55,232 bases of DNA from the NCBI GenBank assembly GCA_016192705.1, contig JACPTQ010000070.1, forward strand, positions 1 to 55,232. Reading direction: 5' to 3'. The notes under the pieces are model-generated. The model was given only the letters and a program-made list of their open reading frames with translations. It was not told the DNA's origin and ran no database searches. The first letter of the stretch is position 1. Each line of letters starts with the position of its first letter. This stretch comes from Deltaproteobacteria bacterium (GTDB lineage: Bacteria; Myxococcota; JACPTQ01). The position numbers were made by a program, and so were the translations under genes. Shown here piece by piece: positions 1-55,232 of this stretch.

Positions 1-141
1 ACAGAACTCTTTCCGCTCACTCACCGCATCTCTCACTTTCCACGTCACGACGATCCTCCTTCGCCAGCCGTTTTATGCCATCCAAATGTGTCACCCGATC
101 ACCCGGGCTGATCTGTTACCCCATTACCCGGTTTGGACCGA

Positions 142-280
142 TCGGGGGCGGAGGCGGGAGCGGTTGCGGGCGCGGGAGCGGGGGCGGGAGCGGGGGCGGG
201 AGCGGGCGCAGGGGCGGGAGCGGGAGCGGGAGCGGATGCGGATGCGGATGCGGGACCGGATGCGGGAGCGGGAGCGGAGG
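142..280. repeat. Hexanucleotide tract (GCGGGA/GCGGAT type), intergenic
   Basis: A nearly pure array of GCGGGA, GCGGGC and GCGGAT hexamers lies just beyond the stop codon of the kelch gene. The tract is open in several frames on both strands, encoding Ala-Gly/Ala-Asp, Arg-Glu or Ala-Pro repeats, but these readings have no domain or convincing start and I do not treat them as genes. It is the same motif that forms in-frame linkers elsewhere in this window. Bases 1-141 show no gene, RNA or regulatory site that I can support. Confidence 0.8.
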
Positions 281-282
281 CG

Positions 283-1884
283 CTACGGGCGACGGCGAAT
301 TCGGACGACGACCGGTAAGGCGAGCGCCACAAATACGAGTAACCCATGCACCGCGGGCGATGCGCCGACATGGCATCCGAACGAGTCGGTCGCGATGAGG
401 GGTTGCGCGCGATCGCTGGGGGAGTCTCTGGGTGAGTCGGCGCGAACCGAATTAAGGTGTGCCCCCGACGCCGGGAGTCGTTCCCCGTCGCTTCGTCGAG
501 CACCGTCGTCGTACGCGCCAAGTGGCTGCGCGGCGCTGCTCCCGGCGCTGCTTGGGTTTGCGACGGAATCTGGAAGCGCGGCGCCCGCGTCGGAGAACGG
601 GCGGCAGTTCCCCACGCCATCGCAAATCCCGCCCGCGCATACAGTTCCAGCAGGTTCGGCGCTCCACGCGGTTCGCGACACCGTTGGTTCGCATGCGGCG
701 CAAGGGTTTGCGGGATGTTTAACGCCGCTTGCGTAGCAGGCGCCGCCAAGCGCGCACGAAGCGGGTGCAACGTCGTGGACGCAAGCGCCGCCCACGCACG
801 TATCGGTCGTGCACGCGAGGTTGTCGCGGCAATCGGCGTCGACCGCGCATTCGGGTGCGCGAAAAGCCCACGTATCGTTTCGATGCCGCGTCCCGTCGTG
901 ACCGCCGAAAATAATCGTTTCGCGTCTCACGCTGTCGTACGCCGCGCCCTGACCACTTCGCGCCGGAGGCGATGCCACGGCGACCGTCGGGGTGCGGTTC
1001 GCCCAGGTGCTTCCGCTCCACGCCCAGACGTCGGCACGGGGCGTTGCGCCCGCTGCGCCAAAGAGCGCGAGAGTTTCCCAGCGCGCTGCGTCGAATACCC
1101 CGCTCGCGCCACTTCGCGCGGTCGGCGATGTCGCGGGCGCCTTTTGCGACCACGCGGTTCCGCTCCAAAACCACGTGTCGCCGAACGTCGCCGTTCCCGC
1201 GACGCCTCCGAAAAGCACGACCCCTTGGAGAAGCCCGTCATACGCCATCGCCGGCGCCATTCGTGCGGCTGGCTTCGTCGACGAAGTCTTCGCGGACCAC
1301 GTCGACCCGTTCCACGCCCACGTGTCGTTGAGATTCGCCGATGCGCCGCTCCCGCCAAAAACGAGAACCTCGCGTCGCGCCTCGTCGTTCGCCATCCCGA
1401 ATGCCGATCGCGCGGGCGGCTTCGTCGTGGGCGTGCGCAGGGACCACGTCGACCTGTTCCACACCCACGTGTCCGCGAACGCGCCCTGAACGTCTCGCCC
1501 GCCGAAAAGCACAATCTCGCCGCGTGCCGCGTCGAACGTCATCGCGTGATCGCGTCGCGCGCTTGGGGACTGCGAAGGCACAACCTGTCGCCATGTGCTC
1601 CCATTCCAAATCCACGTGTCGCCGAAGTAACTTCCACCGCCGAATTCGCCGCCGAACAAAACGACTTCGCCGCGTGCCGCATCGAACGCCATCGCGTGTG
1701 CTTTGCGCGTCGATGGGCTGACCGACGTCGTGCGGTCAAACCACGTGGGCGCCAGTGTCGTGGCGTATCGCGCTGTTCCAACGACGCCGCGCCGCTCGTC
1801 GGTTGTGCTCGAGCACGCGAACACAGCGAGCGCCGCAAGCGTCACCCAAGAACAAAGACCCTCTCGGTTCGACCCTCGTTTCAT
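283..1884 (-). CDS. Kelch-repeat surface protein with Cys-rich region and MYXO-CTERM-like tail
   Basis: Predicted surface-exposed beta-propeller of 533 residues. It starts with a lipoprotein-like signal (hydrophobic segment ending V-F-A-C, Cys24). About six kelch-type units follow (residues ~60-335), each with a VLFGG-like strand and a DTW.W motif. A Cys-rich stretch (~345-415) with CxxDxxC-type spacing is of the kind common in myxobacterial surface proteins. The end carries Gly-Cys, a hydrophobic helix and a terminal Arg cluster, resembling the MYXO-CTERM sorting signal. An AGGAG ribosome site lies just upstream of the ATG. It is divergent from the phosphatase gene. Ligand and function are unknown; kelch folds bind proteins or glycans, and no galactose-oxidase active site is evident. 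Confidence 0.85.
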   Translation of the reverse strand: MKRGSNREGLCSWVTLAALAVFACSSTTDERRGVVGTARYATTLAPTWFDRTTSVSPSTRKAHAMAFDAARGEVVLFGGEFGGGSYFGDTWIWNGSTWRQVVPSQSPSARRDHAMTFDAARGEIVLFGGRDVQGAFADTWVWNRSTWSLRTPTTKPPARSAFGMANDEARREVLVFGGSGASANLNDTWAWNGSTWSAKTSSTKPAARMAPAMAYDGLLQGVVLFGGVAGTATFGDTWFWSGTAWSQKAPATSPTARSGASGVFDAARWETLALFGAAGATPRADVWAWSGSTWANRTPTVAVASPPARSGQGAAYDSVRRETIIFGGHDGTRHRNDTWAFRAPECAVDADCRDNLACTTDTCVGGACVHDVAPASCALGGACYASGVKHPANPCAACEPTVSRTAWSAEPAGTVCAGGICDGVGNCRPFSDAGAALPDSVANPSSAGSSAAQPLGAYDDGARRSDGERLPASGAHLNSVRADSPRDSPSDRAQPLIATDSFGCHVGASPAVHGLLVFVALALPVVVRIRRRP

Positions 1885-1981
1885 CCCAGCTCCTACGCAA
1901 TCGCCAGAAAATCGAGGATTCTATTTTGGGTGATGAAGAGTGTACGCGACGCGCGATCGAAAAAAAAGGTATCCTGAGCCT

Positions 1982-4054
1982 ATGCCAAACCTTGCGGCGG
2001 CGAAGAGTCGGACGGTGGCGGCGATGCTCATCGTTCTGCTCGGACCGGCTGCCGTGTTCGCCACAACGTACACCTACGTCGCCGAAGGAACGCCGCTCGT
2101 GTATCGCAAAGGCACGGCGGCGCCGCCCGCCGATTGGACGGAGCGAACGGCGAGCGAGACGGGCTGGACCGCGTCGGCCGCGGGTTTCGGGATTGGGTAT
2201 GGCGATTCCGACGATCGCACGGTCTTAACCGATATGGCGGGCTCATACGTGACGGTTTATGTGCGTGCGCATTTTGCGGTGGGCGCCGAGCGAGGTGCGC
2301 TGCAACAACTCTCATTTAAGGCGCGTTTCGACGACGGCTTCGTCGCAACCTTGAACGGGACGGAGATCGCACGGGCGAAAGTCCCAGTGGGCGCGCTCAC
2401 GCACACAACCCTTGCGAGCACGCACGAGGTCACCGATGGCGAAGTCAGCTTTGCGATTTCGCCGTCCCTTCTCGTTCAAGGCGACAACGTGCTCGCGGTC
2501 GAAGTGCACAACTCGAGTTTATCGAGCTCGGACCTGTCGTTCATTCCGACGCTCGTTGCGTCCGATGGCACGGCGCCCGTCGCGTCGATCACGCTGGGCC
2601 CGTACGTGCAGATGGTCGAGCGCACGTCGCTCGTCTTGTGCTGGGAGACGAACGTCGCGGCGCCGTCGCGCGTGAGTTATGGCGCGAGCGCGGCTTTTGG
2701 AATGGTGGCCGAAGACCAAACGCCCAAGACGCGGCACGAGGTGACGCTGACCGGCTTGCCGCCGGCGTCGCCGGTTTTTTATCGCGTCGATTCGGCGGCT
2801 GGCGCGCGCGCGACGGGGGAAACGCGCACCGAGGGGAACCGCGCGGACCCGCTTCGCGTCGTTGTTTATGGCGACAACAGGTCGAATGCGACGGCGCACG
2901 GTCAAGTGGCGAGCGCGATCGTTGCCGCCGCGCCCGACGCGATTTTCAACACGGGCGATCTCGTTTCGTCGTCGACCGCGGCGAACTGGTCGACGTTTTT
3001 TTCGATTGAGGCGCCGCTCCTCGCGCGCGTGCCGCTTTACCCGGCGATTGGAAACCACGAAGGCGACGCGGTTCTTTATCGACAGAAGTTTGTGTTGCCG
3101 GCGACGTCGCCGGGTGGCGAAAAATATTATGTGAAGCGCTTGGGTTCGATCGTGATGTTGGCGCTCGATGTTTATCAATCGCCGTACGGCAATGGGAGCA
3201 CGCAGCATCAGTGGGTTCAGTCGACGCTCGCGGCACTTAAGGCGGATCGCGATGTGCGATTCATTTTTGTGGCGATGCACCACGGCCCGTGGTCAACGGG
3301 GACCCACGGATCGAACACGACGGTGCGCTCGGTGTACGGCCCGCTTTTCGAACAGAACGGCGTCGCGATCGTTTTTTCGGGGCACGACCATGTTTACGAG
3401 CGGAGCACGCATAACGGCGTGAAGTATGTCGTGACAGGCGGCGGCGGCGCGCCTTTGTATTCGGTGAGCGGCGCATCGTGGACCGAGGCGAAATGCGAGT
3501 GCCTACACTATGTCGCGATGGACATCGAGGGAGCGAAACTCCAGTTTCGCGCGTTGACGACGAGCGGGAACCTCATCGATTCGTTTGCGCTTGGGGAATC
3601 GGTGAGCGAATGCACCAGGGCGGCGAACTGCGCGACGCGTGCGCCGGGGAATTGCGCGGCGCCCGAAGTTGGCGATTGGCGGTGTGTGCAGAACGCGTGC
3701 ATCTGGAACTGCGAGGGAGCGGTTGCGGATGCGGGAGCGGGGGCGGATGCGGGAGCGGATGCGGGTGCGGATGCGGGAGCGGGAGCGGATGCGGGTGCGG
3801 ATGCGGGTGCGGATGCGGATGCGGGTGCGGGCGCGGATGCGGGAACGGGCGTCCCTGAACACGTGCTTCCAGGCGACTCGTCTCGTGCGGGCGGACCCAC
3901 CGAATCTCGAACTGGGTGCGCCAAGGGTTGCGAAGCCGCGTCGGCCGCCTCGGACCTTTCTTTCGGACTCTTTGGGTTTTTATTGGTTGCCGTGGTTCTT
4001 GTGCGTCGAAGATCGGTCGCCGCCCGTGTTGACGCGCCTCACCCCTCCGAATAA
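1982..4054 (+). CDS. Secreted purple acid phosphatase-like metallophosphoesterase
   Basis: Predicted exported phosphoesterase of 690 residues. The ATG at 1982 is preferred because it begins a clean signal peptide; an upstream in-frame ATG at 1940 adds 14 charged residues. Order: signal peptide; jelly-roll-like domain (~25-190, with a FDDGFVATLNG stretch typical of such modules); FN3-like N-domain of purple acid phosphatases (~197-285); calcineurin-like catalytic domain with GDNR (~296), GDL, GNHE (~356), HHGP (~434) and GHDH (~467) metal-site motifs; Cys-containing segment; Ala-Gly-Ala-Asp repeats (~579-623); and a final Gly-Cys, membrane helix and Arg cluster. The tail resembles MYXO-CTERM but continues about 12 residues past the arginines, which is unusual. 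Substrate is unknown. Confidence 0.88.
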   Translation: MPNLAAAKSRTVAAMLIVLLGPAAVFATTYTYVAEGTPLVYRKGTAAPPADWTERTASETGWTASAAGFGIGYGDSDDRTVLTDMAGSYVTVYVRAHFAVGAERGALQQLSFKARFDDGFVATLNGTEIARAKVPVGALTHTTLASTHEVTDGEVSFAISPSLLVQGDNVLAVEVHNSSLSSSDLSFIPTLVASDGTAPVASITLGPYVQMVERTSLVLCWETNVAAPSRVSYGASAAFGMVAEDQTPKTRHEVTLTGLPPASPVFYRVDSAAGARATGETRTEGNRADPLRVVVYGDNRSNATAHGQVASAIVAAAPDAIFNTGDLVSSSTAANWSTFFSIEAPLLARVPLYPAIGNHEGDAVLYRQKFVLPATSPGGEKYYVKRLGSIVMLALDVYQSPYGNGSTQHQWVQSTLAALKADRDVRFIFVAMHHGPWSTGTHGSNTTVRSVYGPLFEQNGVAIVFSGHDHVYERSTHNGVKYVVTGGGGAPLYSVSGASWTEAKCECLHYVAMDIEGAKLQFRALTTSGNLIDSFALGESVSECTRAANCATRAPGNCAAPEVGDWRCVQNACIWNCEGAVADAGAGADAGADAGADAGAGADAGADAGADADAGAGADAGTGVPEHVLPGDSSRAGGPTESRTGCAKGCEAASAASDLSFGLFGFLLVAVVLVRRRSVAARVDAPHPSE
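3716..3851 (+). repeat. In-frame GCGGGA/GCGGAT tract in the phosphatase gene
   Basis: Array of GCG-GGA, GCG-GAT and GCG-GGT units read in frame as Ala-Gly/Ala-Asp, between the catalytic part and the C-terminal sorting tail. It probably forms a flexible surface spacer. Confidence 0.85.
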
Positions 4055-4068
4055 CATCCCGCTCGCAA

Positions 4069-4437
4069 ATGGCGTTCAAGGAGCATCTCAAACGAATCGT
4101 CGACAACGCCGACGGCGCGATGGCCGCCGTCGTGATGGGTTTCGACGGCATCGCAATCGAATCGTACGATCGCCCAGCCGCTGCGGGGGAAGGGCTCGAC
4201 ACGCAAACAATGGGCATCGAGCTCGCGGGACTTTTCGGACAGGTCCGGAACGTCATCAACAACGTCGACTCGGGAACTTTTAAGGAGATCTCGATCTCGA
4301 CCGATAAAATCCTCGCGGTGGCCCGGATCATGAGCGGCGAATATTTCGTCGCAGTGGTCCTTCGCGCGGACGGGAATTTTGGAAAAGCGCGCTACCTCCT
4401 TCGCGTGGTGACGCCCGCTTTGGAGCAAGAGTTTTAA
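4069..4437 (+). CDS. Roadblock/LC7 domain protein (MglB-like)
   Basis: A 122-residue single-domain roadblock/LC7 protein: N-terminal helix, then the characteristic GAMAAVVMGFDGIAIES strand-turn-strand, a central helix (IELAGLFGQVRNVINNV) and a C-terminal sheet. Family members are partners or GTPase-activating proteins of small Ras-like GTPases; in myxobacteria MglB acts on MglA in polarity and motility. No Ras-like GTPase gene lies next to it here. The stop is two bases before the aroQ ATG, so it is probably cotranscribed with aroQ-accB-accC. The link between a polarity-type regulator and fatty acid precursor synthesis is context only. The start lacks a clear ribosome site. Confidence 0.85.
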   Translation: MAFKEHLKRIVDNADGAMAAVVMGFDGIAIESYDRPAAAGEGLDTQTMGIELAGLFGQVRNVINNVDSGTFKEISISTDKILAVARIMSGEYFVAVVLRADGNFGKARYLLRVVTPALEQEF

Positions 4438-4439
4438 CC

Positions 4440-4895
4440 ATGACGAATGCCACCCCGCAACGAATTCTCGTGATCCATGGACCCAATTTGAATCTGCTTG
4501 GAAAGCGCGACCCGACGCTTTATGGAAGCGAAACGCTCGAGCAGATTAATGCGCGGCTGGCGGCGATCGGGCATGATCTCGGATTTGATGTCGTGTGCAA
4601 GCAATCCAATATCGAGGGCGACATCGTGGAGCTCGTGCACAGCGCGCGCGGCGCCTTCGGCGGGATTGTCATAAACCCCGCGGGTTACAGCCACACGTCG
4701 GTTGTTATTCGCGATGCGCTTTTGGCGGTTGGCATTCCCGCGGTCGAAGTGCACTTGTCAAATCTTTACGCGCGCGAGGAGTTTCGACGCGTGTCGCTCA
4801 CGGGCGCTGTAACGCGTGGCGTGGTGAGCGGGTTTAAGTCGGGCTCGTATGAGTGGGGGCTGCGTGCGCTTATCCAAATTATCGAAGGGAAGTGA
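4440..4895 (+). CDS. aroQ: Type II 3-dehydroquinate dehydratase
   Basis: Cytoplasmic shikimate-pathway enzyme converting 3-dehydroquinate to 3-dehydroshikimate. The 151-residue length is normal for the type II dodecameric family. Diagnostic motifs are present: [17 protein letters not shown] at the N-terminus with the catalytic Tyr in LYG and the Arg of the mobile lid, then [16 protein letters not shown], and [14 protein letters not shown]. It sits between the roadblock gene and accB; its stop is one base before the accB ATG. aroQ next to accB-accC is a familiar bacterial arrangement, although efp and a proline peptidase, often found between them, are absent. Confidence 0.97.
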
Positions 4896-4896
4896 G

Positions 4897-5364
4897 ATGG
4901 ACTTGAAGCGCATTCGGGCGCTGATCCAGCTTGCGAAGGACGAGGGGCTCGCCGAAATCGAGTACCAAAAGGGGTCGGAGCGGATTTCGGTGCGGTTGCC
5001 GCAGGGGGGCGCGGCGAATGGGAGCGCGGGGATCGGTGCGCAGACGGGGACGGTAGCGGGTGCGGTCGCGGGATCGGGAGCGGGTGCGGGATCGGGCGCG
5101 GCGCTGGACAAATCGCACACGGTGATTTCGCCGTTTGTGGGGACGTTTTATCGCGCGCCGTCGCCGGGCGTTCCGTCGTTTGTCGATGTGGGGAGCCTCG
5201 TCAAGCGCGGGCAAACGCTCTGCATCGTCGAAGCGATGAAGTTGATGAACGAGATTGAAGCCGATTGCGATGGGCGGATTGTCGACATCTTGGTTGCGAA
5301 CGGCGAAGCGGTTGAATACGGCGAGGCGCTTTTCAAAATCGAGCCGATCGCGGCGCGCGCTTAG
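4897..5364 (+). CDS. accB: Biotin carboxyl carrier protein of acetyl-CoA carboxylase
   Basis: Carries the biotin that shuttles carboxyl groups in acetyl-CoA carboxylase, for malonyl-CoA and fatty acid synthesis. The protein has 155 residues: an N-terminal helical segment ([20 protein letters not shown]), an Ala-Gly-Val-Ser linker (~40-70) written by GCGGGA-type hexamers, and the C-terminal biotinyl domain with EAMKLMN, biotin acceptor Lys115. The ATG at 4897 is chosen because it begins the conserved N-terminus and follows the aroQ stop by one base. accC follows after three bases. The linker replaces the usual Ala/Pro-rich hinge of the family. Confidence 0.97.
5035..5103 (+). repeat. In-frame hexamer-derived linker tract in accB
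   Basis: Degenerate GCGGGA/TCGGGA/GCGGGT repeats encoding an Ala-Gly-Ser hinge between the N-terminal segment and the biotinyl domain of a conserved, probably essential protein. Confidence 0.7.
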
Positions 5365-5367
5365 GCG

Positions 5368-6696
5368 ATGAAGTCCATCCTGATCGCGAATCGCGGCGAA
5401 ATCGCGGTGCGGATCATTCGCACCTGCCGCGACATGGGGCTTCGGAGCGTCGCTGTTTTTTCGGAGGTCGATCGCGACGCGCTTCACGTTCAATTTGCCG
5501 ATGAGGCGTACTGCATCGGCCCGGGGCCGGCGTCAAAGAGCTACCTTTCAATCCCAGCGATCTTGTCGGTGGCTTACGTCGCGAAGGTCGATGCGATTCA
5601 CCCGGGATACGGCTTCTTATCGGAGAACGCGGAGTTTGCGCGAATTTGCGAGGAGTGCGGGTTCATTTTCATTGGTCCGCGACCAGCCGAGATGAAGGCG
5701 CTCGGCGACAAAGTAAGCGCACGCCGAATCGCGCGGGCCGCGGGGGTGCCGACGCTCGAAGGGAGCGAGCCGCTTCTGTCAGTCGACGACGCGTTGGCGC
5801 GGGCCGGGGCGGTTGGGTTTCCGGTGCTTTTCAAGGCGGGTGCAGGCGGCGGTGGACGTGGAATGCGCGTCGCACGGGACGATCGCGAGGTTGCGGCATT
5901 TTTTCCGGTTGTTGAGAGTGAGGCGAAAGCGGCGTTTGGCGACAGCGCGGTGTACGTCGAAAAGTACCTCGAGGCGGCGCGGCACATCGAAGTTCAAGTG
6001 GTCGGCGACGCGCGTGGGAACGTCGTACACTTATTTGAACGCGACTGCTCAATCCAGCGGCGTCATCAAAAGGTCATCGAGGAAGCGCCCGCGCACGGGC
6101 TTACGGCGAAAGACCGCGAAACGCTCGGCGGCTATGCCGTCAAGTTGCTGAAAGAGACGGGGTATCGCAACGCGGGGACGCTCGAGTTTCTTAGAAATGG
6201 CGACGGAAAGTTTTACTTTCTCGAAATGAACACGCGGCTTCAGGTGGAGCACCCGGTGACGGAGGCGGTGACGGGCGTCGATCTCGTTGGCTGGCAGATT
6301 GCGGTTGCGCGGGGCGAGGCGTTGCCGCTGAAGCAGGGTGACATCGCGCTTTCGGGGCACGCGATTGAGTTTCGGATTAACGCGGAGGACTCGGAGCGAT
6401 TTCGGCCGTCATCGGGGCGGCTTGAGACGTGGCGGCCGCCGGGTGGACCGGGCGTCCGGCTCGACGCGGGCGTTGCGGCTGGGGCGGTTGTCTCCCCGCA
6501 CTACGACTCGCTTCTCGCCAAACTGATCGTGTCGGGGGCGACGCGCGATGAAGCGATGGCACGCGCGGTTCGGGCGCTTCGCGAGTTTGAGGCGACGGGA
6601 ATCGCGACGAACATTTCGCTTCACGCGCGCGTTGTCGCCGAGGAGAAATGGCGCCGCGGCGATGTGACGACGCGTTATCTGGAGCCCGCGCGGTGA
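5368..6696 (+). CDS. accC: Biotin carboxylase subunit of acetyl-CoA carboxylase
   Basis: ATP-dependent carboxylation of biotin on AccB. The 442-residue length matches the family. Visible features: N-terminal biotin carboxylase domain (ILIANRGEIAVRIIRTCRDMG), ATP-grasp glycine loop KAGAGGGGRGMRV (~residues 158-170), the motif FLEMNTRLQVEHPVTE holding catalytic Glu and Arg residues, and the C-terminal domain with GHAIEFRINAED. It lies three bases after accB. Its TGA overlaps the GTG of the aminotransferase gene (GTGA), which suggests translational coupling. accA and accD are not in the window. Confidence 0.97.
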   Translation: MKSILIANRGEIAVRIIRTCRDMGLRSVAVFSEVDRDALHVQFADEAYCIGPGPASKSYLSIPAILSVAYVAKVDAIHPGYGFLSENAEFARICEECGFIFIGPRPAEMKALGDKVSARRIARAAGVPTLEGSEPLLSVDDALARAGAVGFPVLFKAGAGGGGRGMRVARDDREVAAFFPVVESEAKAAFGDSAVYVEKYLEAARHIEVQVVGDARGNVVHLFERDCSIQRRHQKVIEEAPAHGLTAKDRETLGGYAVKLLKETGYRNAGTLEFLRNGDGKFYFLEMNTRLQVEHPVTEAVTGVDLVGWQIAVARGEALPLKQGDIALSGHAIEFRINAEDSERFRPSSGRLETWRPPGGPGVRLDAGVAAGAVVSPHYDSLLAKLIVSGATRDEAMARAVRALREFEATGIATNISLHARVVAEEKWRRGDVTTRYLEPAR

Positions 6697-7850
6697 GCGG
6701 GATATCCGACAGGATGCGGCGCGACCTCGCGGGGTCGTCGTGGATTCGCAAGATGTACGACGAAGGCGAGCGGTTGCGCGCGGAATTTGGGGCCGATGCG
6801 ATCGCTGATTTGGCGCTCGGGAATCCGATGGTCGAGCCGCCCGCTGAGTATGGCGCGGCACTCGCGCGCGCCGTCGCCGACACGCGAAGCGGCACGCACC
6901 GCTACATGCCGAACGCGGGTTACCCCGATGTGCGCGCGGCGGTTGCCGACGGTTTGCGACGCGAGTTCGGGCTCAACTTCGAGGGGCGACACATCGTGAT
7001 GACGGTTGGTGCCGCGGGGGCGATCAACATTGTGCTCAAAGCGATTCTCGACGAAGGCGACGAAGTCATTATTCTCGCGCCTTATTTCACGGAGTACCCG
7101 TACTACGTCGAGAATCATGGCGGGCGCGCGATCATTATCCCGCCATCCTCCGACTTCTTGCCCGACGCGGCCGCGATTGCGAAGGCGATGACGTCCCGGA
7201 CACGGGCAATTCTTGTGAACAGTCCGAACAACCCGTCGGGACGCGTCTTTCCGCGAGACGCGCTGCTTGCGCTTGTTGCGGCCGTGCGCGATCGACACTC
7301 GATTCAAATCATTTCAGACGACCCTTACCGCCGGATTGTTTACGACGGCGTCACGCCGCCGAACATTTTCGAGATGGCCGACGACGTTATCCTTTGCACG
7401 TCGTTCTCAAAAGATCTCGCGATACCCGGCGAGCGTCTCGGCTACGCCGCTGTGTCGCCGCGATCACCGTTCGCCGATGAGATTCTACAAGGGATGACCT
7501 TCGCGAATCGTACGCTCGGCTTCGTGAATGCGCCCGCCTTGCAGCAGCGTGCGATTGCTGGTCTATCGGGCATCTGTGTCGATCCGTCTGTTTACGCGCG
7601 AAAGCGGGATCGATTGACCACCGCGCTCCGCCATGCGGGGTATAGATTTGCGCCGCCCGAAGGAGCGTTTTACCTGTTTGTTGCGGCGCCCGGTGGCGAC
7701 GATGTGGCCTTTACGTCGCGGATGGTTGCCGAGCGCGTGCTTGTGGTTCCAGGCGTTGCATTCGGTGCCCCGGGTTACGTTCGTGTCGCCTATTGCGCCG
7801 ATGACGCTGCGATCGAGCGCGCCATCGCGGGATTTCAGCGCGTCGCCTGA
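6693..7850 (+). CDS. Class I/II PLP-dependent aminotransferase (aspartate aminotransferase-like)
   Basis: Fold-type I aminotransferase of 385 residues. The GTG at 6693 overlaps the accC stop and is preferred; ATG 6714 is an alternative. Seen in the sequence: substrate/cofactor loop LALGNPMVEPP, a YMPNAGYPDVRAAVADGL segment, NSPNNPSGRVFPRDAL with the cofactor-binding Asn, SDDPYRRIVYDG with the Asp and Tyr that contact the cofactor, and SFSKDLAIPGERLGY with PLP lysine K240. The C-terminal VRVAYC replaces the usual (V/I)R(I/L)S with its carboxylate-binding Arg. The position behind accC suggests a metabolic operon, but the amino-acid substrate cannot be read from sequence. Confidence 0.9.
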   Translation: MSGISDRMRRDLAGSSWIRKMYDEGERLRAEFGADAIADLALGNPMVEPPAEYGAALARAVADTRSGTHRYMPNAGYPDVRAAVADGLRREFGLNFEGRHIVMTVGAAGAINIVLKAILDEGDEVIILAPYFTEYPYYVENHGGRAIIIPPSSDFLPDAAAIAKAMTSRTRAILVNSPNNPSGRVFPRDALLALVAAVRDRHSIQIISDDPYRRIVYDGVTPPNIFEMADDVILCTSFSKDLAIPGERLGYAAVSPRSPFADEILQGMTFANRTLGFVNAPALQQRAIAGLSGICVDPSVYARKRDRLTTALRHAGYRFAPPEGAFYLFVAAPGGDDVAFTSRMVAERVLVVPGVAFGAPGYVRVAYCADDAAIERAIAGFQRVA

Positions 7851-7865
7851 GGCGTGCGGCGTGTG

Positions 7866-10800
7866 TCACGGACAAGACGAAACGTTTACGGTGATCGTTT
7901 GTAGCGCTTGCCCCGCTTGGGTGTCGGGGTAGTAATAATACGCGCTGATACCACCCGCGTCGGGCGGCCATAGGCTGTACACCACCTGGCCTCGGAACTG
8001 GTAATAGAGCAGCGGCCCCGAATAGGCGGTTGTCGTATAAGGTTGCTGCCAATAACGGGTTTGCCCAGCGTCCGCCGGTATTCCGTAAACCCACGTGCTG
8101 CTCGGGTAGGCGGTGTTGGTGAACGATGCCGTCTGGTAATAGAAATCCCCAGAGTACATGGTCGACCACGATACAGCGAAAGTCTCGTCGAATTGGAATG
8201 GCGACCCCGCGACGACGCACGAGGGCGTTCCGCGCGACACGAACGATGCGGGCGCGAGCGTCACGGATGCCGACGTTGTGCCCGCGTCGACGGCGACGTT
8301 CGTCGCGACGCCACTCGCGTTGAGACGCGCTGTGCCGCCACCCACAATGGTTGCCGAAACGAGAACCTCGTAATTGGGCGGGCCAAAGTGGCATTCGATG
8401 GCGACTCGACCCGTGCCGCCGTCAAAGGGGACCCAGATTTGGTTCCGAGAGGTGGGCCCGGATTGCAGCGCGGCGGTCACATGGGTTGTTCCGGTTGGAA
8501 CGCCGTTCACCGTCAAATCGATGGTTGCTGCTGCGTCGGCGACGGCGATCGTTTCGAGGGGTTGGCCGGCCTGCGTGTCGGGAAAGACGTGGGAAACAGA
8601 GTAGGGAAAATTGGGAGGCGTCAAAGCGTAATTGAGACTTCCGCGGAATTGATAGTAGAGCGGGCCCGGCGCGGCGTTTGTGGAACTCCCCTGTTGCCAA
8701 AAGCGCAGCGAGCCGGCGTCTGCGGACGACCCGCTGACGTACCAGGAAGCCGGATAATCCGAATTCGTAAATGTCGTCGACCGATAATAAATGTTCGCGC
8801 CATTGACGATCGACAGGCTTGGGATTGCGAACGTCTCGTCGAATTGGAACGGCTGGTATCCAGAGACCGTGAGGGGCGTTCCACGTTCGGTTCTGGAAAT
8901 GGGCGTGAGTGCGACGGTCACGGGGGTCACGCCGGAGTCGACGGCCACCGTGGAGGCGAGGCCTGTGGAGATGAGGCGTCCTGGTCCCGCGTCGGAGATG
9001 ATGGTGGCAACGAGGACGTCGTAGCTGGGCGGTCCCGGGTAACATTCGATCGAGAGGGCGCCGGTGCCTCCGTCAAAAGGAACAACGAGCTGCGATCGAC
9101 TCGTCGGGCCCCCTTGAAGTGCCGCGATGACGTGCGTTGCGCCGGACGGAATTCCGGTCACCGTCAAGTTGAGCGTGGCCGCGGCATCGGCGACCGAGAC
9201 GGTATTGAGCGATTGCCCCAAGTCGGTATCAGGATCGTAATAATTTGCTGACATGCCACCCGGAGGCGACACGTACCACTGGACCGCTCCGCGAAACTGG
9301 TAGTAGAGCGTTCCGGCATCGGTGAACGCAGGCGACGTTGCGAGGAAGCGAATGACCCCTGCGTCCGGGTATGAGCCCCCATCGAGGCCTCCCATTGGCA
9401 TTGGAGCCCACGAACTTGAGGGCCATTCAGAATTGATGAACGGGGTATTTCGGTAATAGTAGTATCCGTTGCTCAGAACCGACGGTGCCGGAACATTGTA
9501 CGAGTCGTCGAAATAGAGCGGCTGGAAAGCCACGACCGACGTCGGGGTCGCGCGCGACGAGCGCGACAAGGGTTGGAATTGCAGGTCAACCGAAACCCAA
9601 GTTCCGGCGTCGAGGATGATACCGGATGCCGATGCGGCCCCGAAGAGTCGCCCCGTTCCACCGGACGATGCGACGGCGGTTGCGCTGACGGCGAATCCGG
9701 CGCCGGGGCTCAATCCGATGGCGGTGACGGATCCTTCGGAAACCGGAAGAACGATTTGGTTGCTCGCGAGCGGTCCGGCAACGGCTGCGGTGACGTGCGT
9801 CGTTCCCGTGGGTATCGAAGTCGTTCGAACGAGGATGCCAGTTGACTGCGATGTGACGGCGGTTGCGAAGAGGGGCGCGCCTTGAGCGACGTTGGGAAGG
9901 TGGAGCATCGGAACGGCGCCACCGTCGACGGCAAACAGGTAAAGCGACGCGAGCTCGATTTGGTAATAGACGGTACCGCCGTCTGCAGGCGTTGACACCG
10001 ATTGTGCGACGGAGAGTGACGCGCCGGACGCGGGCGGCGAGAGGCGCGTGGCCGAGCCGTTTGAGAAGGGTGCGAACCCGTAGACGAACGTGAGTTGTCC
10101 ATCGGTCATGAGGGTCGCGGGATCGGATGCGACAAGGGTGAGCGTTGGGGTGGTGCCAGGCGATACACTCGCGGGGTGATGTGTTGGTCGCGGTCGGCAC
10201 CGCAAACGCAAGGGGGACGACGACTTGGCCACCATCCGCGAGCGATATCCCCGATTGCGCGGCGCCGCCGATCACGGACCGCGTGCCGACGCTGTACGAG
10301 CGCGTTGCGATGGCACGAACGCGGTAGTTCGACGTTTTTGGGAGGTCGACGGCTGTTCCCGCGTCGTTCGCCAGCGGAAGCTCGACCGTGGTTGTGCCGC
10401 CAAGAAGACCCTGGTCGATCACGGCGACAAGCTGCGTTGCGGCGGCAGGAATCCCAGTCGGGACAAGGAGGAGGCGTGAGGTGGGAGCGCTCGCATCGCT
10501 GTCCGGGCCGGCGTCAGGCGTCCCAGCGTCGAGACCCGCGTCGGCGCGACACGCGATGCCAGGAAAGCAATCGTACGCGAGCGTCAGTTGATGCCGTCCA
10601 CCGCCGAATCGTGTCGTTCCGCCGAAACCCGTTGCCATGGCGCCGGCAAATGCTTCGGAGCCGCCGCCGTCCGCACGGAAGAGCGCGGCACGAACGAGGA
10701 ACGGTGGAAGGTCGGGGCTCCCCTCAAGCGACAACAGCCAAGATTGACCACCGTCAAACGGATTGCCGCTGAAGGTGAGCAGAGCTTCGAATCTTGAGTC

Positions 10801-11091
10801 AAAGTCGAAATCGTCGACCTCAAGTGAGAAGGCGCGTCCATCGCCTGTTCGTCCGGTGGTTGCGGAAACGCGTGATGTGTAGAGGGGGGCCCCACCGTCG
10901 GCCTCGTCGATCATCAGCATGAGACTCGTGATCGACGCGCTCAGAGCGAAATCCGCGGGAAGCACGTGGGTGATGTCGATCGTGTTTTCGGCGATCGTTC
11001 CCGGCACGGCCGCGGGTGGTTTGACACACGCGGAGCCAAAAAGCGCGGCGATAGCCGCGAACAGAGGTCCTCTACGGTTGAAGGCCCTCAT
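7866..11091 (-). CDS. Very large repeat lipoprotein, interrupted by one frameshift
   Basis: One gene of about 1,074 codons read in two frames. The 5' part (11091 to ~10177) starts with a lipoprotein signal ending GSAC. The 3' part (~10176 to 7866) is open in another frame. The protein join falls at a run of four G on the plus strand (10173-10176); removing one base joins the frames without loss. The 3' part holds three tandem units of about 200 residues, each with FQFDETF-like start, several YYQFRG and YPDTQ.GQ motifs, VADAAAT..LTV.G and VPFDGGTG..IEC; earlier segments are diverged units. The repeats look like paired beta-sandwich modules on the cell surface. Function is unknown. The shift may be a sequencing error, a real decay or phase variation. 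Confidence 0.75.
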
Positions 11092-11316
11092 GGGTGGCGT
11101 CTTCCGAAACCGCGCATTGATGGCGCTTTCTCTCCCGTTCTCATTATTGCGTTTGAGGGGCTGGATTGCCAGTTGACGAGAATTAAGGTGGAGTTCGACC
11201 TCCGTTCCGTCGGTCTGCGCGGCACTGCCGCGACACCAAGTTTGATCGAGCCATCAGGCTTCATTGGCAAGCGAAGGGCCCGCTTCTTTAGATCGGTTGC
11301 CATTTTGCTCGCGCAA

Positions 11317-11333
11317 GTAAGCCACTGGCTTAC
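11317..11333. other. Short perfect inverted repeat downstream of metG
   Basis: GTAAGCC-ACT-GGCTTAC, a 7-bp stem with a 3-base loop, 20 bases beyond the metG stop on the transcribed side. It could help end metG transcription, but no U-run follows, so it is not a typical intrinsic terminator. The rest of 11092-11352 shows no gene. Confidence 0.4.
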
Positions 11334-11352
11334 CTGCCGATTGCTCGCAAAA

Positions 11353-13419
11353 TTACTTGACGCGCGTACCGGGCGCGACGGCGCGAGCGAACTCGGCGAC
11401 GGTAAGGTCGGAGCCGCCCGGACCGGCCGCGAGGAGCATCCCCTGTGATTCAACGCCCATGAGGCGCGCGGGGGCGAGATTCGCAACGATCACGACGCGC
11501 TTCCCGATGATGTCGGCGGCCGCGTACGCCTTCGCGATGCCGGCGACGACGGTTCGCGTCTCGGTGCCAACGTCGACTGAAAGCTTGAGAAGTTTTTCGG
11601 CCTTGGGGACTGGCTCGGCCGCGACAACGACGCCGACGCGGAGGTCGACCTTAGCGAAATCGTCAATCGTGATGGTCGGTTTGGCGGGAACGGAAGCGGA
11701 TGCGGATGCGGGAGCGGGTGCGGGTGCAGATGCGGGAGCGGGTGCGGGTGCAGATGCGGGAGCGGGTGCGGGTGCGGGTGCTGGCGGCCCCACGACAAGT
11801 GCTTGCAACGCCTCATCTTCAACACGCGGAATAAGCGGCGTCGCATCTCGGATCGTGTGGTGCAGAAAATCGAATTTGCCGTCGCGCCAACTGAGGCGCT
11901 CAACGCCAAGCTGACGCTCGAGGTCGTGCGCGAGTTTCGGCGTGATGGGCGCCATCGCGATGGCCAAGAGTCGGACGATGTTTGCGCCGAGCGTGATGAC
12001 TTTCATCGCTTCGTCGCGGTTTTGGTTGACGAGATCCCAAGGGGCGCTGTCTTGAATGTACTTGTTGCCCAAGTCAGCAAGGGCATTGATTTCGCGCACA
12101 GCACGCCGAAAATCGAGGTCGCGGTACGCTGCTTCGATCGCCTGATACCGCGCCTCGGCCGCGCGCACCAACTCCGTGCTGCGTTCGTCCGCGGGAAGCG
12201 CCGTCAGCGCGCCGCCAAATCGCTTCTGCGCAAACGACAAGACGCGATTCGCGAGGTTTGCGATGTTGCCGACAAGCTCGGCGTTGACGCGGTTCTTGAG
12301 GTCGCGAAGGCTGAGGTCGAGATCGTCGGGGCGATTCGAGAGCGACGCTGCGAAGTAGTAGCGCAAGTACGTCGGGTCGAGCTTGTCGAGATACTCGCGC
12401 GCCGTGATGAAGGTGCCGCGCGATTTCGACATTTTCTCGCCGTTCACGGTGAGCATGCCGTGCACAACGACGCGTGCGGGGAGCGTGTAGGCCGCGACCT
12501 TAAGCATGGCCGGCCAAAACAGCGTGTGGAAATAGACGATGTCTTTCCCGATGAAATGGATGATCTCGGCGCCCTTACGCCAATAGGCTTCGAAGTTGCG
12601 TCCGCTCTCGCGGCAGTAACGAGCCGTTGACGAGACGTAACCGATCGGTGCGTCAAGCCACACGTAGAAGTACTTGTTTTCAAGGCCGGGGATCGGAAAG
12701 CCGAAATAGGGTCCGTCGCGGCTGATGCACCAGTCGCGAAGGCCGTCCTTGAGCCAGGTGTCGACGAAATTTTTAATCTCGTCCTGAAGAACACCCGGAG
12801 TCGCAACGTACGTGCGGAGCCAATCGCCGAGCATCGACAGCTTAAAGTACTCATGCGTGCTCGGGCGTCGGACCGGCGTCGCGCCGCAGATGGCGCAGCG
12901 CGGGTCGACAAGCTCGGTCGAGCCGTACGTTGAATTGCACCGCTCGCAGACGTCACCGTATTGGTCGGGGGCCTTGCATTTCGGGCACGTTCCGCGGACG
13001 AAACGGTCCGGCAGAAAGCGGCGGCACGATTCGCAGAAATTGAATTCGAGCGTGCGCGATTCGATGAAGCCGCCCGCCTTGAGGCGCGCGTAAAACTCCT
13101 CTGCGAACGCGCGATTCTCAGACGTGTTCGTCGACGAGTAGTAATCAAAGCTGATGTCGAACGCGGCATATGAGGCGCGATGTTCGGCGCCGAAGCGTTC
13201 AACGAGCTCTTCGGGGGTCACGCCCTGCGCGCGCGCGTTAAGCTCGATCGGGGTGCCGTGTGTGTCATCCGCGCAAATGTAGACCGCGTCTTCGCCGATG
13301 GAGCGCAGGAAGCGGACATAAATGTCGGTTTGAATCGCCTCGACGAGGTGCCCGAGGTGAATGGGCCCGTTCGCGTAAGGGAGCGCCATCGTGACGAGAA
13401 TGGGGCGGCGGTGTGGCAT
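11353..13419 (-). CDS. metG: Methionyl-tRNA synthetase
   Basis: Charges tRNA-Met with methionine in the cytoplasm. 688 residues from the ATG at 13419, which begins the conserved PILVTMALPYANG; ATG 13443 or GTG 13452 would add up to 11 residues. Class I signatures are present: HLGH (HIGH motif, ~residue 20) and KMSKS (~330). Two CxxC pairs around CESC, CPKC, CERC and CAIC form the zinc knuckles of the connective-peptide region, as in the two-knuckle MetG type. The anticodon-binding helical domain is followed by an Ala-Pro/Ala-Ser linker (~541-576) and a C-terminal EMAP-like tRNA-binding domain (FAKVDLRVGVVV...). The linker comes from a hexamer tract. Confidence 0.97.
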   Translation of the reverse strand: MPHRRPILVTMALPYANGPIHLGHLVEAIQTDIYVRFLRSIGEDAVYICADDTHGTPIELNARAQGVTPEELVERFGAEHRASYAAFDISFDYYSSTNTSENRAFAEEFYARLKAGGFIESRTLEFNFCESCRRFLPDRFVRGTCPKCKAPDQYGDVCERCNSTYGSTELVDPRCAICGATPVRRPSTHEYFKLSMLGDWLRTYVATPGVLQDEIKNFVDTWLKDGLRDWCISRDGPYFGFPIPGLENKYFYVWLDAPIGYVSSTARYCRESGRNFEAYWRKGAEIIHFIGKDIVYFHTLFWPAMLKVAAYTLPARVVVHGMLTVNGEKMSKSRGTFITAREYLDKLDPTYLRYYFAASLSNRPDDLDLSLRDLKNRVNAELVGNIANLANRVLSFAQKRFGGALTALPADERSTELVRAAEARYQAIEAAYRDLDFRRAVREINALADLGNKYIQDSAPWDLVNQNRDEAMKVITLGANIVRLLAIAMAPITPKLAHDLERQLGVERLSWRDGKFDFLHHTIRDATPLIPRVEDEALQALVVGPPAPAPAPAPASAPAPAPASAPAPAPASASASVPAKPTITIDDFAKVDLRVGVVVAAEPVPKAEKLLKLSVDVGTETRTVVAGIAKAYAAADIIGKRVVIVANLAPARLMGVESQGMLLAAGPGGSDLTVAEFARAVAPGTRVK
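11693..11790 (-). repeat. In-frame Ala-Pro/Ala-Ser hexamer tract in metG
   Basis: On the plus strand this is GCGGATGCGGGAGCGGGTGCGG-type DNA; the gene is on the minus strand, so it reads Ala-Pro/Ala-Ser. A 24-base sub-unit (encoding ASAPAPAP) is repeated with almost no change, which indicates recent expansion. It separates the anticodon domain from the C-terminal tRNA-binding domain. Confidence 0.85.
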
Positions 13420-13517
13420 GCGCGGAGGATAGTCGCCGTGCATTTTCTTCACAAGGGGGCTTCTATCTATATTTCGCGAGCAATGGTGCGAAAGCCTGTG
13501 GCTTGAGCACGCGAGCG

Positions 13518-13550
13518 AAATGGGGAGCCCCTGTTTACAGAGGGCGACCC
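13518..13550 (+). repeat. 33-bp dispersed repeat, intergenic copy
   Basis: Lies between metG and the gene at 13574. It is identical over 33 bases, in inverted orientation, to 46766-46798. The core can fold as CCCCTGT-TT-ACAGAGGG with one bulge. Just downstream, 13556-13565 is an AT-rich TATAAATAAT stretch that could be a -10 element for the next gene; the spacing to the GTG would fit a leaderless or very short leader transcript. Confidence 0.85.
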
Positions 13551-13573
13551 TACATTATAAATAATCGCGAAGA

Positions 13574-14788
13574 GTGAGCGAAGAAGGCGAAAAACCACCG
13601 GTCGACGAGGGCGCTGCGAAGAGTGCTGACGCGGGCGCGGTCGTGACGCCGTTGTACCCAGAGAAACCGACGACAGAAACGGGAGCGGGTGCGGGAGCGG
13701 GTGCGGAGGCGCGAGCGGCAGCGGGATCGGGAGCGGTAGCGGTAGCGAGAACGGGTGGCGGTACCGGGAAGCGGCGCGCGAGAAAATGGTGGTTGCTCGC
13801 GGTTCTTGCGGCGGCGTTGGGAGCCGGGGTGTGGGTGTTCATTTCGCTGAGCGAGGACAACGCGTCGACCTATTTCCTCGTTGCGAAAGAGGATCGAATT
13901 GAGGTGCGAAAGGGGCGTTACTTTCCGTGGGGGACGTCGCTATACGAACCGGCGGGCGATGCGAAAAAAGCGTTTGCGCCGATTGTTGTTCCGAAGGGTG
14001 TCGTGTCGGTAACAGAGCGGACGTTTCGGAGCGCGGGTGAGCTGACGGTCGAATTGTTCGACGTGCTTCGCGACCTCGCGAAGGGGGAGGCGTATGCGGC
14101 CGGCGCAAAGGATTTCGCGCGGGCGCGGGGATATCTCGATCGGGGGTTGCAGCTCCCCGATATCGCGGCCGATCGCGTGCGCGAGATGAACGAGATTCGC
14201 GGCGACGTTTTGTATCTCGAGGGGAAGTTGCTCATCGATGGCGCGGAGGCGGGGCTCAAGGAGGCGCAAAAAAAATTCGAGGCGGCGAAACGGCAGGGGA
14301 CGACGTCTCGGTCGCGGGATGTCGATTACTGGATGGTGTTTTGCGAGCGGAAGGTCGACGCGTTTCATCGGACCGAGGCGCCGCGGGCGGTCGGTGCGGA
14401 CGGCGTTGATGCGGGGGCTTTGGCGCGGCCGCTCGTGGTGACGGTGCTGGTGGTGGCGGATGCGGGAGTGGCAACGGACGCGGGTGCGGGAGCGGTAGCG
14501 GATGCGGGTTCGGGAGCGGACGCGGGTGCTGGAGCGATAGCGGTAGCGGATGCGGGTGCGGCGAACGTGAAAACGAGCACGAGCACGGGCACGTCGACGG
14601 CAACGAGGAGCACGGACGCGGGGGCGATCGCGGGAGCGGTTGCGGATGCGGGTGCCGCCAAAACCTCCAAGTTGGTCGGTGCCGAGCCGGACGATGGCGA
14701 TGTGGTGCCGAAGCCACCGAAACGCTCGACGCCGCCAGCAAAAAAAGTCCGGAAGAAAAAAGATTCGGGGAATCCGGTCCTGTTGTAG
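13574..14788 (+). CDS. Single-pass membrane protein with Ala/Gly/Asp repeats and Lys-rich tail
   Basis: Not a family I recognise. 404 residues with a GTG start. The N-terminal ~70 residues are disordered and Ala/Gly-rich, followed by a basic patch (KRRARK) and one membrane helix (~74-94), so the bulk is probably outside the membrane. Residues ~150-270 are helical and contain a TPR-like pattern (DFARARGYLDRGLQLPD ... LKEAQKKFEAAKRQG). Residues ~290-360 are hexamer-derived Ala-Asp-Ala-Gly repeats with Thr/Ser, and the end is Pro/Lys-rich (KKVRKKK). plsY starts ten bases after its stop, so the two may be cotranscribed. Function is unknown. Confidence 0.7.
   Translation: MSEEGEKPPVDEGAAKSADAGAVVTPLYPEKPTTETGAGAGAGAEARAAAGSGAVAVARTGGGTGKRRARKWWLLAVLAAALGAGVWVFISLSEDNASTYFLVAKEDRIEVRKGRYFPWGTSLYEPAGDAKKAFAPIVVPKGVVSVTERTFRSAGELTVELFDVLRDLAKGEAYAAGAKDFARARGYLDRGLQLPDIAADRVREMNEIRGDVLYLEGKLLIDGAEAGLKEAQKKFEAAKRQGTTSRSRDVDYWMVFCERKVDAFHRTEAPRAVGADGVDAGALARPLVVTVLVVADAGVATDAGAGAVADAGSGADAGAGAIAVADAGAANVKTSTSTGTSTATRSTDAGAIAGAVADAGAAKTSKLVGAEPDDGDVVPKPPKRSTPPAKKVRKKKDSGNPVLL
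14455..14655 (+). repeat. In-frame hexamer tract in the gene at 13574
   Basis: GCGGAT/GCGGGT/GCGGGA units interrupted by a Thr/Ser-coding ACGAGCACG run, read as Ala-Asp-Ala-Gly and Thr-Ser-Thr. A second, shorter tract (about 13678-13745) lies near the gene start and codes for Ala-Gly-Ala-Glu. Confidence 0.75.
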
Positions 14789-14797
14789 AGTCGCAGC

Positions 14798-15370
14798 GTG
14801 GAGTGGGTGCTTCTCGTGTCCGCCTACGTCGTGGGTTCGATTCCGTTCGGTTTCCTCGTCGGGAAAGCGCTTGGCGTTGATGTTCGCGAGGTCGGCAGCC
14901 GGAATATTGGTGCGACCAACGTTGCGCGGACCTGTGGCAAAGGGTGGGGCGCGCTGACGCTTGTGCTCGATGCGGGCAAGGGATTCGTCCCGTGCTTCGT
15001 TGCGCTTGGCGAGCGACTTGACGCGTGGTTAGTCGTCGCCATCGGCGCGAGCGCATTTGTCGGGCATTTATTCCCCGTCTTCTTGAAGTTTCGCGGTGGC
15101 AAAGGCGTCGCGACGGCGCTCGGTGTTTTCGTTGCGATCGCGCCGATTCCCGCGGCCATTGGGTTTGGCGCGTACGCCATCGTTTTCGCCGCGACGCGAA
15201 CGTCGTCGCTCGGTTCATTGGCCGGTGCTGTGGCACTCCCGGTCGCGACGTCGATCCTTGCGTCGGAGACGGCGTACATCGTTTTGTCGGTTGCCTTGTC
15301 GGGCGCCGTCTTCGTTCGCCATCGAGAGAACATACGACGCCTCATTTCGCGCAAAGAATCCCGGGTTTAA
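14798..15370 (+). CDS. plsY: Glycerol-3-phosphate acyltransferase PlsY
   Basis: Inner-membrane enzyme that transfers acyl from acyl-phosphate to glycerol-3-phosphate, the first step of phospholipid synthesis. 190 residues, GTG start. The three conserved loops are visible: GSIPFGFLVGK, VGSRNIGATNVARTCGKGWG with the Ser/Arg active-site region, and GHLFPVFLKFRGGKGVATALG. Hydrophobic segments between them fit the five-helix topology. The final codons overlap by four bases the 3' end of the convergent gene at 15367. plsX, its usual partner, is not in the window. Confidence 0.95.
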   Translation: MEWVLLVSAYVVGSIPFGFLVGKALGVDVREVGSRNIGATNVARTCGKGWGALTLVLDAGKGFVPCFVALGERLDAWLVVAIGASAFVGHLFPVFLKFRGGKGVATALGVFVAIAPIPAAIGFGAYAIVFAATRTSSLGSLAGAVALPVATSILASETAYIVLSVALSGAVFVRHRENIRRLISRKESRV

Positions 15371-16587
15371 GGCATAATAATTTTGCTGGGGCCTGTTGTC
15401 GGATGTGCGCTTGGGTCGATGCCCGATTGACGTGGGTCGCGACCTTGAGGTTCGACGCCGCGTGCGATGCGCGCGGGATGCTCCGCGGTGATCGCGGGGA
15501 CGAATCGCCCAAAAAACCAAAGCGCGTACGGGTGAGATGCGGCATCGAACCCGTCCGCGGCCAGCGCGGAACTCAAGGCCAAAGCGACCTCGCGCGCCTT
15601 GGCTTCTGCCCGGCGGCCAAACTCACCCGCGAGATCGGCGAAGCGTCGCGCGTGCGTTTTCGAGCGGTCGGCCGTGAAGTATTGACCAGCCGTTCGTGCG
15701 ACGACCGTCTGGATTTGCCCCGCGATTTGCCGATTGTCGATTGCGACGAGGCTTGTTTGCGCGTCTTTCACCGCTTCGACGAAAGCGCGGACGGACGTTT
15801 CGTTCGGAACCCATGTGCGGAGCTCGGGCCGCTCCGCGAAGACCGTGAACGCTTCGCGATCAAAGGCGGGTGCGTCAGCCGGCAGAAGAAGAGCGGCCTC
15901 GGGCGTCGTCTCCGGAAGAGGCGTGAGCTTGCTGAGGATCGACGCGTATTCAAGGTGGGGTCGACCGAGACGGTCGCGGGTCGCGGACGCAGTGAGCAAC
16001 CGACGATACGCGTCGTCAGCGCCGATTTCCGTGGTGAACGCGTCGCGCGGGGCAACTGACAGCGCAAGCTCGCGGTAACGCCCGCGAGTCGTTTGGATGG
16101 CTTCGAGCGATTGGAGCGCCCCTTCACCGTCGATCGTTGCGATAAGCCCAACGCCGTCGCCTGTGTCGTTGCGTCGATAGACGGTCAGCCACTGCAAGTC
16201 GTACATGAAATCAAGGCCGAGCCGTGCGTCGGGAAGCGGTTCCGCCGCGACGCGCCACGCGGACGTACGCGATGCTGCGGGCTGAACGGCGACGCCGCGC
16301 GTGCGAAGCACATGGAGTCCACGTCGGGCGGCGCGCGTGACGTGCGGCGCGCTTGGATCTGATTCGAGCGCGCAGAGGCGATCGACATTCGCACGCTCGA
16401 CGAGGATGGCGACGACGGCCGCAATGGTTTCGGCGTCGAGTGACGTGAGGGTCGACGGCGCCGATCTGCCGCAAAGGAACGCGTGCGCGGCGGCAAGGTG
16501 AGGGGGCGCACCAGGAGGAAGTGCATCGCCGCCTAAGACAGCGATGAGCGGGGCCTCAAGCGGCGAGGGCGCATTCTTCTTTGTCAC
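15367..16587 (-). CDS. Hypothetical cytoplasmic protein, 406 residues
   Basis: Not recognised. GTG start supported by an AGGAGG site about seven bases upstream. There is no signal peptide or membrane segment. The protein is Ala/Arg-rich and mostly helical; the first ~110 residues (LVERANVDRLCALESDPSAPHVTRAARRGLHVLRTRGV) resemble a HEAT-like helical pair, and a central part (~130-200) includes LGLDFMYDLQWLTVYRRNDTGDG with likely beta strands. The C-terminus is Pro/Gly-rich. It is divergent from the LpxL-like gene across a 104-base gap that must hold both promoters, and convergent with plsY. The size and composition suggest a lineage-specific protein; no function is proposed. Confidence 0.75.
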   Translation of the reverse strand: MTKKNAPSPLEAPLIAVLGGDALPPGAPPHLAAAHAFLCGRSAPSTLTSLDAETIAAVVAILVERANVDRLCALESDPSAPHVTRAARRGLHVLRTRGVAVQPAASRTSAWRVAAEPLPDARLGLDFMYDLQWLTVYRRNDTGDGVGLIATIDGEGALQSLEAIQTTRGRYRELALSVAPRDAFTTEIGADDAYRRLLTASATRDRLGRPHLEYASILSKLTPLPETTPEAALLLPADAPAFDREAFTVFAERPELRTWVPNETSVRAFVEAVKDAQTSLVAIDNRQIAGQIQTVVARTAGQYFTADRSKTHARRFADLAGEFGRRAEAKAREVALALSSALAADGFDAASHPYALWFFGRFVPAITAEHPARIARGVEPQGRDPRQSGIDPSAHPTTGPSKIIMP

Positions 16588-16691
16588 TTCGGGCCTCCTG
16601 GGCGCAAGGAGAGACGATTCTGCGCGATTCGCGTCGAATTGGCAATCGCGGGCGTCTTTCAGCCTATGCCTCCGTCGTGTAGGCTTCGGCC

Positions 16692-17540
16692 GTGTTCTTT
16701 TTTCGCGTGCTGGTTTGGATCGCGTGTCGCTTGTCGCGCCGGGGGGCGGCCCGCGTGGGGGCGGCGCTCGGGCTTCTTTGGCACGCGCTCATTCCGGTTC
16801 GTCGCCGGCACGTTCGCGCGTCGATTCGTGCGTGCCTTGGATACGACACTCGGACCGCGCGGCAGGTCGCGCGGCGCGTTTACCGAAACCTCGGCGTTAA
16901 TGCGCTCGAGTTTCTTCGTTTGCCGTTGCTTCGCGATCCGCGTGCGGTCAAGGATTTTATCGATACGCGCGAACTGACAAAGGTCGACGCACTCCTCGCG
17001 CGCGGTCGCGGCCTTCTTGTTTTAACGGCGCACTTTGGCAATTGGGAGCTGCTTGCGGCCAGCCAGGCGCTTGCGGGCTACGAGATCGCGGTGGTCACGA
17101 AGACGATGAAGGCGACGCGCATCAACGCGTTTTGGATGAAACACCGCGCGCAAACGGGACTTTCACTTTTGCCGGCGTCGGGTTCAGGACGCGCGCTCAT
17201 TGAGACGCTGAAGCGGGGTGCGAGTGTCGGGTTTGTTCTCGATCAGCACACGCCGGGCGGTGTTGTGGTCGACTTTTTCGGCCGACCCGCCGCGACGACG
17301 TCGGGTCTTGCGCGGCTTCACGAGATTTCAGGCGCGCCGCTCGTGCCCGCGTTCTTGGTCCGCACGGACCTCTGTTCACACCGCATTCTAATTGGCGACG
17401 AGATACCGTTTACGCGCGAGGCCACGCGCGAACAAACTGTGTGCACCATGACGCAAAAATACACACACGCCCTTGAGGCGATGGTGCGCGCCCACCCAGA
17501 CCAGTGGCTCTGGCTTCATCGCCGATGGAAGGTTGTCTGA
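16692..17540 (+). CDS. Lipid A-type lysophospholipid acyltransferase (LpxL/HtrB family)
   Basis: Predicted membrane-anchored acyltransferase of 282 residues, GTG start. An N-terminal hydrophobic helix is followed by the family signature HFGNWE (HX4E, within LTAHFGNWELLAAS), then KTMKATRINAFWMKHRAQTG, and the block GASVGFVLDQHTPGGVVVDFFGRPAATTSGLARL, typical of LpxL/LpxM late acyltransferases. Such enzymes add secondary acyl chains to Kdo-lipid A or act on other lipids; the acceptor here is not defined by sequence. It stands alone, convergent with the lipoprotein gene whose stop lies ten bases downstream. Confidence 0.9.
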   Translation: MFFFRVLVWIACRLSRRGAARVGAALGLLWHALIPVRRRHVRASIRACLGYDTRTARQVARRVYRNLGVNALEFLRLPLLRDPRAVKDFIDTRELTKVDALLARGRGLLVLTAHFGNWELLAASQALAGYEIAVVTKTMKATRINAFWMKHRAQTGLSLLPASGSGRALIETLKRGASVGFVLDQHTPGGVVVDFFGRPAATTSGLARLHEISGAPLVPAFLVRTDLCSHRILIGDEIPFTREATREQTVCTMTQKYTHALEAMVRAHPDQWLWLHRRWKVV

Positions 17541-17549
17541 GGCGCGGGG

Positions 17550-18983
17550 CTATTGCGCCCAGACGCCCCAGACGACGCCGTCGGCCACCCAGACCAAAAG
17601 AACAGGCTTTTCGCCGGCGCTGATCTTTAAGTCTGTGATGGTTGACGCGCCGCCGAAGACAGAAATGGGCGCGAGATTGGCGGCCGTGGTCCCCGAGGTG
17701 ATCCACGTAACGACAATGTTGGTCCCCTCGCGCCACGCGGCACCGAAAAGATCTCCGCTAATTGGGTTAGCGACCGGTTTATCGGCGGGCTTATCCGCGA
17801 TTTTCATCGGCGACGTCCAGGCTGTGCCAAATCCGCTGGAGTGGCTCATGAAGACGCCTGCGTCTCTCTCGGCCCAGACAATCAGCGAAGCCGTACCCAC
17901 GTTTTGTTTCACGTCGATTCCCGTGGGCCCGTCGCCACTCATAAACTCGGGATTGACGTACGGGAACGACTTAATCATCTGCTGCGAACTGCATCCGCCC
18001 GTGTTGCACCGCGCCGCCCAGAGCTCGCCGCTAAAAAAGTCGAGTCCCGCCTTGAGCCACGCGACCGTTGCTTGGCCGTTTGCAGCCCCGACGAAGGGTG
18101 AAGCCCATATCTCACCGCCCAGCGTGTCGGCCCGATACGGTGTTTGCCAGGTGTCGCCGGCTGTCCACTGGACAGTGACTTGGCACGACATCTGTCCCAT
18201 CTGCATGATGCAGTTGTTGAGGGCTGTCACAATGGGCCCTGAGTTTTCAGTGTTTGGCATGTAGTTTTCGCCCATCGACGCGCCCCTGAGAATCGGGTTA
18301 CCGCCGTCGAGAGAACCCGCGTCGATCCAAACGGGCGACGCGCCGTCCGATCGCGCGATGCGCATCGAACCGTAGTCTGAATACGACATCCACGTGGCAA
18401 GGAATGTTTCGGCGCCGACTTGGGCGAGCGAGGGAAAAGTGACCGAGCCGCTGTTGCTGAGGAGAGCCGTGGGAAACCACGACCCGTCGCGCCTTGCGGC
18501 CCAGAGCTCGCGTGGCGATCCCGCATCGAGCGTCGATGCGTAGAGGAACGTCGCGGCGCTTACTGTAAAGTTGGGCGCTGACGAAACGCGCGGATTGATG
18601 ATCACACCGCCGTCAAACTCGGCCAAGCGCTGAAGAAAACTGACGCCGCCATCCGTGTCGACCCGGGCTCCCCAAAGTGAAACGGATGCACCCGACGATG
18701 TTGACCAGATGACGTCAGAGCTTGCCCAAGCGTACCTTGAGACAGCAACACTCGAGGCGAACCCGGCGTCGCCATCGCTAATTCTGAAGGGAGCCCCCCA
18801 AGCCTCGAACTTACCGCCGGATCCGGCATCGCCCGCGTCGAAACCAACTCCACCGTCGCCGGCATCGCTCTGTCCGCCGTCGACTGAAGCGTCCGCGGGC
18901 GGCAAGCGAAGCAGCGTTCTGGCGCAAGAGACGACGGCAAACACGACGACCAAGAGCCCGACCATGCGCGTGGCACGAGACAT
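17550..18983 (-). CDS. Hypothetical Asp/Gly-rich lipoprotein
   Basis: A 477-residue secreted protein. The signal peptide ends in a lipobox-like VVSC (Cys ~20), followed by a disordered Asp-Ala-Gly segment (~35-58). The remainder (~60-477) is rich in Trp, Ser, Thr and Gly with repeated W-A-x-R-D/SDG-like strand patterns (for example RELWAARRDGSWFPTALL, GELWAARCNTGGC, SLIVWAERDAGVFM), which fits a beta-propeller-like or BNR-like repeat fold. Four Cys in pairs (NNCIMQMGQMSCQ and CNTGGC) could form disulfides. It ends without a membrane tail. Function is unknown. Confidence 0.75.
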   Translation of the reverse strand: MSRATRMVGLLVVVFAVVSCARTLLRLPPADASVDGGQSDAGDGGVGFDAGDAGSGGKFEAWGAPFRISDGDAGFASSVAVSRYAWASSDVIWSTSSGASVSLWGARVDTDGGVSFLQRLAEFDGGVIINPRVSSAPNFTVSAATFLYASTLDAGSPRELWAARRDGSWFPTALLSNSGSVTFPSLAQVGAETFLATWMSYSDYGSMRIARSDGASPVWIDAGSLDGGNPILRGASMGENYMPNTENSGPIVTALNNCIMQMGQMSCQVTVQWTAGDTWQTPYRADTLGGEIWASPFVGAANGQATVAWLKAGLDFFSGELWAARCNTGGCSSQQMIKSFPYVNPEFMSGDGPTGIDVKQNVGTASLIVWAERDAGVFMSHSSGFGTAWTSPMKIADKPADKPVANPISGDLFGAAWREGTNIVVTWITSGTTAANLAPISVFGGASTITDLKISAGEKPVLLVWVADGVVWGVWAQ

Positions 18984-19049
18984 CCTGAGATAAAGGATAC
19001 ACGACGAGAGGTCGGAATGCGGCTCGCCGAGGGCTGCTGAGCGGGGGGT

Positions 19050-19565
19050 TTAGCCGTTGATGTAGACGTCGTCGTAGAGCCGGCGAAAATCGTCGTAAGT
19101 GTAAGTAACCGTTCGCCCGGCGGCCGGTTGGCCTGACCACGGGACGTCGTAATGCACGAATGTGCCGTAAAGGCCGATCTTGTCGACGGTCACGGTGCGC
19201 GTCACGCCACGGCCGATGGCGTTCGTCTCGACCTTCACGATCGTGTACGCATGCCACGCACCGTCGCGAGTCGAACGAGCGGTAGCGGCCATCGACTTTC
19301 CGTTTGACGCGGCTGCGACCAGTTTCGTCCAAGCCGAGTCGGATGCGGTTGCGACCCGTGTCGTTCGAGCGCCCGTTGTGGCGACGAGGTAGCAATCGGC
19401 AATCGCGCCGTGCCGAACGTCGCGTCCGGCATACTGAACGACGTGTGCCGCCTCGTGTGCCGCCGCGCGGCTTATCGATTCGATCGCCTCGTCATCGATT
19501 TCAACACCACACCCCGCATGTGGCAAAACCGCAACAATCAACATTCCGAAAAACGCTCGATTCAT
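19050..19565 (-). CDS. Small lipoprotein with HExxH-type motif (HEAAHVVQ)
   Basis: A 171-residue exported protein; GGAGGA site nine bases before the ATG; lipobox-like HAGC at Cys19. The notable segment is SRAAAHEAAHVVQYAGRD (~32-49), which matches the HExxHVxQ pattern of zinc metallopeptidases such as the DUF4157 and YpfJ-like groups. Twelve residues on comes IADCYLVA, reminiscent of the ADC(Y/F)AG end of ELQADCFAG, but the expected Glu third ligand is not there. The rest is a beta-rich domain ending YTYDDFRRLYDDVY. It may be an inactive or unusual peptidase-like protein; confidence in the enzymatic reading is low. Confidence 0.7.
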   Translation of the reverse strand: MNRAFFGMLIVAVLPHAGCGVEIDDEAIESISRAAAHEAAHVVQYAGRDVRHGAIADCYLVATTGARTTRVATASDSAWTKLVAAASNGKSMAATARSTRDGAWHAYTIVKVETNAIGRGVTRTVTVDKIGLYGTFVHYDVPWSGQPAAGRTVTYTYDDFRRLYDDVYING

Positions 19566-19723
19566 TTCTCAATCCTCCGTCTCGTCTCGCTGCTCGTGGC
19601 CGAACAGGAAGCACGCCCCGGGCCACGCGCGATTTTGAGGAATCAGCGAGGATTTGACGGGTGGTCCCGCCGGTCGGATCGTTTGATCAGAGTCGCCGTC
19701 GATCGTTCAATCGATTCTTTGGA

Positions 19724-20512
19724 TCATGCGCCTCGCGGACTCCAATTTGGACGGCGTTTCTCGAGAAATGCAGAAAGGCCCTCGCGCCCTTCGTCGGAGG
19801 CGCGTGTGCGTGCGATAAGGTCGGCGAGTTCGGCGAGTCGCTGCGTCAAAGTGTCGGCATCAAAGGGTCGCGTTAACCGTTTTGCTGTAGCGACCGCGTG
19901 GGGTGCCGCCGCGATGACGTCTTTGGCCCACGCGGCAACCCATTGGTCGAGTGTGTCCGACAGGACGACTTGGTGAATGAGGCCGATGCGAAGCGCCTCG
20001 TCGGCGTCGAATCGGCGCCCGGTCGTAAAGAGGGAGCGTGCCGCGGAGAATCCGATTTTCGGCGCTGCAAAGGCCGATAGGATCGCGGGCACAAGGCCGA
20101 CCTTGACCTCGCTAAACGAAAACCACGCTCCTGGCGCGGCGATCGCGGTATCGCACGCCGCGATGAGGCCGAGGGCGCCACCGTGCGCATCGCCCTGGAC
20201 CCGCGCGCAGGTCGCTTTTTCGCAATCAGAAATGGCACGAAACATTTCGGCCATTTCGAGCGCTTCAGCGCGGTTAACGTCGGCGGTCGCCGCGGCCGCC
20301 GCGCGCATCCATTTGATGTCGGCGCCGGCCGAGAAATGGGTTCCGCGCGTTGCGAGCACGACACCGCGAATCGACGCGTCGCCATTCAGGGTGCGAAACG
20401 CGTCACGAATTTGTCGGATGAGCGCGAGATCAAACGCGTTACGCGCCTCGGTGCGTTCGAGCCAGATCGTTGTGATGCCAGTTCCATAAGAGGTTTTGTC
20501 GAGGTTCAGCAT
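19724..20512 (-). CDS. Enoyl-CoA hydratase/isomerase family protein
   Basis: Crotonase-fold enzyme of 262 residues. The ATG at 20512 is preferred over a TTG 36 bases upstream. Oxyanion-hole segments are visible: TRGTHFSAGADIKWMRAA and DAHGGALGLIAACDTAIAA. The segment FSFSEVKVGLVPAILSAF contains a Glu at the expected catalytic position, and the C-terminal helices are normal. The SAGADIKWMR form is typical of the methylglutaconyl-CoA/isohexenylglutaconyl-CoA hydratase branch (LiuC/AtuE), so leucine or branched-chain breakdown is possible, but no partner genes are nearby. It lies 50 bases upstream (in transcription) of nothing related; the gene at 20564 precedes it on the same strand. Confidence 0.9.
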   Translation of the reverse strand: MLNLDKTSYGTGITTIWLERTEARNAFDLALIRQIRDAFRTLNGDASIRGVVLATRGTHFSAGADIKWMRAAAAATADVNRAEALEMAEMFRAISDCEKATCARVQGDAHGGALGLIAACDTAIAAPGAWFSFSEVKVGLVPAILSAFAAPKIGFSAARSLFTTGRRFDADEALRIGLIHQVVLSDTLDQWVAAWAKDVIAAAPHAVATAKRLTRPFDADTLTQRLAELADLIARTRASDEGREGLSAFLEKRRPNWSPRGA

Positions 20513-20563
20513 GGATCGTTGGTACCGCGACGGACTGGGGAAATTCAAGGGGCGGCGATGACC

Positions 20564-21280
20564 TCACGACCGCGGGGCGTACCCGAGCGTCTTCATCATG
20601 TTGTCGACGTTGTCGACGAAACTCTTGTCGAGCCCCCAACAGACCGTGTTGATGACGAACGCCGCGCCCTTCGAGATTTTCTCGAGCGCCTTGGCGCCGA
20701 CGGCGACCGGCGCGGGTGCGACGTCGGCCGCTTTCTTCGCGAATTTCGAGACTTCCTTGAAATCCTTGGCCGCCTTGCGCGCGATGTCGCATCGGTCGGA
20801 TTTCGCTTCGTTTTTGATCGTCTCTCGCTGCTTGATGAATTTCACCGCGTCGCGCACCGGTATGTTGAGCGGGCCTTCGACCGACTTCGGATCAACGCCC
20901 ATCTCGCGGAGCTTGCCGGCGACAGCCCGGAGCTCGTTTCGAACAGCCGTCTGGTCTGCGCGGATTCTCTCGGGAAGCGCTTTCGCGAACGCCGCTCCAT
21001 ATCTCGCCGCGAGCTGTTCCTTGGCCTTGGGGAGCGACGCCGCCTCGCGCGCGATTTCGAGTCGCGCCTCGTGAAACGCGAGTCGCGCGTACGCGTCGCC
21101 GAGCGCCTTCGCCGCTTGAGAGCGTGCTAAAGTTGCAACTTGCAGCGACGCCGAGTCGGTGCGCGGGGATGCGACGCGCGGCGGCTCAAGCGTCGTGCGT
21201 TTGCCGTCCACTTCGGGTGAAACGGGTTGGTATTGGATCGTCGGGTTGTTTGATTCGTTTTCGATTCGGTCGAGTCCCAT
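20564..21280 (-). CDS. Hypothetical Ala/Lys-rich helical protein
   Basis: 238 residues. The ATG at 21280 is chosen over a longer open frame because an AGGAAGGA ribosome site precedes it and the extra upstream frame overlaps the oppositely oriented lipoprotein gene. The N-terminus (~1-45) is polar and disordered; ~50-150 is almost entirely helical and charged (coiled-coil-like: ARLAFHEARLEIAREAASLPKAKEQLAAR), and a PVRDAVKFIKQRETIKNEAK segment follows. A more hydrophobic Ala/Val stretch lies near ~190-215. There is no signal peptide. Not a family I recognise; a secreted effector-like or structural role cannot be judged from sequence. Confidence 0.72.
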   Translation of the reverse strand: MGLDRIENESNNPTIQYQPVSPEVDGKRTTLEPPRVASPRTDSASLQVATLARSQAAKALGDAYARLAFHEARLEIAREAASLPKAKEQLAARYGAAFAKALPERIRADQTAVRNELRAVAGKLREMGVDPKSVEGPLNIPVRDAVKFIKQRETIKNEAKSDRCDIARKAAKDFKEVSKFAKKAADVAPAPVAVGAKALEKISKGAAFVINTVCWGLDKSFVDNVDNMMKTLGYAPRS

Positions 21281-21365
21281 CTTGGTCCTTCCTTTCTTGT
21301 GGAGTTGAATAAGCTGTTCAAAGGGGTTATCGACCGTTTCGAGAAATTGTTGCGGAGGAATCGCC

Positions 21366-21689
21366 ATGAACCGGTCCCACTTGCTCTTAACGATTATGAT
21401 GACGGCACTCTCGCTGTTTTTGGGTTGCGGAAAGTCTGGAACGACTTGCGGTACACCCAACAACTCGGTTGCGGGCACAAACTGCACCGTCACGTGGTCG
21501 GGATGTTCGAACGGCGTCGCGTACCAGCTCGACTGCACGAACACGCCTCCGTCGACGACCACGAGTTGCAGCTGTCGCGAGAACACGGTGTCCAAGAAGA
21601 CTTTTAACTCAAACGAGTTGGTTTGCTCGATGGCTGGGAGCGCGATCACCGGAGTTGCAAACAGCGGCTGTGGGTGGGAATTGCAGTAG
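21366..21689 (+). CDS. Small Cys-rich lipoprotein
   Basis: 107 residues with a strong GGAGGA site just before the ATG. The signal peptide ends LFLGC (lipobox, Cys ~21). The mature part has about eight further cysteines (GTTCGTP, GTNCTV, SGCSNG, LDCTN, SCSCREN, LVCSM, SGCGWE), enough for four disulfides, in a Thr/Ser-rich background. It ends 10 bases before the M18 aminopeptidase ATG, so the two are probably one transcript. Function is unknown; the size and Cys content resemble small outer-surface or periplasmic binding proteins. Confidence 0.8.
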   Translation: MNRSHLLLTIMMTALSLFLGCGKSGTTCGTPNNSVAGTNCTVTWSGCSNGVAYQLDCTNTPPSTTTSCSCRENTVSKKTFNSNELVCSMAGSAITGVANSGCGWELQ

Positions 21690-21699
21690 AGGTGACGTG

Positions 21700-23127
21700 A
21701 TGATGCGATGCGTGGTTGGAATCGGAGTTGTGTTGGCGTTGGCGGGGGTCGCGGGCGCCGAGCAGCAAGGGAAACTCGGCTCAAAGAAGACCGCGTGGGA
21801 CGCGCCCGAGACGCCGCGCGATGCGGTGATGAAGTTCGGTGACGACTACATCGACTTCATTTCGGCGAATAAAACGGAGCGCGCGTTCATTGCGGCGTCG
21901 GTCGCGCTTGCGGAGCACCACGGATTTCGCGCGTTTCCCGGCGCGCCGCGCGGCAAGACGAAGCCCGGCGACCGGTTTTACGTGCAGCGGCACGGAAAAA
22001 TACTTGCGCTGATTGTTATCGGCTCGCGGCGGCTCCTGGACGGCGTGCGGATCGTCGGTGCACACATCGACGCCGTGCGAATCGATTTGAAACAAAACCC
22101 GCTCTACGAAGACGGCAATCTCGCACTTTTGGAAACGCACTACTACGGCGGAATTAAGAAGTACCAGTGGTTGTCGCTGCCGCTCGCGCTCCACGGCGTC
22201 GTGCTCACGAAGGACGGGCGCCGCGTCGACGTCAAGATTGGCGACGACCCGAAAGACCCGGTGCTCGTCATCCCCGACATCTTGAAACATCTGCACGACC
22301 ACGCAAAGAGCATTGCCGGCGAAAACGTGCGCGGCGAAGCGCTCGATCCAATCGTTGGGTCGATCCCGGATGGCGCCGCGAAATCGGCGCGGTTCAAAGG
22401 GACGGTGCAAAGGCTCCTTCGCGACAAATACGGCATTGAAGAGCGCGACTTTCGTACGGCTGAGTTGTCGCTCGTTCCGGCTTATCGCGCGCGTTCGGTT
22501 GGTCTCGACGGCGGGCTTGTCGGCGGTTATGGGCAGGACGATCGCGCGTGCGGGTACGTGGCGCTCCGGGCGGCGCTTGCGGTTGCGAAACCCGTGCACA
22601 CGGCGGTGACGCTTCTAGTTGATAAAGAGGGGATTGGGTCAAGCGGGAACACGGGCACGCAGTCGAATTTTCTGCAGGGGGTTGTGGGCGCGCTCCTGGA
22701 AGCCGAGCTCGGGCCCGGGCGCGCGACGGAGCAACGGCTCCGCGATTTGTTTCAAAAGTCGAAGGCGCTTTCGACCGACGTGACGTCGGCGGTGCAGCCG
22801 CACTACGCGAAACTCTGGGACAAGAAAAACGCGAACTATTTGGGCAGCGGTCCGACGTGGGATCAGAGCGGTGTTCACAGCGAGTTCATGCTGTTTGTGC
22901 GGCAGCTGCTCGAACGAAACAAGATCCCTTATCAGACGGGCGATTTCGCGCGCGTCTTTGGTGGGCGTCACGAGGGCGGCACGATTTTACCGTTCCTTAC
23001 GCGGCTTGGCCTCGACGCGATGAATTTTTCGATCCCGCTCATTTCGATGCACGCGCCGTTTGAGCTGACGAGCAAAGTCGATCTCTATTGGAGCTATCGG
23101 GCGTACGCGGCGTTTTTGTCGGAGTGA
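21700..23127 (+). CDS. Secreted M18-family aminopeptidase, one metal ligand substituted
   Basis: 475 residues. The N-terminus (MMRCVVGIGVVLALAGVAGA) is a signal peptide, unusual because M18 enzymes are normally cytosolic. The rest matches the bacterial aminopeptidase-1 type of M18 along its length: GAHIDAV (His122), NPLYEDGNLALLETHYYGGIKKYQW, GGYGQDDRACGY with the bridging Asp, STDVTSAVQPHY, and SMHAPFEL with the last His. In the place of the usual DKEEIGS the protein reads D308-K-E310-G311-I-G-S: the first Glu (base) is kept, the second Glu (zinc ligand in family structures) is Gly. Activity may be altered or lost. It probably shares a transcript with the preceding small lipoprotein. Confidence 0.9.
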   Translation: MMRCVVGIGVVLALAGVAGAEQQGKLGSKKTAWDAPETPRDAVMKFGDDYIDFISANKTERAFIAASVALAEHHGFRAFPGAPRGKTKPGDRFYVQRHGKILALIVIGSRRLLDGVRIVGAHIDAVRIDLKQNPLYEDGNLALLETHYYGGIKKYQWLSLPLALHGVVLTKDGRRVDVKIGDDPKDPVLVIPDILKHLHDHAKSIAGENVRGEALDPIVGSIPDGAAKSARFKGTVQRLLRDKYGIEERDFRTAELSLVPAYRARSVGLDGGLVGGYGQDDRACGYVALRAALAVAKPVHTAVTLLVDKEGIGSSGNTGTQSNFLQGVVGALLEAELGPGRATEQRLRDLFQKSKALSTDVTSAVQPHYAKLWDKKNANYLGSGPTWDQSGVHSEFMLFVRQLLERNKIPYQTGDFARVFGGRHEGGTILPFLTRLGLDAMNFSIPLISMHAPFELTSKVDLYWSYRAYAAFLSE

Positions 23128-23148
23128 CGGGAGACGTCGGGTCACACC

Positions 23149-25851
23149 TCAGTTGCAGAACGCCATGCCGTACGGGTACGCAAGCTGCGTTGACGGTCCG
23201 CGAATCGTCCGGCGCGGCGCGACGTCGCCGGTCGCGGTTCTCGAGAACACCTGGATTTCATCGCGCGCGATGCTCGTCACGAAAATCTCATTGTCGACCG
23301 AGTCAACGATCACCGCGGTTGGGTTATACAGGCGGGTTGACGTGCCGGAGATGGCGCGCGTCGGTGCGACGTTTCCGTTTGCGTTGCGCCCGAACGCCGT
23401 TATGGAATTCCCCAAGTAGTTGACGACGACCAACTCATTGTTGACGCCATCGAGCGCGATTCCATATGGGGAACTCAGCAGAGTCGCGGCCCCCTGGATT
23501 CGCCGCTTGTAGACGAGGTTCCCGCTGCCAAGGCGGTCGTAAACCGTAACCGAGTTATCCTGCGAATTTGTGACGTAGATTTCTCCCGCGTCACCGGGAT
23601 CAACCGCGACGCCGCTCGGATTCGCGAGGCCAGTGCTGGCGCCACTAATCGTTCTCTGCGGCGCAACGTTGCCTGCCGCCGTGCGCGCGAAAACGTGGAG
23701 CTGGTCGTCGTACTCGTCGGTGACGATGATCTCGTTGTTTACGTTGTCGACGGCGACCGCGTTTGGCTGAGTGATTTGCGTTGTGGCGCCACCGAGCGTG
23801 CGAAGTGGCACGACGCCGCCGTCCGCGGATCGCGAGAGCACGACGATGGTTCCTGCGAAGAGACTTGAGACGAATATTTCGTCGTTGACCGTGTCGACGG
23901 CGATGAGGCGTCCCGAGATGGCGAGTCCAGAAGAAACAGGCGAGATCGAACGCACCGGTGCGACGGCGCCCGGCGCACTGCGCGAATGCGTTAAGACGGT
24001 GTTGTTGTTCAAGCTCGCGACGACGAACTCGCCTCCATCGCTGACCGCGATCCCCGTTGGGAAATCCAGCAGAGTCGCGCCGCCCGAGATCGTCCACGTC
24101 GGGGCGGCTTTTCCACTCGCCGACTTCAAAAAGGCGCGAATCGAGGAGTCGGCGTTCGTTGTGACGATTTCGCCGTAGGTGGAGCTAAAGGCGATACCAA
24201 ACGGTTGAAACGCGCCGCCCCCGTCGACGACGCTGGTGCCTCCGTCGATGACACGCTTGGGGGCGACGTCCCCGTTCGCGGTGCGGTTGTACACGGTGAT
24301 ATCGGAGGTCGTCTTGTTGGTCACGAAGAGTTCGTTCGCCGTAACGTCAAGCGCTAACCCGCGCGCGAGCGAAATCCCCGAATCGGGACCCACGATGGTA
24401 CGCGTCGGCGCGACGTTGCCGTTTGCCGTGCGTGCGTACGACGTCACCGAGTTCAATCCCCAGTTGAGCACGAAGATCTCGTTCCCGGTGGTGTCGACAA
24501 CCACCGCATGTGGCGCGGAGAGTCCAGTCGCCGCCCCCGAAATGACTCGCGTGGGGGCGATGTCGCCGCCGGCATCGCGCGGGAAGACGAGAATGGACGA
24601 CCCCGAATAATTCGCCACGAAGATTTCGTTGTTGATGACGTCAACCGCCAAGCCGAACGGGCGCGAGAGCGTTGTTGTGGGTCCTGCGATGGTCCGAACG
24701 GGCGCGACGTTGCCGGACGCCGCGAGGGAATGGACGACGATCGAATGAAGGCCGGGGCCTTCGGAGGCCACGTCCATATACGAATTCGCAACGATGATTT
24801 CGTTGTTCACGAGGTCGACGGCAACTCCGTAGGGTTGAACGATGCCGGTTGCGTTGCCGAAGAGGCGAAGCGCTGGCCCGGCGTCTCGCGTCGCGTCGAG
24901 CGCAACGATGTGGTTCGCGATGTTGTTTAGGACGCAGATTTCGGCGTAGGGCCGCGCTGCGATTTCAGCGGAGGCGTCGCTTTGCCCAGCGTCGTTTTGC
25001 GCGCGAACGATGAATGTCGCGGTTGCGCCGTTTGAAAGACCCGATTGGATCCAAATCGGATTCGAAGTCGATCCGAGCGCCGCGTACAACGATCCGGCGT
25101 CAACGCCGCCGTCTGATTCTATCTTTTGCGAGACCACGTAGCTGGTCGCCCCGATCGAGGCATCCCACGTGAGCGTAGTTCTTCGATTTCCGGGGCGTGC
25201 CGACAAATCCGACGGGGGATCCGGCGGCCCAACGCTCGCGTCGGCGCCCGCACCCGCATCCGTCACAACGCCTGCGTCCGCATCCGCACCCGCATCCGCC
25301 ATCACACCCGCGTCCGTACCCGCACCCGCATCTGCCCCCGCGTCCACACCCGCGTCCGTTCCGCCATCGCAGCTCGACACGCAGCCAAGGCTCACCGTCG
25401 CGCGTTCGACGCGGTCCGAAAAATTGACCGGTCCGCTCGCGCCCTGCGCCAAGATCACGCCCGTCTGGCTTTTCGCGCGCCCGACCACTTGGAACGCCTG
25501 TGCGAGCGGTTTTCCGCTGATCGCAAACAGAAAGGTCGTCGCGTATTGGAAAACGTTTTGCGGAATCTGGAAGAGTTGTTCGAGATACCCGTCGGAATCG
25601 ACGTCGACCGTCGTGATGCTGTAAAGGATGTTGTTGTACGCGCCGTTCGTCGGGGTCGCGTTGGCGGTCGTAAAGAGCGGCGGATTCCCAAGGATTTCGT
25701 CCAAATAGAACTCAACAGCCGCGATGGCCTTTCGATCGACGTCAGCGCCAACGGAGAATTCCATTTCCAAGCCGACTTGCCTTTGTTCGGAACAGGTCGC
25801 GGCGGAGATGGCAACAAGGAGCAAGAATCCTCGAGACCCCATCGGTGCCAT
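23149..25851 (-). CDS. Large lipoprotein with FN3 domain and twelve-unit NHL-like beta-propeller repeats
   Basis: 900 residues from ATG 25851 (an upstream ATG at 25917 is possible). Signal peptide ending AATC, a ~120-residue N-terminal domain, an Asp-Ala-Gly hexamer tract (~160-208), a fibronectin type III domain (PPSDLSARPGNRRTTLTW, ~212-300), then twelve repeats of about 45 residues with the pattern NVAPxRTIxG..T.L..P.GVAVD..NNEIFVxN. Twelve units would make two six-bladed propellers; the last unit stops early (PYGMAFCN) and could be closed by the first. The convergent aminopeptidase gene ends 21 bases away. The function is unknown, probably surface binding or adhesion. Confidence 0.85.
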   Translation of the reverse strand: MAPMGSRGFLLLVAISAATCSEQRQVGLEMEFSVGADVDRKAIAAVEFYLDEILGNPPLFTTANATPTNGAYNNILYSITTVDVDSDGYLEQLFQIPQNVFQYATTFLFAISGKPLAQAFQVVGRAKSQTGVILAQGASGPVNFSDRVERATVSLGCVSSCDGGTDAGVDAGADAGAGTDAGVMADAGADADAGVVTDAGAGADASVGPPDPPSDLSARPGNRRTTLTWDASIGATSYVVSQKIESDGGVDAGSLYAALGSTSNPIWIQSGLSNGATATFIVRAQNDAGQSDASAEIAARPYAEICVLNNIANHIVALDATRDAGPALRLFGNATGIVQPYGVAVDLVNNEIIVANSYMDVASEGPGLHSIVVHSLAASGNVAPVRTIAGPTTTLSRPFGLAVDVINNEIFVANYSGSSILVFPRDAGGDIAPTRVISGAATGLSAPHAVVVDTTGNEIFVLNWGLNSVTSYARTANGNVAPTRTIVGPDSGISLARGLALDVTANELFVTNKTTSDITVYNRTANGDVAPKRVIDGGTSVVDGGGAFQPFGIAFSSTYGEIVTTNADSSIRAFLKSASGKAAPTWTISGGATLLDFPTGIAVSDGGEFVVASLNNNTVLTHSRSAPGAVAPVRSISPVSSGLAISGRLIAVDTVNDEIFVSSLFAGTIVVLSRSADGGVVPLRTLGGATTQITQPNAVAVDNVNNEIIVTDEYDDQLHVFARTAAGNVAPQRTISGASTGLANPSGVAVDPGDAGEIYVTNSQDNSVTVYDRLGSGNLVYKRRIQGAATLLSSPYGIALDGVNNELVVVNYLGNSITAFGRNANGNVAPTRAISGTSTRLYNPTAVIVDSVDNEIFVTSIARDEIQVFSRTATGDVAPRRTIRGPSTQLAYPYGMAFCN
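25228..25370 (-). repeat. In-frame hexamer tract in the propeller lipoprotein
   Basis: C-rich on the plus strand (CCCGCATCCGCACCCGC type), so read on the minus strand as Asp-Ala-Gly-Ala repeats between the N-terminal and FN3 domains. The G-rich strand here is the coding strand, unlike in metG. Confidence 0.8.
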
Positions 25852-25983
25852 TAACCTTAAGGCTACTGGACGGCGCGCGGCCGCGCAAATCGCGCCATTG
25901 ATTGTGAATGTTTTCATCTGCTTTGGGGGTCCAGGGGGTGCTGAACTTGACCCTCTCCTTTTGGAGCGCGTAGACTTCAACCA

Positions 25984-26670
25984 GTGTTTTCGCGCATTCG
26001 AAACGATATCCGGGTTGTCATGGAGCGCGATCCCGCGGCCCGAAGCGAATTGGAAGTTTTGCTCTGTTACGCGGGGCTTCACGCGATTTGGTCGCACCGT
26101 TTTGCGCACCGCCTCTGGGACGCTGGATTTCAACTGCCCGCGCGGCTTTTGTCGCATGCGACGCGCGTTGTGACGGGCGTTGATATTCATCCGGGCGCAA
26201 CGATCGGCGATGGGTTCGTGATCGACCACGGTATGGGCGTCGTCATTGGCGAGACCACCATCATCGGCAACGATGTCACGCTTTATCAGGGCGTGACGCT
26301 CGGCGGCACGAGTTGGAAACGGGAAAAGCGGCATCCAACGCTTGGCGATCGCGTCGTGGTGGGCGCGGGTGCGACGGTGCTCGGGCCTTGCACGATCGGG
26401 CACGACTCGAAGGTCGGAAGTGGATCGGTCGTGGTGCAGAACGTTCCGCCTCAGTCGACGGTGATTGGCGTTCCGGGGCGCGTCGTTGCGAAATCGGAAG
26501 GGCCGATTTCGACGATCGACTTGGATCACACGAGCCTGCCGGATCCCGAAGCACAGGCCATTGAACTCCTACGGGCGCAGGTGGCTGACCTGCACAAGGA
26601 GCTCGAACAGGTCGAGCGGTCGATTGCCAATCGCCGCGGGAACCACGTCGATCGGGCGCGAAGCAAATAG
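25984..26670 (+). CDS. cysE: Serine O-acetyltransferase
   Basis: Makes O-acetylserine from serine and acetyl-CoA, the first step of cysteine synthesis. 228 residues, the short form of the family. N-terminal helical segment, then left-handed beta-helix hexapeptide repeats: [50 protein letters not shown], with catalytic His and Asp in IDHGMG and the [22 protein letters not shown] block. The ~35 residues after VVAKSEG are charged and include a short coiled-coil-like stretch. GTG start. It heads an operon with a cysteine desulfurase 19 bases downstream. It is divergent from the propeller lipoprotein across 132 bases, where a promoter should lie. Confidence 0.95.
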
Positions 26671-26689
26671 CGGAAAGCGAATCGGCGAC

Positions 26690-27844
26690 ATGCGACGGAT
26701 CTATCTTGACGCGAATGCAACGACGCCGATGGCCGCGGAGGTCGTCGAGGCGATGTGGGAATGGCTGGGGGGCGACGCGTTCGGGAATCCATCGTCGCTG
26801 CATCGCGCGGGGCGTGAGGCGCGCAAAGCGATTGACGATGCGCGCGAGCAGGTGGCGGCGCTTGTCGGCGCGGAGCCATCGGAAATCGTTTTCACGTCGG
26901 GGGGAACCGAAGCGAACAATCTCGCGGTCATGGGGGCGGTGCGCGCGGCTGGGCTCCGGCGAATTGTGACGTCGGCGGTCGAGCATCCGTCTCTTCTCGA
27001 AGCGGCGCGTGGGATGGAGCGTGAGTCGGTTTCCGCGACGCTCGTGGGTGTTGATCGAGACGGCGTCGTGGATCGCGAGGCGTTTCGCGCCGCGATACCG
27101 GATGGGGCGGCGTTTGTTTCACTGATGCGCGTCAATAACGAAACCGGGAACCTCATGCCGGTGCGCGACTGCGTGTGGGAGTTGCGCGGGCGTGGCGTCG
27201 TGACGCACACCGATGCGACGCAAGCGGTGGGTCGGATCGGTGTCGATGTGAAGGACCTGGGGGTCGATTTCATGTCGATGTCTGCGCATAAGCTTCATGG
27301 GCCGAAAGGGGTCGGTGCGCTTTATGTGAGGCGCGGGGCGCGGCTGTCTCCGATTTTGGTCGGCGGGGCGCAGGAGCGGGAGAGACGCGCGGGAACTGAG
27401 AATGTCGCCGGCATCGTCGGATTTGGGAAGGCGGCGGCGCTCGCGCACAAGGGGCTGAAGCCGCGGGCGATGAAAATTGCGGCGCTTCGCGATCGGTTTG
27501 AGCGTGAGCTGTTTCAGCGGGTCGAAGGGGTTCGCTTGAACGGGCATCGATTGGCGCGTGCGCCCGGAACGCTCAACGTTTCGTTTGATAAAGCGGATGG
27601 TGAGGCGATCCTCATCGGCCTTGACCTCGAACGCGTGGCCGCGTCGAGCGGGGCGGCCTGTGCGAGCGGCGTCGCGAAGCCGTCGCACGTGCTGCTCGCC
27701 ATGGGCCGGACAGCGGCTGAGGCGCGCTCTTCGGTGCGGTTTTCGTTTCATGACGGCAACACCGACGAGGAGGTGGACCGGCTTATAGAAATCGTGCCGG
27801 CCATCGTGGCGCGCGTGCGTTGCGAGGAGGGGCCGGGCACGTGA
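26690..27844 (+). CDS. nifS: Cysteine desulfurase (NifS/IscS class)
   Basis: PLP enzyme that takes sulfur from cysteine as a persulfide for Fe-S clusters and tRNA thiolation. 384 residues from ATG 26690, the start of the conserved RRIYLDANATTPM. Motifs: FTSGGTEANNLAV, THTDATQAVGRIGVDV, the PLP-lysine region SMSAHKLHGPKGVGALYVRRG, RAGTENVAGIVG, and the persulfide cysteine in ASSGAACASG. The loop is of the NifS/IscS (class I) type rather than SufS. Its TGA overlaps the GTG of mnmA (GTGA), which supports sulfur delivery to MnmA as one role. No iscU or iscA is present. Confidence 0.94.
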   Translation: MRRIYLDANATTPMAAEVVEAMWEWLGGDAFGNPSSLHRAGREARKAIDDAREQVAALVGAEPSEIVFTSGGTEANNLAVMGAVRAAGLRRIVTSAVEHPSLLEAARGMERESVSATLVGVDRDGVVDREAFRAAIPDGAAFVSLMRVNNETGNLMPVRDCVWELRGRGVVTHTDATQAVGRIGVDVKDLGVDFMSMSAHKLHGPKGVGALYVRRGARLSPILVGGAQERERRAGTENVAGIVGFGKAAALAHKGLKPRAMKIAALRDRFERELFQRVEGVRLNGHRLARAPGTLNVSFDKADGEAILIGLDLERVAASSGAACASGVAKPSHVLLAMGRTAAEARSSVRFSFHDGNTDEEVDRLIEIVPAIVARVRCEEGPGT

Positions 27845-28995
27845 GAGTGGCGGTGGCCATGTCGGGCGGGGTCGACTCGTCGGTCGTTGCGCTTCTATTG
27901 CGCGACGCGGGGCACGAGGTTGTTGGGTTGTCGATGAAGCTTTATGACGCGGGAGTCGCACGGTCCGCGTCCGAGATCGCTGATGAAGCCTGCGATGCGA
28001 CGAAGGCGAAGGGGTGTTGCACGCCCGAGGACATGAACGATGCGCGCCGCGTCGCGGCTGAGATTGGGATTCCGCACTATGTTCTTGACTACTCGGACGC
28101 ATTCGAGGCGGCCGTGATTCGTCCATTCGTCGCGGAGTACGCGCGGGGTCGGACACCGAGTCCCTGCGTTCTTTGCAACGATCGATTAAAGTTTCGGGCG
28201 TTGCTGATGCGCGCGCGGGCGCTCGGGTGTGCGGCGATCGCAACTGGGCATTACGCGCGTGTCGATGCGGCCGGTGGGCGATTCCGACTATTGCGGGCGC
28301 GGGATCGCGCGAAGGACCAGGCGTACTACCTGTTTGGCCTTGGACAGAATGAGCTTCGCGAGACGCTGTTTCCATTGGGGGAAATGGAGAAAGGTGAGGT
28401 GCGCGAGCGGGCGCGTGCCGCGGGATTACCGGTTTCGGATAAGCCCGACAGCCAGGAGGCGTGCTTCTTAGAGGGACAGTCGATCGCTGCGTTCTTGTCG
28501 AGACACGGTGTTTCGAGTGTTCGCGGCGAGATTGTTGACGAGCGCGGCGAGACGCGGGGAAGGCACGAGGGGGCGGCGCGTTTTACGGTTGGGCAGAGGC
28601 ACGGGCTCGCGGTTGCGGACCGGCATCCGCTTTATGTGCTTTCGGTCGACGTGGGGTCGAATCGCGTGGTGGTTGGGCCGCGCGAAAGCCTTGCGGCGCG
28701 CGGGCTCGTCGCGGACGGAGCACGGTGGGTTTCAGGCGTCGCACCCGCGGTGAACGCCGAGGTGCTGGCGCAGGTGCGATCGCGGCATACGCCCGTCGCG
28801 GCGCGGGTTGAGTCGACCGGCGAATCGATGACGGTGCGATTTGAGTCACCGGTCATCGCGGTCGCGCCCGGGCAGGCCGTGGTGGTTTCGCGCGGCGATG
28901 AAATCCTTGGGGGTGGCTGGATTCGCGACGGGTTCGCGGATTCTTCGGGTGATGTCGCGGGTCCTCTTGAAAGACGGCGAGGCGCTAACCCATGA
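27841..28995 (+). CDS. mnmA: tRNA-specific 2-thiouridylase
   Basis: Thiolates uridine-34 of tRNAs for Lys, Glu and Gln, using sulfur relayed from a cysteine desulfurase. 384 residues, GTG start overlapping the desulfurase stop. N-terminal PP-loop VAMSGGVDSSVVALLL binds ATP; GCCTPEDMNDARRVAAEIGIPHYVLDY and TPSPCVLCNDRLKF are family blocks. The two catalytic cysteines are the Cys of PCVLCN and the Cys of SQEACFLEG. The C-terminal beta-barrel contains GQRHGLAV. Its last codon overlaps the RNase III ATG (ATGA). Confidence 0.96.
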   Translation: MRVAVAMSGGVDSSVVALLLRDAGHEVVGLSMKLYDAGVARSASEIADEACDATKAKGCCTPEDMNDARRVAAEIGIPHYVLDYSDAFEAAVIRPFVAEYARGRTPSPCVLCNDRLKFRALLMRARALGCAAIATGHYARVDAAGGRFRLLRARDRAKDQAYYLFGLGQNELRETLFPLGEMEKGEVRERARAAGLPVSDKPDSQEACFLEGQSIAAFLSRHGVSSVRGEIVDERGETRGRHEGAARFTVGQRHGLAVADRHPLYVLSVDVGSNRVVVGPRESLAARGLVADGARWVSGVAPAVNAEVLAQVRSRHTPVAARVESTGESMTVRFESPVIAVAPGQAVVVSRGDEILGGGWIRDGFADSSGDVAGPLERRRGANP

Positions 28996-29729
28996 TTGCC
29001 TTTGAAACGATCGAGGCGCGGCTCGGTTATTCGTTCCAGGACCGGACCCTCCTTGAGACAGCGCTGACACACAAATCGTTTTGCAACGAGCATCCCGACC
29101 CGGCGTTATCCAACAATGAGCGCCTCGAATTTCTCGGCGATGCGGTGATCGACCTTATTGCGTCGCATTTGCTGATGGAGCGTTTCCCGGGGCGGTCGGA
29201 GGGGGAGCTCTCGAAGTTTCGCGCTTACTTGGTCGGAGAGACGGGACTTTCCGCCGTTGCGCGCGAAATCGGAATCGGTGAGTTCTTGCGCATGGGGCGC
29301 GGAGAGGAGCAGTCGGGCGGGCGAGAGAAGTCGTCGCTGCTTGGCGATGCGCTTGAGGCTGTTGTCGCGGCCATTTACCTCGACGGTGGCGTTCCGCCGT
29401 GCTTTGAGTTGCTCGAAGCGAAGTTGCAATCGCCGCTGTCCGACCTTGCGGGCGGGCGCTACGACCGCGATTTTAAGACGCGTGCGCAAGAATTCGTTCA
29501 GGAGCGGATGAGGTTGACGCCCACGTACGAGCTCATTGGGACGACGGGGCCGGACCACGAGAAAGTGTTTGAAGTGGCGCTTGTGGTGAGCGGGCGGCGT
29601 TGGGGAATGGGGCGCGGGAAGTCGAAGAAGGAAGCTGAGCAGGTTGCGGCGGAGCGGGCGCTCGAGGCGCTCCGGGCGGAGGGCGATGGCGAGAAGTCGG
29701 ACGGGACAGGAGGAGGCGAGACGACGTGA
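28992..29729 (+). CDS. rnc: Ribonuclease III
   Basis: Double-strand RNA endonuclease for rRNA and mRNA processing. 245 residues. The signature ERLEFLGDAVIDLIASHLL holds the catalytic Glu and Asp; SLLGDALEAVVAAIYLDGG gives the second metal pair. The C-terminal dsRNA-binding domain covers ~160-235 (DFKTRAQEFVQERMRLTPTYELIGTTGPDHEKVFEVALVVSGRRWGMGRGKSKKEAEQ), followed by a Gly/Glu-rich tail. ATG overlaps mnmA; the TGA overlaps the GTG of the next gene, so the chain of coupling continues. Confidence 0.96.
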   Translation: MIAFETIEARLGYSFQDRTLLETALTHKSFCNEHPDPALSNNERLEFLGDAVIDLIASHLLMERFPGRSEGELSKFRAYLVGETGLSAVAREIGIGEFLRMGRGEEQSGGREKSSLLGDALEAVVAAIYLDGGVPPCFELLEAKLQSPLSDLAGGRYDRDFKTRAQEFVQERMRLTPTYELIGTTGPDHEKVFEVALVVSGRRWGMGRGKSKKEAEQVAAERALEALRAEGDGEKSDGTGGGETT

Positions 29730-30889
29730 CGAAGGATGAGAACGATAGGGCGCGGTTCGAGACGCGTGCGGTTCACGCGGGGCATGGCGCGGACGCGGCG
29801 ACGGGCGCGATCATGCAGCCCGTCTATCTAACGAGCACGTACGTCCAAGAGGCGCCCGGAGTTCACAAGGGGTTCGAGTATTCGCGAACGCAAAACCCGA
29901 CTCGATTTGCGCTTGAGCGGGCGATTGCGGAGCTTGAGGGCGGGGCGCACGGCTTTGCCTTCGCGTCTGGGTGCGCGGCGGCGACGACGGTGATGCACCT
30001 TCTCGATCCGGGTTCGCACGTCGTGTCGTGCGACGATGTGTACGGCGGAACGTATCGGCTATTTGAACGCGTGCTCAAGGGACGCGGGCTGTCGTTTTCA
30101 TTTTGCGATTTGACCGATCCCAAGTCGCTTGGCGCGGCGCTCCAGTCCACAACGCGCCTGGTTTGGCTTGAGTCGCCAACGAATCCCCTGTTGAAAGTGA
30201 TCGACATCGCCGCCATCGCGGAGCGCGCGCGGCGACACGGTGCGCTTGTTGTTGTCGACAACACGTTTTTGTCGCCCGCGTTTCAGCGACCCCTCGAATT
30301 GGGTGCGGATATCGTCGTGCATTCAACGACAAAATATCTCGGAGGGCACAGCGACGTGGTGGGTGGCGCCGTGGTGGCGAACGATGGCGTGATGGCTGAG
30401 CGTCTCCGGTTTCTTCAAAACGCCATTGGCGCGGTGGCTGGACCGTTCGACAGTTTTCTCACGCTTCGCGGGACGAAGACGCTTGCGCTGCGAATGGAAC
30501 GCCATGCGGCGAACGCGGCCGAGGTCGCGGCGTTTCTTTCGTCGCATCGAGGGGTGTCGCGCGTGATTTATCCGGGGCTTGCGTCGCACCCGCAACATGC
30601 GTTGGCCAAGCGGCAGCAGCGTGGGATGGGGGGGATGGTGTCGTTTGAGTTGTTGGGTGGCGTTGAGGCGGCGCGCCGGTTTCTTTCCGCAACGCGGATT
30701 TTTGCGCTTGCCGAGAGCCTCGGCGGTGTTGAATCGCTTTGCGAAAGCCCACCGCTCATGACGCATGCGTCGATTCCACCGGATGTGCGCCGCGCGATCG
30801 GAATTGCCGATGGGCTGATTCGGCTTTCGGTTGGCGTTGAACACATCGACGATCTCATCACGGATTTGCAACGGGCGCTGGCCGCGTGA
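29726..30889 (+). CDS. Trans-sulfuration PLP enzyme (cystathionine gamma-synthase/lyase family)
   Basis: Cys/Met metabolism PLP-dependent enzyme of 387 residues, GTG start overlapping the rnc stop. Seen: TRAVHAGHGADAATGAIMQPVYLTSTY, EYSRTQNPTRFALERAIAELEGG, the cofactor-stacking DDVYGGTYRLFERV, VWLESPTNPLLKVID, the PLP lysine in HSTTKYLGGHSDVVGGAVV, and AESLGGVESLCESPPLMTH. These are shared by MetB, MetC, MetZ and cystathionine gamma-lyase; the reaction cannot be fixed from sequence. Its position after cysE and a cysteine desulfurase suggests cysteine-methionine interconversion. Confidence 0.92.
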   Translation: MTKDENDRARFETRAVHAGHGADAATGAIMQPVYLTSTYVQEAPGVHKGFEYSRTQNPTRFALERAIAELEGGAHGFAFASGCAAATTVMHLLDPGSHVVSCDDVYGGTYRLFERVLKGRGLSFSFCDLTDPKSLGAALQSTTRLVWLESPTNPLLKVIDIAAIAERARRHGALVVVDNTFLSPAFQRPLELGADIVVHSTTKYLGGHSDVVGGAVVANDGVMAERLRFLQNAIGAVAGPFDSFLTLRGTKTLALRMERHAANAAEVAAFLSSHRGVSRVIYPGLASHPQHALAKRQQRGMGGMVSFELLGGVEAARRFLSATRIFALAESLGGVESLCESPPLMTHASIPPDVRRAIGIADGLIRLSVGVEHIDDLITDLQRALAA

Positions 30890-31788
30890 GGGGACGGCAA
30901 TTTCCGCCGTGGGTCGCGCTTATTGTCATCGCTTGCCCCGCCAAGAAAACACCGCAAAACGTCATTGAAGCGGACGCCTCTGCCAACTCAACAGATGTGG
31001 ATGCCGTTGTCGCTCGACTGAGTCAGACGTTGGCGCCTTCGGAGCGTCGGAGCTTGCTCCGACGGCTGGCGACGCTGGATCGGGCGCGGGCCGTGCCGCT
31101 TCTTCGCCGGGCCGTCGGCGACGAATCGCCCGAAGTTCGCCTTGGCGTGGCTCGCCTGATCGGCCAGATGCGGGTGAACGAAGCGGCCGCTGATCTCGCG
31201 GCACGATTGCGCGTTGAAACGATTCCGATTGTGAACGCCGAAATTGGGACGGCGCTCGCGCTTCTGCGAGACCGGGCGGTTGCGACGGGCCTCGTTGACT
31301 TGGTTGATGTTGGAGATGCCGATCGGCGCACAGCCGCCGCCCGCGTGGTTGGGGTGACACTCGGGAGCGGGGCCGTAAGTGACTCGACGATTGAGCAGTT
31401 GACCGTGGCGCTGGTGTCCGCTGAACCAGCGACTCGCCGCGATGCGGCTCGCGTGCTCAAAGAACTGCGCGACGTCCGCGCGCGGGTTCCGCTCGAGCGT
31501 CGGCTTCTGAGCGAGACCGACGAGATGACAATCGCCGTGATCTTGAATGCGCTCGCGGCCATCGGCGATCGCGGTGCCGTTTTTCCCATTACGAAATTCG
31601 TTGGTTCGCTTCGAACCCGCGGCGCCATTCCGCCGGTCCACTTTGTTTGGCAGCGCGCGTTTGCAGCGTTAATGGCCCTTGGCGGCGACGACGCCGATCG
31701 GTTTTTGCGAGAAGCGTCCCGATGGCCCGAAGTTCGGATGACAAAGGAGCTCGCCGAAAAACTCAGACCTTGGACAAACAGGCGTTAG
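30886..31788 (+). CDS. HEAT-repeat lipoprotein
   Basis: 300 residues, GTG start overlapping the preceding gene. Signal peptide ending IVIAC, a likely lipobox. From ~45 on there are alpha-helical repeats of HEAT type: ERRSLLRRLATLDRARAVPLLRRAVGDESPEVRLGVARLIGQM and ATRRDAARVLKELRDVRARVPLERRL are clear units. Such repeats act as protein-binding scaffolds; the substrate is unknown. It may be transcribed with the sulfur genes because it is translationally coupled to them, but no functional link is visible. Confidence 0.85.
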   Translation: MRGRQFPPWVALIVIACPAKKTPQNVIEADASANSTDVDAVVARLSQTLAPSERRSLLRRLATLDRARAVPLLRRAVGDESPEVRLGVARLIGQMRVNEAAADLAARLRVETIPIVNAEIGTALALLRDRAVATGLVDLVDVGDADRRTAAARVVGVTLGSGAVSDSTIEQLTVALVSAEPATRRDAARVLKELRDVRARVPLERRLLSETDEMTIAVILNALAAIGDRGAVFPITKFVGSLRTRGAIPPVHFVWQRAFAALMALGGDDADRFLREASRWPEVRMTKELAEKLRPWTNRR

Positions 31789-31842
31789 CCGAAGGTTGTA
31801 AAGACGGCGCTATCCCTAAGTCGCGGCACCTGTGGTATTGAG

Positions 31843-32805
31843 ATGGGCGTGTCAGGCGTGTTTATCACCGGCGGCGCGGGTTTTATCGGAACTTCGCTGG
31901 CTGAGCGGCTTATCGCGCGGGACCGCGTGGTTCTTTTTGACAACCTGTCGCGAAATGCGCTCGCGGGTTGCGAGTTTGCGAATCACCCCAACCTGACGCT
32001 TGTTACAGGCGATGTGATGGACGGTGCGGCGGTGACCGCGGCGATGGCGGGTTGCGATCGCGTTGTCCATCTCGCGGCCATTGCGGGCGTTGACACGGTT
32101 CGTAAGGACCCTGTGCGCACAATGAAAGTCAGTCTCATCGGAACGTATAACGTTCTCGAAGCCGCGCTCGCGAACCACCAAAAATCGACGCGCATCAACC
32201 GGTTGATCGATTTTTCGACGAGCGAGGTGTTTGGACGATACGCCTACAAGGTTCAGGAGGGCGACGTCACGGAGCTTGGCGCTGTGGGCGAAGCGCGCTG
32301 GACGTACGCCGTCTCGAAACTCGCAACGGAGCATCTGACGCTGTCGTACCAGAGGCAGTACGGCCTGCCGGCGTTGTCGATTCGCCCTTTCAACATTTAC
32401 GGTCCGCGGCAGGTGGGCGAAGGCGCCATACACCATTTTGTCGTGCGGGCGATCGCGGGCGAGGACTTGAACATCAACAACGATGGCGCTCAGATTCACT
32501 CGTGGTGCTACATCGACGACATTGTCGACGGGATCCTCGTCGCGCTCGACCGTCCCGAAGCGGTTGGGCAGGCGTTTAACATCGGGAACCCGCGCGCGAC
32601 GGTCACGATCTATCACCTTGCGCAAGAGATTCGACGGCTCGCGAGCTCGTCCTCTGCGATTCGGTTCGTTGTGCACGAGGAGGCGGACGTCGAGCTGCGG
32701 ATTCCAGACGTGCGAAAGGCGGAGAGGCTCTTGGGGTATCGCCCAAAAGTGGAGCTCGAAGAGGGGCTTCTTCGGACGATTCAATGGTATCGACGCAAGC
32801 GGTGA
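31843..32805 (+). CDS. NAD-dependent epimerase/dehydratase (extended SDR)
   Basis: 320-residue nucleotide-sugar-type SDR. N-terminal GGAGFIGTSLAERL binds NAD; the catalytic Tyr-Lys pair is in WTYAVSKLATEHL; RPFNIYGPRQVGEGAIHHFV and SWCYIDDIVDGILVALD are typical of UDP- or dTDP-sugar epimerases and dehydratases. The C-terminal ELRIPDVRKAERLLGYRPKVELEEGL is the usual end. The exact sugar is unknown. It ends within the start of the ABC transporter ATPase gene, so it may supply a sugar exported by that transporter. Confidence 0.9.
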   Translation: MGVSGVFITGGAGFIGTSLAERLIARDRVVLFDNLSRNALAGCEFANHPNLTLVTGDVMDGAAVTAAMAGCDRVVHLAAIAGVDTVRKDPVRTMKVSLIGTYNVLEAALANHQKSTRINRLIDFSTSEVFGRYAYKVQEGDVTELGAVGEARWTYAVSKLATEHLTLSYQRQYGLPALSIRPFNIYGPRQVGEGAIHHFVVRAIAGEDLNINNDGAQIHSWCYIDDIVDGILVALDRPEAVGQAFNIGNPRATVTIYHLAQEIRRLASSSSAIRFVVHEEADVELRIPDVRKAERLLGYRPKVELEEGLLRTIQWYRRKR

Positions 32806-33737
32806 ACGCAGGACAGGACGTGGTTCTTCGAGCGGAGAACCTGGTTAAGACATTTAAGAAACCGTTTCAGATGCGGAGCCAGGTTCGCGCCGTCAGGGGG
32901 TTGTCGCTTGACGTCTTGCGCGGTGAGATTTTTGGGTTTGTGGGGCCCAACGGCGCCGGCAAGACAACGACGATCAAAATGATGATGGGCCTCATTTTCC
33001 CGACGTCGGGGCGCGCGTTTGTTTTGGGTGAGCCGGTGCCGTCGGGTGCGGCGAAGACGCATGTCGGGTTTTTGCCGGAGAACCCGTATTTTTACGACTA
33101 CCTGACGGCGCTCGAGTTTCTTGATTTGGTTGGGCGATTGTTTGGGTTGCCGAAGGCGATCCGTCGTGAGCGCGCAACGCGGCTGCTCGAGCGCGTCGGG
33201 CTTGCGCGGGCGCGTGACCAGCGGCTTCGCACGTTTTCGAAGGGGATGCTTCAGCGGTTGGGGCTCGCGCAGGCGCTTGTAAACGATCCGAAGCTCGTGG
33301 TGCTCGACGAACCGATGAGTGGCCTCGATCCGATTGGGCGGAAAGAAGTTCGCGATCTGATCATCGACCTCAAAAACGAGGGACGAACGGTTTTCTTTTC
33401 TACGCACATCTTGTCCGACGTCGAACTGATCTGCGATCGCGTGGCGATTATTATTCAGGGCGAAGTGCGGGGTGTTGGTGCGCTGGAGTCGCTCTTGTCG
33501 CCCAAGCTCTTGACGGTTGAGGTGGTCTCGCGCGAGGGCGGTTCGGGTACGGCCGGGCAACCCGCTCTGGAACGCGACGCCGTTGTCACGTTGCCGGGTG
33601 ACGCCGATGTCGAATCGTACCTCAAGGAAAGGCTCGCGGTGGGGGCACGCATCGTGTCGGTGATTCCACGCCGCGAATCGCTTGAGGACGTTTTTGTTCG
33701 TGAAGCGATGGGGACAGGTGGCGATGCCGCGCGGTGA
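32784..33737 (+). CDS. ABC transporter ATP-binding protein
   Basis: 317 residues. ATG 32784 overlaps the epimerase by 22 bases; GTG 32802 overlaps its stop as GTGA and is an equal candidate. Walker [18 protein letters not shown]-loop-like [18 protein letters not shown], signature-like [15 protein letters not shown], Walker [14 protein letters not shown], and the H-loop FFSTHILSD are all present. The last ~90 residues form an accessory region typical of ABC-2 exporters. It works with the permease that overlaps its 3' end. The substrate is unknown. Confidence 0.93.
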
Positions 33738-34548
33738 CGGGAGCCGAGTGGGGGTCGTTCGGGCGGTGACGCTCGCTTGGACTCGTGTGTGGGCGATTGC
33801 GGTCAACACGTTTCGCGAGGCGATTCGAAACAAAGTTCTTTATGGGATCGCCTTTTTCGCCATCGGCATGATTTTCTTTTCGGTTGTGCTTGGAACGTTG
33901 TCGGTGCACGAAGAAAAGAAGCTGATCACCGATATTGGATTCTCGGCGGTATCGTTCTTCGGCGTCATCATGGCGATTTTTATTGGTGTCAACCTCGTGT
34001 ACAAAGAAATCGACCGCAAGACGATCTACGCCATCATCCCGAAACCGATCGAGCGTTACCAATTCATGGTTGGGAAATTCCTCGGTGTCGTGATGACGCT
34101 CTTCGCGCAGACCGTGTTGTTGTCGATTTTTCTATTTCTCTTTCTTGCGCTTTACGGCGCACCGCTAACTGGAACGACGTTCGCCGCGATCTATCTCATT
34201 TTTCTCGCGATTATCGTTATGACAGCGGTGGCCTTGTTTTTCTCATCATTCTCAACGCCCTATCTGTCGGGGTTCTTCTCGCTCGGCATTTTTATTCTCG
34301 GTTCTGTTCGAGCGGAGGCCATCGCGCAAATCTCGAAGGTCGCGAAAATTGGAACGCTTTATGATGGCCTCCAAGTGTTCGCGAGCGTCATTCCGGATTT
34401 GACACTTTTCAACGTCGTCGGGCGCGTGCAGCGTGGCGACCATGTCCCTTTTCTCTACCTGGTTGAGGCGACGGGTTACGCCGTGACGTATGCGGCGGTG
34501 CTCCTGGCACTGGGATCGTTCGCCTTTAATCGTCGGGATTTTGTGTGA
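33724..34548 (+). CDS. ABC-2 type transporter permease
   Basis: 274 residues from ATG 33724, overlapping the ATPase stop. Six hydrophobic segments are visible, with a cytoplasmic EIDRKTIYAIIPKPIERYQFMVGKF motif after the second, characteristic of ABC-2 permeases. Segments such as LLSIFLFLFLALYG and IYLIFLAIIVMTAVALFF are clear membrane helices. It pairs with the preceding ATPase. The next gene begins within its stop (GTGA). Confidence 0.9.
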   Translation: MPRGDGSRVGVVRAVTLAWTRVWAIAVNTFREAIRNKVLYGIAFFAIGMIFFSVVLGTLSVHEEKKLITDIGFSAVSFFGVIMAIFIGVNLVYKEIDRKTIYAIIPKPIERYQFMVGKFLGVVMTLFAQTVLLSIFLFLFLALYGAPLTGTTFAAIYLIFLAIIVMTAVALFFSSFSTPYLSGFFSLGIFILGSVRAEAIAQISKVAKIGTLYDGLQVFASVIPDLTLFNVVGRVQRGDHVPFLYLVEATGYAVTYAAVLLALGSFAFNRRDFV

Positions 34549-35189
34549 AACGAATCGCTGTTCGCGGGTGCGGCGTCTTGTTGATTCTGGTTGCGGCGGT
34601 GTGGCTGAAGGTGGCGCTTGAGGCGCGCGCGGAGGTCTCGGCCGGCGCAGCGGCGGAAGCGAAGGGCGATCGCGAGGCGGCGCTTACGCACTATCGACGC
34701 GCGGTGCACTGGACTTCACCGTTCTCAGGATCGGTTGAGCGGGCGCTCGATGCGATGGCGGCGATGGCGCGCGCGGCTGAAGCGGCCGGTGATCGTGTCT
34801 TTGCTCTCGATGTGTGGCGAGACGTTCGGTCGAGTCTCTATGCGATACGACACGTGCTCATTCCGCACGAGGAGAAGCTGCGTGCGAGCGAAGAAAAGAT
34901 TGCGGCGCTCGTCGCAGCGTTGCCGGCGACGGTCACGGAGGATCGCGGTAAGCCGGAGGCGGTTCGGTCGTCCGAGGCGCTCGCGATGCTGCGACGCGAC
35001 AACGCGCCGTCTGTTTTGTGGTCGTTGGTGTTGCTCGCGGGTTTCGGCGCGTGGATTGGCGGAGTGTTTTGGTTCATCTTGTGCGCGATTCGGGACGACG
35101 AAACACTTGACCTTCGTCGCGCCGCGATTTCGGGAGCGACCGTGGTCATCGGCTTCGCGATTTGGATTGTTGGGTTGAGGATGATCTGA
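34545..35189 (+). CDS. Membrane protein with TPR-like domain
   Basis: 214 residues, GTG start overlapping the permease stop. N-terminal helix (GVLLILVAAVWLKVAL), a helical central domain (~30-130; AAEAKGDREAALTHYRRAVHW looks like one TPR unit), and two membrane helices near the end (SVLWSLVLLAGFGAWIGGVFWFILCAI, GATVVIGFAIWIVGL). The tight coupling makes it an accessory subunit of the ABC exporter, but I know no named family. The 3' end overlaps the following small gene. Confidence 0.8.
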   Translation: MKRIAVRGCGVLLILVAAVWLKVALEARAEVSAGAAAEAKGDREAALTHYRRAVHWTSPFSGSVERALDAMAAMARAAEAAGDRVFALDVWRDVRSSLYAIRHVLIPHEEKLRASEEKIAALVAALPATVTEDRGKPEAVRSSEALAMLRRDNAPSVLWSLVLLAGFGAWIGGVFWFILCAIRDDETLDLRRAAISGATVVIGFAIWIVGLRMI

Positions 35190-35383
35190 TGCAGGTGCTG
35201 GGAGTCGCACTCGTCGTTCTCGGCGTTTTTGGCGCGGGCTGGGGTGTATGGATTTCGTTTTTGCCACCTGAATCGGCGTCGCGTGCGCGTCGTTGGTGTG
35301 GCGCCGTCGCCGCGCCCGTCGCGATTGTTGCCGCGCTTGTTGGTGTCGTCCTTTGTTGCCTCCCAAATTTCTTTTCCAGCTGA
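35189..35383 (+). CDS. Small two-helix membrane protein
   Basis: 64 residues; its ATG shares the last base of the preceding TGA (TGATG). Two hydrophobic helices (VLGVALVVLGVFGAGWGVW and VAAPVAIVAALVGVVLCCLP) are joined by a polar Pro-Glu-Ser-Arg loop. Not recognised, but the coupling to the ABC genes suggests a small subunit. A CC pair lies in the second helix. Confidence 0.7.
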   Translation: MQVLGVALVVLGVFGAGWGVWISFLPPESASRARRWCGAVAAPVAIVAALVGVVLCCLPNFFSS

Positions 35384-35403
35384 GGGCAGGGTATAGTCGC
35401 GAA

Positions 35404-35862
35404 ATGCAGATTAAGAAAATCCTCGTGCCGACCGATTTTTCGGCGGCCGCGCGTTCTGCCTTTCGGTTCAGCTTGACGCTCGCGCGCGGATGCTGTGCCG
35501 ACGTGCGTTTGCTCAACGTCATCGATCTTCCGACCGAAATCGATGAAGAACTGCTCGTCGCGGATCCCGACACGAAAGACAAGTTGCTTGCGATGAAGAA
35601 GGACGCGTTTGACGACGCCGCCGCGAAGATGGCCAGTTTTGAGGCGGCTGAGGATCTCGGTGGCGTGACGGTGCGCCGGTACTTTGAAATTGGCGATGTT
35701 CACGCGGCCGTGGTGCGCAGCATCGCTGAGCAAGGAATCGATCTCGTTGTTCTGGGGACGAATCATCGGCCCGGTCTCGACCGCTTCATGCTGGGCGGAC
35801 ACGCCTATCGCATTGTGCGTGGTGTTGGTTGCCCCATCACAGTCGTTCGTTCGGAGGAGTAA
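35404..35862 (+). CDS. Universal stress protein (UspA family)
   Basis: 152 residues from ATG 35404, which starts the conserved KKILVPTDFSAAARSAFRFSLTLA. The C-terminal block VVLGTNHRPGLDRFMLGGHAYRIVRGVGCPITVVR follows the ATP-binding UspA pattern. Usp proteins are cytoplasmic, respond to stress and often bind ATP. The small membrane protein lies 20 bases upstream and the next gene starts immediately after the stop. Confidence 0.93.
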   Translation: MQIKKILVPTDFSAAARSAFRFSLTLARGCCADVRLLNVIDLPTEIDEELLVADPDTKDKLLAMKKDAFDDAAAKMASFEAAEDLGGVTVRRYFEIGDVHAAVVRSIAEQGIDLVVLGTNHRPGLDRFMLGGHAYRIVRGVGCPITVVRSEE

Positions 35863-36291
35863 GTGCCATCCGTAAAGGAGGCCATTGGAGATCCACGGGT
35901 CTTTGTTCCAGCCGTCGCTGCGCTCATCGTGCTCTCGCTCGTTTCCGTGAACTTCCTCGAAGCTCGGTTTGACCGGGCTGACCTTGATCGCGCCGGAATG
36001 CTGGTACGAAATCACCGCCCGGCCGGCGCCGAGGGACGCACGCTGGAAGAGGCGCTGATCGCAAAGTTTGGTAACACGGCGACGGGCGAGTTGATTTGGT
36101 CGGCTGAGTTGAAATCAAGTTGTGCGGGGATCGTTCGCGTGACGGCGCGCGTTCCGACGGCCGGTGGTCTCAGCGAGTACGCGTGGGACGTGCTCGTCAC
36201 GGAGTCTCGAATCCATCCGGGGAATGAACCGGGGCGCGCCCTCCTCATCGAGCTCGCGACGCGCCGCGCGAACGACGCCGAGCGGCGATAA
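35863..36291 (+). CDS. Hypothetical single-pass membrane protein
   Basis: 142 residues, GTG start right after the Usp stop, with a GGAGGAG site inside the Usp 3' end. One N-terminal helix (~12-32, FVPAVAALIVLSLVSVNFL), then a small soluble domain (EEALIAKFGNTATGELIWSAELKSSCAGIVRVTARVPTAGGLSEYAWDVLVTESRIHPGN) rich in beta strands, presumably on the outer side of the membrane. Not recognised. It is the last gene of the plus-strand run and converges on the minus-strand lipoprotein. Confidence 0.75.
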   Translation: MPSVKEAIGDPRVFVPAVAALIVLSLVSVNFLEARFDRADLDRAGMLVRNHRPAGAEGRTLEEALIAKFGNTATGELIWSAELKSSCAGIVRVTARVPTAGGLSEYAWDVLVTESRIHPGNEPGRALLIELATRRANDAERR

Positions 36292-36314
36292 CGCCCTCCC
36301 CGTGCACTTACAAG

Positions 36315-37625
36315 TTACGGCGCGGCTTCGAGCGTGCCGGTCGTCGGATTGAGGAGGACGATTTTCCCGAGGCCGTAGCCGGAAAAACTTGCGTTCGAAT
36401 TCTGGAGTGTCACCCAGATGCGATCGCCGACCACGGCCATCGCGTTCGCGCGGGGGAGATTCCCGCTACACCCGAACGAGACGAGGTCGATCGACTTCGT
36501 AACGGCGCCGCTCGTCGTGTTCATCGCGATAAGGCCGCCGTCGGGAACGTTGAGAAGCGACACCCAAATCTCGCTCGCGGAGCCTGCGACAACATCAACG
36601 GGATTGGAGCCCTGCCCGGTCGAAAAATCCTTGTTGTTGGTTGTTCCTGTTATTTTCGCCGTCTCAAAGTTGTTCGCGGGGTCGAGGAACTGCACGCTGT
36701 TTGTGCCGGTGCCGCCGCTCATTCCGTTTCGATTAAGAACGATGGCGTGGGTCGTGGTGCCGCTCGATACGACACGCACGACCGGGTCGAGCCCAATCGT
36801 GCTTGTCGCGAGCGATAATGTGCCGAGTGACGCGCCGAGCGTTACGCGTCCGAGCGAACCGATGGAATTGTCGGTCATCGCGATGAGGAGTGTTCCGCCG
36901 TCGGCGGGAAAGACGGCAACCGACTGTGGATTCTTCGATGTCGTGATGAACTCCGACGCGGTTTCCGTATCAGTGGTTGTGTTCACCGAGAGGACGCCGA
37001 TCTGGAATCCGCCGCTGAAGAAACTACATGTGGCGAAGAGTCGCCCTCCGTCGGCGTCGATCGCGAGCTCGCCCATTGTACAGCCGTTGCGCGCGGGACT
37101 CAGGGTTACGGCGGTGACATTCGCGCCCGACATGGGATCGAACCTGTAGATCGCGCTGCCGCTGAAAGACGAGTCGTTGGCTATCGCGTACCCCTTTGTC
37201 GCGGAGGCGACTGCGATCGACGAATACCATCCAACCGTGACGGTCGAGCCTGCGTCCCCACTGACCGACGCCGTCTCCGTGGGCGCGGTGCCGATCGATT
37301 GTTTTGTGGCGGCGCTGATCGCTTGGATACCGGAGTTGCACTCGCGCGACGAAAGACCGCCGCTCGATGCACCCGGTGCGCCGGCAAACGACACGAGAAC
37401 GCGCGTACCGTCAATCGTGGGCGCGATCGCCATGGGATTGATCCCGGGGAGCACGATTGGCTTTACGCTTGCGTCGGGGCCGGCGCACGCGGATGTTCCG
37501 CCATCGGTAACGCAACTGGTGGTAGCGCCAGGATTCGTCGGCGTTCCACTCGAACATGCGGCCATAGAGAGAAGTGCGGTCGTCATAACCAGACTTGTTA
37601 TTTCAGTTGTTCCCATTCGTTTCAT
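36315..37625 (-). CDS. Beta-propeller lipoprotein coupled to btuB (BtuG-like candidate)
   Basis: 436 residues from ATG 37625, preceded by a strong AGGAGAG site. Lipobox A-A-C at Cys24, a Thr/Asp linker, then seven or so beta-propeller-type repeats (~60-436) of YncE/SMP-30-like character: alternating strands such as MAIAPTIDGTRVLVSF, MGELAIDADGGRLFATCSF, PQSVAVFPADGGTLLIAMTD and ANAMAVVGDRIWVTLQN. The gene starts 11 bases after the btuB stop on the same strand, so both should follow the cobalamin riboswitch. This matches the BtuG arrangement of Bacteroidota: a surface propeller lipoprotein that captures B12 and hands it to BtuB. That assignment is inference from context and fold; direct homology was not tested. 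Confidence 0.85.
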   Translation of the reverse strand: MKRMGTTEITSLVMTTALLSMAACSSGTPTNPGATTSCVTDGGTSACAGPDASVKPIVLPGINPMAIAPTIDGTRVLVSFAGAPGASSGGLSSRECNSGIQAISAATKQSIGTAPTETASVSGDAGSTVTVGWYSSIAVASATKGYAIANDSSFSGSAIYRFDPMSGANVTAVTLSPARNGCTMGELAIDADGGRLFATCSFFSGGFQIGVLSVNTTTDTETASEFITTSKNPQSVAVFPADGGTLLIAMTDNSIGSLGRVTLGASLGTLSLATSTIGLDPVVRVVSSGTTTHAIVLNRNGMSGGTGTNSVQFLDPANNFETAKITGTTNNKDFSTGQGSNPVDVVAGSASEIWVSLLNVPDGGLIAMNTTSGAVTKSIDLVSFGCSGNLPRANAMAVVGDRIWVTLQNSNASFSGYGLGKIVLLNPTTGTLEAAP

Positions 37626-37636
37626 CGTCTCTCCTT

Positions 37637-39637
37637 TCAAAAGAGCGCTGTCAGCCGCATTGAAAACGCGAGTCCCGGGAGCGGGATTCCGTAAACATCT
37701 GCGGTTTGGTTGTTGGTCAAATTCTTTATGGCGAGCGAGAATCGGACGGCTTCTTTGTGGGCCACGAGCACACCGAGCGAGTGGATGTTCCGGGCATCGA
37801 GCTCGAAGAGGTTGAGGGTGTCGATGGGGTTTCCTGACAGATGCGTAAACTCGTGAAAGATGTGAAGGGGGCCGCGGCTGAGTGTCGTGCGGGCTCGAAG
37901 CGCGTGCGTTGGACGCGAAGGGATGAGAAGGCCGTAGGTCGCGCCCTGTGTTGCGTTGATCGCGCGCGTCCAGGTGTAGGCGGCTCTCACGGCGATAAAT
38001 CCAAGGCGTCCATTCGCCTCGATTTCAAATCCGCGGAGATCGGCTGCGCCAAAGTTAAATGGCTTCGCGGTCACCGATGAAGTCTGCACAAACTGAATCA
38101 GGTTTTCGGTGACGCCGCGAAAGGTGGCGGCCTCAACGAAAAAAAACCTGGGCACGCGCGTTAAGGTGGCGTCTCCCGAAGTAGGCCATGCAAACCGAAG
38201 CCCCACGTCACCCATGACCCCCGACTCGGGGAGGAGGGTCGCGTTGCCGATGAGGGCCCCTTGGTTACCGAAGAGCTCCGTGAGGTTGGGCGCCCGGTAA
38301 GTCCGCGCGATGTTCGTGCGAATTGTCAGAAAGGGAAACAGACGAAACGCGACACCGATTCGGCCGGAGAGATGCTCCTGCGACGAACTTGGCGATGCGG
38401 TGCCCTGAAGCGGCCCTTGGAGCGTCGCGGAGTCGCGAAGGATCTGCGTCTCGATCGCGGGCGAGATGATGAGGCGATTTGACACAAGCGAAATCTCATC
38501 GGCGAGAGCCAGGCGAACCGTGTGCCGCGTTGCATCGGCGCTCGTCGCGTGCGGGTCGTCGCGGAGGCTCGCGCTGTCGAGTGCATACTCTCCGACGAAT
38601 GCGAGCGTTTGATGCGCGCCCCACACGTAAAGAAGATCGACCGAAGCGCCGCCGCCAGGGAAAACGCCGAAAGCGTCCGACGCGCCGGCACTCATGAAAC
38701 CGTTGGGGTCGGTGAAGTGATCGCGGATGTATCTGAAAAATGGCGCGATGCGGAGATCGAGACGCTTTGCGAGGAAATTTGTTTTTCTGGCTTCAGCGGC
38801 GATGAGCGCTTGCAACGTCGTGAAGCGGGCAACGTTGCGGGATGCGCCACCTTCGGCTGAGTTCACGCCATCGGTCGGGATGCCGTTGTCGCGCGAGAAG
38901 ACGCGACTCCAGAAGGCAAGCGTCCATCCGCGTTTGAGCGTGAGCGTTGCGCGCGTGAGGTTCGTCGCGATGGTGACGTCGTTGTTGTGCCGGCGCGTGA
39001 GGTAGTCGTCGGCGAAGTTTCCCGTGGTGCCGTTGTCGCTTCGGAGTTGGAAATCGCCGTCTGAGCGTTCGAAGCCCGCTGAAACGTCGAGCCGAAGGAC
39101 GCCGACTGAAAGCGTCGCGAATCCGCTTGCGCCCACCGCGCCAAAGGAGCCGCCCCACGCGCTTGCTTCGCCGCGCGAATTTTGGGCCGGGCCTCGTGTG
39201 ACGATGTTGATCGCACCGCCGATGGCCGCACTGCCGAACCGCGGGGGCGCGCCGCCGCGGAATACTTCGATTCGTTCGACTTCGGACAACGCGAAATCGC
39301 CGACGTTGACGGCGCCACCAATCGCGCGGTTGAGCGGCACGCCATCGAGGAAGACCGCGACCTGCTCGGTTGTTGACCCGCGAATGGAGATCGTTGCGAG
39401 GCCACCTGTTCCTTGTGCGCGGAGTGAAACGCCAGCCGCCTCGCGGAGGACGTCGGCGACAGACGCCGCGTGGGTGCTCCAATCGGTGCGCCGAAGGACA
39501 GTCGTGAATGCTGTTTCGTCCGCTGGTTCGCGACGATCGATGGGGCGATCGGCTTCAACGCGGGCGGGCGGAAGATCCGCCGGGGCGTCGGCCGAATTGG
39601 CGGCAAGCGAATAAGAAAGCAGAAACGCGGCCAGCAA
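37637..39637 (-). CDS. btuB: TonB-dependent outer-membrane receptor, probable vitamin B12 receptor BtuB
   Basis: 666 residues. N-terminal signal (LLAAFLLSYSLAANSA-like; a TTG start with an AGAGGA site, as an in-frame stop lies 18 bases upstream and no ATG fits). Plug domain ~50-160: SVADVLREAAGVSLRAQGTGGLATISIRGSTTEQVAVFLDGVPLN...GGAINIVTR. The rest is a 22-strand barrel ending with a C-terminal Phe (MRLTALF). A cobalamin riboswitch in its leader identifies cobalamin or a related corrinoid as the likely substrate. The next gene downstream is the propeller lipoprotein. No tonB-exbBD or btuCDF is present in the window. Confidence 0.93.
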   Translation of the reverse strand: MLAAFLLSYSLAANSADAPADLPPARVEADRPIDRREPADETAFTTVLRRTDWSTHAASVADVLREAAGVSLRAQGTGGLATISIRGSTTEQVAVFLDGVPLNRAIGGAVNVGDFALSEVERIEVFRGGAPPRFGSAAIGGAINIVTRGPAQNSRGEASAWGGSFGAVGASGFATLSVGVLRLDVSAGFERSDGDFQLRSDNGTTGNFADDYLTRRHNNDVTIATNLTRATLTLKRGWTLAFWSRVFSRDNGIPTDGVNSAEGGASRNVARFTTLQALIAAEARKTNFLAKRLDLRIAPFFRYIRDHFTDPNGFMSAGASDAFGVFPGGGASVDLLYVWGAHQTLAFVGEYALDSASLRDDPHATSADATRHTVRLALADEISLVSNRLIISPAIETQILRDSATLQGPLQGTASPSSSQEHLSGRIGVAFRLFPFLTIRTNIARTYRAPNLTELFGNQGALIGNATLLPESGVMGDVGLRFAWPTSGDATLTRVPRFFFVEAATFRGVTENLIQFVQTSSVTAKPFNFGAADLRGFEIEANGRLGFIAVRAAYTWTRAINATQGATYGLLIPSRPTHALRARTTLSRGPLHIFHEFTHLSGNPIDTLNLFELDARNIHSLGVLVAHKEAVRFSLAIKNLTNNQTADVYGIPLPGLAFSMRLTALF

Positions 39638-39642
39638 CGGGC

Positions 39643-39666
39643 GTCCTCTCTTTCACGCGAAGAGGG
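39643..39666 (-). promoter_or_regulatory. btuB ribosome-binding site and possible sequestering hairpin
   Basis: In transcript sense CCCTCTT (39666-39660) can pair with AAGAGAGG (39652-39645), the latter holding the Shine-Dalgarno bases before the TTG start of btuB. The paired arm would hide the ribosome site and could be the switch helix that the riboswitch controls. The hairpin is read from the sequence; its regulatory role is inference. Confidence 0.5.
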
Positions 39667-39702
39667 TTTCGCAATGGCGCCGTGAATTTCGCGACGCCTC
39701 AT

Positions 39703-39905
39703 TGCTCAACGGCAGGTTTCCTGACTTCGGGCGGGGTGGCCGCGATTCAACGAAGCGCGAATCGTCGGGCCTCCCAATCCGTTTCACCTTCCCCGGCGAA
39801 CCGAGTGGTTGTGGCGCTGCCACGGAAACGGACACCCTGACACAGTGGCGGGACCGTGCGAGATTCTCACTCGCTTCCCATGCACCGGTGAGCGGCCGAG
39901 GACTT
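39703..39905 (-). ncRNA. Cobalamin riboswitch upstream of btuB
   Basis: In the direction of transcription the element contains GGTGCATGGGAAGCG (39887-39873), TGAGAATCTCGCACGG, CCCGCCACTGTG (39853-39842) and, about 110 bases on, AGTCAGGAAACCTGCC (39726-39711). These are the B12-box and core elements of the cobalamin riboswitch in their usual order. It lies between the dctM stop (39947) and btuB, so its promoter is either inside the dctM 3' end or the TRAP operon reads through. Ends are approximate; they were set by motif spacing. Confidence 0.95.
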
Positions 39906-39946
39906 AGTCGGAAACTCGCATGCCGTCAAGGTCGTGGGCGGATGGT

Positions 39947-41860
39947 TTATTTTGCTGGAACAAGCCAGGTCGCGAGGCCCGGAACGTAAGTCACGATGAG
40001 GAGCGCCGCGAGCAAGAGCAAAATGTACGGCAGCGTCGCGCGAAAGATCTCCGGCACCGACTTCTTAAAGAACGATGAAGAGATAAAGAGATTGATGCCG
40101 AACGGCGGCGTCGCGAAGCCGATCTCAAGGTTCACGACGAAAATGATTCCGAGGTGAACGAGATTAATGTTGTAGGCAAACGCCAAGGGAACGATGAGCG
40201 GCGCGACGACAACCAACGCCGAGAAAACATCCATGAGGCAACCAACGATGAGGAGCAAAACGTTCACGGCGAGTAAAAACAGCTCGGGTGATTGGACAAG
40301 ATTTTTGATGAACGCAACGCAGAGGTCGGGAATCTTTTGGTCGGTCATGAACCACGTGAACCCAAAGGCCGCGAGGAGGATGACAAGGATCGACCCGACC
40401 AGTTCCATCGCTTCGACCAAGATCGAGGGCACGTCGCGAAGTTTGATTTCGCGGTGAATAAAGACCTCGACGACAAACGCGTAGACGACGGCGATGGCGG
40501 AAAGGTCGACCGCCGTCACAAAGCCACCGTAGAGACCGACGAGCAGAATCACAGGGAGCAAAAGGGACAGAGCCGCTGACTTGAACGCGGCCCAGAGCTC
40601 GGCGCCCGAGAAACGATCGCGTGTGACGTTGAACTTGTAGCTTGTTCGCGCCGCGTAGATTGCGATGAGCACGACGCATAGGATTCCTGGAAGTACGCCC
40701 GCGATAAAGAGCTCGTTAACACCGACCCTGTACGGAATTTTTGTTCCCGCCATCGCTTGATTCGCGACGATGCTATAAATGATGAGCGGGAGGGACGGTG
40801 GCACGAGAATGCCGATGGCGCCCCCAGTCGTCATGAGGCCAAGGCTGAATCGTTGCGGGTAGTTCGCCGCGACGAGCGCCGGGAAAATGATACCGCCGAT
40901 CGCGATGATCGTGACCGCGGATGAGCCTGTCAGCGCCGCGAAGAGGACGCACGCGGTGAGCGAGGCGACCGCGAGCCCGCCCGGCAAGAAACCAACAAGC
41001 GCGCGCGCAAAACGAACAAGGCGACCACTGATTCCGCCGCGCGTCATGATGGCGCCGGCAATCGTGAAGAGCGGAATCGTGATGACGTCGAGGTGCTTTG
41101 TTACCTTCCAGAATTTCTCTGGGATGGCGGTTGCCTGAGACTTGACGATGCCGACGGCACCCTGTTCGAGGTCGGTGCCCGACGAAAAGATCATTGAGAT
41201 GAAATCGCCGAAGCCGACGCCTGCTTCGATCGCGACATCGGCCGCGAACAGCGCGGCAACGAGCGTCATCGCCATGAACGCGATGAAGAGAGGCGCGCCG
41301 GCCCCCATGAGAATCAAGAACGTTAGGACGACCGCCCACGGACCGAAACCCGCGCTCTTTGACGATTTGGATTCCGTCGCGGCGGCCGATGGCTGTGCTG
41401 CCTGCGGTGTCGCGGTTGTGCCCGTGCCACCATCGACTCCGGCGGTCGCGGCGGTCACTCCGCCGTCTGCACCCGGCTTTGACGCGCCGTCGTCGGTTTC
41501 GACGTCGTCTCTTTCCGTTCCGCCGTCCGCCTCATCTTCGGGTGGCGACTCGGGCTCATCGCGCTCGGGCATCTCCTCTTCGTCCGAATCGCTGGCGCGC
41601 GGAGCGGCACGTTTTGCGGGAACGGGCGCGGGGATTTGACGCAAAGGCGCGGAGGCGCCAAGGGAAGAGGTCTCATTCCTTGCGTCTTTGCTCCTTTGCG
41701 CCTTGGCGTTGAAATCTTCTGCGGTAGCGGGAGCGGAGGCGGGAGCGGGAGCGGGAGCTGCGTTTGTGAAAAGAACGAGTGCGATCGCTAAGAGCCCCGC
41801 CACGATCAGGCGATCACGCTTTTTCAGAGGAAGCTCCTTCGGGCGGCAAGCCCTCAACAT
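39947..41860 (-). CDS. dctM: TRAP transporter large permease DctM with long disordered N-terminal extension
   Basis: Major membrane subunit of a TRAP-type secondary transporter for organic acids, driven by an ion gradient. 637 residues; start uncertain, ATG 41860 overlaps dctQ and alternative non-ATG starts exist near 41820. The DctM domain (~180-637) has the usual many helices with blocks TGSSAVTIIAIGGIIFPAL, GGAIGILVPPSLPLIIYSI and GFATPPFGINLF. Ahead of it are a first helix (~17-33), Ala-Pro repeats, the 96-bp mobile-looking element read in frame (~46-77) and a strongly acidic Glu/Asp-rich stretch to ~175. DctM is normally about 430 residues, so this extension is unusual. Substrate is unknown. 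Confidence 0.92.
   Translation of the reverse strand: MLRACRPKELPLKKRDRLIVAGLLAIALVLFTNAAPAPAPASAPATAEDFNAKAQRSKDARNETSSLGASAPLRQIPAPVPAKRAAPRASDSDEEEMPERDEPESPPEDEADGGTERDDVETDDGASKPGADGGVTAATAGVDGGTGTTATPQAAQPSAAATESKSSKSAGFGPWAVVLTFLILMGAGAPLFIAFMAMTLVAALFAADVAIEAGVGFGDFISMIFSSGTDLEQGAVGIVKSQATAIPEKFWKVTKHLDVITIPLFTIAGAIMTRGGISGRLVRFARALVGFLPGGLAVASLTACVLFAALTGSSAVTIIAIGGIIFPALVAANYPQRFSLGLMTTGGAIGILVPPSLPLIIYSIVANQAMAGTKIPYRVGVNELFIAGVLPGILCVVLIAIYAARTSYKFNVTRDRFSGAELWAAFKSAALSLLLPVILLVGLYGGFVTAVDLSAIAVVYAFVVEVFIHREIKLRDVPSILVEAMELVGSILVILLAAFGFTWFMTDQKIPDLCVAFIKNLVQSPELFLLAVNVLLLIVGCLMDVFSALVVVAPLIVPLAFAYNINLVHLGIIFVVNLEIGFATPPFGINLFISSSFFKKSVPEIFRATLPYILLLLAALLIVTYVPGLATWLVPAK
41629..41724. 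repeat. 96-bp partly palindromic dispersed element, copy 1 (in dctM)
   Basis: Matches 45631-45726 at 90 of 96 positions without gaps, in the same orientation and the same reading frame. Its ends, ACGCAAAGGCGC and CTTTGCGCCTTGGCGT, form an imperfect hairpin. Hexamer tracts flank it. Translated in the dctM frame it gives a NAKAQRSKDARNETSSLG segment. It resembles short palindromic elements that insert in coding regions, but no transposase is linked. Confidence 0.85.
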
Positions 41861-42380
41861 GCGGCATGAAGTGTCTCGCGTCACCCTCAAGCAGCGCCTG
41901 GAAATCCTCCAACCACGCGAGGAAAAAACGCCACGCGAGCATTGCGAATCCGACAACCAAAATGACTTCGAAGACCCAAACCTCAACCTTCCCGTCACCA
42001 AACGGGACCGTCACGTCCGAGCGAATCGCCCGCGCCCTTTCTCCCGCAACGTAAAGGAGCGCGACGCGCGCGAGGAACAGCGTCAAGAGCGTCGCCGCAA
42101 GACCCGAAACAAGCGACAGTGCACCGCGAATCCTCCACGGCATTCGCCCGCCCATCAAGTCGACGACGATGTGCTTTCGGTTCTTAGCCGCGAGGCTCGC
42201 CGCGATGAGCCCGGTCCAAATCATAAGGATTTTCGCCCACTCGTACGCATCCGCCGACGACGCGAACCGCCCGATGAGCACCGCAGCGGTCAGCCCAAGC
42301 GCCCCGACGACAAGAAGTCCCTTCTCGACAACGGCGATCCATCCATCGAGCGTTCGGAGCGCCTTGATGATCGCCTTCAC
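41814..42380 (-). CDS. dctQ: TRAP transporter small permease DctQ
   Basis: 188 residues with four membrane helices (LLVVGALGLTAAVLIGRF, WAKILMIWTGLIAASLAA, ALSLVSGLAATLLTLFL, WVFEVILVVGFAMLAWRFFLAWL) and the family motif AKNRKHIVVDLMGGRMP. GTG start overlapping the dctP stop (GTGA). The C-terminal tail is polar. Partners are DctM and DctP of the same operon. Confidence 0.93.
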   Translation of the reverse strand: MKAIIKALRTLDGWIAVVEKGLLVVGALGLTAAVLIGRFASSADAYEWAKILMIWTGLIAASLAAKNRKHIVVDLMGGRMPWRIRGALSLVSGLAATLLTLFLARVALLYVAGERARAIRSDVTVPFGDGKVEVWVFEVILVVGFAMLAWRFFLAWLEDFQALLEGDARHFMPHVEGLPPEGASSEKA

Positions 42381-43384
42381 AGCTTCCCAGCTCGGCAGTC
42401 TTTCACGCCCTGTCGAACCTTGTTGTACAGCGCCTCCGGGATCACACCCGACGAAACCAACTTCGGCCCGACGCCCTTGAGCGCCGTCCGAAACGCCTTT
42501 CGCTCATCCGACGTCAGCCTCACGATCTGAATCCCATTTTCCGTAAACTCTTTAAACAACTTCTTATCGATCCCGCGAACATCGCGCCGCGCGCGCTTCT
42601 GCAAATCTTCTTTCCCTTTGAGAACAATCTCCTTCAAATCTTCCGGCAGTTTGTCCCAGAACTTTTGGTCGAACACAACAGCCGCTGGCTGATACACGTG
42701 ATCGCTGTCGGTCCAATATTTCACCTGCGTCGTCCACTGCGCCGCCGATCCAAAAATCGGCGTCGTCGCGAAACCCTTCACGAGCCCCGTTTGCAGCGAC
42801 GTGAGCACCTGCGTCGTGTCGAGAGGTTTCGGCGACGCGCCGAGCGCCTCAATAACCGCCTTCGCGACATCGCTCTCATACGCATACATCGGCTCATCCT
42901 TGAAGTCGTCTGGCGACCTCAAAAACTTTTCTTTGTGCGCGAAATCGATCCAGCCGTTTTCCGCCCAAACGTAAAGGTAAAGCCCCTTCGCCGTAAGCAA
43001 CTTCGACAAATCGTCCCACACGACCTTGTCCATCACGCAGTCGGCATCTTTGGTTCGCGGAAACATAAACGGAATCTCAAGCACCTGCAGCTCAGGCACC
43101 ACGCTCGAGATTCCACCCGTCGAAAACCCACCGCCCTGGAGGCGCCCATTCCGTATCTCGGACAGCATCTCCTTTTCGTCGCCGCGCTGACCATTCAAGT
43201 AAAGGCGGACCTTGATCCGCCCGCCCGACTGCTTCTCAACGCGCCGCTTAAAGTTTTTCAAGATTCGTGACCATGGCGTGTTGTCGGGCGCGAGCGTTCC
43301 GAACTTCATGATGTAGGTTTCAGCGGACGCCGGTGTGGCAAGCCCAATCAGCGAAACGACGAAGATGGCAGCGACTTTTTTCAT
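42377..43384 (-). CDS. dctP: TRAP transporter substrate-binding protein DctP
   Basis: 335 residues, ATG with GAGGGGAAAG-type ribosome site. Signal peptide (VAAIFVVSLIGLATPASA), then the periplasmic DctP/TeaA fold: MKFGTLAPDNTPWSRILKNFKRRVEKQSGGRIKVRLYLNGQRGDEKEMLSEI, PFMFPRTKD, KFLRSPDDFKDEPMYAY, GFATTPIFGSAAQW and the Q-K-F-W-D-K-L-P helix are typical. The binding-site Arg normally in the RMP motif is not obvious in KFLRSPDDF...MYAYES, so the ligand may be unlike C4-dicarboxylates. Order in operon is TatT, DctP, DctQ, DctM. Confidence 0.93.
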   Translation of the reverse strand: MKKVAAIFVVSLIGLATPASAETYIMKFGTLAPDNTPWSRILKNFKRRVEKQSGGRIKVRLYLNGQRGDEKEMLSEIRNGRLQGGGFSTGGISSVVPELQVLEIPFMFPRTKDADCVMDKVVWDDLSKLLTAKGLYLYVWAENGWIDFAHKEKFLRSPDDFKDEPMYAYESDVAKAVIEALGASPKPLDTTQVLTSLQTGLVKGFATTPIFGSAAQWTTQVKYWTDSDHVYQPAAVVFDQKFWDKLPEDLKEIVLKGKEDLQKRARRDVRGIDKKLFKEFTENGIQIVRLTSDERKAFRTALKGVGPKLVSSGVIPEALYNKVRQGVKDCRAGKL

Positions 43385-43393
43385 CTCTTTCCC

Positions 43394-43442
43394 CTCAACT
43401 CTTTGTTCCTAACTGCGAACTGTTGACTGTCAACTGTCGACT
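43394..43442 (-). repeat. Seven-base tandem repeat between tatT and dctP
   Basis: Plus strand reads CTCAACT CTTTGTT CCTAACT GCGAACT GTTGACT GTCAACT GTCGACT: seven units of 7 bases, most ending ACT. Heptad tandem repeats are known in some bacterial intergenic regions. It lies directly before the dctP ribosome site and also contains the small palindrome GTTGAC-T-GTCAAC. Confidence 0.7.
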
Positions 43443-43444
43443 CC

Positions 43445-44350
43445 TCAAAAATACTTCTCGACGTTTTTCAGCATCTCGGCCGCGCGCTTTTTTGCGACCA
43501 TGTTTTCGAGGCGGTACGGGACACTCGCATCGTCGGCCGCCTTAACGATAAACTCAAGCTGCTCCTTAAAGAGCGCCTGGTCATCGGCGTACGTCGCGTA
43601 ATATTCCGCGTACAAGAGGCGATTCTCGAGGAAGTTTGGCGCAATTTGGATCGCCTTCAAGAAATGTTGGCGCGCGCGCTTCGGATTCTGGCCAGCGAAT
43701 TTTGGAATCTTGAGGAAATAGGCACCGAGGAACCGGTGAACGCCGCCGAAGTTCGCACCCGGATTGAGTTTCCGCGCGCGGTCGACAATCGCTTTAACCT
43801 TGGGGATGTCGATGGCAACCTTTGTGACGCCCATGAGCTCGCCCCAGCGGCCCCAATTTGACGCCGTCCAAAGGAGCGCCTCGACGTGATCCGCGTCGAC
43901 GAGCTCAACAGCCGCCTGGTATTTCGCGCCGGATTCCATCGCGCGCGCGAAGCGGGCGTTGGTCGCGAGCGCTCGGAGGCCGTATTCGCGCCCTTTGAAG
44001 AAAAAGCCTTTCTTGATTTCATTGACGCGGTCTTTTTCCTTTTCGTCGTCACCCTTTGACGCATCGCCATTTGTGAACGCGTAGGCGAGTGAGTAATACG
44101 CCTTGGCGAGCTGCGTGAGCGCTTTTTGGTTGACCGGGTCGAGTTTGACGGCTTCTTCAAAGAGTTGAATTGCGCGTCTGAGCTCCGCTTCGATGTGGCG
44201 ACTCGCGTTGGCCTTATCGGCATCCGCGAGCAGCGTCGCAACGCGCGCCTCTTCGTCGGCCGTCATTTTTCGCGCTGCGGTGCCGCTTCCGGCGCACGCG
44301 ACGAACAACAAGGCAAAAGCCAATGCCCACTTCATTTCCATCATCATCAT
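43445..44350 (-). CDS. TRAP transporter TatT-family protein
   Basis: 301-residue lipoprotein-like protein (signal peptide ending VACAG, Cys ~19). The mature part is a TPR-like helical domain: RRAIQLFEEAVKLDPVNQKALTQLAKAYYSLAYAFTNGD, GRWGELMGVTKVAIDIPKVKAIVDRARKLNPGANFGGVHRFLGAYF and LLYAEYYATYADDQALFKEQLEFI match the TatT (T component of TRAP transporters) family, trimers thought to cooperate with DctP-type proteins. Four tandem ATGs start it, with AGGGGAG just upstream. The stop of the preceding FlhB-domain gene overlaps its start (ATGA). Confidence 0.92.
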   Translation of the reverse strand: MMMMEMKWALAFALLFVACAGSGTAARKMTADEEARVATLLADADKANASRHIEAELRRAIQLFEEAVKLDPVNQKALTQLAKAYYSLAYAFTNGDASKGDDEKEKDRVNEIKKGFFFKGREYGLRALATNARFARAMESGAKYQAAVELVDADHVEALLWTASNWGRWGELMGVTKVAIDIPKVKAIVDRARKLNPGANFGGVHRFLGAYFLKIPKFAGQNPKRARQHFLKAIQIAPNFLENRLLYAEYYATYADDQALFKEQLEFIVKAADDASVPYRLENMVAKKRAAEMLKNVEKYF

Positions 44351-44628
44351 CGACGCTCCCCTTTTTCCTCTTCGCCGGCCACTTCCGCGACCAGCCTCAA
44401 AATCTCTGCGACCGCTTCGTACATCTCCGTCGGAATCTCCTCGCCGACTTCAAGCCCGTTCAAGGCGGACACGAGATCGACGTTTCGCATGACCGGCACG
44501 CCCGCCTCGCGCGCAACCGCGACAATTCGCTCGGCCACGAGACGCTCGCCCTTTGCAATCACCTGCGGCGCGGTCATCGTCGATTCGTTCCATTCGAGGG
44601 CGACGGCGACATCAGGCTCTTTGGGCAT
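44347..44628 (-). CDS. Stand-alone FlhB/YscU C-terminal domain protein
   Basis: 93 residues. It aligns from motif to motif with the cytoplasmic domain of FlhB: AVALEWNE...APQVIAKGERLVAERIVAVAREAGVPVMRN...DLVSALNGLEVGEEIPTEMYEAVAEILRLV. The NPTH autocleavage tetrapeptide, normally just ahead of AVAL(K/R)Y, is replaced by EPDV here, so it cannot self-cleave in the usual way, as with other FhlB/YlqH-like stand-alone versions. No flagellar or type III genes are in the window. Its stop overlaps the TatT start, placing it at the head of the TRAP operon. The role of this pairing is unknown. Confidence 0.85.
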   Translation of the reverse strand: MPKEPDVAVALEWNESTMTAPQVIAKGERLVAERIVAVAREAGVPVMRNVDLVSALNGLEVGEEIPTEMYEAVAEILRLVAEVAGEEEKGERR

Positions 44629-44667
44629 GCGACAAATATGAATCTTATTCGGAAACTGGGGGCGAGT

Positions 44668-45033
44668 TCAATTGGCTGTCAAAAATGAGTCAATGCCGGT
44701 CGCCGGGCAGCCGACCGCCTTGGCAACGTTTGTGAACATCTTCTTTCCGGTCTGCACGAAGAGGTACGCAAGGTCGACCGACTTGCCATCGACGATGAGT
44801 TCCGACAACTTGTCGTCGAATCGACGCGACGATACAGTGCGGACGACTTTGCTGGCCGTTGGCTTCGGTTCACCGCACGGTTTGCACCACGCCACCACGC
44901 GAGTGCCCTTCTTGATGAGCTTTGTCGCCCACTCGACGAGCGCCTTATCGAAGGCCTGGCACTGATCGGCGGCGGCAACCCCGGACGTGAGTAAGCCCGC
45001 GACGAACGACGAAACAACCAGCGTTCTCTTCAT
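44668..45033 (-). CDS. Small periplasmic protein with CxxC
   Basis: 121 residues; strong AGGAGGAGG site before ATG. Signal peptide (LVVSSFVAGLLTSGVAAA), then ~100 residues with four Cys: DQCQAF, WCKPCGEP and VGCPAT. The WCKPC sequence resembles a thioredoxin-type CxxC but the surrounding fold is not thioredoxin-like. No family recognised. It lies 52 bases after the glycosyltransferase operon and 39 bases before the FlhB-domain gene, all on one strand. Confidence 0.8.
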   Translation of the reverse strand: MKRTLVVSSFVAGLLTSGVAAADQCQAFDKALVEWATKLIKKGTRVVAWCKPCGEPKPTASKVVRTVSSRRFDDKLSELIVDGKSVDLAYLFVQTGKKMFTNVAKAVGCPATGIDSFLTAN

Positions 45034-45085
45034 TTCCTCCTCCTTTCTTAGACCCTCAATGATTGTGACGCCCGATCGAGAATTG

Positions 45086-46861
45086 TCAATCGGATAAGTC
45101 GTTTCTCAAATAAATCGCAACGCCTTCGACACGCTCGATAAGACGGTAGTGTTCTTCGAGGTACGTGGCAAGGCGCGGGTAGTTCGCGATGGGGAACGCC
45201 GCGTAGCCGTCCCAGCCGGCACGCGCGGCATCGATGAAAAGGCGTGGTTTCTTGCGGTCGAGGTCGTCGAAGAGCATCGTCCAGGCGTCGTCGAGTCCGC
45301 GCCCCTTGTCGGTGGGCCGATCGCTCGCGCTCTTGTCGCTCGACGCTTCGCCGGTCAGGTAGTTGCAAAACGAAAAGCGCGAACCCATCGGCCGGCGTGC
45401 AAAGACGTACATTTGCGGCGAGTTACCCCAGACGAAGATGCGGTCGTCGGGGAATGTGAGGGTGCGAACGCGGGCGGCGACGGTTTCGTAAGGTGGTTGG
45501 GGATCGTCGAGCGATTGGGCCCATGGGCGAAGCGCCGTCGAGAGGAGAAAGAAGGTGAGCGCGGGTGCGGCGATGAGAAAGACGATGAGCGCGCGGCGCG
45601 TGGAAGCGGGAGCGGGAGCGGATGCGGGTGCGGGGATTTTACGCAAAGGCGCAGAGACGCCAAGGGAAGAGGTCTCATTTCTTGGGTCTTTCCTCCTTTG
45701 CGCCTTGGCGTTGAAATCTTCTGCGGGAGCGGATGCGGAAGCGGGAGTCGCGGCCCAAAAACGACGAAGCGGAATCGCGGCCAGCACGCAAACTGCCGGC
45801 AGAATCAGGTGAAAGTAGTGGCCGAAGTAGCGACCGCCCGGAATAAGGGCTATGGCGCTCGTGAGGAACCAGGCGACCGCGAGAAGTTGCGCACGCGTTG
45901 TGTCCGTGAGCGTGCGGGTGCGGATTTCGGAAACGCCGTTTCGGGCCGCGTGGATTGCGCCGAGGAAGCCGAATCCATACGCGGCGATGGCGACGCCACC
46001 GATCATCGCGAGGCGCATGAGGAACCGGAATGCTGCCGTGAATCCCGTGAATCCAGCGGAAATGTAAGTGAAGTTAAAGATGAACCAAAAAACCGCGGCA
46101 TCGAGGTTGCCCGCGAGCGCGTAGGACATCGCGTAAAGACCGAGCGGAGCGACGCTTGCGGTTTTAGCGACGATGTAAAGACCGATCGCACGCAAAATCG
46201 TGACGCGATGTTGAACAACGTCGAGCAGGAGCGCGAAGGCGATGACACCCAGAAACGTGAATCCCTGATACTTCAGCGTCGCCGACAAGCCGACAAGAAA
46301 GCCGGCGAGGGCGAACGATCCAATCTTTTTCGCGCGCAGGAGAATTGCGAAGGCCCACGCCTGCGGCAACACCAAGAAGAGTTCGCAGTTCGCCGCGAGC
46401 GCGTCGTAGTCGTGCCACGTCGTCGAAAAGACGACCCAGAGGAGGGCGGCGATATCGCCGTCGCGCGCGTCGCCACGAATTCTGCGCGCCGCAGAACAGA
46501 GCGCCCATGCGGTTGCGAGAACTGCGAGCAAAACGAAAAGGTGCGCGCCGTGGGTTTGATATTGGCCGAAGACGGCGAACGCCGCGCGGTAGATGTCGTA
46601 GATGGCGGGCGGTTTGTGATCGACGACGTCGCGGTAAAGCGCGTCGCCACGCTGCATCGCGTCGGCGGTGGTGGCGTAAATCGCCTCGTCGTCGGAGAGG
46701 AGCGGCGTGAAGAAGGCGGGGACGCGGAGCAGCGCGCCGAGGGTCAGGATGGCGATGAAAAGGTGGGGTCGCCCTCTGTAAACAGGGGCTCCCCATTTTT
46801 GCCGCGTAGGCGACCCACTGGGTCGCCCACCATTGCGGCGAAAATAGCGTCGGGTGATCAT
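45086..46861 (-). CDS. GT-C type glycosyltransferase (GT39/ArnT-like) with inserted repeats
   Basis: 591 residues from ATG 46861 (ATGA overlap with the upstream gene). About twelve membrane helices; first periplasmic loop carries LLSDDEAIYATTADAMQRGDALYRDVVDHKPP, the acidic DD/E motif of polyprenyl-phosphate-dependent GT-C enzymes. The C-terminal soluble part has FVWGNSPQMYVFARRPMGSRFSFCNYL and KPRLFIDAAR, shared with the gene at 48252, so the two are paralogues. Two insertions are unusual: residues ~21-32 are translated from a 33-bp dispersed repeat and residues ~379-410 from the 96-bp element, both next to low-complexity sequence. Probable role: adding sugars to a surface glycan. Confidence 0.88.
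   Translation of the reverse strand: MITRRYFRRNGGRPSGSPTRQKWGAPVYRGRPHLFIAILTLGALLRVPAFFTPLLSDDEAIYATTADAMQRGDALYRDVVDHKPPAIYDIYRAAFAVFGQYQTHGAHLFVLLAVLATAWALCSAARRIRGDARDGDIAALLWVVFSTTWHDYDALAANCELFLVLPQAWAFAILLRAKKIGSFALAGFLVGLSATLKYQGFTFLGVIAFALLLDVVQHRVTILRAIGLYIVAKTASVAPLGLYAMSYALAGNLDAAVFWFIFNFTYISAGFTGFTAAFRFLMRLAMIGGVAIAAYGFGFLGAIHAARNGVSEIRTRTLTDTTRAQLLAVAWFLTSAIALIPGGRYFGHYFHLILPAVCVLAAIPLRRFWAATPASASAPAEDFNAKAQRRKDPRNETSSLGVSAPLRKIPAPASAPAPASTRRALIVFLIAAPALTFFLLSTALRPWAQSLDDPQPPYETVAARVRTLTFPDDRIFVWGNSPQMYVFARRPMGSRFSFCNYLTGEASSDKSASDRPTDKGRGLDDAWTMLFDDLDRKKPRLFIDAARAGWDGYAAFPIANYPRLATYLEEHYRLIERVEGVAIYLRNDLSD
45631..45726. repeat. 96-bp partly palindromic dispersed element, copy 2 (in glycosyltransferase)
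   Basis: Six substitutions from copy 1 in dctM, no gaps, same frame; encodes NAKAQRRKDPRNETSSLG, four residue changes from copy 1 over 29. GCGGGA tracts flank both ends, as in copy 1. It sits in a loop between the last helices of the enzyme, so it tolerated insertion. Confidence 0.85.
46766..46827 (-). repeat. 33-bp dispersed repeat, translated copy, with adjacent palindrome
   Basis: Bases 46766-46798 are the exact reverse complement of 13518-13550. Just beyond lies GGCGACCCA-C-TGGGTCGCC (46809-46827), a perfect 9-bp inverted repeat which shares GGCGACCC with the 33-bp unit, so the two belong to one element. It is inside the N-terminal coding part of the glycosyltransferase gene, where it encodes GSPTRQKWGAPVYRGRP. 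Confidence 0.8.
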
Positions 46862-48255
46862 GCGTGTCGTGCTTTCGATCGCCACAACCCCACGAGCGCA
46901 TCGAAGAACAAGAACCCGACGGCAGCGTTGCGAAGGAAAAGCACCGTTACGAGCGCTGGGTTAAATGTCTGATATAGAATGGGATAGGCGCGCGGAAAGT
47001 AAATCTGCGTGAGGAACGCGGCTGTAATGAGGGCGACGACGCGGCGCTTGCGGTGGTGTGTCGAGAGAAATGCGAGCGGGAAAAGCCAAAGGACGAATTG
47101 TGGCGAAAAGATTTTCGAGAAGGCGAGGAGGGCCGCGACGATGGCGAGCGCGGCATCGAGGGCCAAAATGTTTCGCGCGGTGGCCTCTTTGTTCTTAAGG
47201 ATTGCGCGCGCAAAAGCAGCATAAACTGCGGCGATTGCGGCGGGGAGAACGATGTGCGAAAGCGAAACCAGCGTTGAACTTGCGGATGAAACGAGTTCCC
47301 ATGAGCCGTGGGTCAATGTGCGCGTGACGTCGTACCCAAAGAGAACGTGCGCGACGAGAAGGATCGAGCCGTAGGTCGACTCCATGAGGACGCCGCGTTC
47401 GCCTTGGAACGACAGCATGGCGACGTAGCCGGAGGGCGAGGCGAGGAGGGGCGGAAGGTTAACGAGCGCGAGCGCGAGCGAGAAAACGGCGCCGGAGCGG
47501 GCGGCGTCGGCGAAGCGTCGATCGACGAGCGTGGGGATGACGAGGAGGGGCGCTAAGAAGAGCGGATAGATTTTCGTCGACACGCCAAGTGCGAGAAGAA
47601 TGGCGGCGGTTTTCAAGCGGCCCGCGGTGAGTGCGTCGAGCATCGCTGCGACGAAAAATGCGACGAGCGGATCGAAGCGGTGCGTCGAGATGACGCCGAG
47701 GCCAAAGTGAAAGAGGAGCGACAGCGCGAGAAGCGGCACGGGGCCGCGTCGGCCAATAAGCCCGAGACGGCGAAGCGTGCGGTACGCGAAGAAAATGGAG
47801 CCGAGTGTGAACGCGGTGAGAAAGAGGCCGAGGATGTGCTGGTAGTCGGTGAAGTCGCCGCCCCAGAGCGCGGTTACGAGGCGCGGCGGAATAAAGGCAA
47901 GAAGCGCGAGGGCCGGGTATTCGATCGGGATGTCGCGGTACGGCAGGCGCGCGCGCGGCGGGTCGAACGGCGCGAGCTTGTCGAGAAGACGCGAACCGGT
48001 GTCGAGCGCGCGTTCGGCGCTAACCGAGAAGCCGAGAGTCAAGTTCGCAAGCTCGTAGTAAAGGCGCTCGTCGTAGTTCTTTGAGAAGTAGAGGCGAATC
48101 GCGGACCAGGTCGTCGCTTCACCGCGATGCCACTTTGCGCGCTCGTCGTTTTCGCGCGACTCGGGCGAGAAACCGACTGCGAAAACGCCGTTCAAGAGCG
48201 CGACATGCGCAGCAACGAGGGCGATCGTTGCGATGCGATTTCTTGGAATGGTCAT
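46858..48255 (-). CDS. Multi-pass glycosyltransferase, GT87-like
   Basis: 465 residues, about eleven helices. The first loop after the signal-like helix carries RENDERAKWHRGEATTWSAIRLYFSKNYDERLYYELAN, followed by IPIEYPALALLAFIPP, GVISTHRFDPLVAFFVAAMLDALTAGRLKTAAILLALGVSTKIYPLFLAPLLV, and FSKIFSPQFVLWLFPLAFL; the pattern of EYPPL and K(I/L)YP with SPQ is typical of GT87/DUF2029 mannosyltransferases. Translationally coupled on both sides (ATGA at each end). Donor is probably a polyprenyl-phosphate sugar. Confidence 0.85.
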   Translation of the reverse strand: MTIPRNRIATIALVAAHVALLNGVFAVGFSPESRENDERAKWHRGEATTWSAIRLYFSKNYDERLYYELANLTLGFSVSAERALDTGSRLLDKLAPFDPPRARLPYRDIPIEYPALALLAFIPPRLVTALWGGDFTDYQHILGLFLTAFTLGSIFFAYRTLRRLGLIGRRGPVPLLALSLLFHFGLGVISTHRFDPLVAFFVAAMLDALTAGRLKTAAILLALGVSTKIYPLFLAPLLVIPTLVDRRFADAARSGAVFSLALALVNLPPLLASPSGYVAMLSFQGERGVLMESTYGSILLVAHVLFGYDVTRTLTHGSWELVSSASSTLVSLSHIVLPAAIAAVYAAFARAILKNKEATARNILALDAALAIVAALLAFSKIFSPQFVLWLFPLAFLSTHHRKRRVVALITAAFLTQIYFPRAYPILYQTFNPALVTVLFLRNAAVGFLFFDALVGLWRSKARHA

Positions 48256-49691
48256 TGGCGAGCGTAAATTCGGTAGTCACGGCCAGTTTCGATCAACCGG
48301 TAGAACTTCTCGACGTGCTCCGCGAGGTCATGCGCATTCTTGAACTTCTCCGGGCCGAGGTCGATGACGATGCGGGGCTTCTGGCGTTCAAAGTCACTGA
48401 CGATCTGCTCGTCCCTAAATTTCGGATGATATCGAAGCGACGGCTGAAAGTGGCGCGAGGCGGGGCGGCGTTCGGCGGCGACGTAGAGGCGTTCGGCGTC
48501 CTTTCCCCAGACGAAGATCGGGTCGGTCACGCGCGTAGCATGGCGGATTGCGGCGACGGGAGACGTGAGATCGATGCGGTTGGGGTCGAGGAGCGATTCG
48601 AACTTTGGTCGCGCCCATTGAAACGCGGTTAGGAGGAGAACGGGCGTGAACGTCGCGGCGAGAATGAGGCGGGGCGATCGGCGCGCGAGCATGGCGAAGT
48701 GTGGCGCGGCGACAACGAGCAGCGGCGGAAGCAGCGGAAGGAACGACGTGGTCCCGCGACCCTTGGCGACTATGGGAACAATGAGAGAAGCCGCGAGCCA
48801 AAAGAGAACAAATCGATGTTCGCGTGGTAGAAAGGCACGAAAGTTACGCAGGGCGGCATAGATGACAATTGCGAGTGGAATCGCTAATTGTAAAACAGCG
48901 ATGCCGATTGTGCCCAGCGCGTCCTCCGGCGAATCCAACGTTCTGAGCGCTTGATACCTCATGAGATAGTCCAGACCCAAAGGAATGCTCTCGACGATGC
49001 CCACGGTGATAATCCAAGGAACCAGCGATGTTCCGAATGCGGCGAAACCGAAGGTTCGTGAATCGACGATGAAGACGATGACGATGAGGACGAGTGCGTA
49101 AGGACCTACATAGAGCGACGCAAGACCGGCGGCCAAGCCGGCGAGTGTGGCAAACGCCCCGTTCGCACGGGCGCGGAATTCAAGCCAGGCCCAGAGGGCG
49201 ACCGTCAGGAAAAACGTTGCAAGGAGGGGTGGCGAAACGGCGAGCGCGCCGAGATTTGCCGTCGATGGGGAGAAGAGGACGTATCCGAGCGCGGCAACGG
49301 CGCCGGCGTCGTCGCCTGCGATTCGTCGCACGGCGGCGCCCAAGAGGAGCGCGGTTGCAACGGTGAGGAGCATCGCGAGGATCACGATGCCCGTATGGTT
49401 GAACGGGAAGCTCAAGGCGTAGACGGCGGCGTACGTCGCGTAATCGACCGGTGAACCATAATCCACGACGTCGACGAACATCGTGCCCCCCGCGGCCAGC
49501 ATGGCGCCACCCGCGGCAAGGCGATGCTCTTCGATTGTTGCGGGGCCGTAAACGATCGCTGGAAAGCGCAAAAGAACCGCGAAAATAAAAACGAGGCGGC
49601 CCGCGACGTGCGGTTTGAAGAGCCGTGTCGACGAAGTTGCGGTCGTCACCGGACTTTCGTTGTCAGGCTCCGCGACATCAATGGGGCGCAC
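48252..49691 (-). CDS. GT-C type membrane glycosyltransferase (GT39-like), paralogue
   Basis: 479 residues, GTG start that overlaps the exporter gene by 14 bases. About ten helices. In the first loop PATIEEHRLAAGGAMLAAGG, the acidic pair stands where DDE does in the paralogue at 45086. C-terminal DPIFVWGKDAERLYVAAERRPASRHFQPSL and KPRIVIDLGPEKFKNAHDL match that paralogue. Donor and acceptor are unknown. Confidence 0.85.
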   Translation of the reverse strand: MRPIDVAEPDNESPVTTATSSTRLFKPHVAGRLVFIFAVLLRFPAIVYGPATIEEHRLAAGGAMLAAGGTMFVDVVDYGSPVDYATYAAVYALSFPFNHTGIVILAMLLTVATALLLGAAVRRIAGDDAGAVAALGYVLFSPSTANLGALAVSPPLLATFFLTVALWAWLEFRARANGAFATLAGLAAGLASLYVGPYALVLIVIVFIVDSRTFGFAAFGTSLVPWIITVGIVESIPLGLDYLMRYQALRTLDSPEDALGTIGIAVLQLAIPLAIVIYAALRNFRAFLPREHRFVLFWLAASLIVPIVAKGRGTTSFLPLLPPLLVVAAPHFAMLARRSPRLILAATFTPVLLLTAFQWARPKFESLLDPNRIDLTSPVAAIRHATRVTDPIFVWGKDAERLYVAAERRPASRHFQPSLRYHPKFRDEQIVSDFERQKPRIVIDLGPEKFKNAHDLAEHVEKFYRLIETGRDYRIYARQ

Positions 49692-52434
49692 GGATATCGT
49701 CTCCCGCTACCGCGCCCGCACTTGCATCCGCTCTCGCCCCGGCTCCCGCTTCTTTTTTCGTACCCCCTTTTTTTTCTCGTCCGACCTCATCTTCACTCGG
49801 TGTCTCTGTGGTTACTCTTCTCTTTTTCTTTATCCCCTCAATCGCCGAGACAAATGCCGGCATGATGAGCGTCGCCGCAACGATGCACGTCAGCTCGCCG
49901 ATGTTCGCGAGCACACCGAACGACACGAGCGCGCGGTTGTCCGACAAAAGGAGCGACCCGTACCCGATGATTGTTGTGAGTGAGCAAAGCACGACAGCCC
50001 CGCCCGTCGTTGCGATGACGCGCGCCATTGAGCCTCGTCCGTCGTGTCGGTAACGCATGAAAACGTTCACCGCGTAGTCGACGCCGATGCCGAGCGTAAT
50101 CGGGATCGCGATGAAGTTGAGGAAATTCAAACGAATGGCACCGAGGTGCGCGATGGCCATCATTGACAAAACGCCCATCGCGAGCGCGAACAAAACCAGC
50201 GACGAAAGCCAGAAGCGGCGAAAGATGATGAGGACGAGAAGCACGACGCCGACGAACGAAACAACGATGGCACGTGGGCCATCGGTTGCGATCGCCTTCA
50301 ACATGTCCGCGAAAATGACCGCTTGCCCAGATGCCGTCACGATTTCGCCGCTTTCGAGCTTCACCTCGCGCACGGCCGCCGCAAACTTCATGAGGTCGTG
50401 CCCGCTGTATTGGTACATCCCGTCGCGCATCGCGACATAAAGGACGAGCCCGCGCGTGCCGTCCTTTTCCGTGAAGAATCGCGCGAGAAATTCGGGGAGT
50501 TCGGCGACGCCAATCGGCTTGAGTCCCGCCTGCGGAATCATGTCGCCGACTTCGCGCCGCTGCTCGTCGCTTAAGTGCTCCCACGCGTCTTCAAGGACGC
50601 GCCGCCGGATGTCGTCGATGATTGGGATCTTTTTCGCGACGCCCTTCGGCAACACGTCGTCGATCGTCGCGACGCCTTGAATCGCCGCCTGCCCCGGGGC
50701 CGCCGCATCACGCGCCCTGAGGAGCGCGGCCTTAATCGCCGCGACCTGGTCGGGTCGTCCCGGGTCGGCGAGCATGATAATTCCGGGGAGTGCGCGCACG
50801 TCGCCGTTCCCGCCGTTTTTCTTGCCGTTGTCTTTTTCTTTCTCCTTCGCTTTGGCCGCGTCATCGTCTTCCGTGCCCTCGACGATTTTGTCGACGCGAA
50901 TCGAAAGCTGATACGGCCCCACGCGCCCGCGCTCGCTTCGCAGTTTTGAAAGGTTGTATTCAAACGGGTCCGCGGAGAGGTTTTTCACGACGATGAAACC
51001 CGCGGCGAAGACGATCGCGACGCCGACGAACGCGAGGGTGCGCGGTAAGCGGCGAATCAGCGCGGGAAAACCAAGCGTGAAGAGCGCGGCGAAAAACGGG
51101 TGCTCTCGAACCGCCTTCACCGGGCGAATTTTTTCGGCGAGAACGAACAGTGCCGGAAGCACCGTGAACGACGCGAGCCAACAGAGCAGCATGCCAATGC
51201 CGCCGATGAAGCCAAACTGGTTGAAGCCGCGAAAGTCCGTGACGAGGAGGGAACCGTAGGCGACCGAGGCAGCGAGGGCCGCCGTTACCGTTGAGACCGC
51301 GGTGTATCGAAGGGCGTCGGCGAGTGCCGCGCGCATGTCGAACCCGGCGCGGCGCTCTTCGAAGTAACGCGCACCCAAGATGATGCCGAAGTTGACGCCG
51401 TTCCCCGCGACGATCGAGCCGAGGAACGCCGTCGACGTGTTCAGGTAGCCGATGACGATTTGCGTGAGGCCGAACGTCCACGCGCACCCCATGATGAGCG
51501 AGATGCCGAGAGCGCCGAGCGCGCGCCATCGTCGAAAGAAAAGAAAAATCGAAAGGACGACGAGACCGACGCAGACGATCGAAATGACGGTCAGCTCGTC
51601 TTTGAGGGCTTCGACTTCAGCACGGCCCGTGACGAGCGGCCCCGCGAAATCGATCTTGAGCGCGGGGTGAAACGTCGCGGGGTTGAGTCCGTCCGCTTCG
51701 CGACGAATGCTCGCCATGAGACGGTCGACGTGGTCGATCGACGTCGCCTCTTCGGGAAGACGCAAAAACGCGATGACGAGGCGTCCCTTCTCGCCCGCGT
51801 AATAGCCGTCGCGGTAACGATCAAACGTCGCCGCCTTCTCGCGGTACTTGGCGCGAAATTCGTCGAGCTTCAGGTTTGTCGCCGATTTCGGCTTCGCCCC
51901 TTTTTCTTTTTCTCTTTCCTTTTGTTTTTTTTTGTCGTCGTCGTCCGAAAGGTCGATGAGAACGCCCGCGCCTTTGAGCGCCGCCTTGCCGAACTCTTTC
52001 TTGAGGTGGTCGCGAAACTCAACGAGGTCTTTGAGATTCGCATAGAGGTATTTGTTGCGATCGAAAAACGCCTTTTCGGCTTTGACGTTGTATTCAACTT
52101 GCTTGATGCGCGATTTCCCGAGCCGGTCAATTCGCGGGACGAGGGCTTCGAGGAAGCGCTTGTTCGCCTCGAAGTCGGGGCTCTCGATGGCGAGAACGAG
52201 CGTTCCGGTGCCGCCCATGCGCTTCTCGATGCGGGCGAGGTCTTTGACGCTTTGCTGCCCCGCGGGAAGGAGTTCGCGAAGGTCAACGCGGAATTCGAGG
52301 CGGGACGCGAAGAAGACGGCGATCGCCGTGAGCGCAGTTGCGGCAAAGACGACTTTCCACGGGTTGCGGATAAGAAAATCGGTGTAGCGAATCGTGAAGC
52401 GGCCGGGTGGGCGTACCTCCGGAATCGGAATCAC
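49678..52434 (-). CDS. RND/MMPL-family exporter, HpnN-like
   Basis: 918 residues. GTG 52434 overlaps the stop of the deacetylase gene (GTGA), and the longer upstream open frame is shadow sequence. N-terminal helix (~18-38), large periplasmic loop, a first block of five helices (~275-455), a second loop, and a second block (~700-870) with GIGVDYAVNVFMRYRHDG and NRALVSFGVLANIGELTCI. The duplicated MMPL architecture and RYFEERR motif suit the HpnN-type RND transporters. Both loops have long charged insertions (DDDDKKKQKEREKEKGAKPKS and KAKEKEKDNGKKNGGNGD), and the C-terminal tail has an Ala-Gly hexamer tract (~49700-49745). Substrate is probably lipid. Confidence 0.88.
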   Translation of the reverse strand: MIPIPEVRPPGRFTIRYTDFLIRNPWKVVFAATALTAIAVFFASRLEFRVDLRELLPAGQQSVKDLARIEKRMGGTGTLVLAIESPDFEANKRFLEALVPRIDRLGKSRIKQVEYNVKAEKAFFDRNKYLYANLKDLVEFRDHLKKEFGKAALKGAGVLIDLSDDDDKKKQKEREKEKGAKPKSATNLKLDEFRAKYREKAATFDRYRDGYYAGEKGRLVIAFLRLPEEATSIDHVDRLMASIRREADGLNPATFHPALKIDFAGPLVTGRAEVEALKDELTVISIVCVGLVVLSIFLFFRRWRALGALGISLIMGCAWTFGLTQIVIGYLNTSTAFLGSIVAGNGVNFGIILGARYFEERRAGFDMRAALADALRYTAVSTVTAALAASVAYGSLLVTDFRGFNQFGFIGGIGMLLCWLASFTVLPALFVLAEKIRPVKAVREHPFFAALFTLGFPALIRRLPRTLAFVGVAIVFAAGFIVVKNLSADPFEYNLSKLRSERGRVGPYQLSIRVDKIVEGTEDDDAAKAKEKEKDNGKKNGGNGDVRALPGIIMLADPGRPDQVAAIKAALLRARDAAAPGQAAIQGVATIDDVLPKGVAKKIPIIDDIRRRVLEDAWEHLSDEQRREVGDMIPQAGLKPIGVAELPEFLARFFTEKDGTRGLVLYVAMRDGMYQYSGHDLMKFAAAVREVKLESGEIVTASGQAVIFADMLKAIATDGPRAIVVSFVGVVLLVLIIFRRFWLSSLVLFALAMGVLSMMAIAHLGAIRLNFLNFIAIPITLGIGVDYAVNVFMRYRHDGRGSMARVIATTGGAVVLCSLTTIIGYGSLLLSDNRALVSFGVLANIGELTCIVAATLIMPAFVSAIEGIKKKRRVTTETPSEDEVGREKKGGTKKEAGAGARADASAGAVAGDDIRAPH

Positions 52435-53309
52435 GGGTGTATCTCGCGGTACGACGCGAGCGCGAAGCCTGCGTCGTGGATGGCCCGTCGTAGAGCCGGA
52501 TCGCAAAGGTGGCGGAGCTCCACTTCGCGTTCGTCGACATAAGCGTCGATGTAGCGAAGCGGGAGATCGACGTGGGCCGGGTGGCACATGAGCTCGTTGA
52601 TACGGCCCGTGGCGTCGCGAAGCGCAGCGACAAACGGGTTTTGGCTCTCTGGACGATGACGCCGAAACGCGGCGCCGTCGACGTGAACGAAGCCGTCGTT
52701 CGAGGCGAGCCCGTTCAATGAGTGTGCCGCGCGTCGCGCGAGATACGCGAAGAGGTAGCGCTTCGGATGCGGCCATTGCACCCGTTCGGTTGCAGAGCGA
52801 AAGCTCGGAAGCAGCGCGCGAAGGGGCTCATGCGTCAGGCGCAGCATGCGGGTGTGGCTTTTTTCGAGCCGCTCCGCGAGAAGCCGCAGCACCGGCTGGA
52901 ACAGGTGAATGTGGTGCTGGCCGTTGACAAAGTCGAGCGGGAGGCCGGTTTCGGCGTAACGGCGAAATTGCGCGTCGATTTCGATCGACAGCTCGGCGGT
53001 GGAGATGCGCCCCTGGGCGAGGCGCTGCAGAAACCCGGCGAGGCCAAGAAAATCGCCAGTGTAATTTGTGAGCGATGGGACTTGCTGCCACGGCGTGATG
53101 GGGCGCCCGATGGTGACGTTGACGTGAAGGCCGATCGAGAGGCGTGGAAACGCGCGTGTGAGCGAAAGCGCGTCGTCGAGCGCGGGGAAGTTCATGAGAA
53201 GTGCGGCCGACGTGACGATGCCGCGATCGTGCGCTTCGATGATGCCGCCGTTTACGCCGCGCGAGAGCCCAAAGTCATCAGCGACGGGGATGAGAAATCG
53301 CGATGTCAT
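52431..53309 (-). CDS. YdjC/ChbG-type carbohydrate deacetylase (HpnK-like)
   Basis: 292 residues from ATG 53309. Motifs: ADDFGLSRGVNGGIIEAHDRGIVTSAALLMN with the catalytic Asp pair, GLHVNVTIGRPI with a metal His, DFVNGQHHIHLFQPVL with the second His pair, and MCHPAH near the end. This family removes acetyl groups from sugars or glycolipids. The adjacent HpnN-like exporter reproduces the hpnK-hpnN neighbourhood of hopanoid clusters, although other hpn genes are absent here. Confidence 0.9.
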   Translation of the reverse strand: MTSRFLIPVADDFGLSRGVNGGIIEAHDRGIVTSAALLMNFPALDDALSLTRAFPRLSIGLHVNVTIGRPITPWQQVPSLTNYTGDFLGLAGFLQRLAQGRISTAELSIEIDAQFRRYAETGLPLDFVNGQHHIHLFQPVLRLLAERLEKSHTRMLRLTHEPLRALLPSFRSATERVQWPHPKRYLFAYLARRAAHSLNGLASNDGFVHVDGAAFRRHRPESQNPFVAALRDATGRINELMCHPAHVDLPLRYIDAYVDEREVELRHLCDPALRRAIHDAGFALASYREIHP

Positions 53310-53358
53310 TCGGCCCTCGCACCGGCTTTCGATTCCCTCGAGCTTGCCGAACAGATGC

Positions 53359-54888
53359 TCACGTCGCCCCTCCTTTGCGAAGGCGTCGGACCCACTTGAT
53401 GCGCTCCAAAACGCGCCACTCCTCGGCGGTGAGCCCGAGGACGATAAAAGATACCAGATAAACGAGGAAACCCACAGAAGTCGCGGTGATGACGCGAACG
53501 AGGGGATTCGGGATGAGCGGGGAAAGAACGAGTTGCGCGGCGCACGAGGCGGCGGCGGCGACAAGCGGCTTGAAAAAGAGCGGATGGAAAAGGTGCACGC
53601 GAACGAGCGCGTACGCCTCAATGTTCTCGAGGAGTCGAACGAGGAGCATCGCGGCGATTGTGGCGATGAGCGCGCCGTAAGCGCCGTGCGTCGGGACGAG
53701 TGCGATTGAGAGCGCGAGGTTGGCCAGAACGGCGATGGCGTTGTTCAAGAGCGTCAAGCGTGGGCGGCCCGTCATGGCGATGACCCAGCCGGTCAGTCCA
53801 AACGCGGAGTACAGCCCCATGGCGATCGCGAAGGCGACGAGAAAAACAGCGCCCGAGTAAAAATCGCGCCCGGCGATTGAGAGGATCGACTCGGGGAAGA
53901 GTGAAAAGAGAAGAACGAGCGGGAGCGCGAGTGAGAAGACCCAGCGCGAGAGGAGTGAAAGGTTTTCTTGGATGCGTGGGCGATCGCCGTGGGTGTGGGC
54001 TTCGGCGACGATCGGACAAAAGACGGTGTCGAAGCCGTAGCGTGTGTTGTTGATGGCGCGGGCGAAATATTCGGCGCCGAAAAAGACGCCGAGGAGCGTG
54101 GCGTCGGTGACCCAGAGCGGGAGAAGGAGCGCGTGGAAATATTGCGAGAGCGCGGCGAGCAGTTCCGAGATGGCGAGCGGGAGTGAGAAGCGCTCCATGG
54201 CGCGGTGGTGCGGGGCGCGGAAGATGGCACGCGCGAGGCGGCGGCCGCCATAGATTCGTGAGGTGACGAAGAGGGCGACGGTTGTCGCGACGGCTGAGGC
54301 GGCGACGTGGGCGATGGCGAGTGCGGTGACGCCGCCTCCTGAGAGCGCGGCGGCGAGGAGACCGAGGAGCATTGCGATGGGTTCGGTGACACCGCGGATC
54401 CAAAAGTTGCCGCGTGCCGTTTGCGTCGCGAGCGTGAGCGAGGCGAGCGCGACCGTGACGAGGACGAAGGGAAGCGAGAAGGCGAGGAGGCCGAGCACGG
54501 AGAGGATGGAGGCGGCCGTGGTGCCGGCGCCAAAGAGGTCGCGGAGCGTGAAGGTGAGGAGGTTGATGATGAGCGCGAGAAAAAGGCCCGAGAAAAAAGT
54601 GACGCGGACGGCGGTGCCGACGGCGGCGGCTTCGCGTGCGGTGTCGCCTTGGGCACGGTGCATCGGGATCTTGCGCATGAGGCCAAAGTCCATGCCGCAG
54701 ACGCCGGCGCGCGTTGGGATTTCGAGGATGATGAGCGCGGGAGCGTAGATGCCGTAGCCGGCGGCGCCGAAGAGATTCATGACGACGCCGTGGTAGAGCG
54801 GGGCGGCGGCCTGGCAGACGACCGTGAGGAGAAGGGGCGCGGAGGCGGAGGCGGGAGCGGGTGCGGATGCGGGAGCGGGGTTCTTCAT
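53359..54888 (-). CDS. Polysaccharide/lipid flippase (MATE/MOP, Wzx-like)
   Basis: 509 residues. ATG 54888 overlaps the upstream gene stop (ATGA). A short low-complexity N-terminus (APASAPAPASASAP) made from a hexamer tract (54843-54880), then 12-14 helices in the order of the oligosaccharidyl-lipid flippase family; GAAGYGIYAPALIILEIPTRAG near the start and DTVFCPIVAEAHTHGDRPRIQENL in the middle are recognisable blocks. It presumably flips a lipid-linked glycan across the inner membrane. A 49-base gap separates it from the next gene. Confidence 0.9.
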   Translation of the reverse strand: MKNPAPASAPAPASASAPLLLTVVCQAAAPLYHGVVMNLFGAAGYGIYAPALIILEIPTRAGVCGMDFGLMRKIPMHRAQGDTAREAAAVGTAVRVTFFSGLFLALIINLLTFTLRDLFGAGTTAASILSVLGLLAFSLPFVLVTVALASLTLATQTARGNFWIRGVTEPIAMLLGLLAAALSGGGVTALAIAHVAASAVATTVALFVTSRIYGGRRLARAIFRAPHHRAMERFSLPLAISELLAALSQYFHALLLPLWVTDATLLGVFFGAEYFARAINNTRYGFDTVFCPIVAEAHTHGDRPRIQENLSLLSRWVFSLALPLVLLFSLFPESILSIAGRDFYSGAVFLVAFAIAMGLYSAFGLTGWVIAMTGRPRLTLLNNAIAVLANLALSIALVPTHGAYGALIATIAAMLLVRLLENIEAYALVRVHLFHPLFFKPLVAAAASCAAQLVLSPLIPNPLVRVITATSVGFLVYLVSFIVLGLTAEEWRVLERIKWVRRLRKGGAT

Positions 54889-55232
54889 GGCTTCGCGATC
54901 CCCAAGAGTTCGGGAATCGTGACGCACGCGAGGCCTCGGTGACGGCAGTAAACGAGGATCGGTTCGAGCGCGGCGGCGGTTTGCGAACGGTCGTCGCCGC
55001 TGCCGCCGTCGTGCAACAAAAGAATTTCGCCCGGTCGAAGGCGGCGCACGGAGCGTGCGACGATCATGTCGACGCCGGGACGATCGGTGTCCCAAACGCC
55101 GTCCGTCCATGCGATGGCACGAAGGCCGACTCTCGAAAGGACGCGCGGCAAGAACGGGTTCTTGAGGCCGTGCGGTGCGCGAAAGAGGCCGTCGTTACGA
55201 ACGCCGTGGCGCTTCAGCGTTTCGACGCCGGC
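54885..55232 (-). CDS. Polysaccharide deacetylase (NodB homology domain), 5' end outside the window
   Basis: Only the last 115 residues are in the window; the frame runs off the end. FRAPHGLKNP (the R-x-P-x-G-like motif 3 of NodB domains) and LRPGEILLLHDGGSGDDRSQTAAALEPIL (motif 5, LHDG) are visible, as is a W-T-D-G-V-W-D-T-D strand (motif 4). The internal ATG-free stretch shows that the true start lies upstream of 55232. It is the first visible gene of the glycan operon. Confidence 0.9.
   Translation of the reverse strand, partial: AGVETLKRHGVRNDGLFRAPHGLKNPFLPRVLSRVGLRAIAWTDGVWDTDRPGVDMIVARSVRRLRPGEILLLHDGGSGDDRSQTAAALEPILVYCRHRGLACVTIPELLGIAKP

Follow-up and report, generated by a model that had tools for sequence, protein, structure and literature searches.

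Does the lipoprotein-assisted uptake of vitamin B12 known from Bacteroidota have a counterpart elsewhere? The question is raised by a locus in a 55,232-nucleotide stretch of DNA (the window) from a myxococcotal bacterium, in which a cobalamin riboswitch is followed by a btuB-like receptor gene and a lipoprotein gene. In Bacteroidota, BtuG (BT1954, BT2095 and BT1490; PDB 8bmy, 8okv, 8p97, 8blw and 3dsm) is a propeller lipoprotein whose gene adjoins btuB in cobalamin-riboswitch loci. BtuG was described as exclusive to Bacteroidetes by Wexler et al. (2018) using a BlastP cut-off of 1e-10 and 313 gut genomes, and the lipoprotein export signal was described as Bacteroidetes-exclusive as well (PMC6143338). 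Lipoprotein-capped TonB transporters likewise seem Bacteroidetes-exclusive according to Abellon-Ruiz et al. (2023) (PMC10404256). No report of BtuG outside Bacteroidota was found in the open-access literature searched, a search that did not extend to subscription papers and preprints.

The riboswitch, receptor and lipoprotein genes

The features of the locus, all on the reverse strand, are as follows.

39694..39904, reverse strand: cobalamin riboswitch aptamer (RF00174; cmscan 62.5 bits, E 3.9e-13)
39620..39693, reverse strand: probable expression platform between the aptamer and the btuB start (weak, inferred from predicted fold and sequence)
37637..39637, reverse strand: btuB-like TonB-dependent receptor, 666 aa, TTG start (Pfam, TIGR01779, PDB relatives)
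37629..37636, reverse strand: Shine-Dalgarno sequence of the lipoprotein, AAGGAGAG, within the 11 bases that separate the lipoprotein ATG from the btuB stop (sequence)
36315..37625, reverse strand: BtuG-like propeller lipoprotein, 436 aa (lipobox; rotated family profile, 61 bits)
codon 37554-37556, reverse strand: lipobox LSMAAC, Cys24 (signal peptide)
36888..37460, reverse strand: aa 56-246, forming the N-terminal half of the propeller and equivalent to the C-terminal half of relatives (fragment alignment)
36315..36887, reverse strand: aa 247-436, forming the C-terminal half of the propeller and equivalent to the N-terminal half of relatives (fragment and profile alignment)

The riboswitch match spans the full RF00174 model (positions 1-189) and lies well above the gathering threshold of 31.5 bits, and the conserved blocks named in a first-pass annotation of this DNA are readable in the sequence. 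A genome scan identified it as the sole cobalamin riboswitch of the genome. Downstream of the aptamer, a helix is predicted in which GAGCAAUG pairs with the btuB start region CGUUGCU, but support for this fold of 39620-39725 is weak (z-score -1.8). No terminator was found on the riboswitch strand, and a firm expression platform could not be demonstrated.

The receptor reported behind the riboswitch is present and contains both Plug (1.5e-19) and TonB barrel (1.1e-26) domains by Pfam. Its score of 111.5 bits against TIGR01779, the B12-receptor equivalog model, falls far below the curated cut-off of 599.7, and BtuB chains are its best relatives among solved structures. When a profile built from twelve such receptors was searched against the PDB, the top match was BtuB1 of the Bacteroides BtuB1-BtuG1 complex (full length, 1.9e-54), with high ranks as well for the receptors from the two remaining BtuBG complexes. 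E. coli BtuB, the TIGR01779 type, followed slightly behind (2.3e-50); it too is a TonB receptor under a cobalamin riboswitch but lacks an accessory lipoprotein.

The lipoprotein ATG lies 11 bases past the receptor stop codon (TGA) and is immediately preceded by AAGGAGAG, matching the spacing and strong ribosome site noted earlier. The signal peptide of the encoded protein ends in LSMAAC, as expected of a lipoprotein, and a lipobox is also present in the lipoproteins of nearly all relatives. The gene order and the riboswitch are established, and the earlier description of the locus is correct in all checkable details.

Conservation of the receptor-propeller pair across Myxococcota

Weak relatives of the window lipoprotein are contained in four genomes of the phylum, and two of these relatives sit just downstream of cobalamin riboswitches. 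A profile search of contigs returned five close relatives, all in bins assigned to Myxococcota, Myxococcales or 'Deltaproteobacteria'. Conservation of the gene order was surveyed using the regions behind riboswitches across Myxococcota, mostly 5-8 kb in length and shorter at contig ends, which were scanned with receptor and propeller profiles. Duplicates, loci chosen via the lipoprotein itself and the window locus were excluded, leaving 74 riboswitch loci in the count.

A btuB-like receptor was present in 27 of the 74 loci, and a propeller-family ORF was located directly behind the receptor in 24 of those 27. Two of the exceptions (L070 and L072) are contig ends, and in the third (L055) a lipoprotein precedes the receptor. 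The propeller was absent from all 47 loci of this Myxococcota sample that lack a receptor (Fisher 1.7e-16 versus 24 of 27), a contrast well outside what chance would give, and chance adjacency was rejected on this basis. Because the propeller profiles came from first-batch loci, a second batch, retrieved once the initial profile members had been selected, provides the cleaner test; the propeller was found in all eight of its receptor loci. In the converse test, each of 20 loci selected by the propeller had a receptor directly upstream. Loss of the lipoprotein from beside btuB in relatives had been set in advance as an outcome that would count against the original proposal, and both counts show the opposite.

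The surveyed loci together cover about 20 families of Myxococcota. A profile search for the propeller family, confined to this phylum, detected it in 142 of 195 genomes, and conservation of the family counts as demonstrated. The 20 propeller-selected loci were drawn from the hits of this search. Most receptor-propeller pairs are preceded by a cobalamin riboswitch. In large myxobacterial genomes among the propeller-selected loci (L163) the order is riboswitch, btuB, propeller and a second riboswitch, and in L042 the operon extends into btuC-, btuD- and btuF-like genes.

Circular permutation and the relationship to BtuG

Searched as a single sequence, the window lipoprotein gave no significant match in Pfam, NCBIfam or the PDB, BtuG included, so propeller repeats cannot be demonstrated from its own sequence; a similar search of plasmids gave nothing useful. 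The propeller repeats proposed in the first-pass annotation are supported instead by family homology and by an all-beta structural model of modest confidence.

The relatives could be aligned globally to the window protein only once circular permutation had been taken into account. The C-terminal fragments of five relatives align independently to about residues 63-236 and N-terminal fragments of relatives to residues 253-425. Rotating a family profile by roughly half of its length produced one continuous match of 61 bits, compared to 38 bits when unrotated. Members from five other loci scored best essentially unrotated, while L067 and L075 show a second type of rotation, unlike the first, with respect to the subfamily they belong to. 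In blade order the family is colinear with BtuG3, whereas the window protein is rotated by about half. As judged by these alignments, the window lipoprotein is a divergent, circularly permuted member of the family. Since its two halves are permuted, the lipid tether is predicted to enter the propeller about half a turn from the site used in relatives.

The most conserved block of the window protein, in its C-terminal half, is GSNPxD...IDL...LPRA...VTLQ (aa 338-410). The acidic ADxDGxPE motif of its nearest relatives is replaced by GCSGNLPRA, which counts against the BtuG-like reading. The residues starting at the lipobox cysteine are CSSGTP, and the Bacteroidota lipoprotein export signal is absent after this cysteine. 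The model of the window protein, with fragments correctly placed, is all-beta (pLDDT 66.7, pTM 0.74); its PDB matches are mainly generic propellers, and BtuG does not appear in the top 50. Set against the seven-bladed propeller of BtuG, the window model can be described only as propeller-like, without a direct count of its blades.

A ten-member profile of the lipoprotein family searched against all PDB sequences returned BtuG as all nine of the best distinct sequences (3.3e-7 to 2.4e-6). With a nineteen-member profile the top ten matches were all BtuG, the best being BtuG3 of the BtuB3G3 complex (4.9e-10), which is colinear with the profile over the whole BtuG3 length. Behind BtuG were designed propellers, two further entries whose alignment runs in parallel with that of BtuG1, hydrazine synthase beta and YncE. 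The Bacteroides structure 3fgb was reached by the family profile at E 0.059, eight orders of magnitude behind BtuG. Propellers are repeat proteins, and these E-values may be inflated. For the cysteine-rich-stalk subfamily (Myxococcaceae-type, including the large myxobacterial genomes), the best PDB match was the generic propeller 1l0q, with BtuG1 after it.

The AlphaFold2 model of the family protein at L077 (= L038) is a propeller (pLDDT 83.8, pTM 0.83), in keeping with the structure originally proposed; lack of a propeller was another outcome that had been set to count against the proposal. In a comparison with the PDB, an archaeal YVTN propeller ranked first and BtuG chains occupied ranks 2-15, most with a target-normalised TM of about 0.7 and with 13-15% identity in the fold alignment. 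Like BtuG, the mature family proteins are acidic, in 39 of 39 examined, with a median charge of -18 and a charge of -8 for the window copy; the charge reported for BtuG2 is -18 (PMC10404256).

The relationship of the family to BtuG is demonstrated by the profile and fold comparisons, and the Myxococcota lipoproteins are most probably homologous to Bacteroidota BtuG. The first-pass annotation had proposed a BtuG-like but possibly convergent counterpart; the likeness to BtuG stands at the level of the family, and convergence, which is not excluded, is less likely than homology because the lipoprotein profile, the receptor profile and the family fold all point to BtuBG. The phylum-wide form of the finding is stronger than the original claim for a single genome. 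Differences from BtuG remain, in that the family belongs to Myxococcota and not Bacteroidota, its ligand and lid role are only inferred, and the window copy is both circularly permuted and devoid of the Bacteroidota surface-export signal.

Proposed function and alternative explanations

The locus probably represents a myxococcotal operon for B12 uptake of the BtuB-BtuG type, in which binding of B12, exposure at the surface and formation of a complex are all inferred. The template for the mechanism is the pedal-bin model of BtuBG (PMC10404256). When cobalamin is scarce, the riboswitch would permit joint production of BtuB and the lipoprotein, a co-regulation that is deduced from gene order and the presence of the riboswitch. 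As a putative beta-propeller, the lipoprotein would be held at the outer membrane through the lipid on its N-terminus, with its position on the outer surface being likewise inferred. By analogy with BtuG it may bind corrinoids and may adjoin or cap BtuB, in the absence of binding or contact data for either step. Corrinoids would then be passed to BtuB for TonB-driven import, a hand-over that is again extrapolated from BtuG.

Surface exposure is the weakest step of this mechanism, given the lack of the Bacteroidota export signal. In Gram-negative bacteria most lipoproteins of the outer membrane face the periplasm, and the lipoprotein might accordingly lie on the periplasmic face of the membrane and aid BtuB from inside, either as an assembly partner or by conveying corrinoids to BtuF. 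This arrangement would fit both the usual orientation and the missing signal, but the nearest relatives of the protein by sequence and fold are the external BtuG lids, and surface lipoproteins such as CglB do occur in Myxococcus (PMC12288465). It is consequently regarded as unlikely.

Less likely still is that the receptor and propeller import another large ligand, such as a different corrinoid or tetrapyrrole or a siderophore, with the propeller playing a role nearer to that of XusB (DUF4374). The XusB siderophore lipoproteins of Bacteroides are seven-bladed propellers paired with a TonB receptor (PMC13142918), a pairing shared with the Myxococcota family. The receptors also match siderophore-receptor models, and among plasmids the sole match to a family member is a lipoprotein from Bacteroidota, which has a TonB receptor gene and an NRPS-like gene as neighbours. 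XusB, however, binds siderophores, whereas most of the Myxococcota pairs are preceded by a cobalamin riboswitch, one operon runs on into btuCDF-like genes and the profile search separates BtuG from 3fgb by the wide margin given above. The DUF4374 Pfam model did not match the window protein or the relatives tested.

A generic surface propeller that stands beside btuB by happenstance, without any role in B12 uptake, would be compatible with the abundance of propellers and the lack of a specific match for the window protein alone, but is very improbable given an adjacency that recurs across about 20 families and is absent at receptor-less riboswitch loci.

Two other groups of accessory B12-binding lipoproteins, BtuH and DUF4465 (BtuJ), were also considered. 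Their folds differ from that of the window family, and membership in either was rejected because no model matches the window protein or the relatives tested. DUF4465 is also found in Myxococcota (PMC13398666), and the single co-mention of BtuG with Myxococcota or Deltaproteobacteria in the open-access search concerns this domain.

With the BtuB-BtuG type of operon as the preferred reading, the results suggest that the surface 'lid' for B12 uptake is not confined to Bacteroidota, contrary to the literature, with B12 binding itself being inferred. What is new here is a BtuG-type accessory lipoprotein outside Bacteroidota, including permuted members, whose function is inferred. A phylum-wide counterpart in Myxococcota would, if real, show lipoprotein-assisted uptake to be a strategy of wider use, and how surface lipoproteins reach the outside when the Bacteroidota signal is lacking would become a question open to testing. 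Since the tether meets the propeller elsewhere in them, the natural circular permutants could potentially be used to probe the hinge and lid model.

A broader interpretation, for which the odds appear even, is that the propeller-capped BtuB is a B12 importer, either ancient or spread by wide transfer, that Bacteroidota and Myxococcota have in common, reaching the surface in Myxococcota by a route other than that of Bacteroidota. Its lid would have been permuted at least twice, in the window lineage and in the L067/L075 lineage, and the position of the tether would thus be free to change.

The host genome was also inspected for its B12 physiology. It contains eight matches to B12-binding domains. 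A full corrin pathway requires several tetrapyrrole methylases; only two tetrapyrrole-methylase genes are present, and no CbiL above the cut-off was found in the genome. The host therefore seems to lack the capacity for corrin-ring synthesis and probably imports corrinoids, in line with the uptake role proposed for the operon. One strong FecCD permease is encoded, which could be BtuC, and the genome contains seven TonB-receptor plugs in total.

Variation in propeller architecture

A cysteine-rich stalk precedes the BtuG-like propeller in L163, L164, L166, L167, L181, L182, L071, L076, L105 and other fetched loci. Stalk-bearing propellers were found in large myxobacterial genomes and in some other families, and the stalk, which matches NCBIfam NF041328 (MXAN_6577-like), is possibly a long tether. 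Circular permutation relative to subfamily B, to which the two proteins themselves belong, was identified in the following propellers:

L067 2409-3503, circularly permuted propeller
L075 4409-5509, circularly permuted propeller

For the L075 protein, the permutation versus subfamily B is reflected in scores of 149 vs 114 bits. As judged from sequence, this rearrangement is a second event, independent of that in the window lipoprotein.

Secreted proteins encoded upstream of btuB

Three loci encode an additional secreted protein or lipoprotein immediately 5' of btuB:

L077 2160-3827
L078 2828-3832
L079 2817-3797

The three proteins share the ending ...SAGFDLDA(I/V)A(V/A)L.... Pfam returned no specific match for any of them, only EGF-like repeats in L077, and a PDB search with the L078 protein returned no match. 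They are candidates for an extra corrinoid-binding surface protein.

Bacteroidota plasmid locus

L132 23-6855, four-gene row on Phocaeicola massiliensis plasmid OY726067.1 (gut Bacteroidota)

The row consists of genes for an NRPS-like protein with a single module, a phosphopantetheinyl transferase and a TonB receptor, together with one for a propeller-like lipoprotein that has no Pfam match. Siderophore production is not known for Bacteroidota (PMC13142918).

Regulation and surroundings of btuB

No riboswitch above the Rfam threshold was detected within the fetched stretch for the btuB-propeller pairs of L172, L173, L174, L176 and L177, and their regulation may be different. The window btuB-like gene seems to start at a TTG codon (39637), with an in-frame stop just 5'; read from this apparent start, the signal peptide lacks basic residues. 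The riboswitch is closely preceded by a transporter cluster that shares its strand:

39947-44350, minus strand, TRAP transporter cluster

It comprises DctM, DctQ, DctP and a TAtT T-component, and the N-terminal part of DctM is unusually long and of low complexity.
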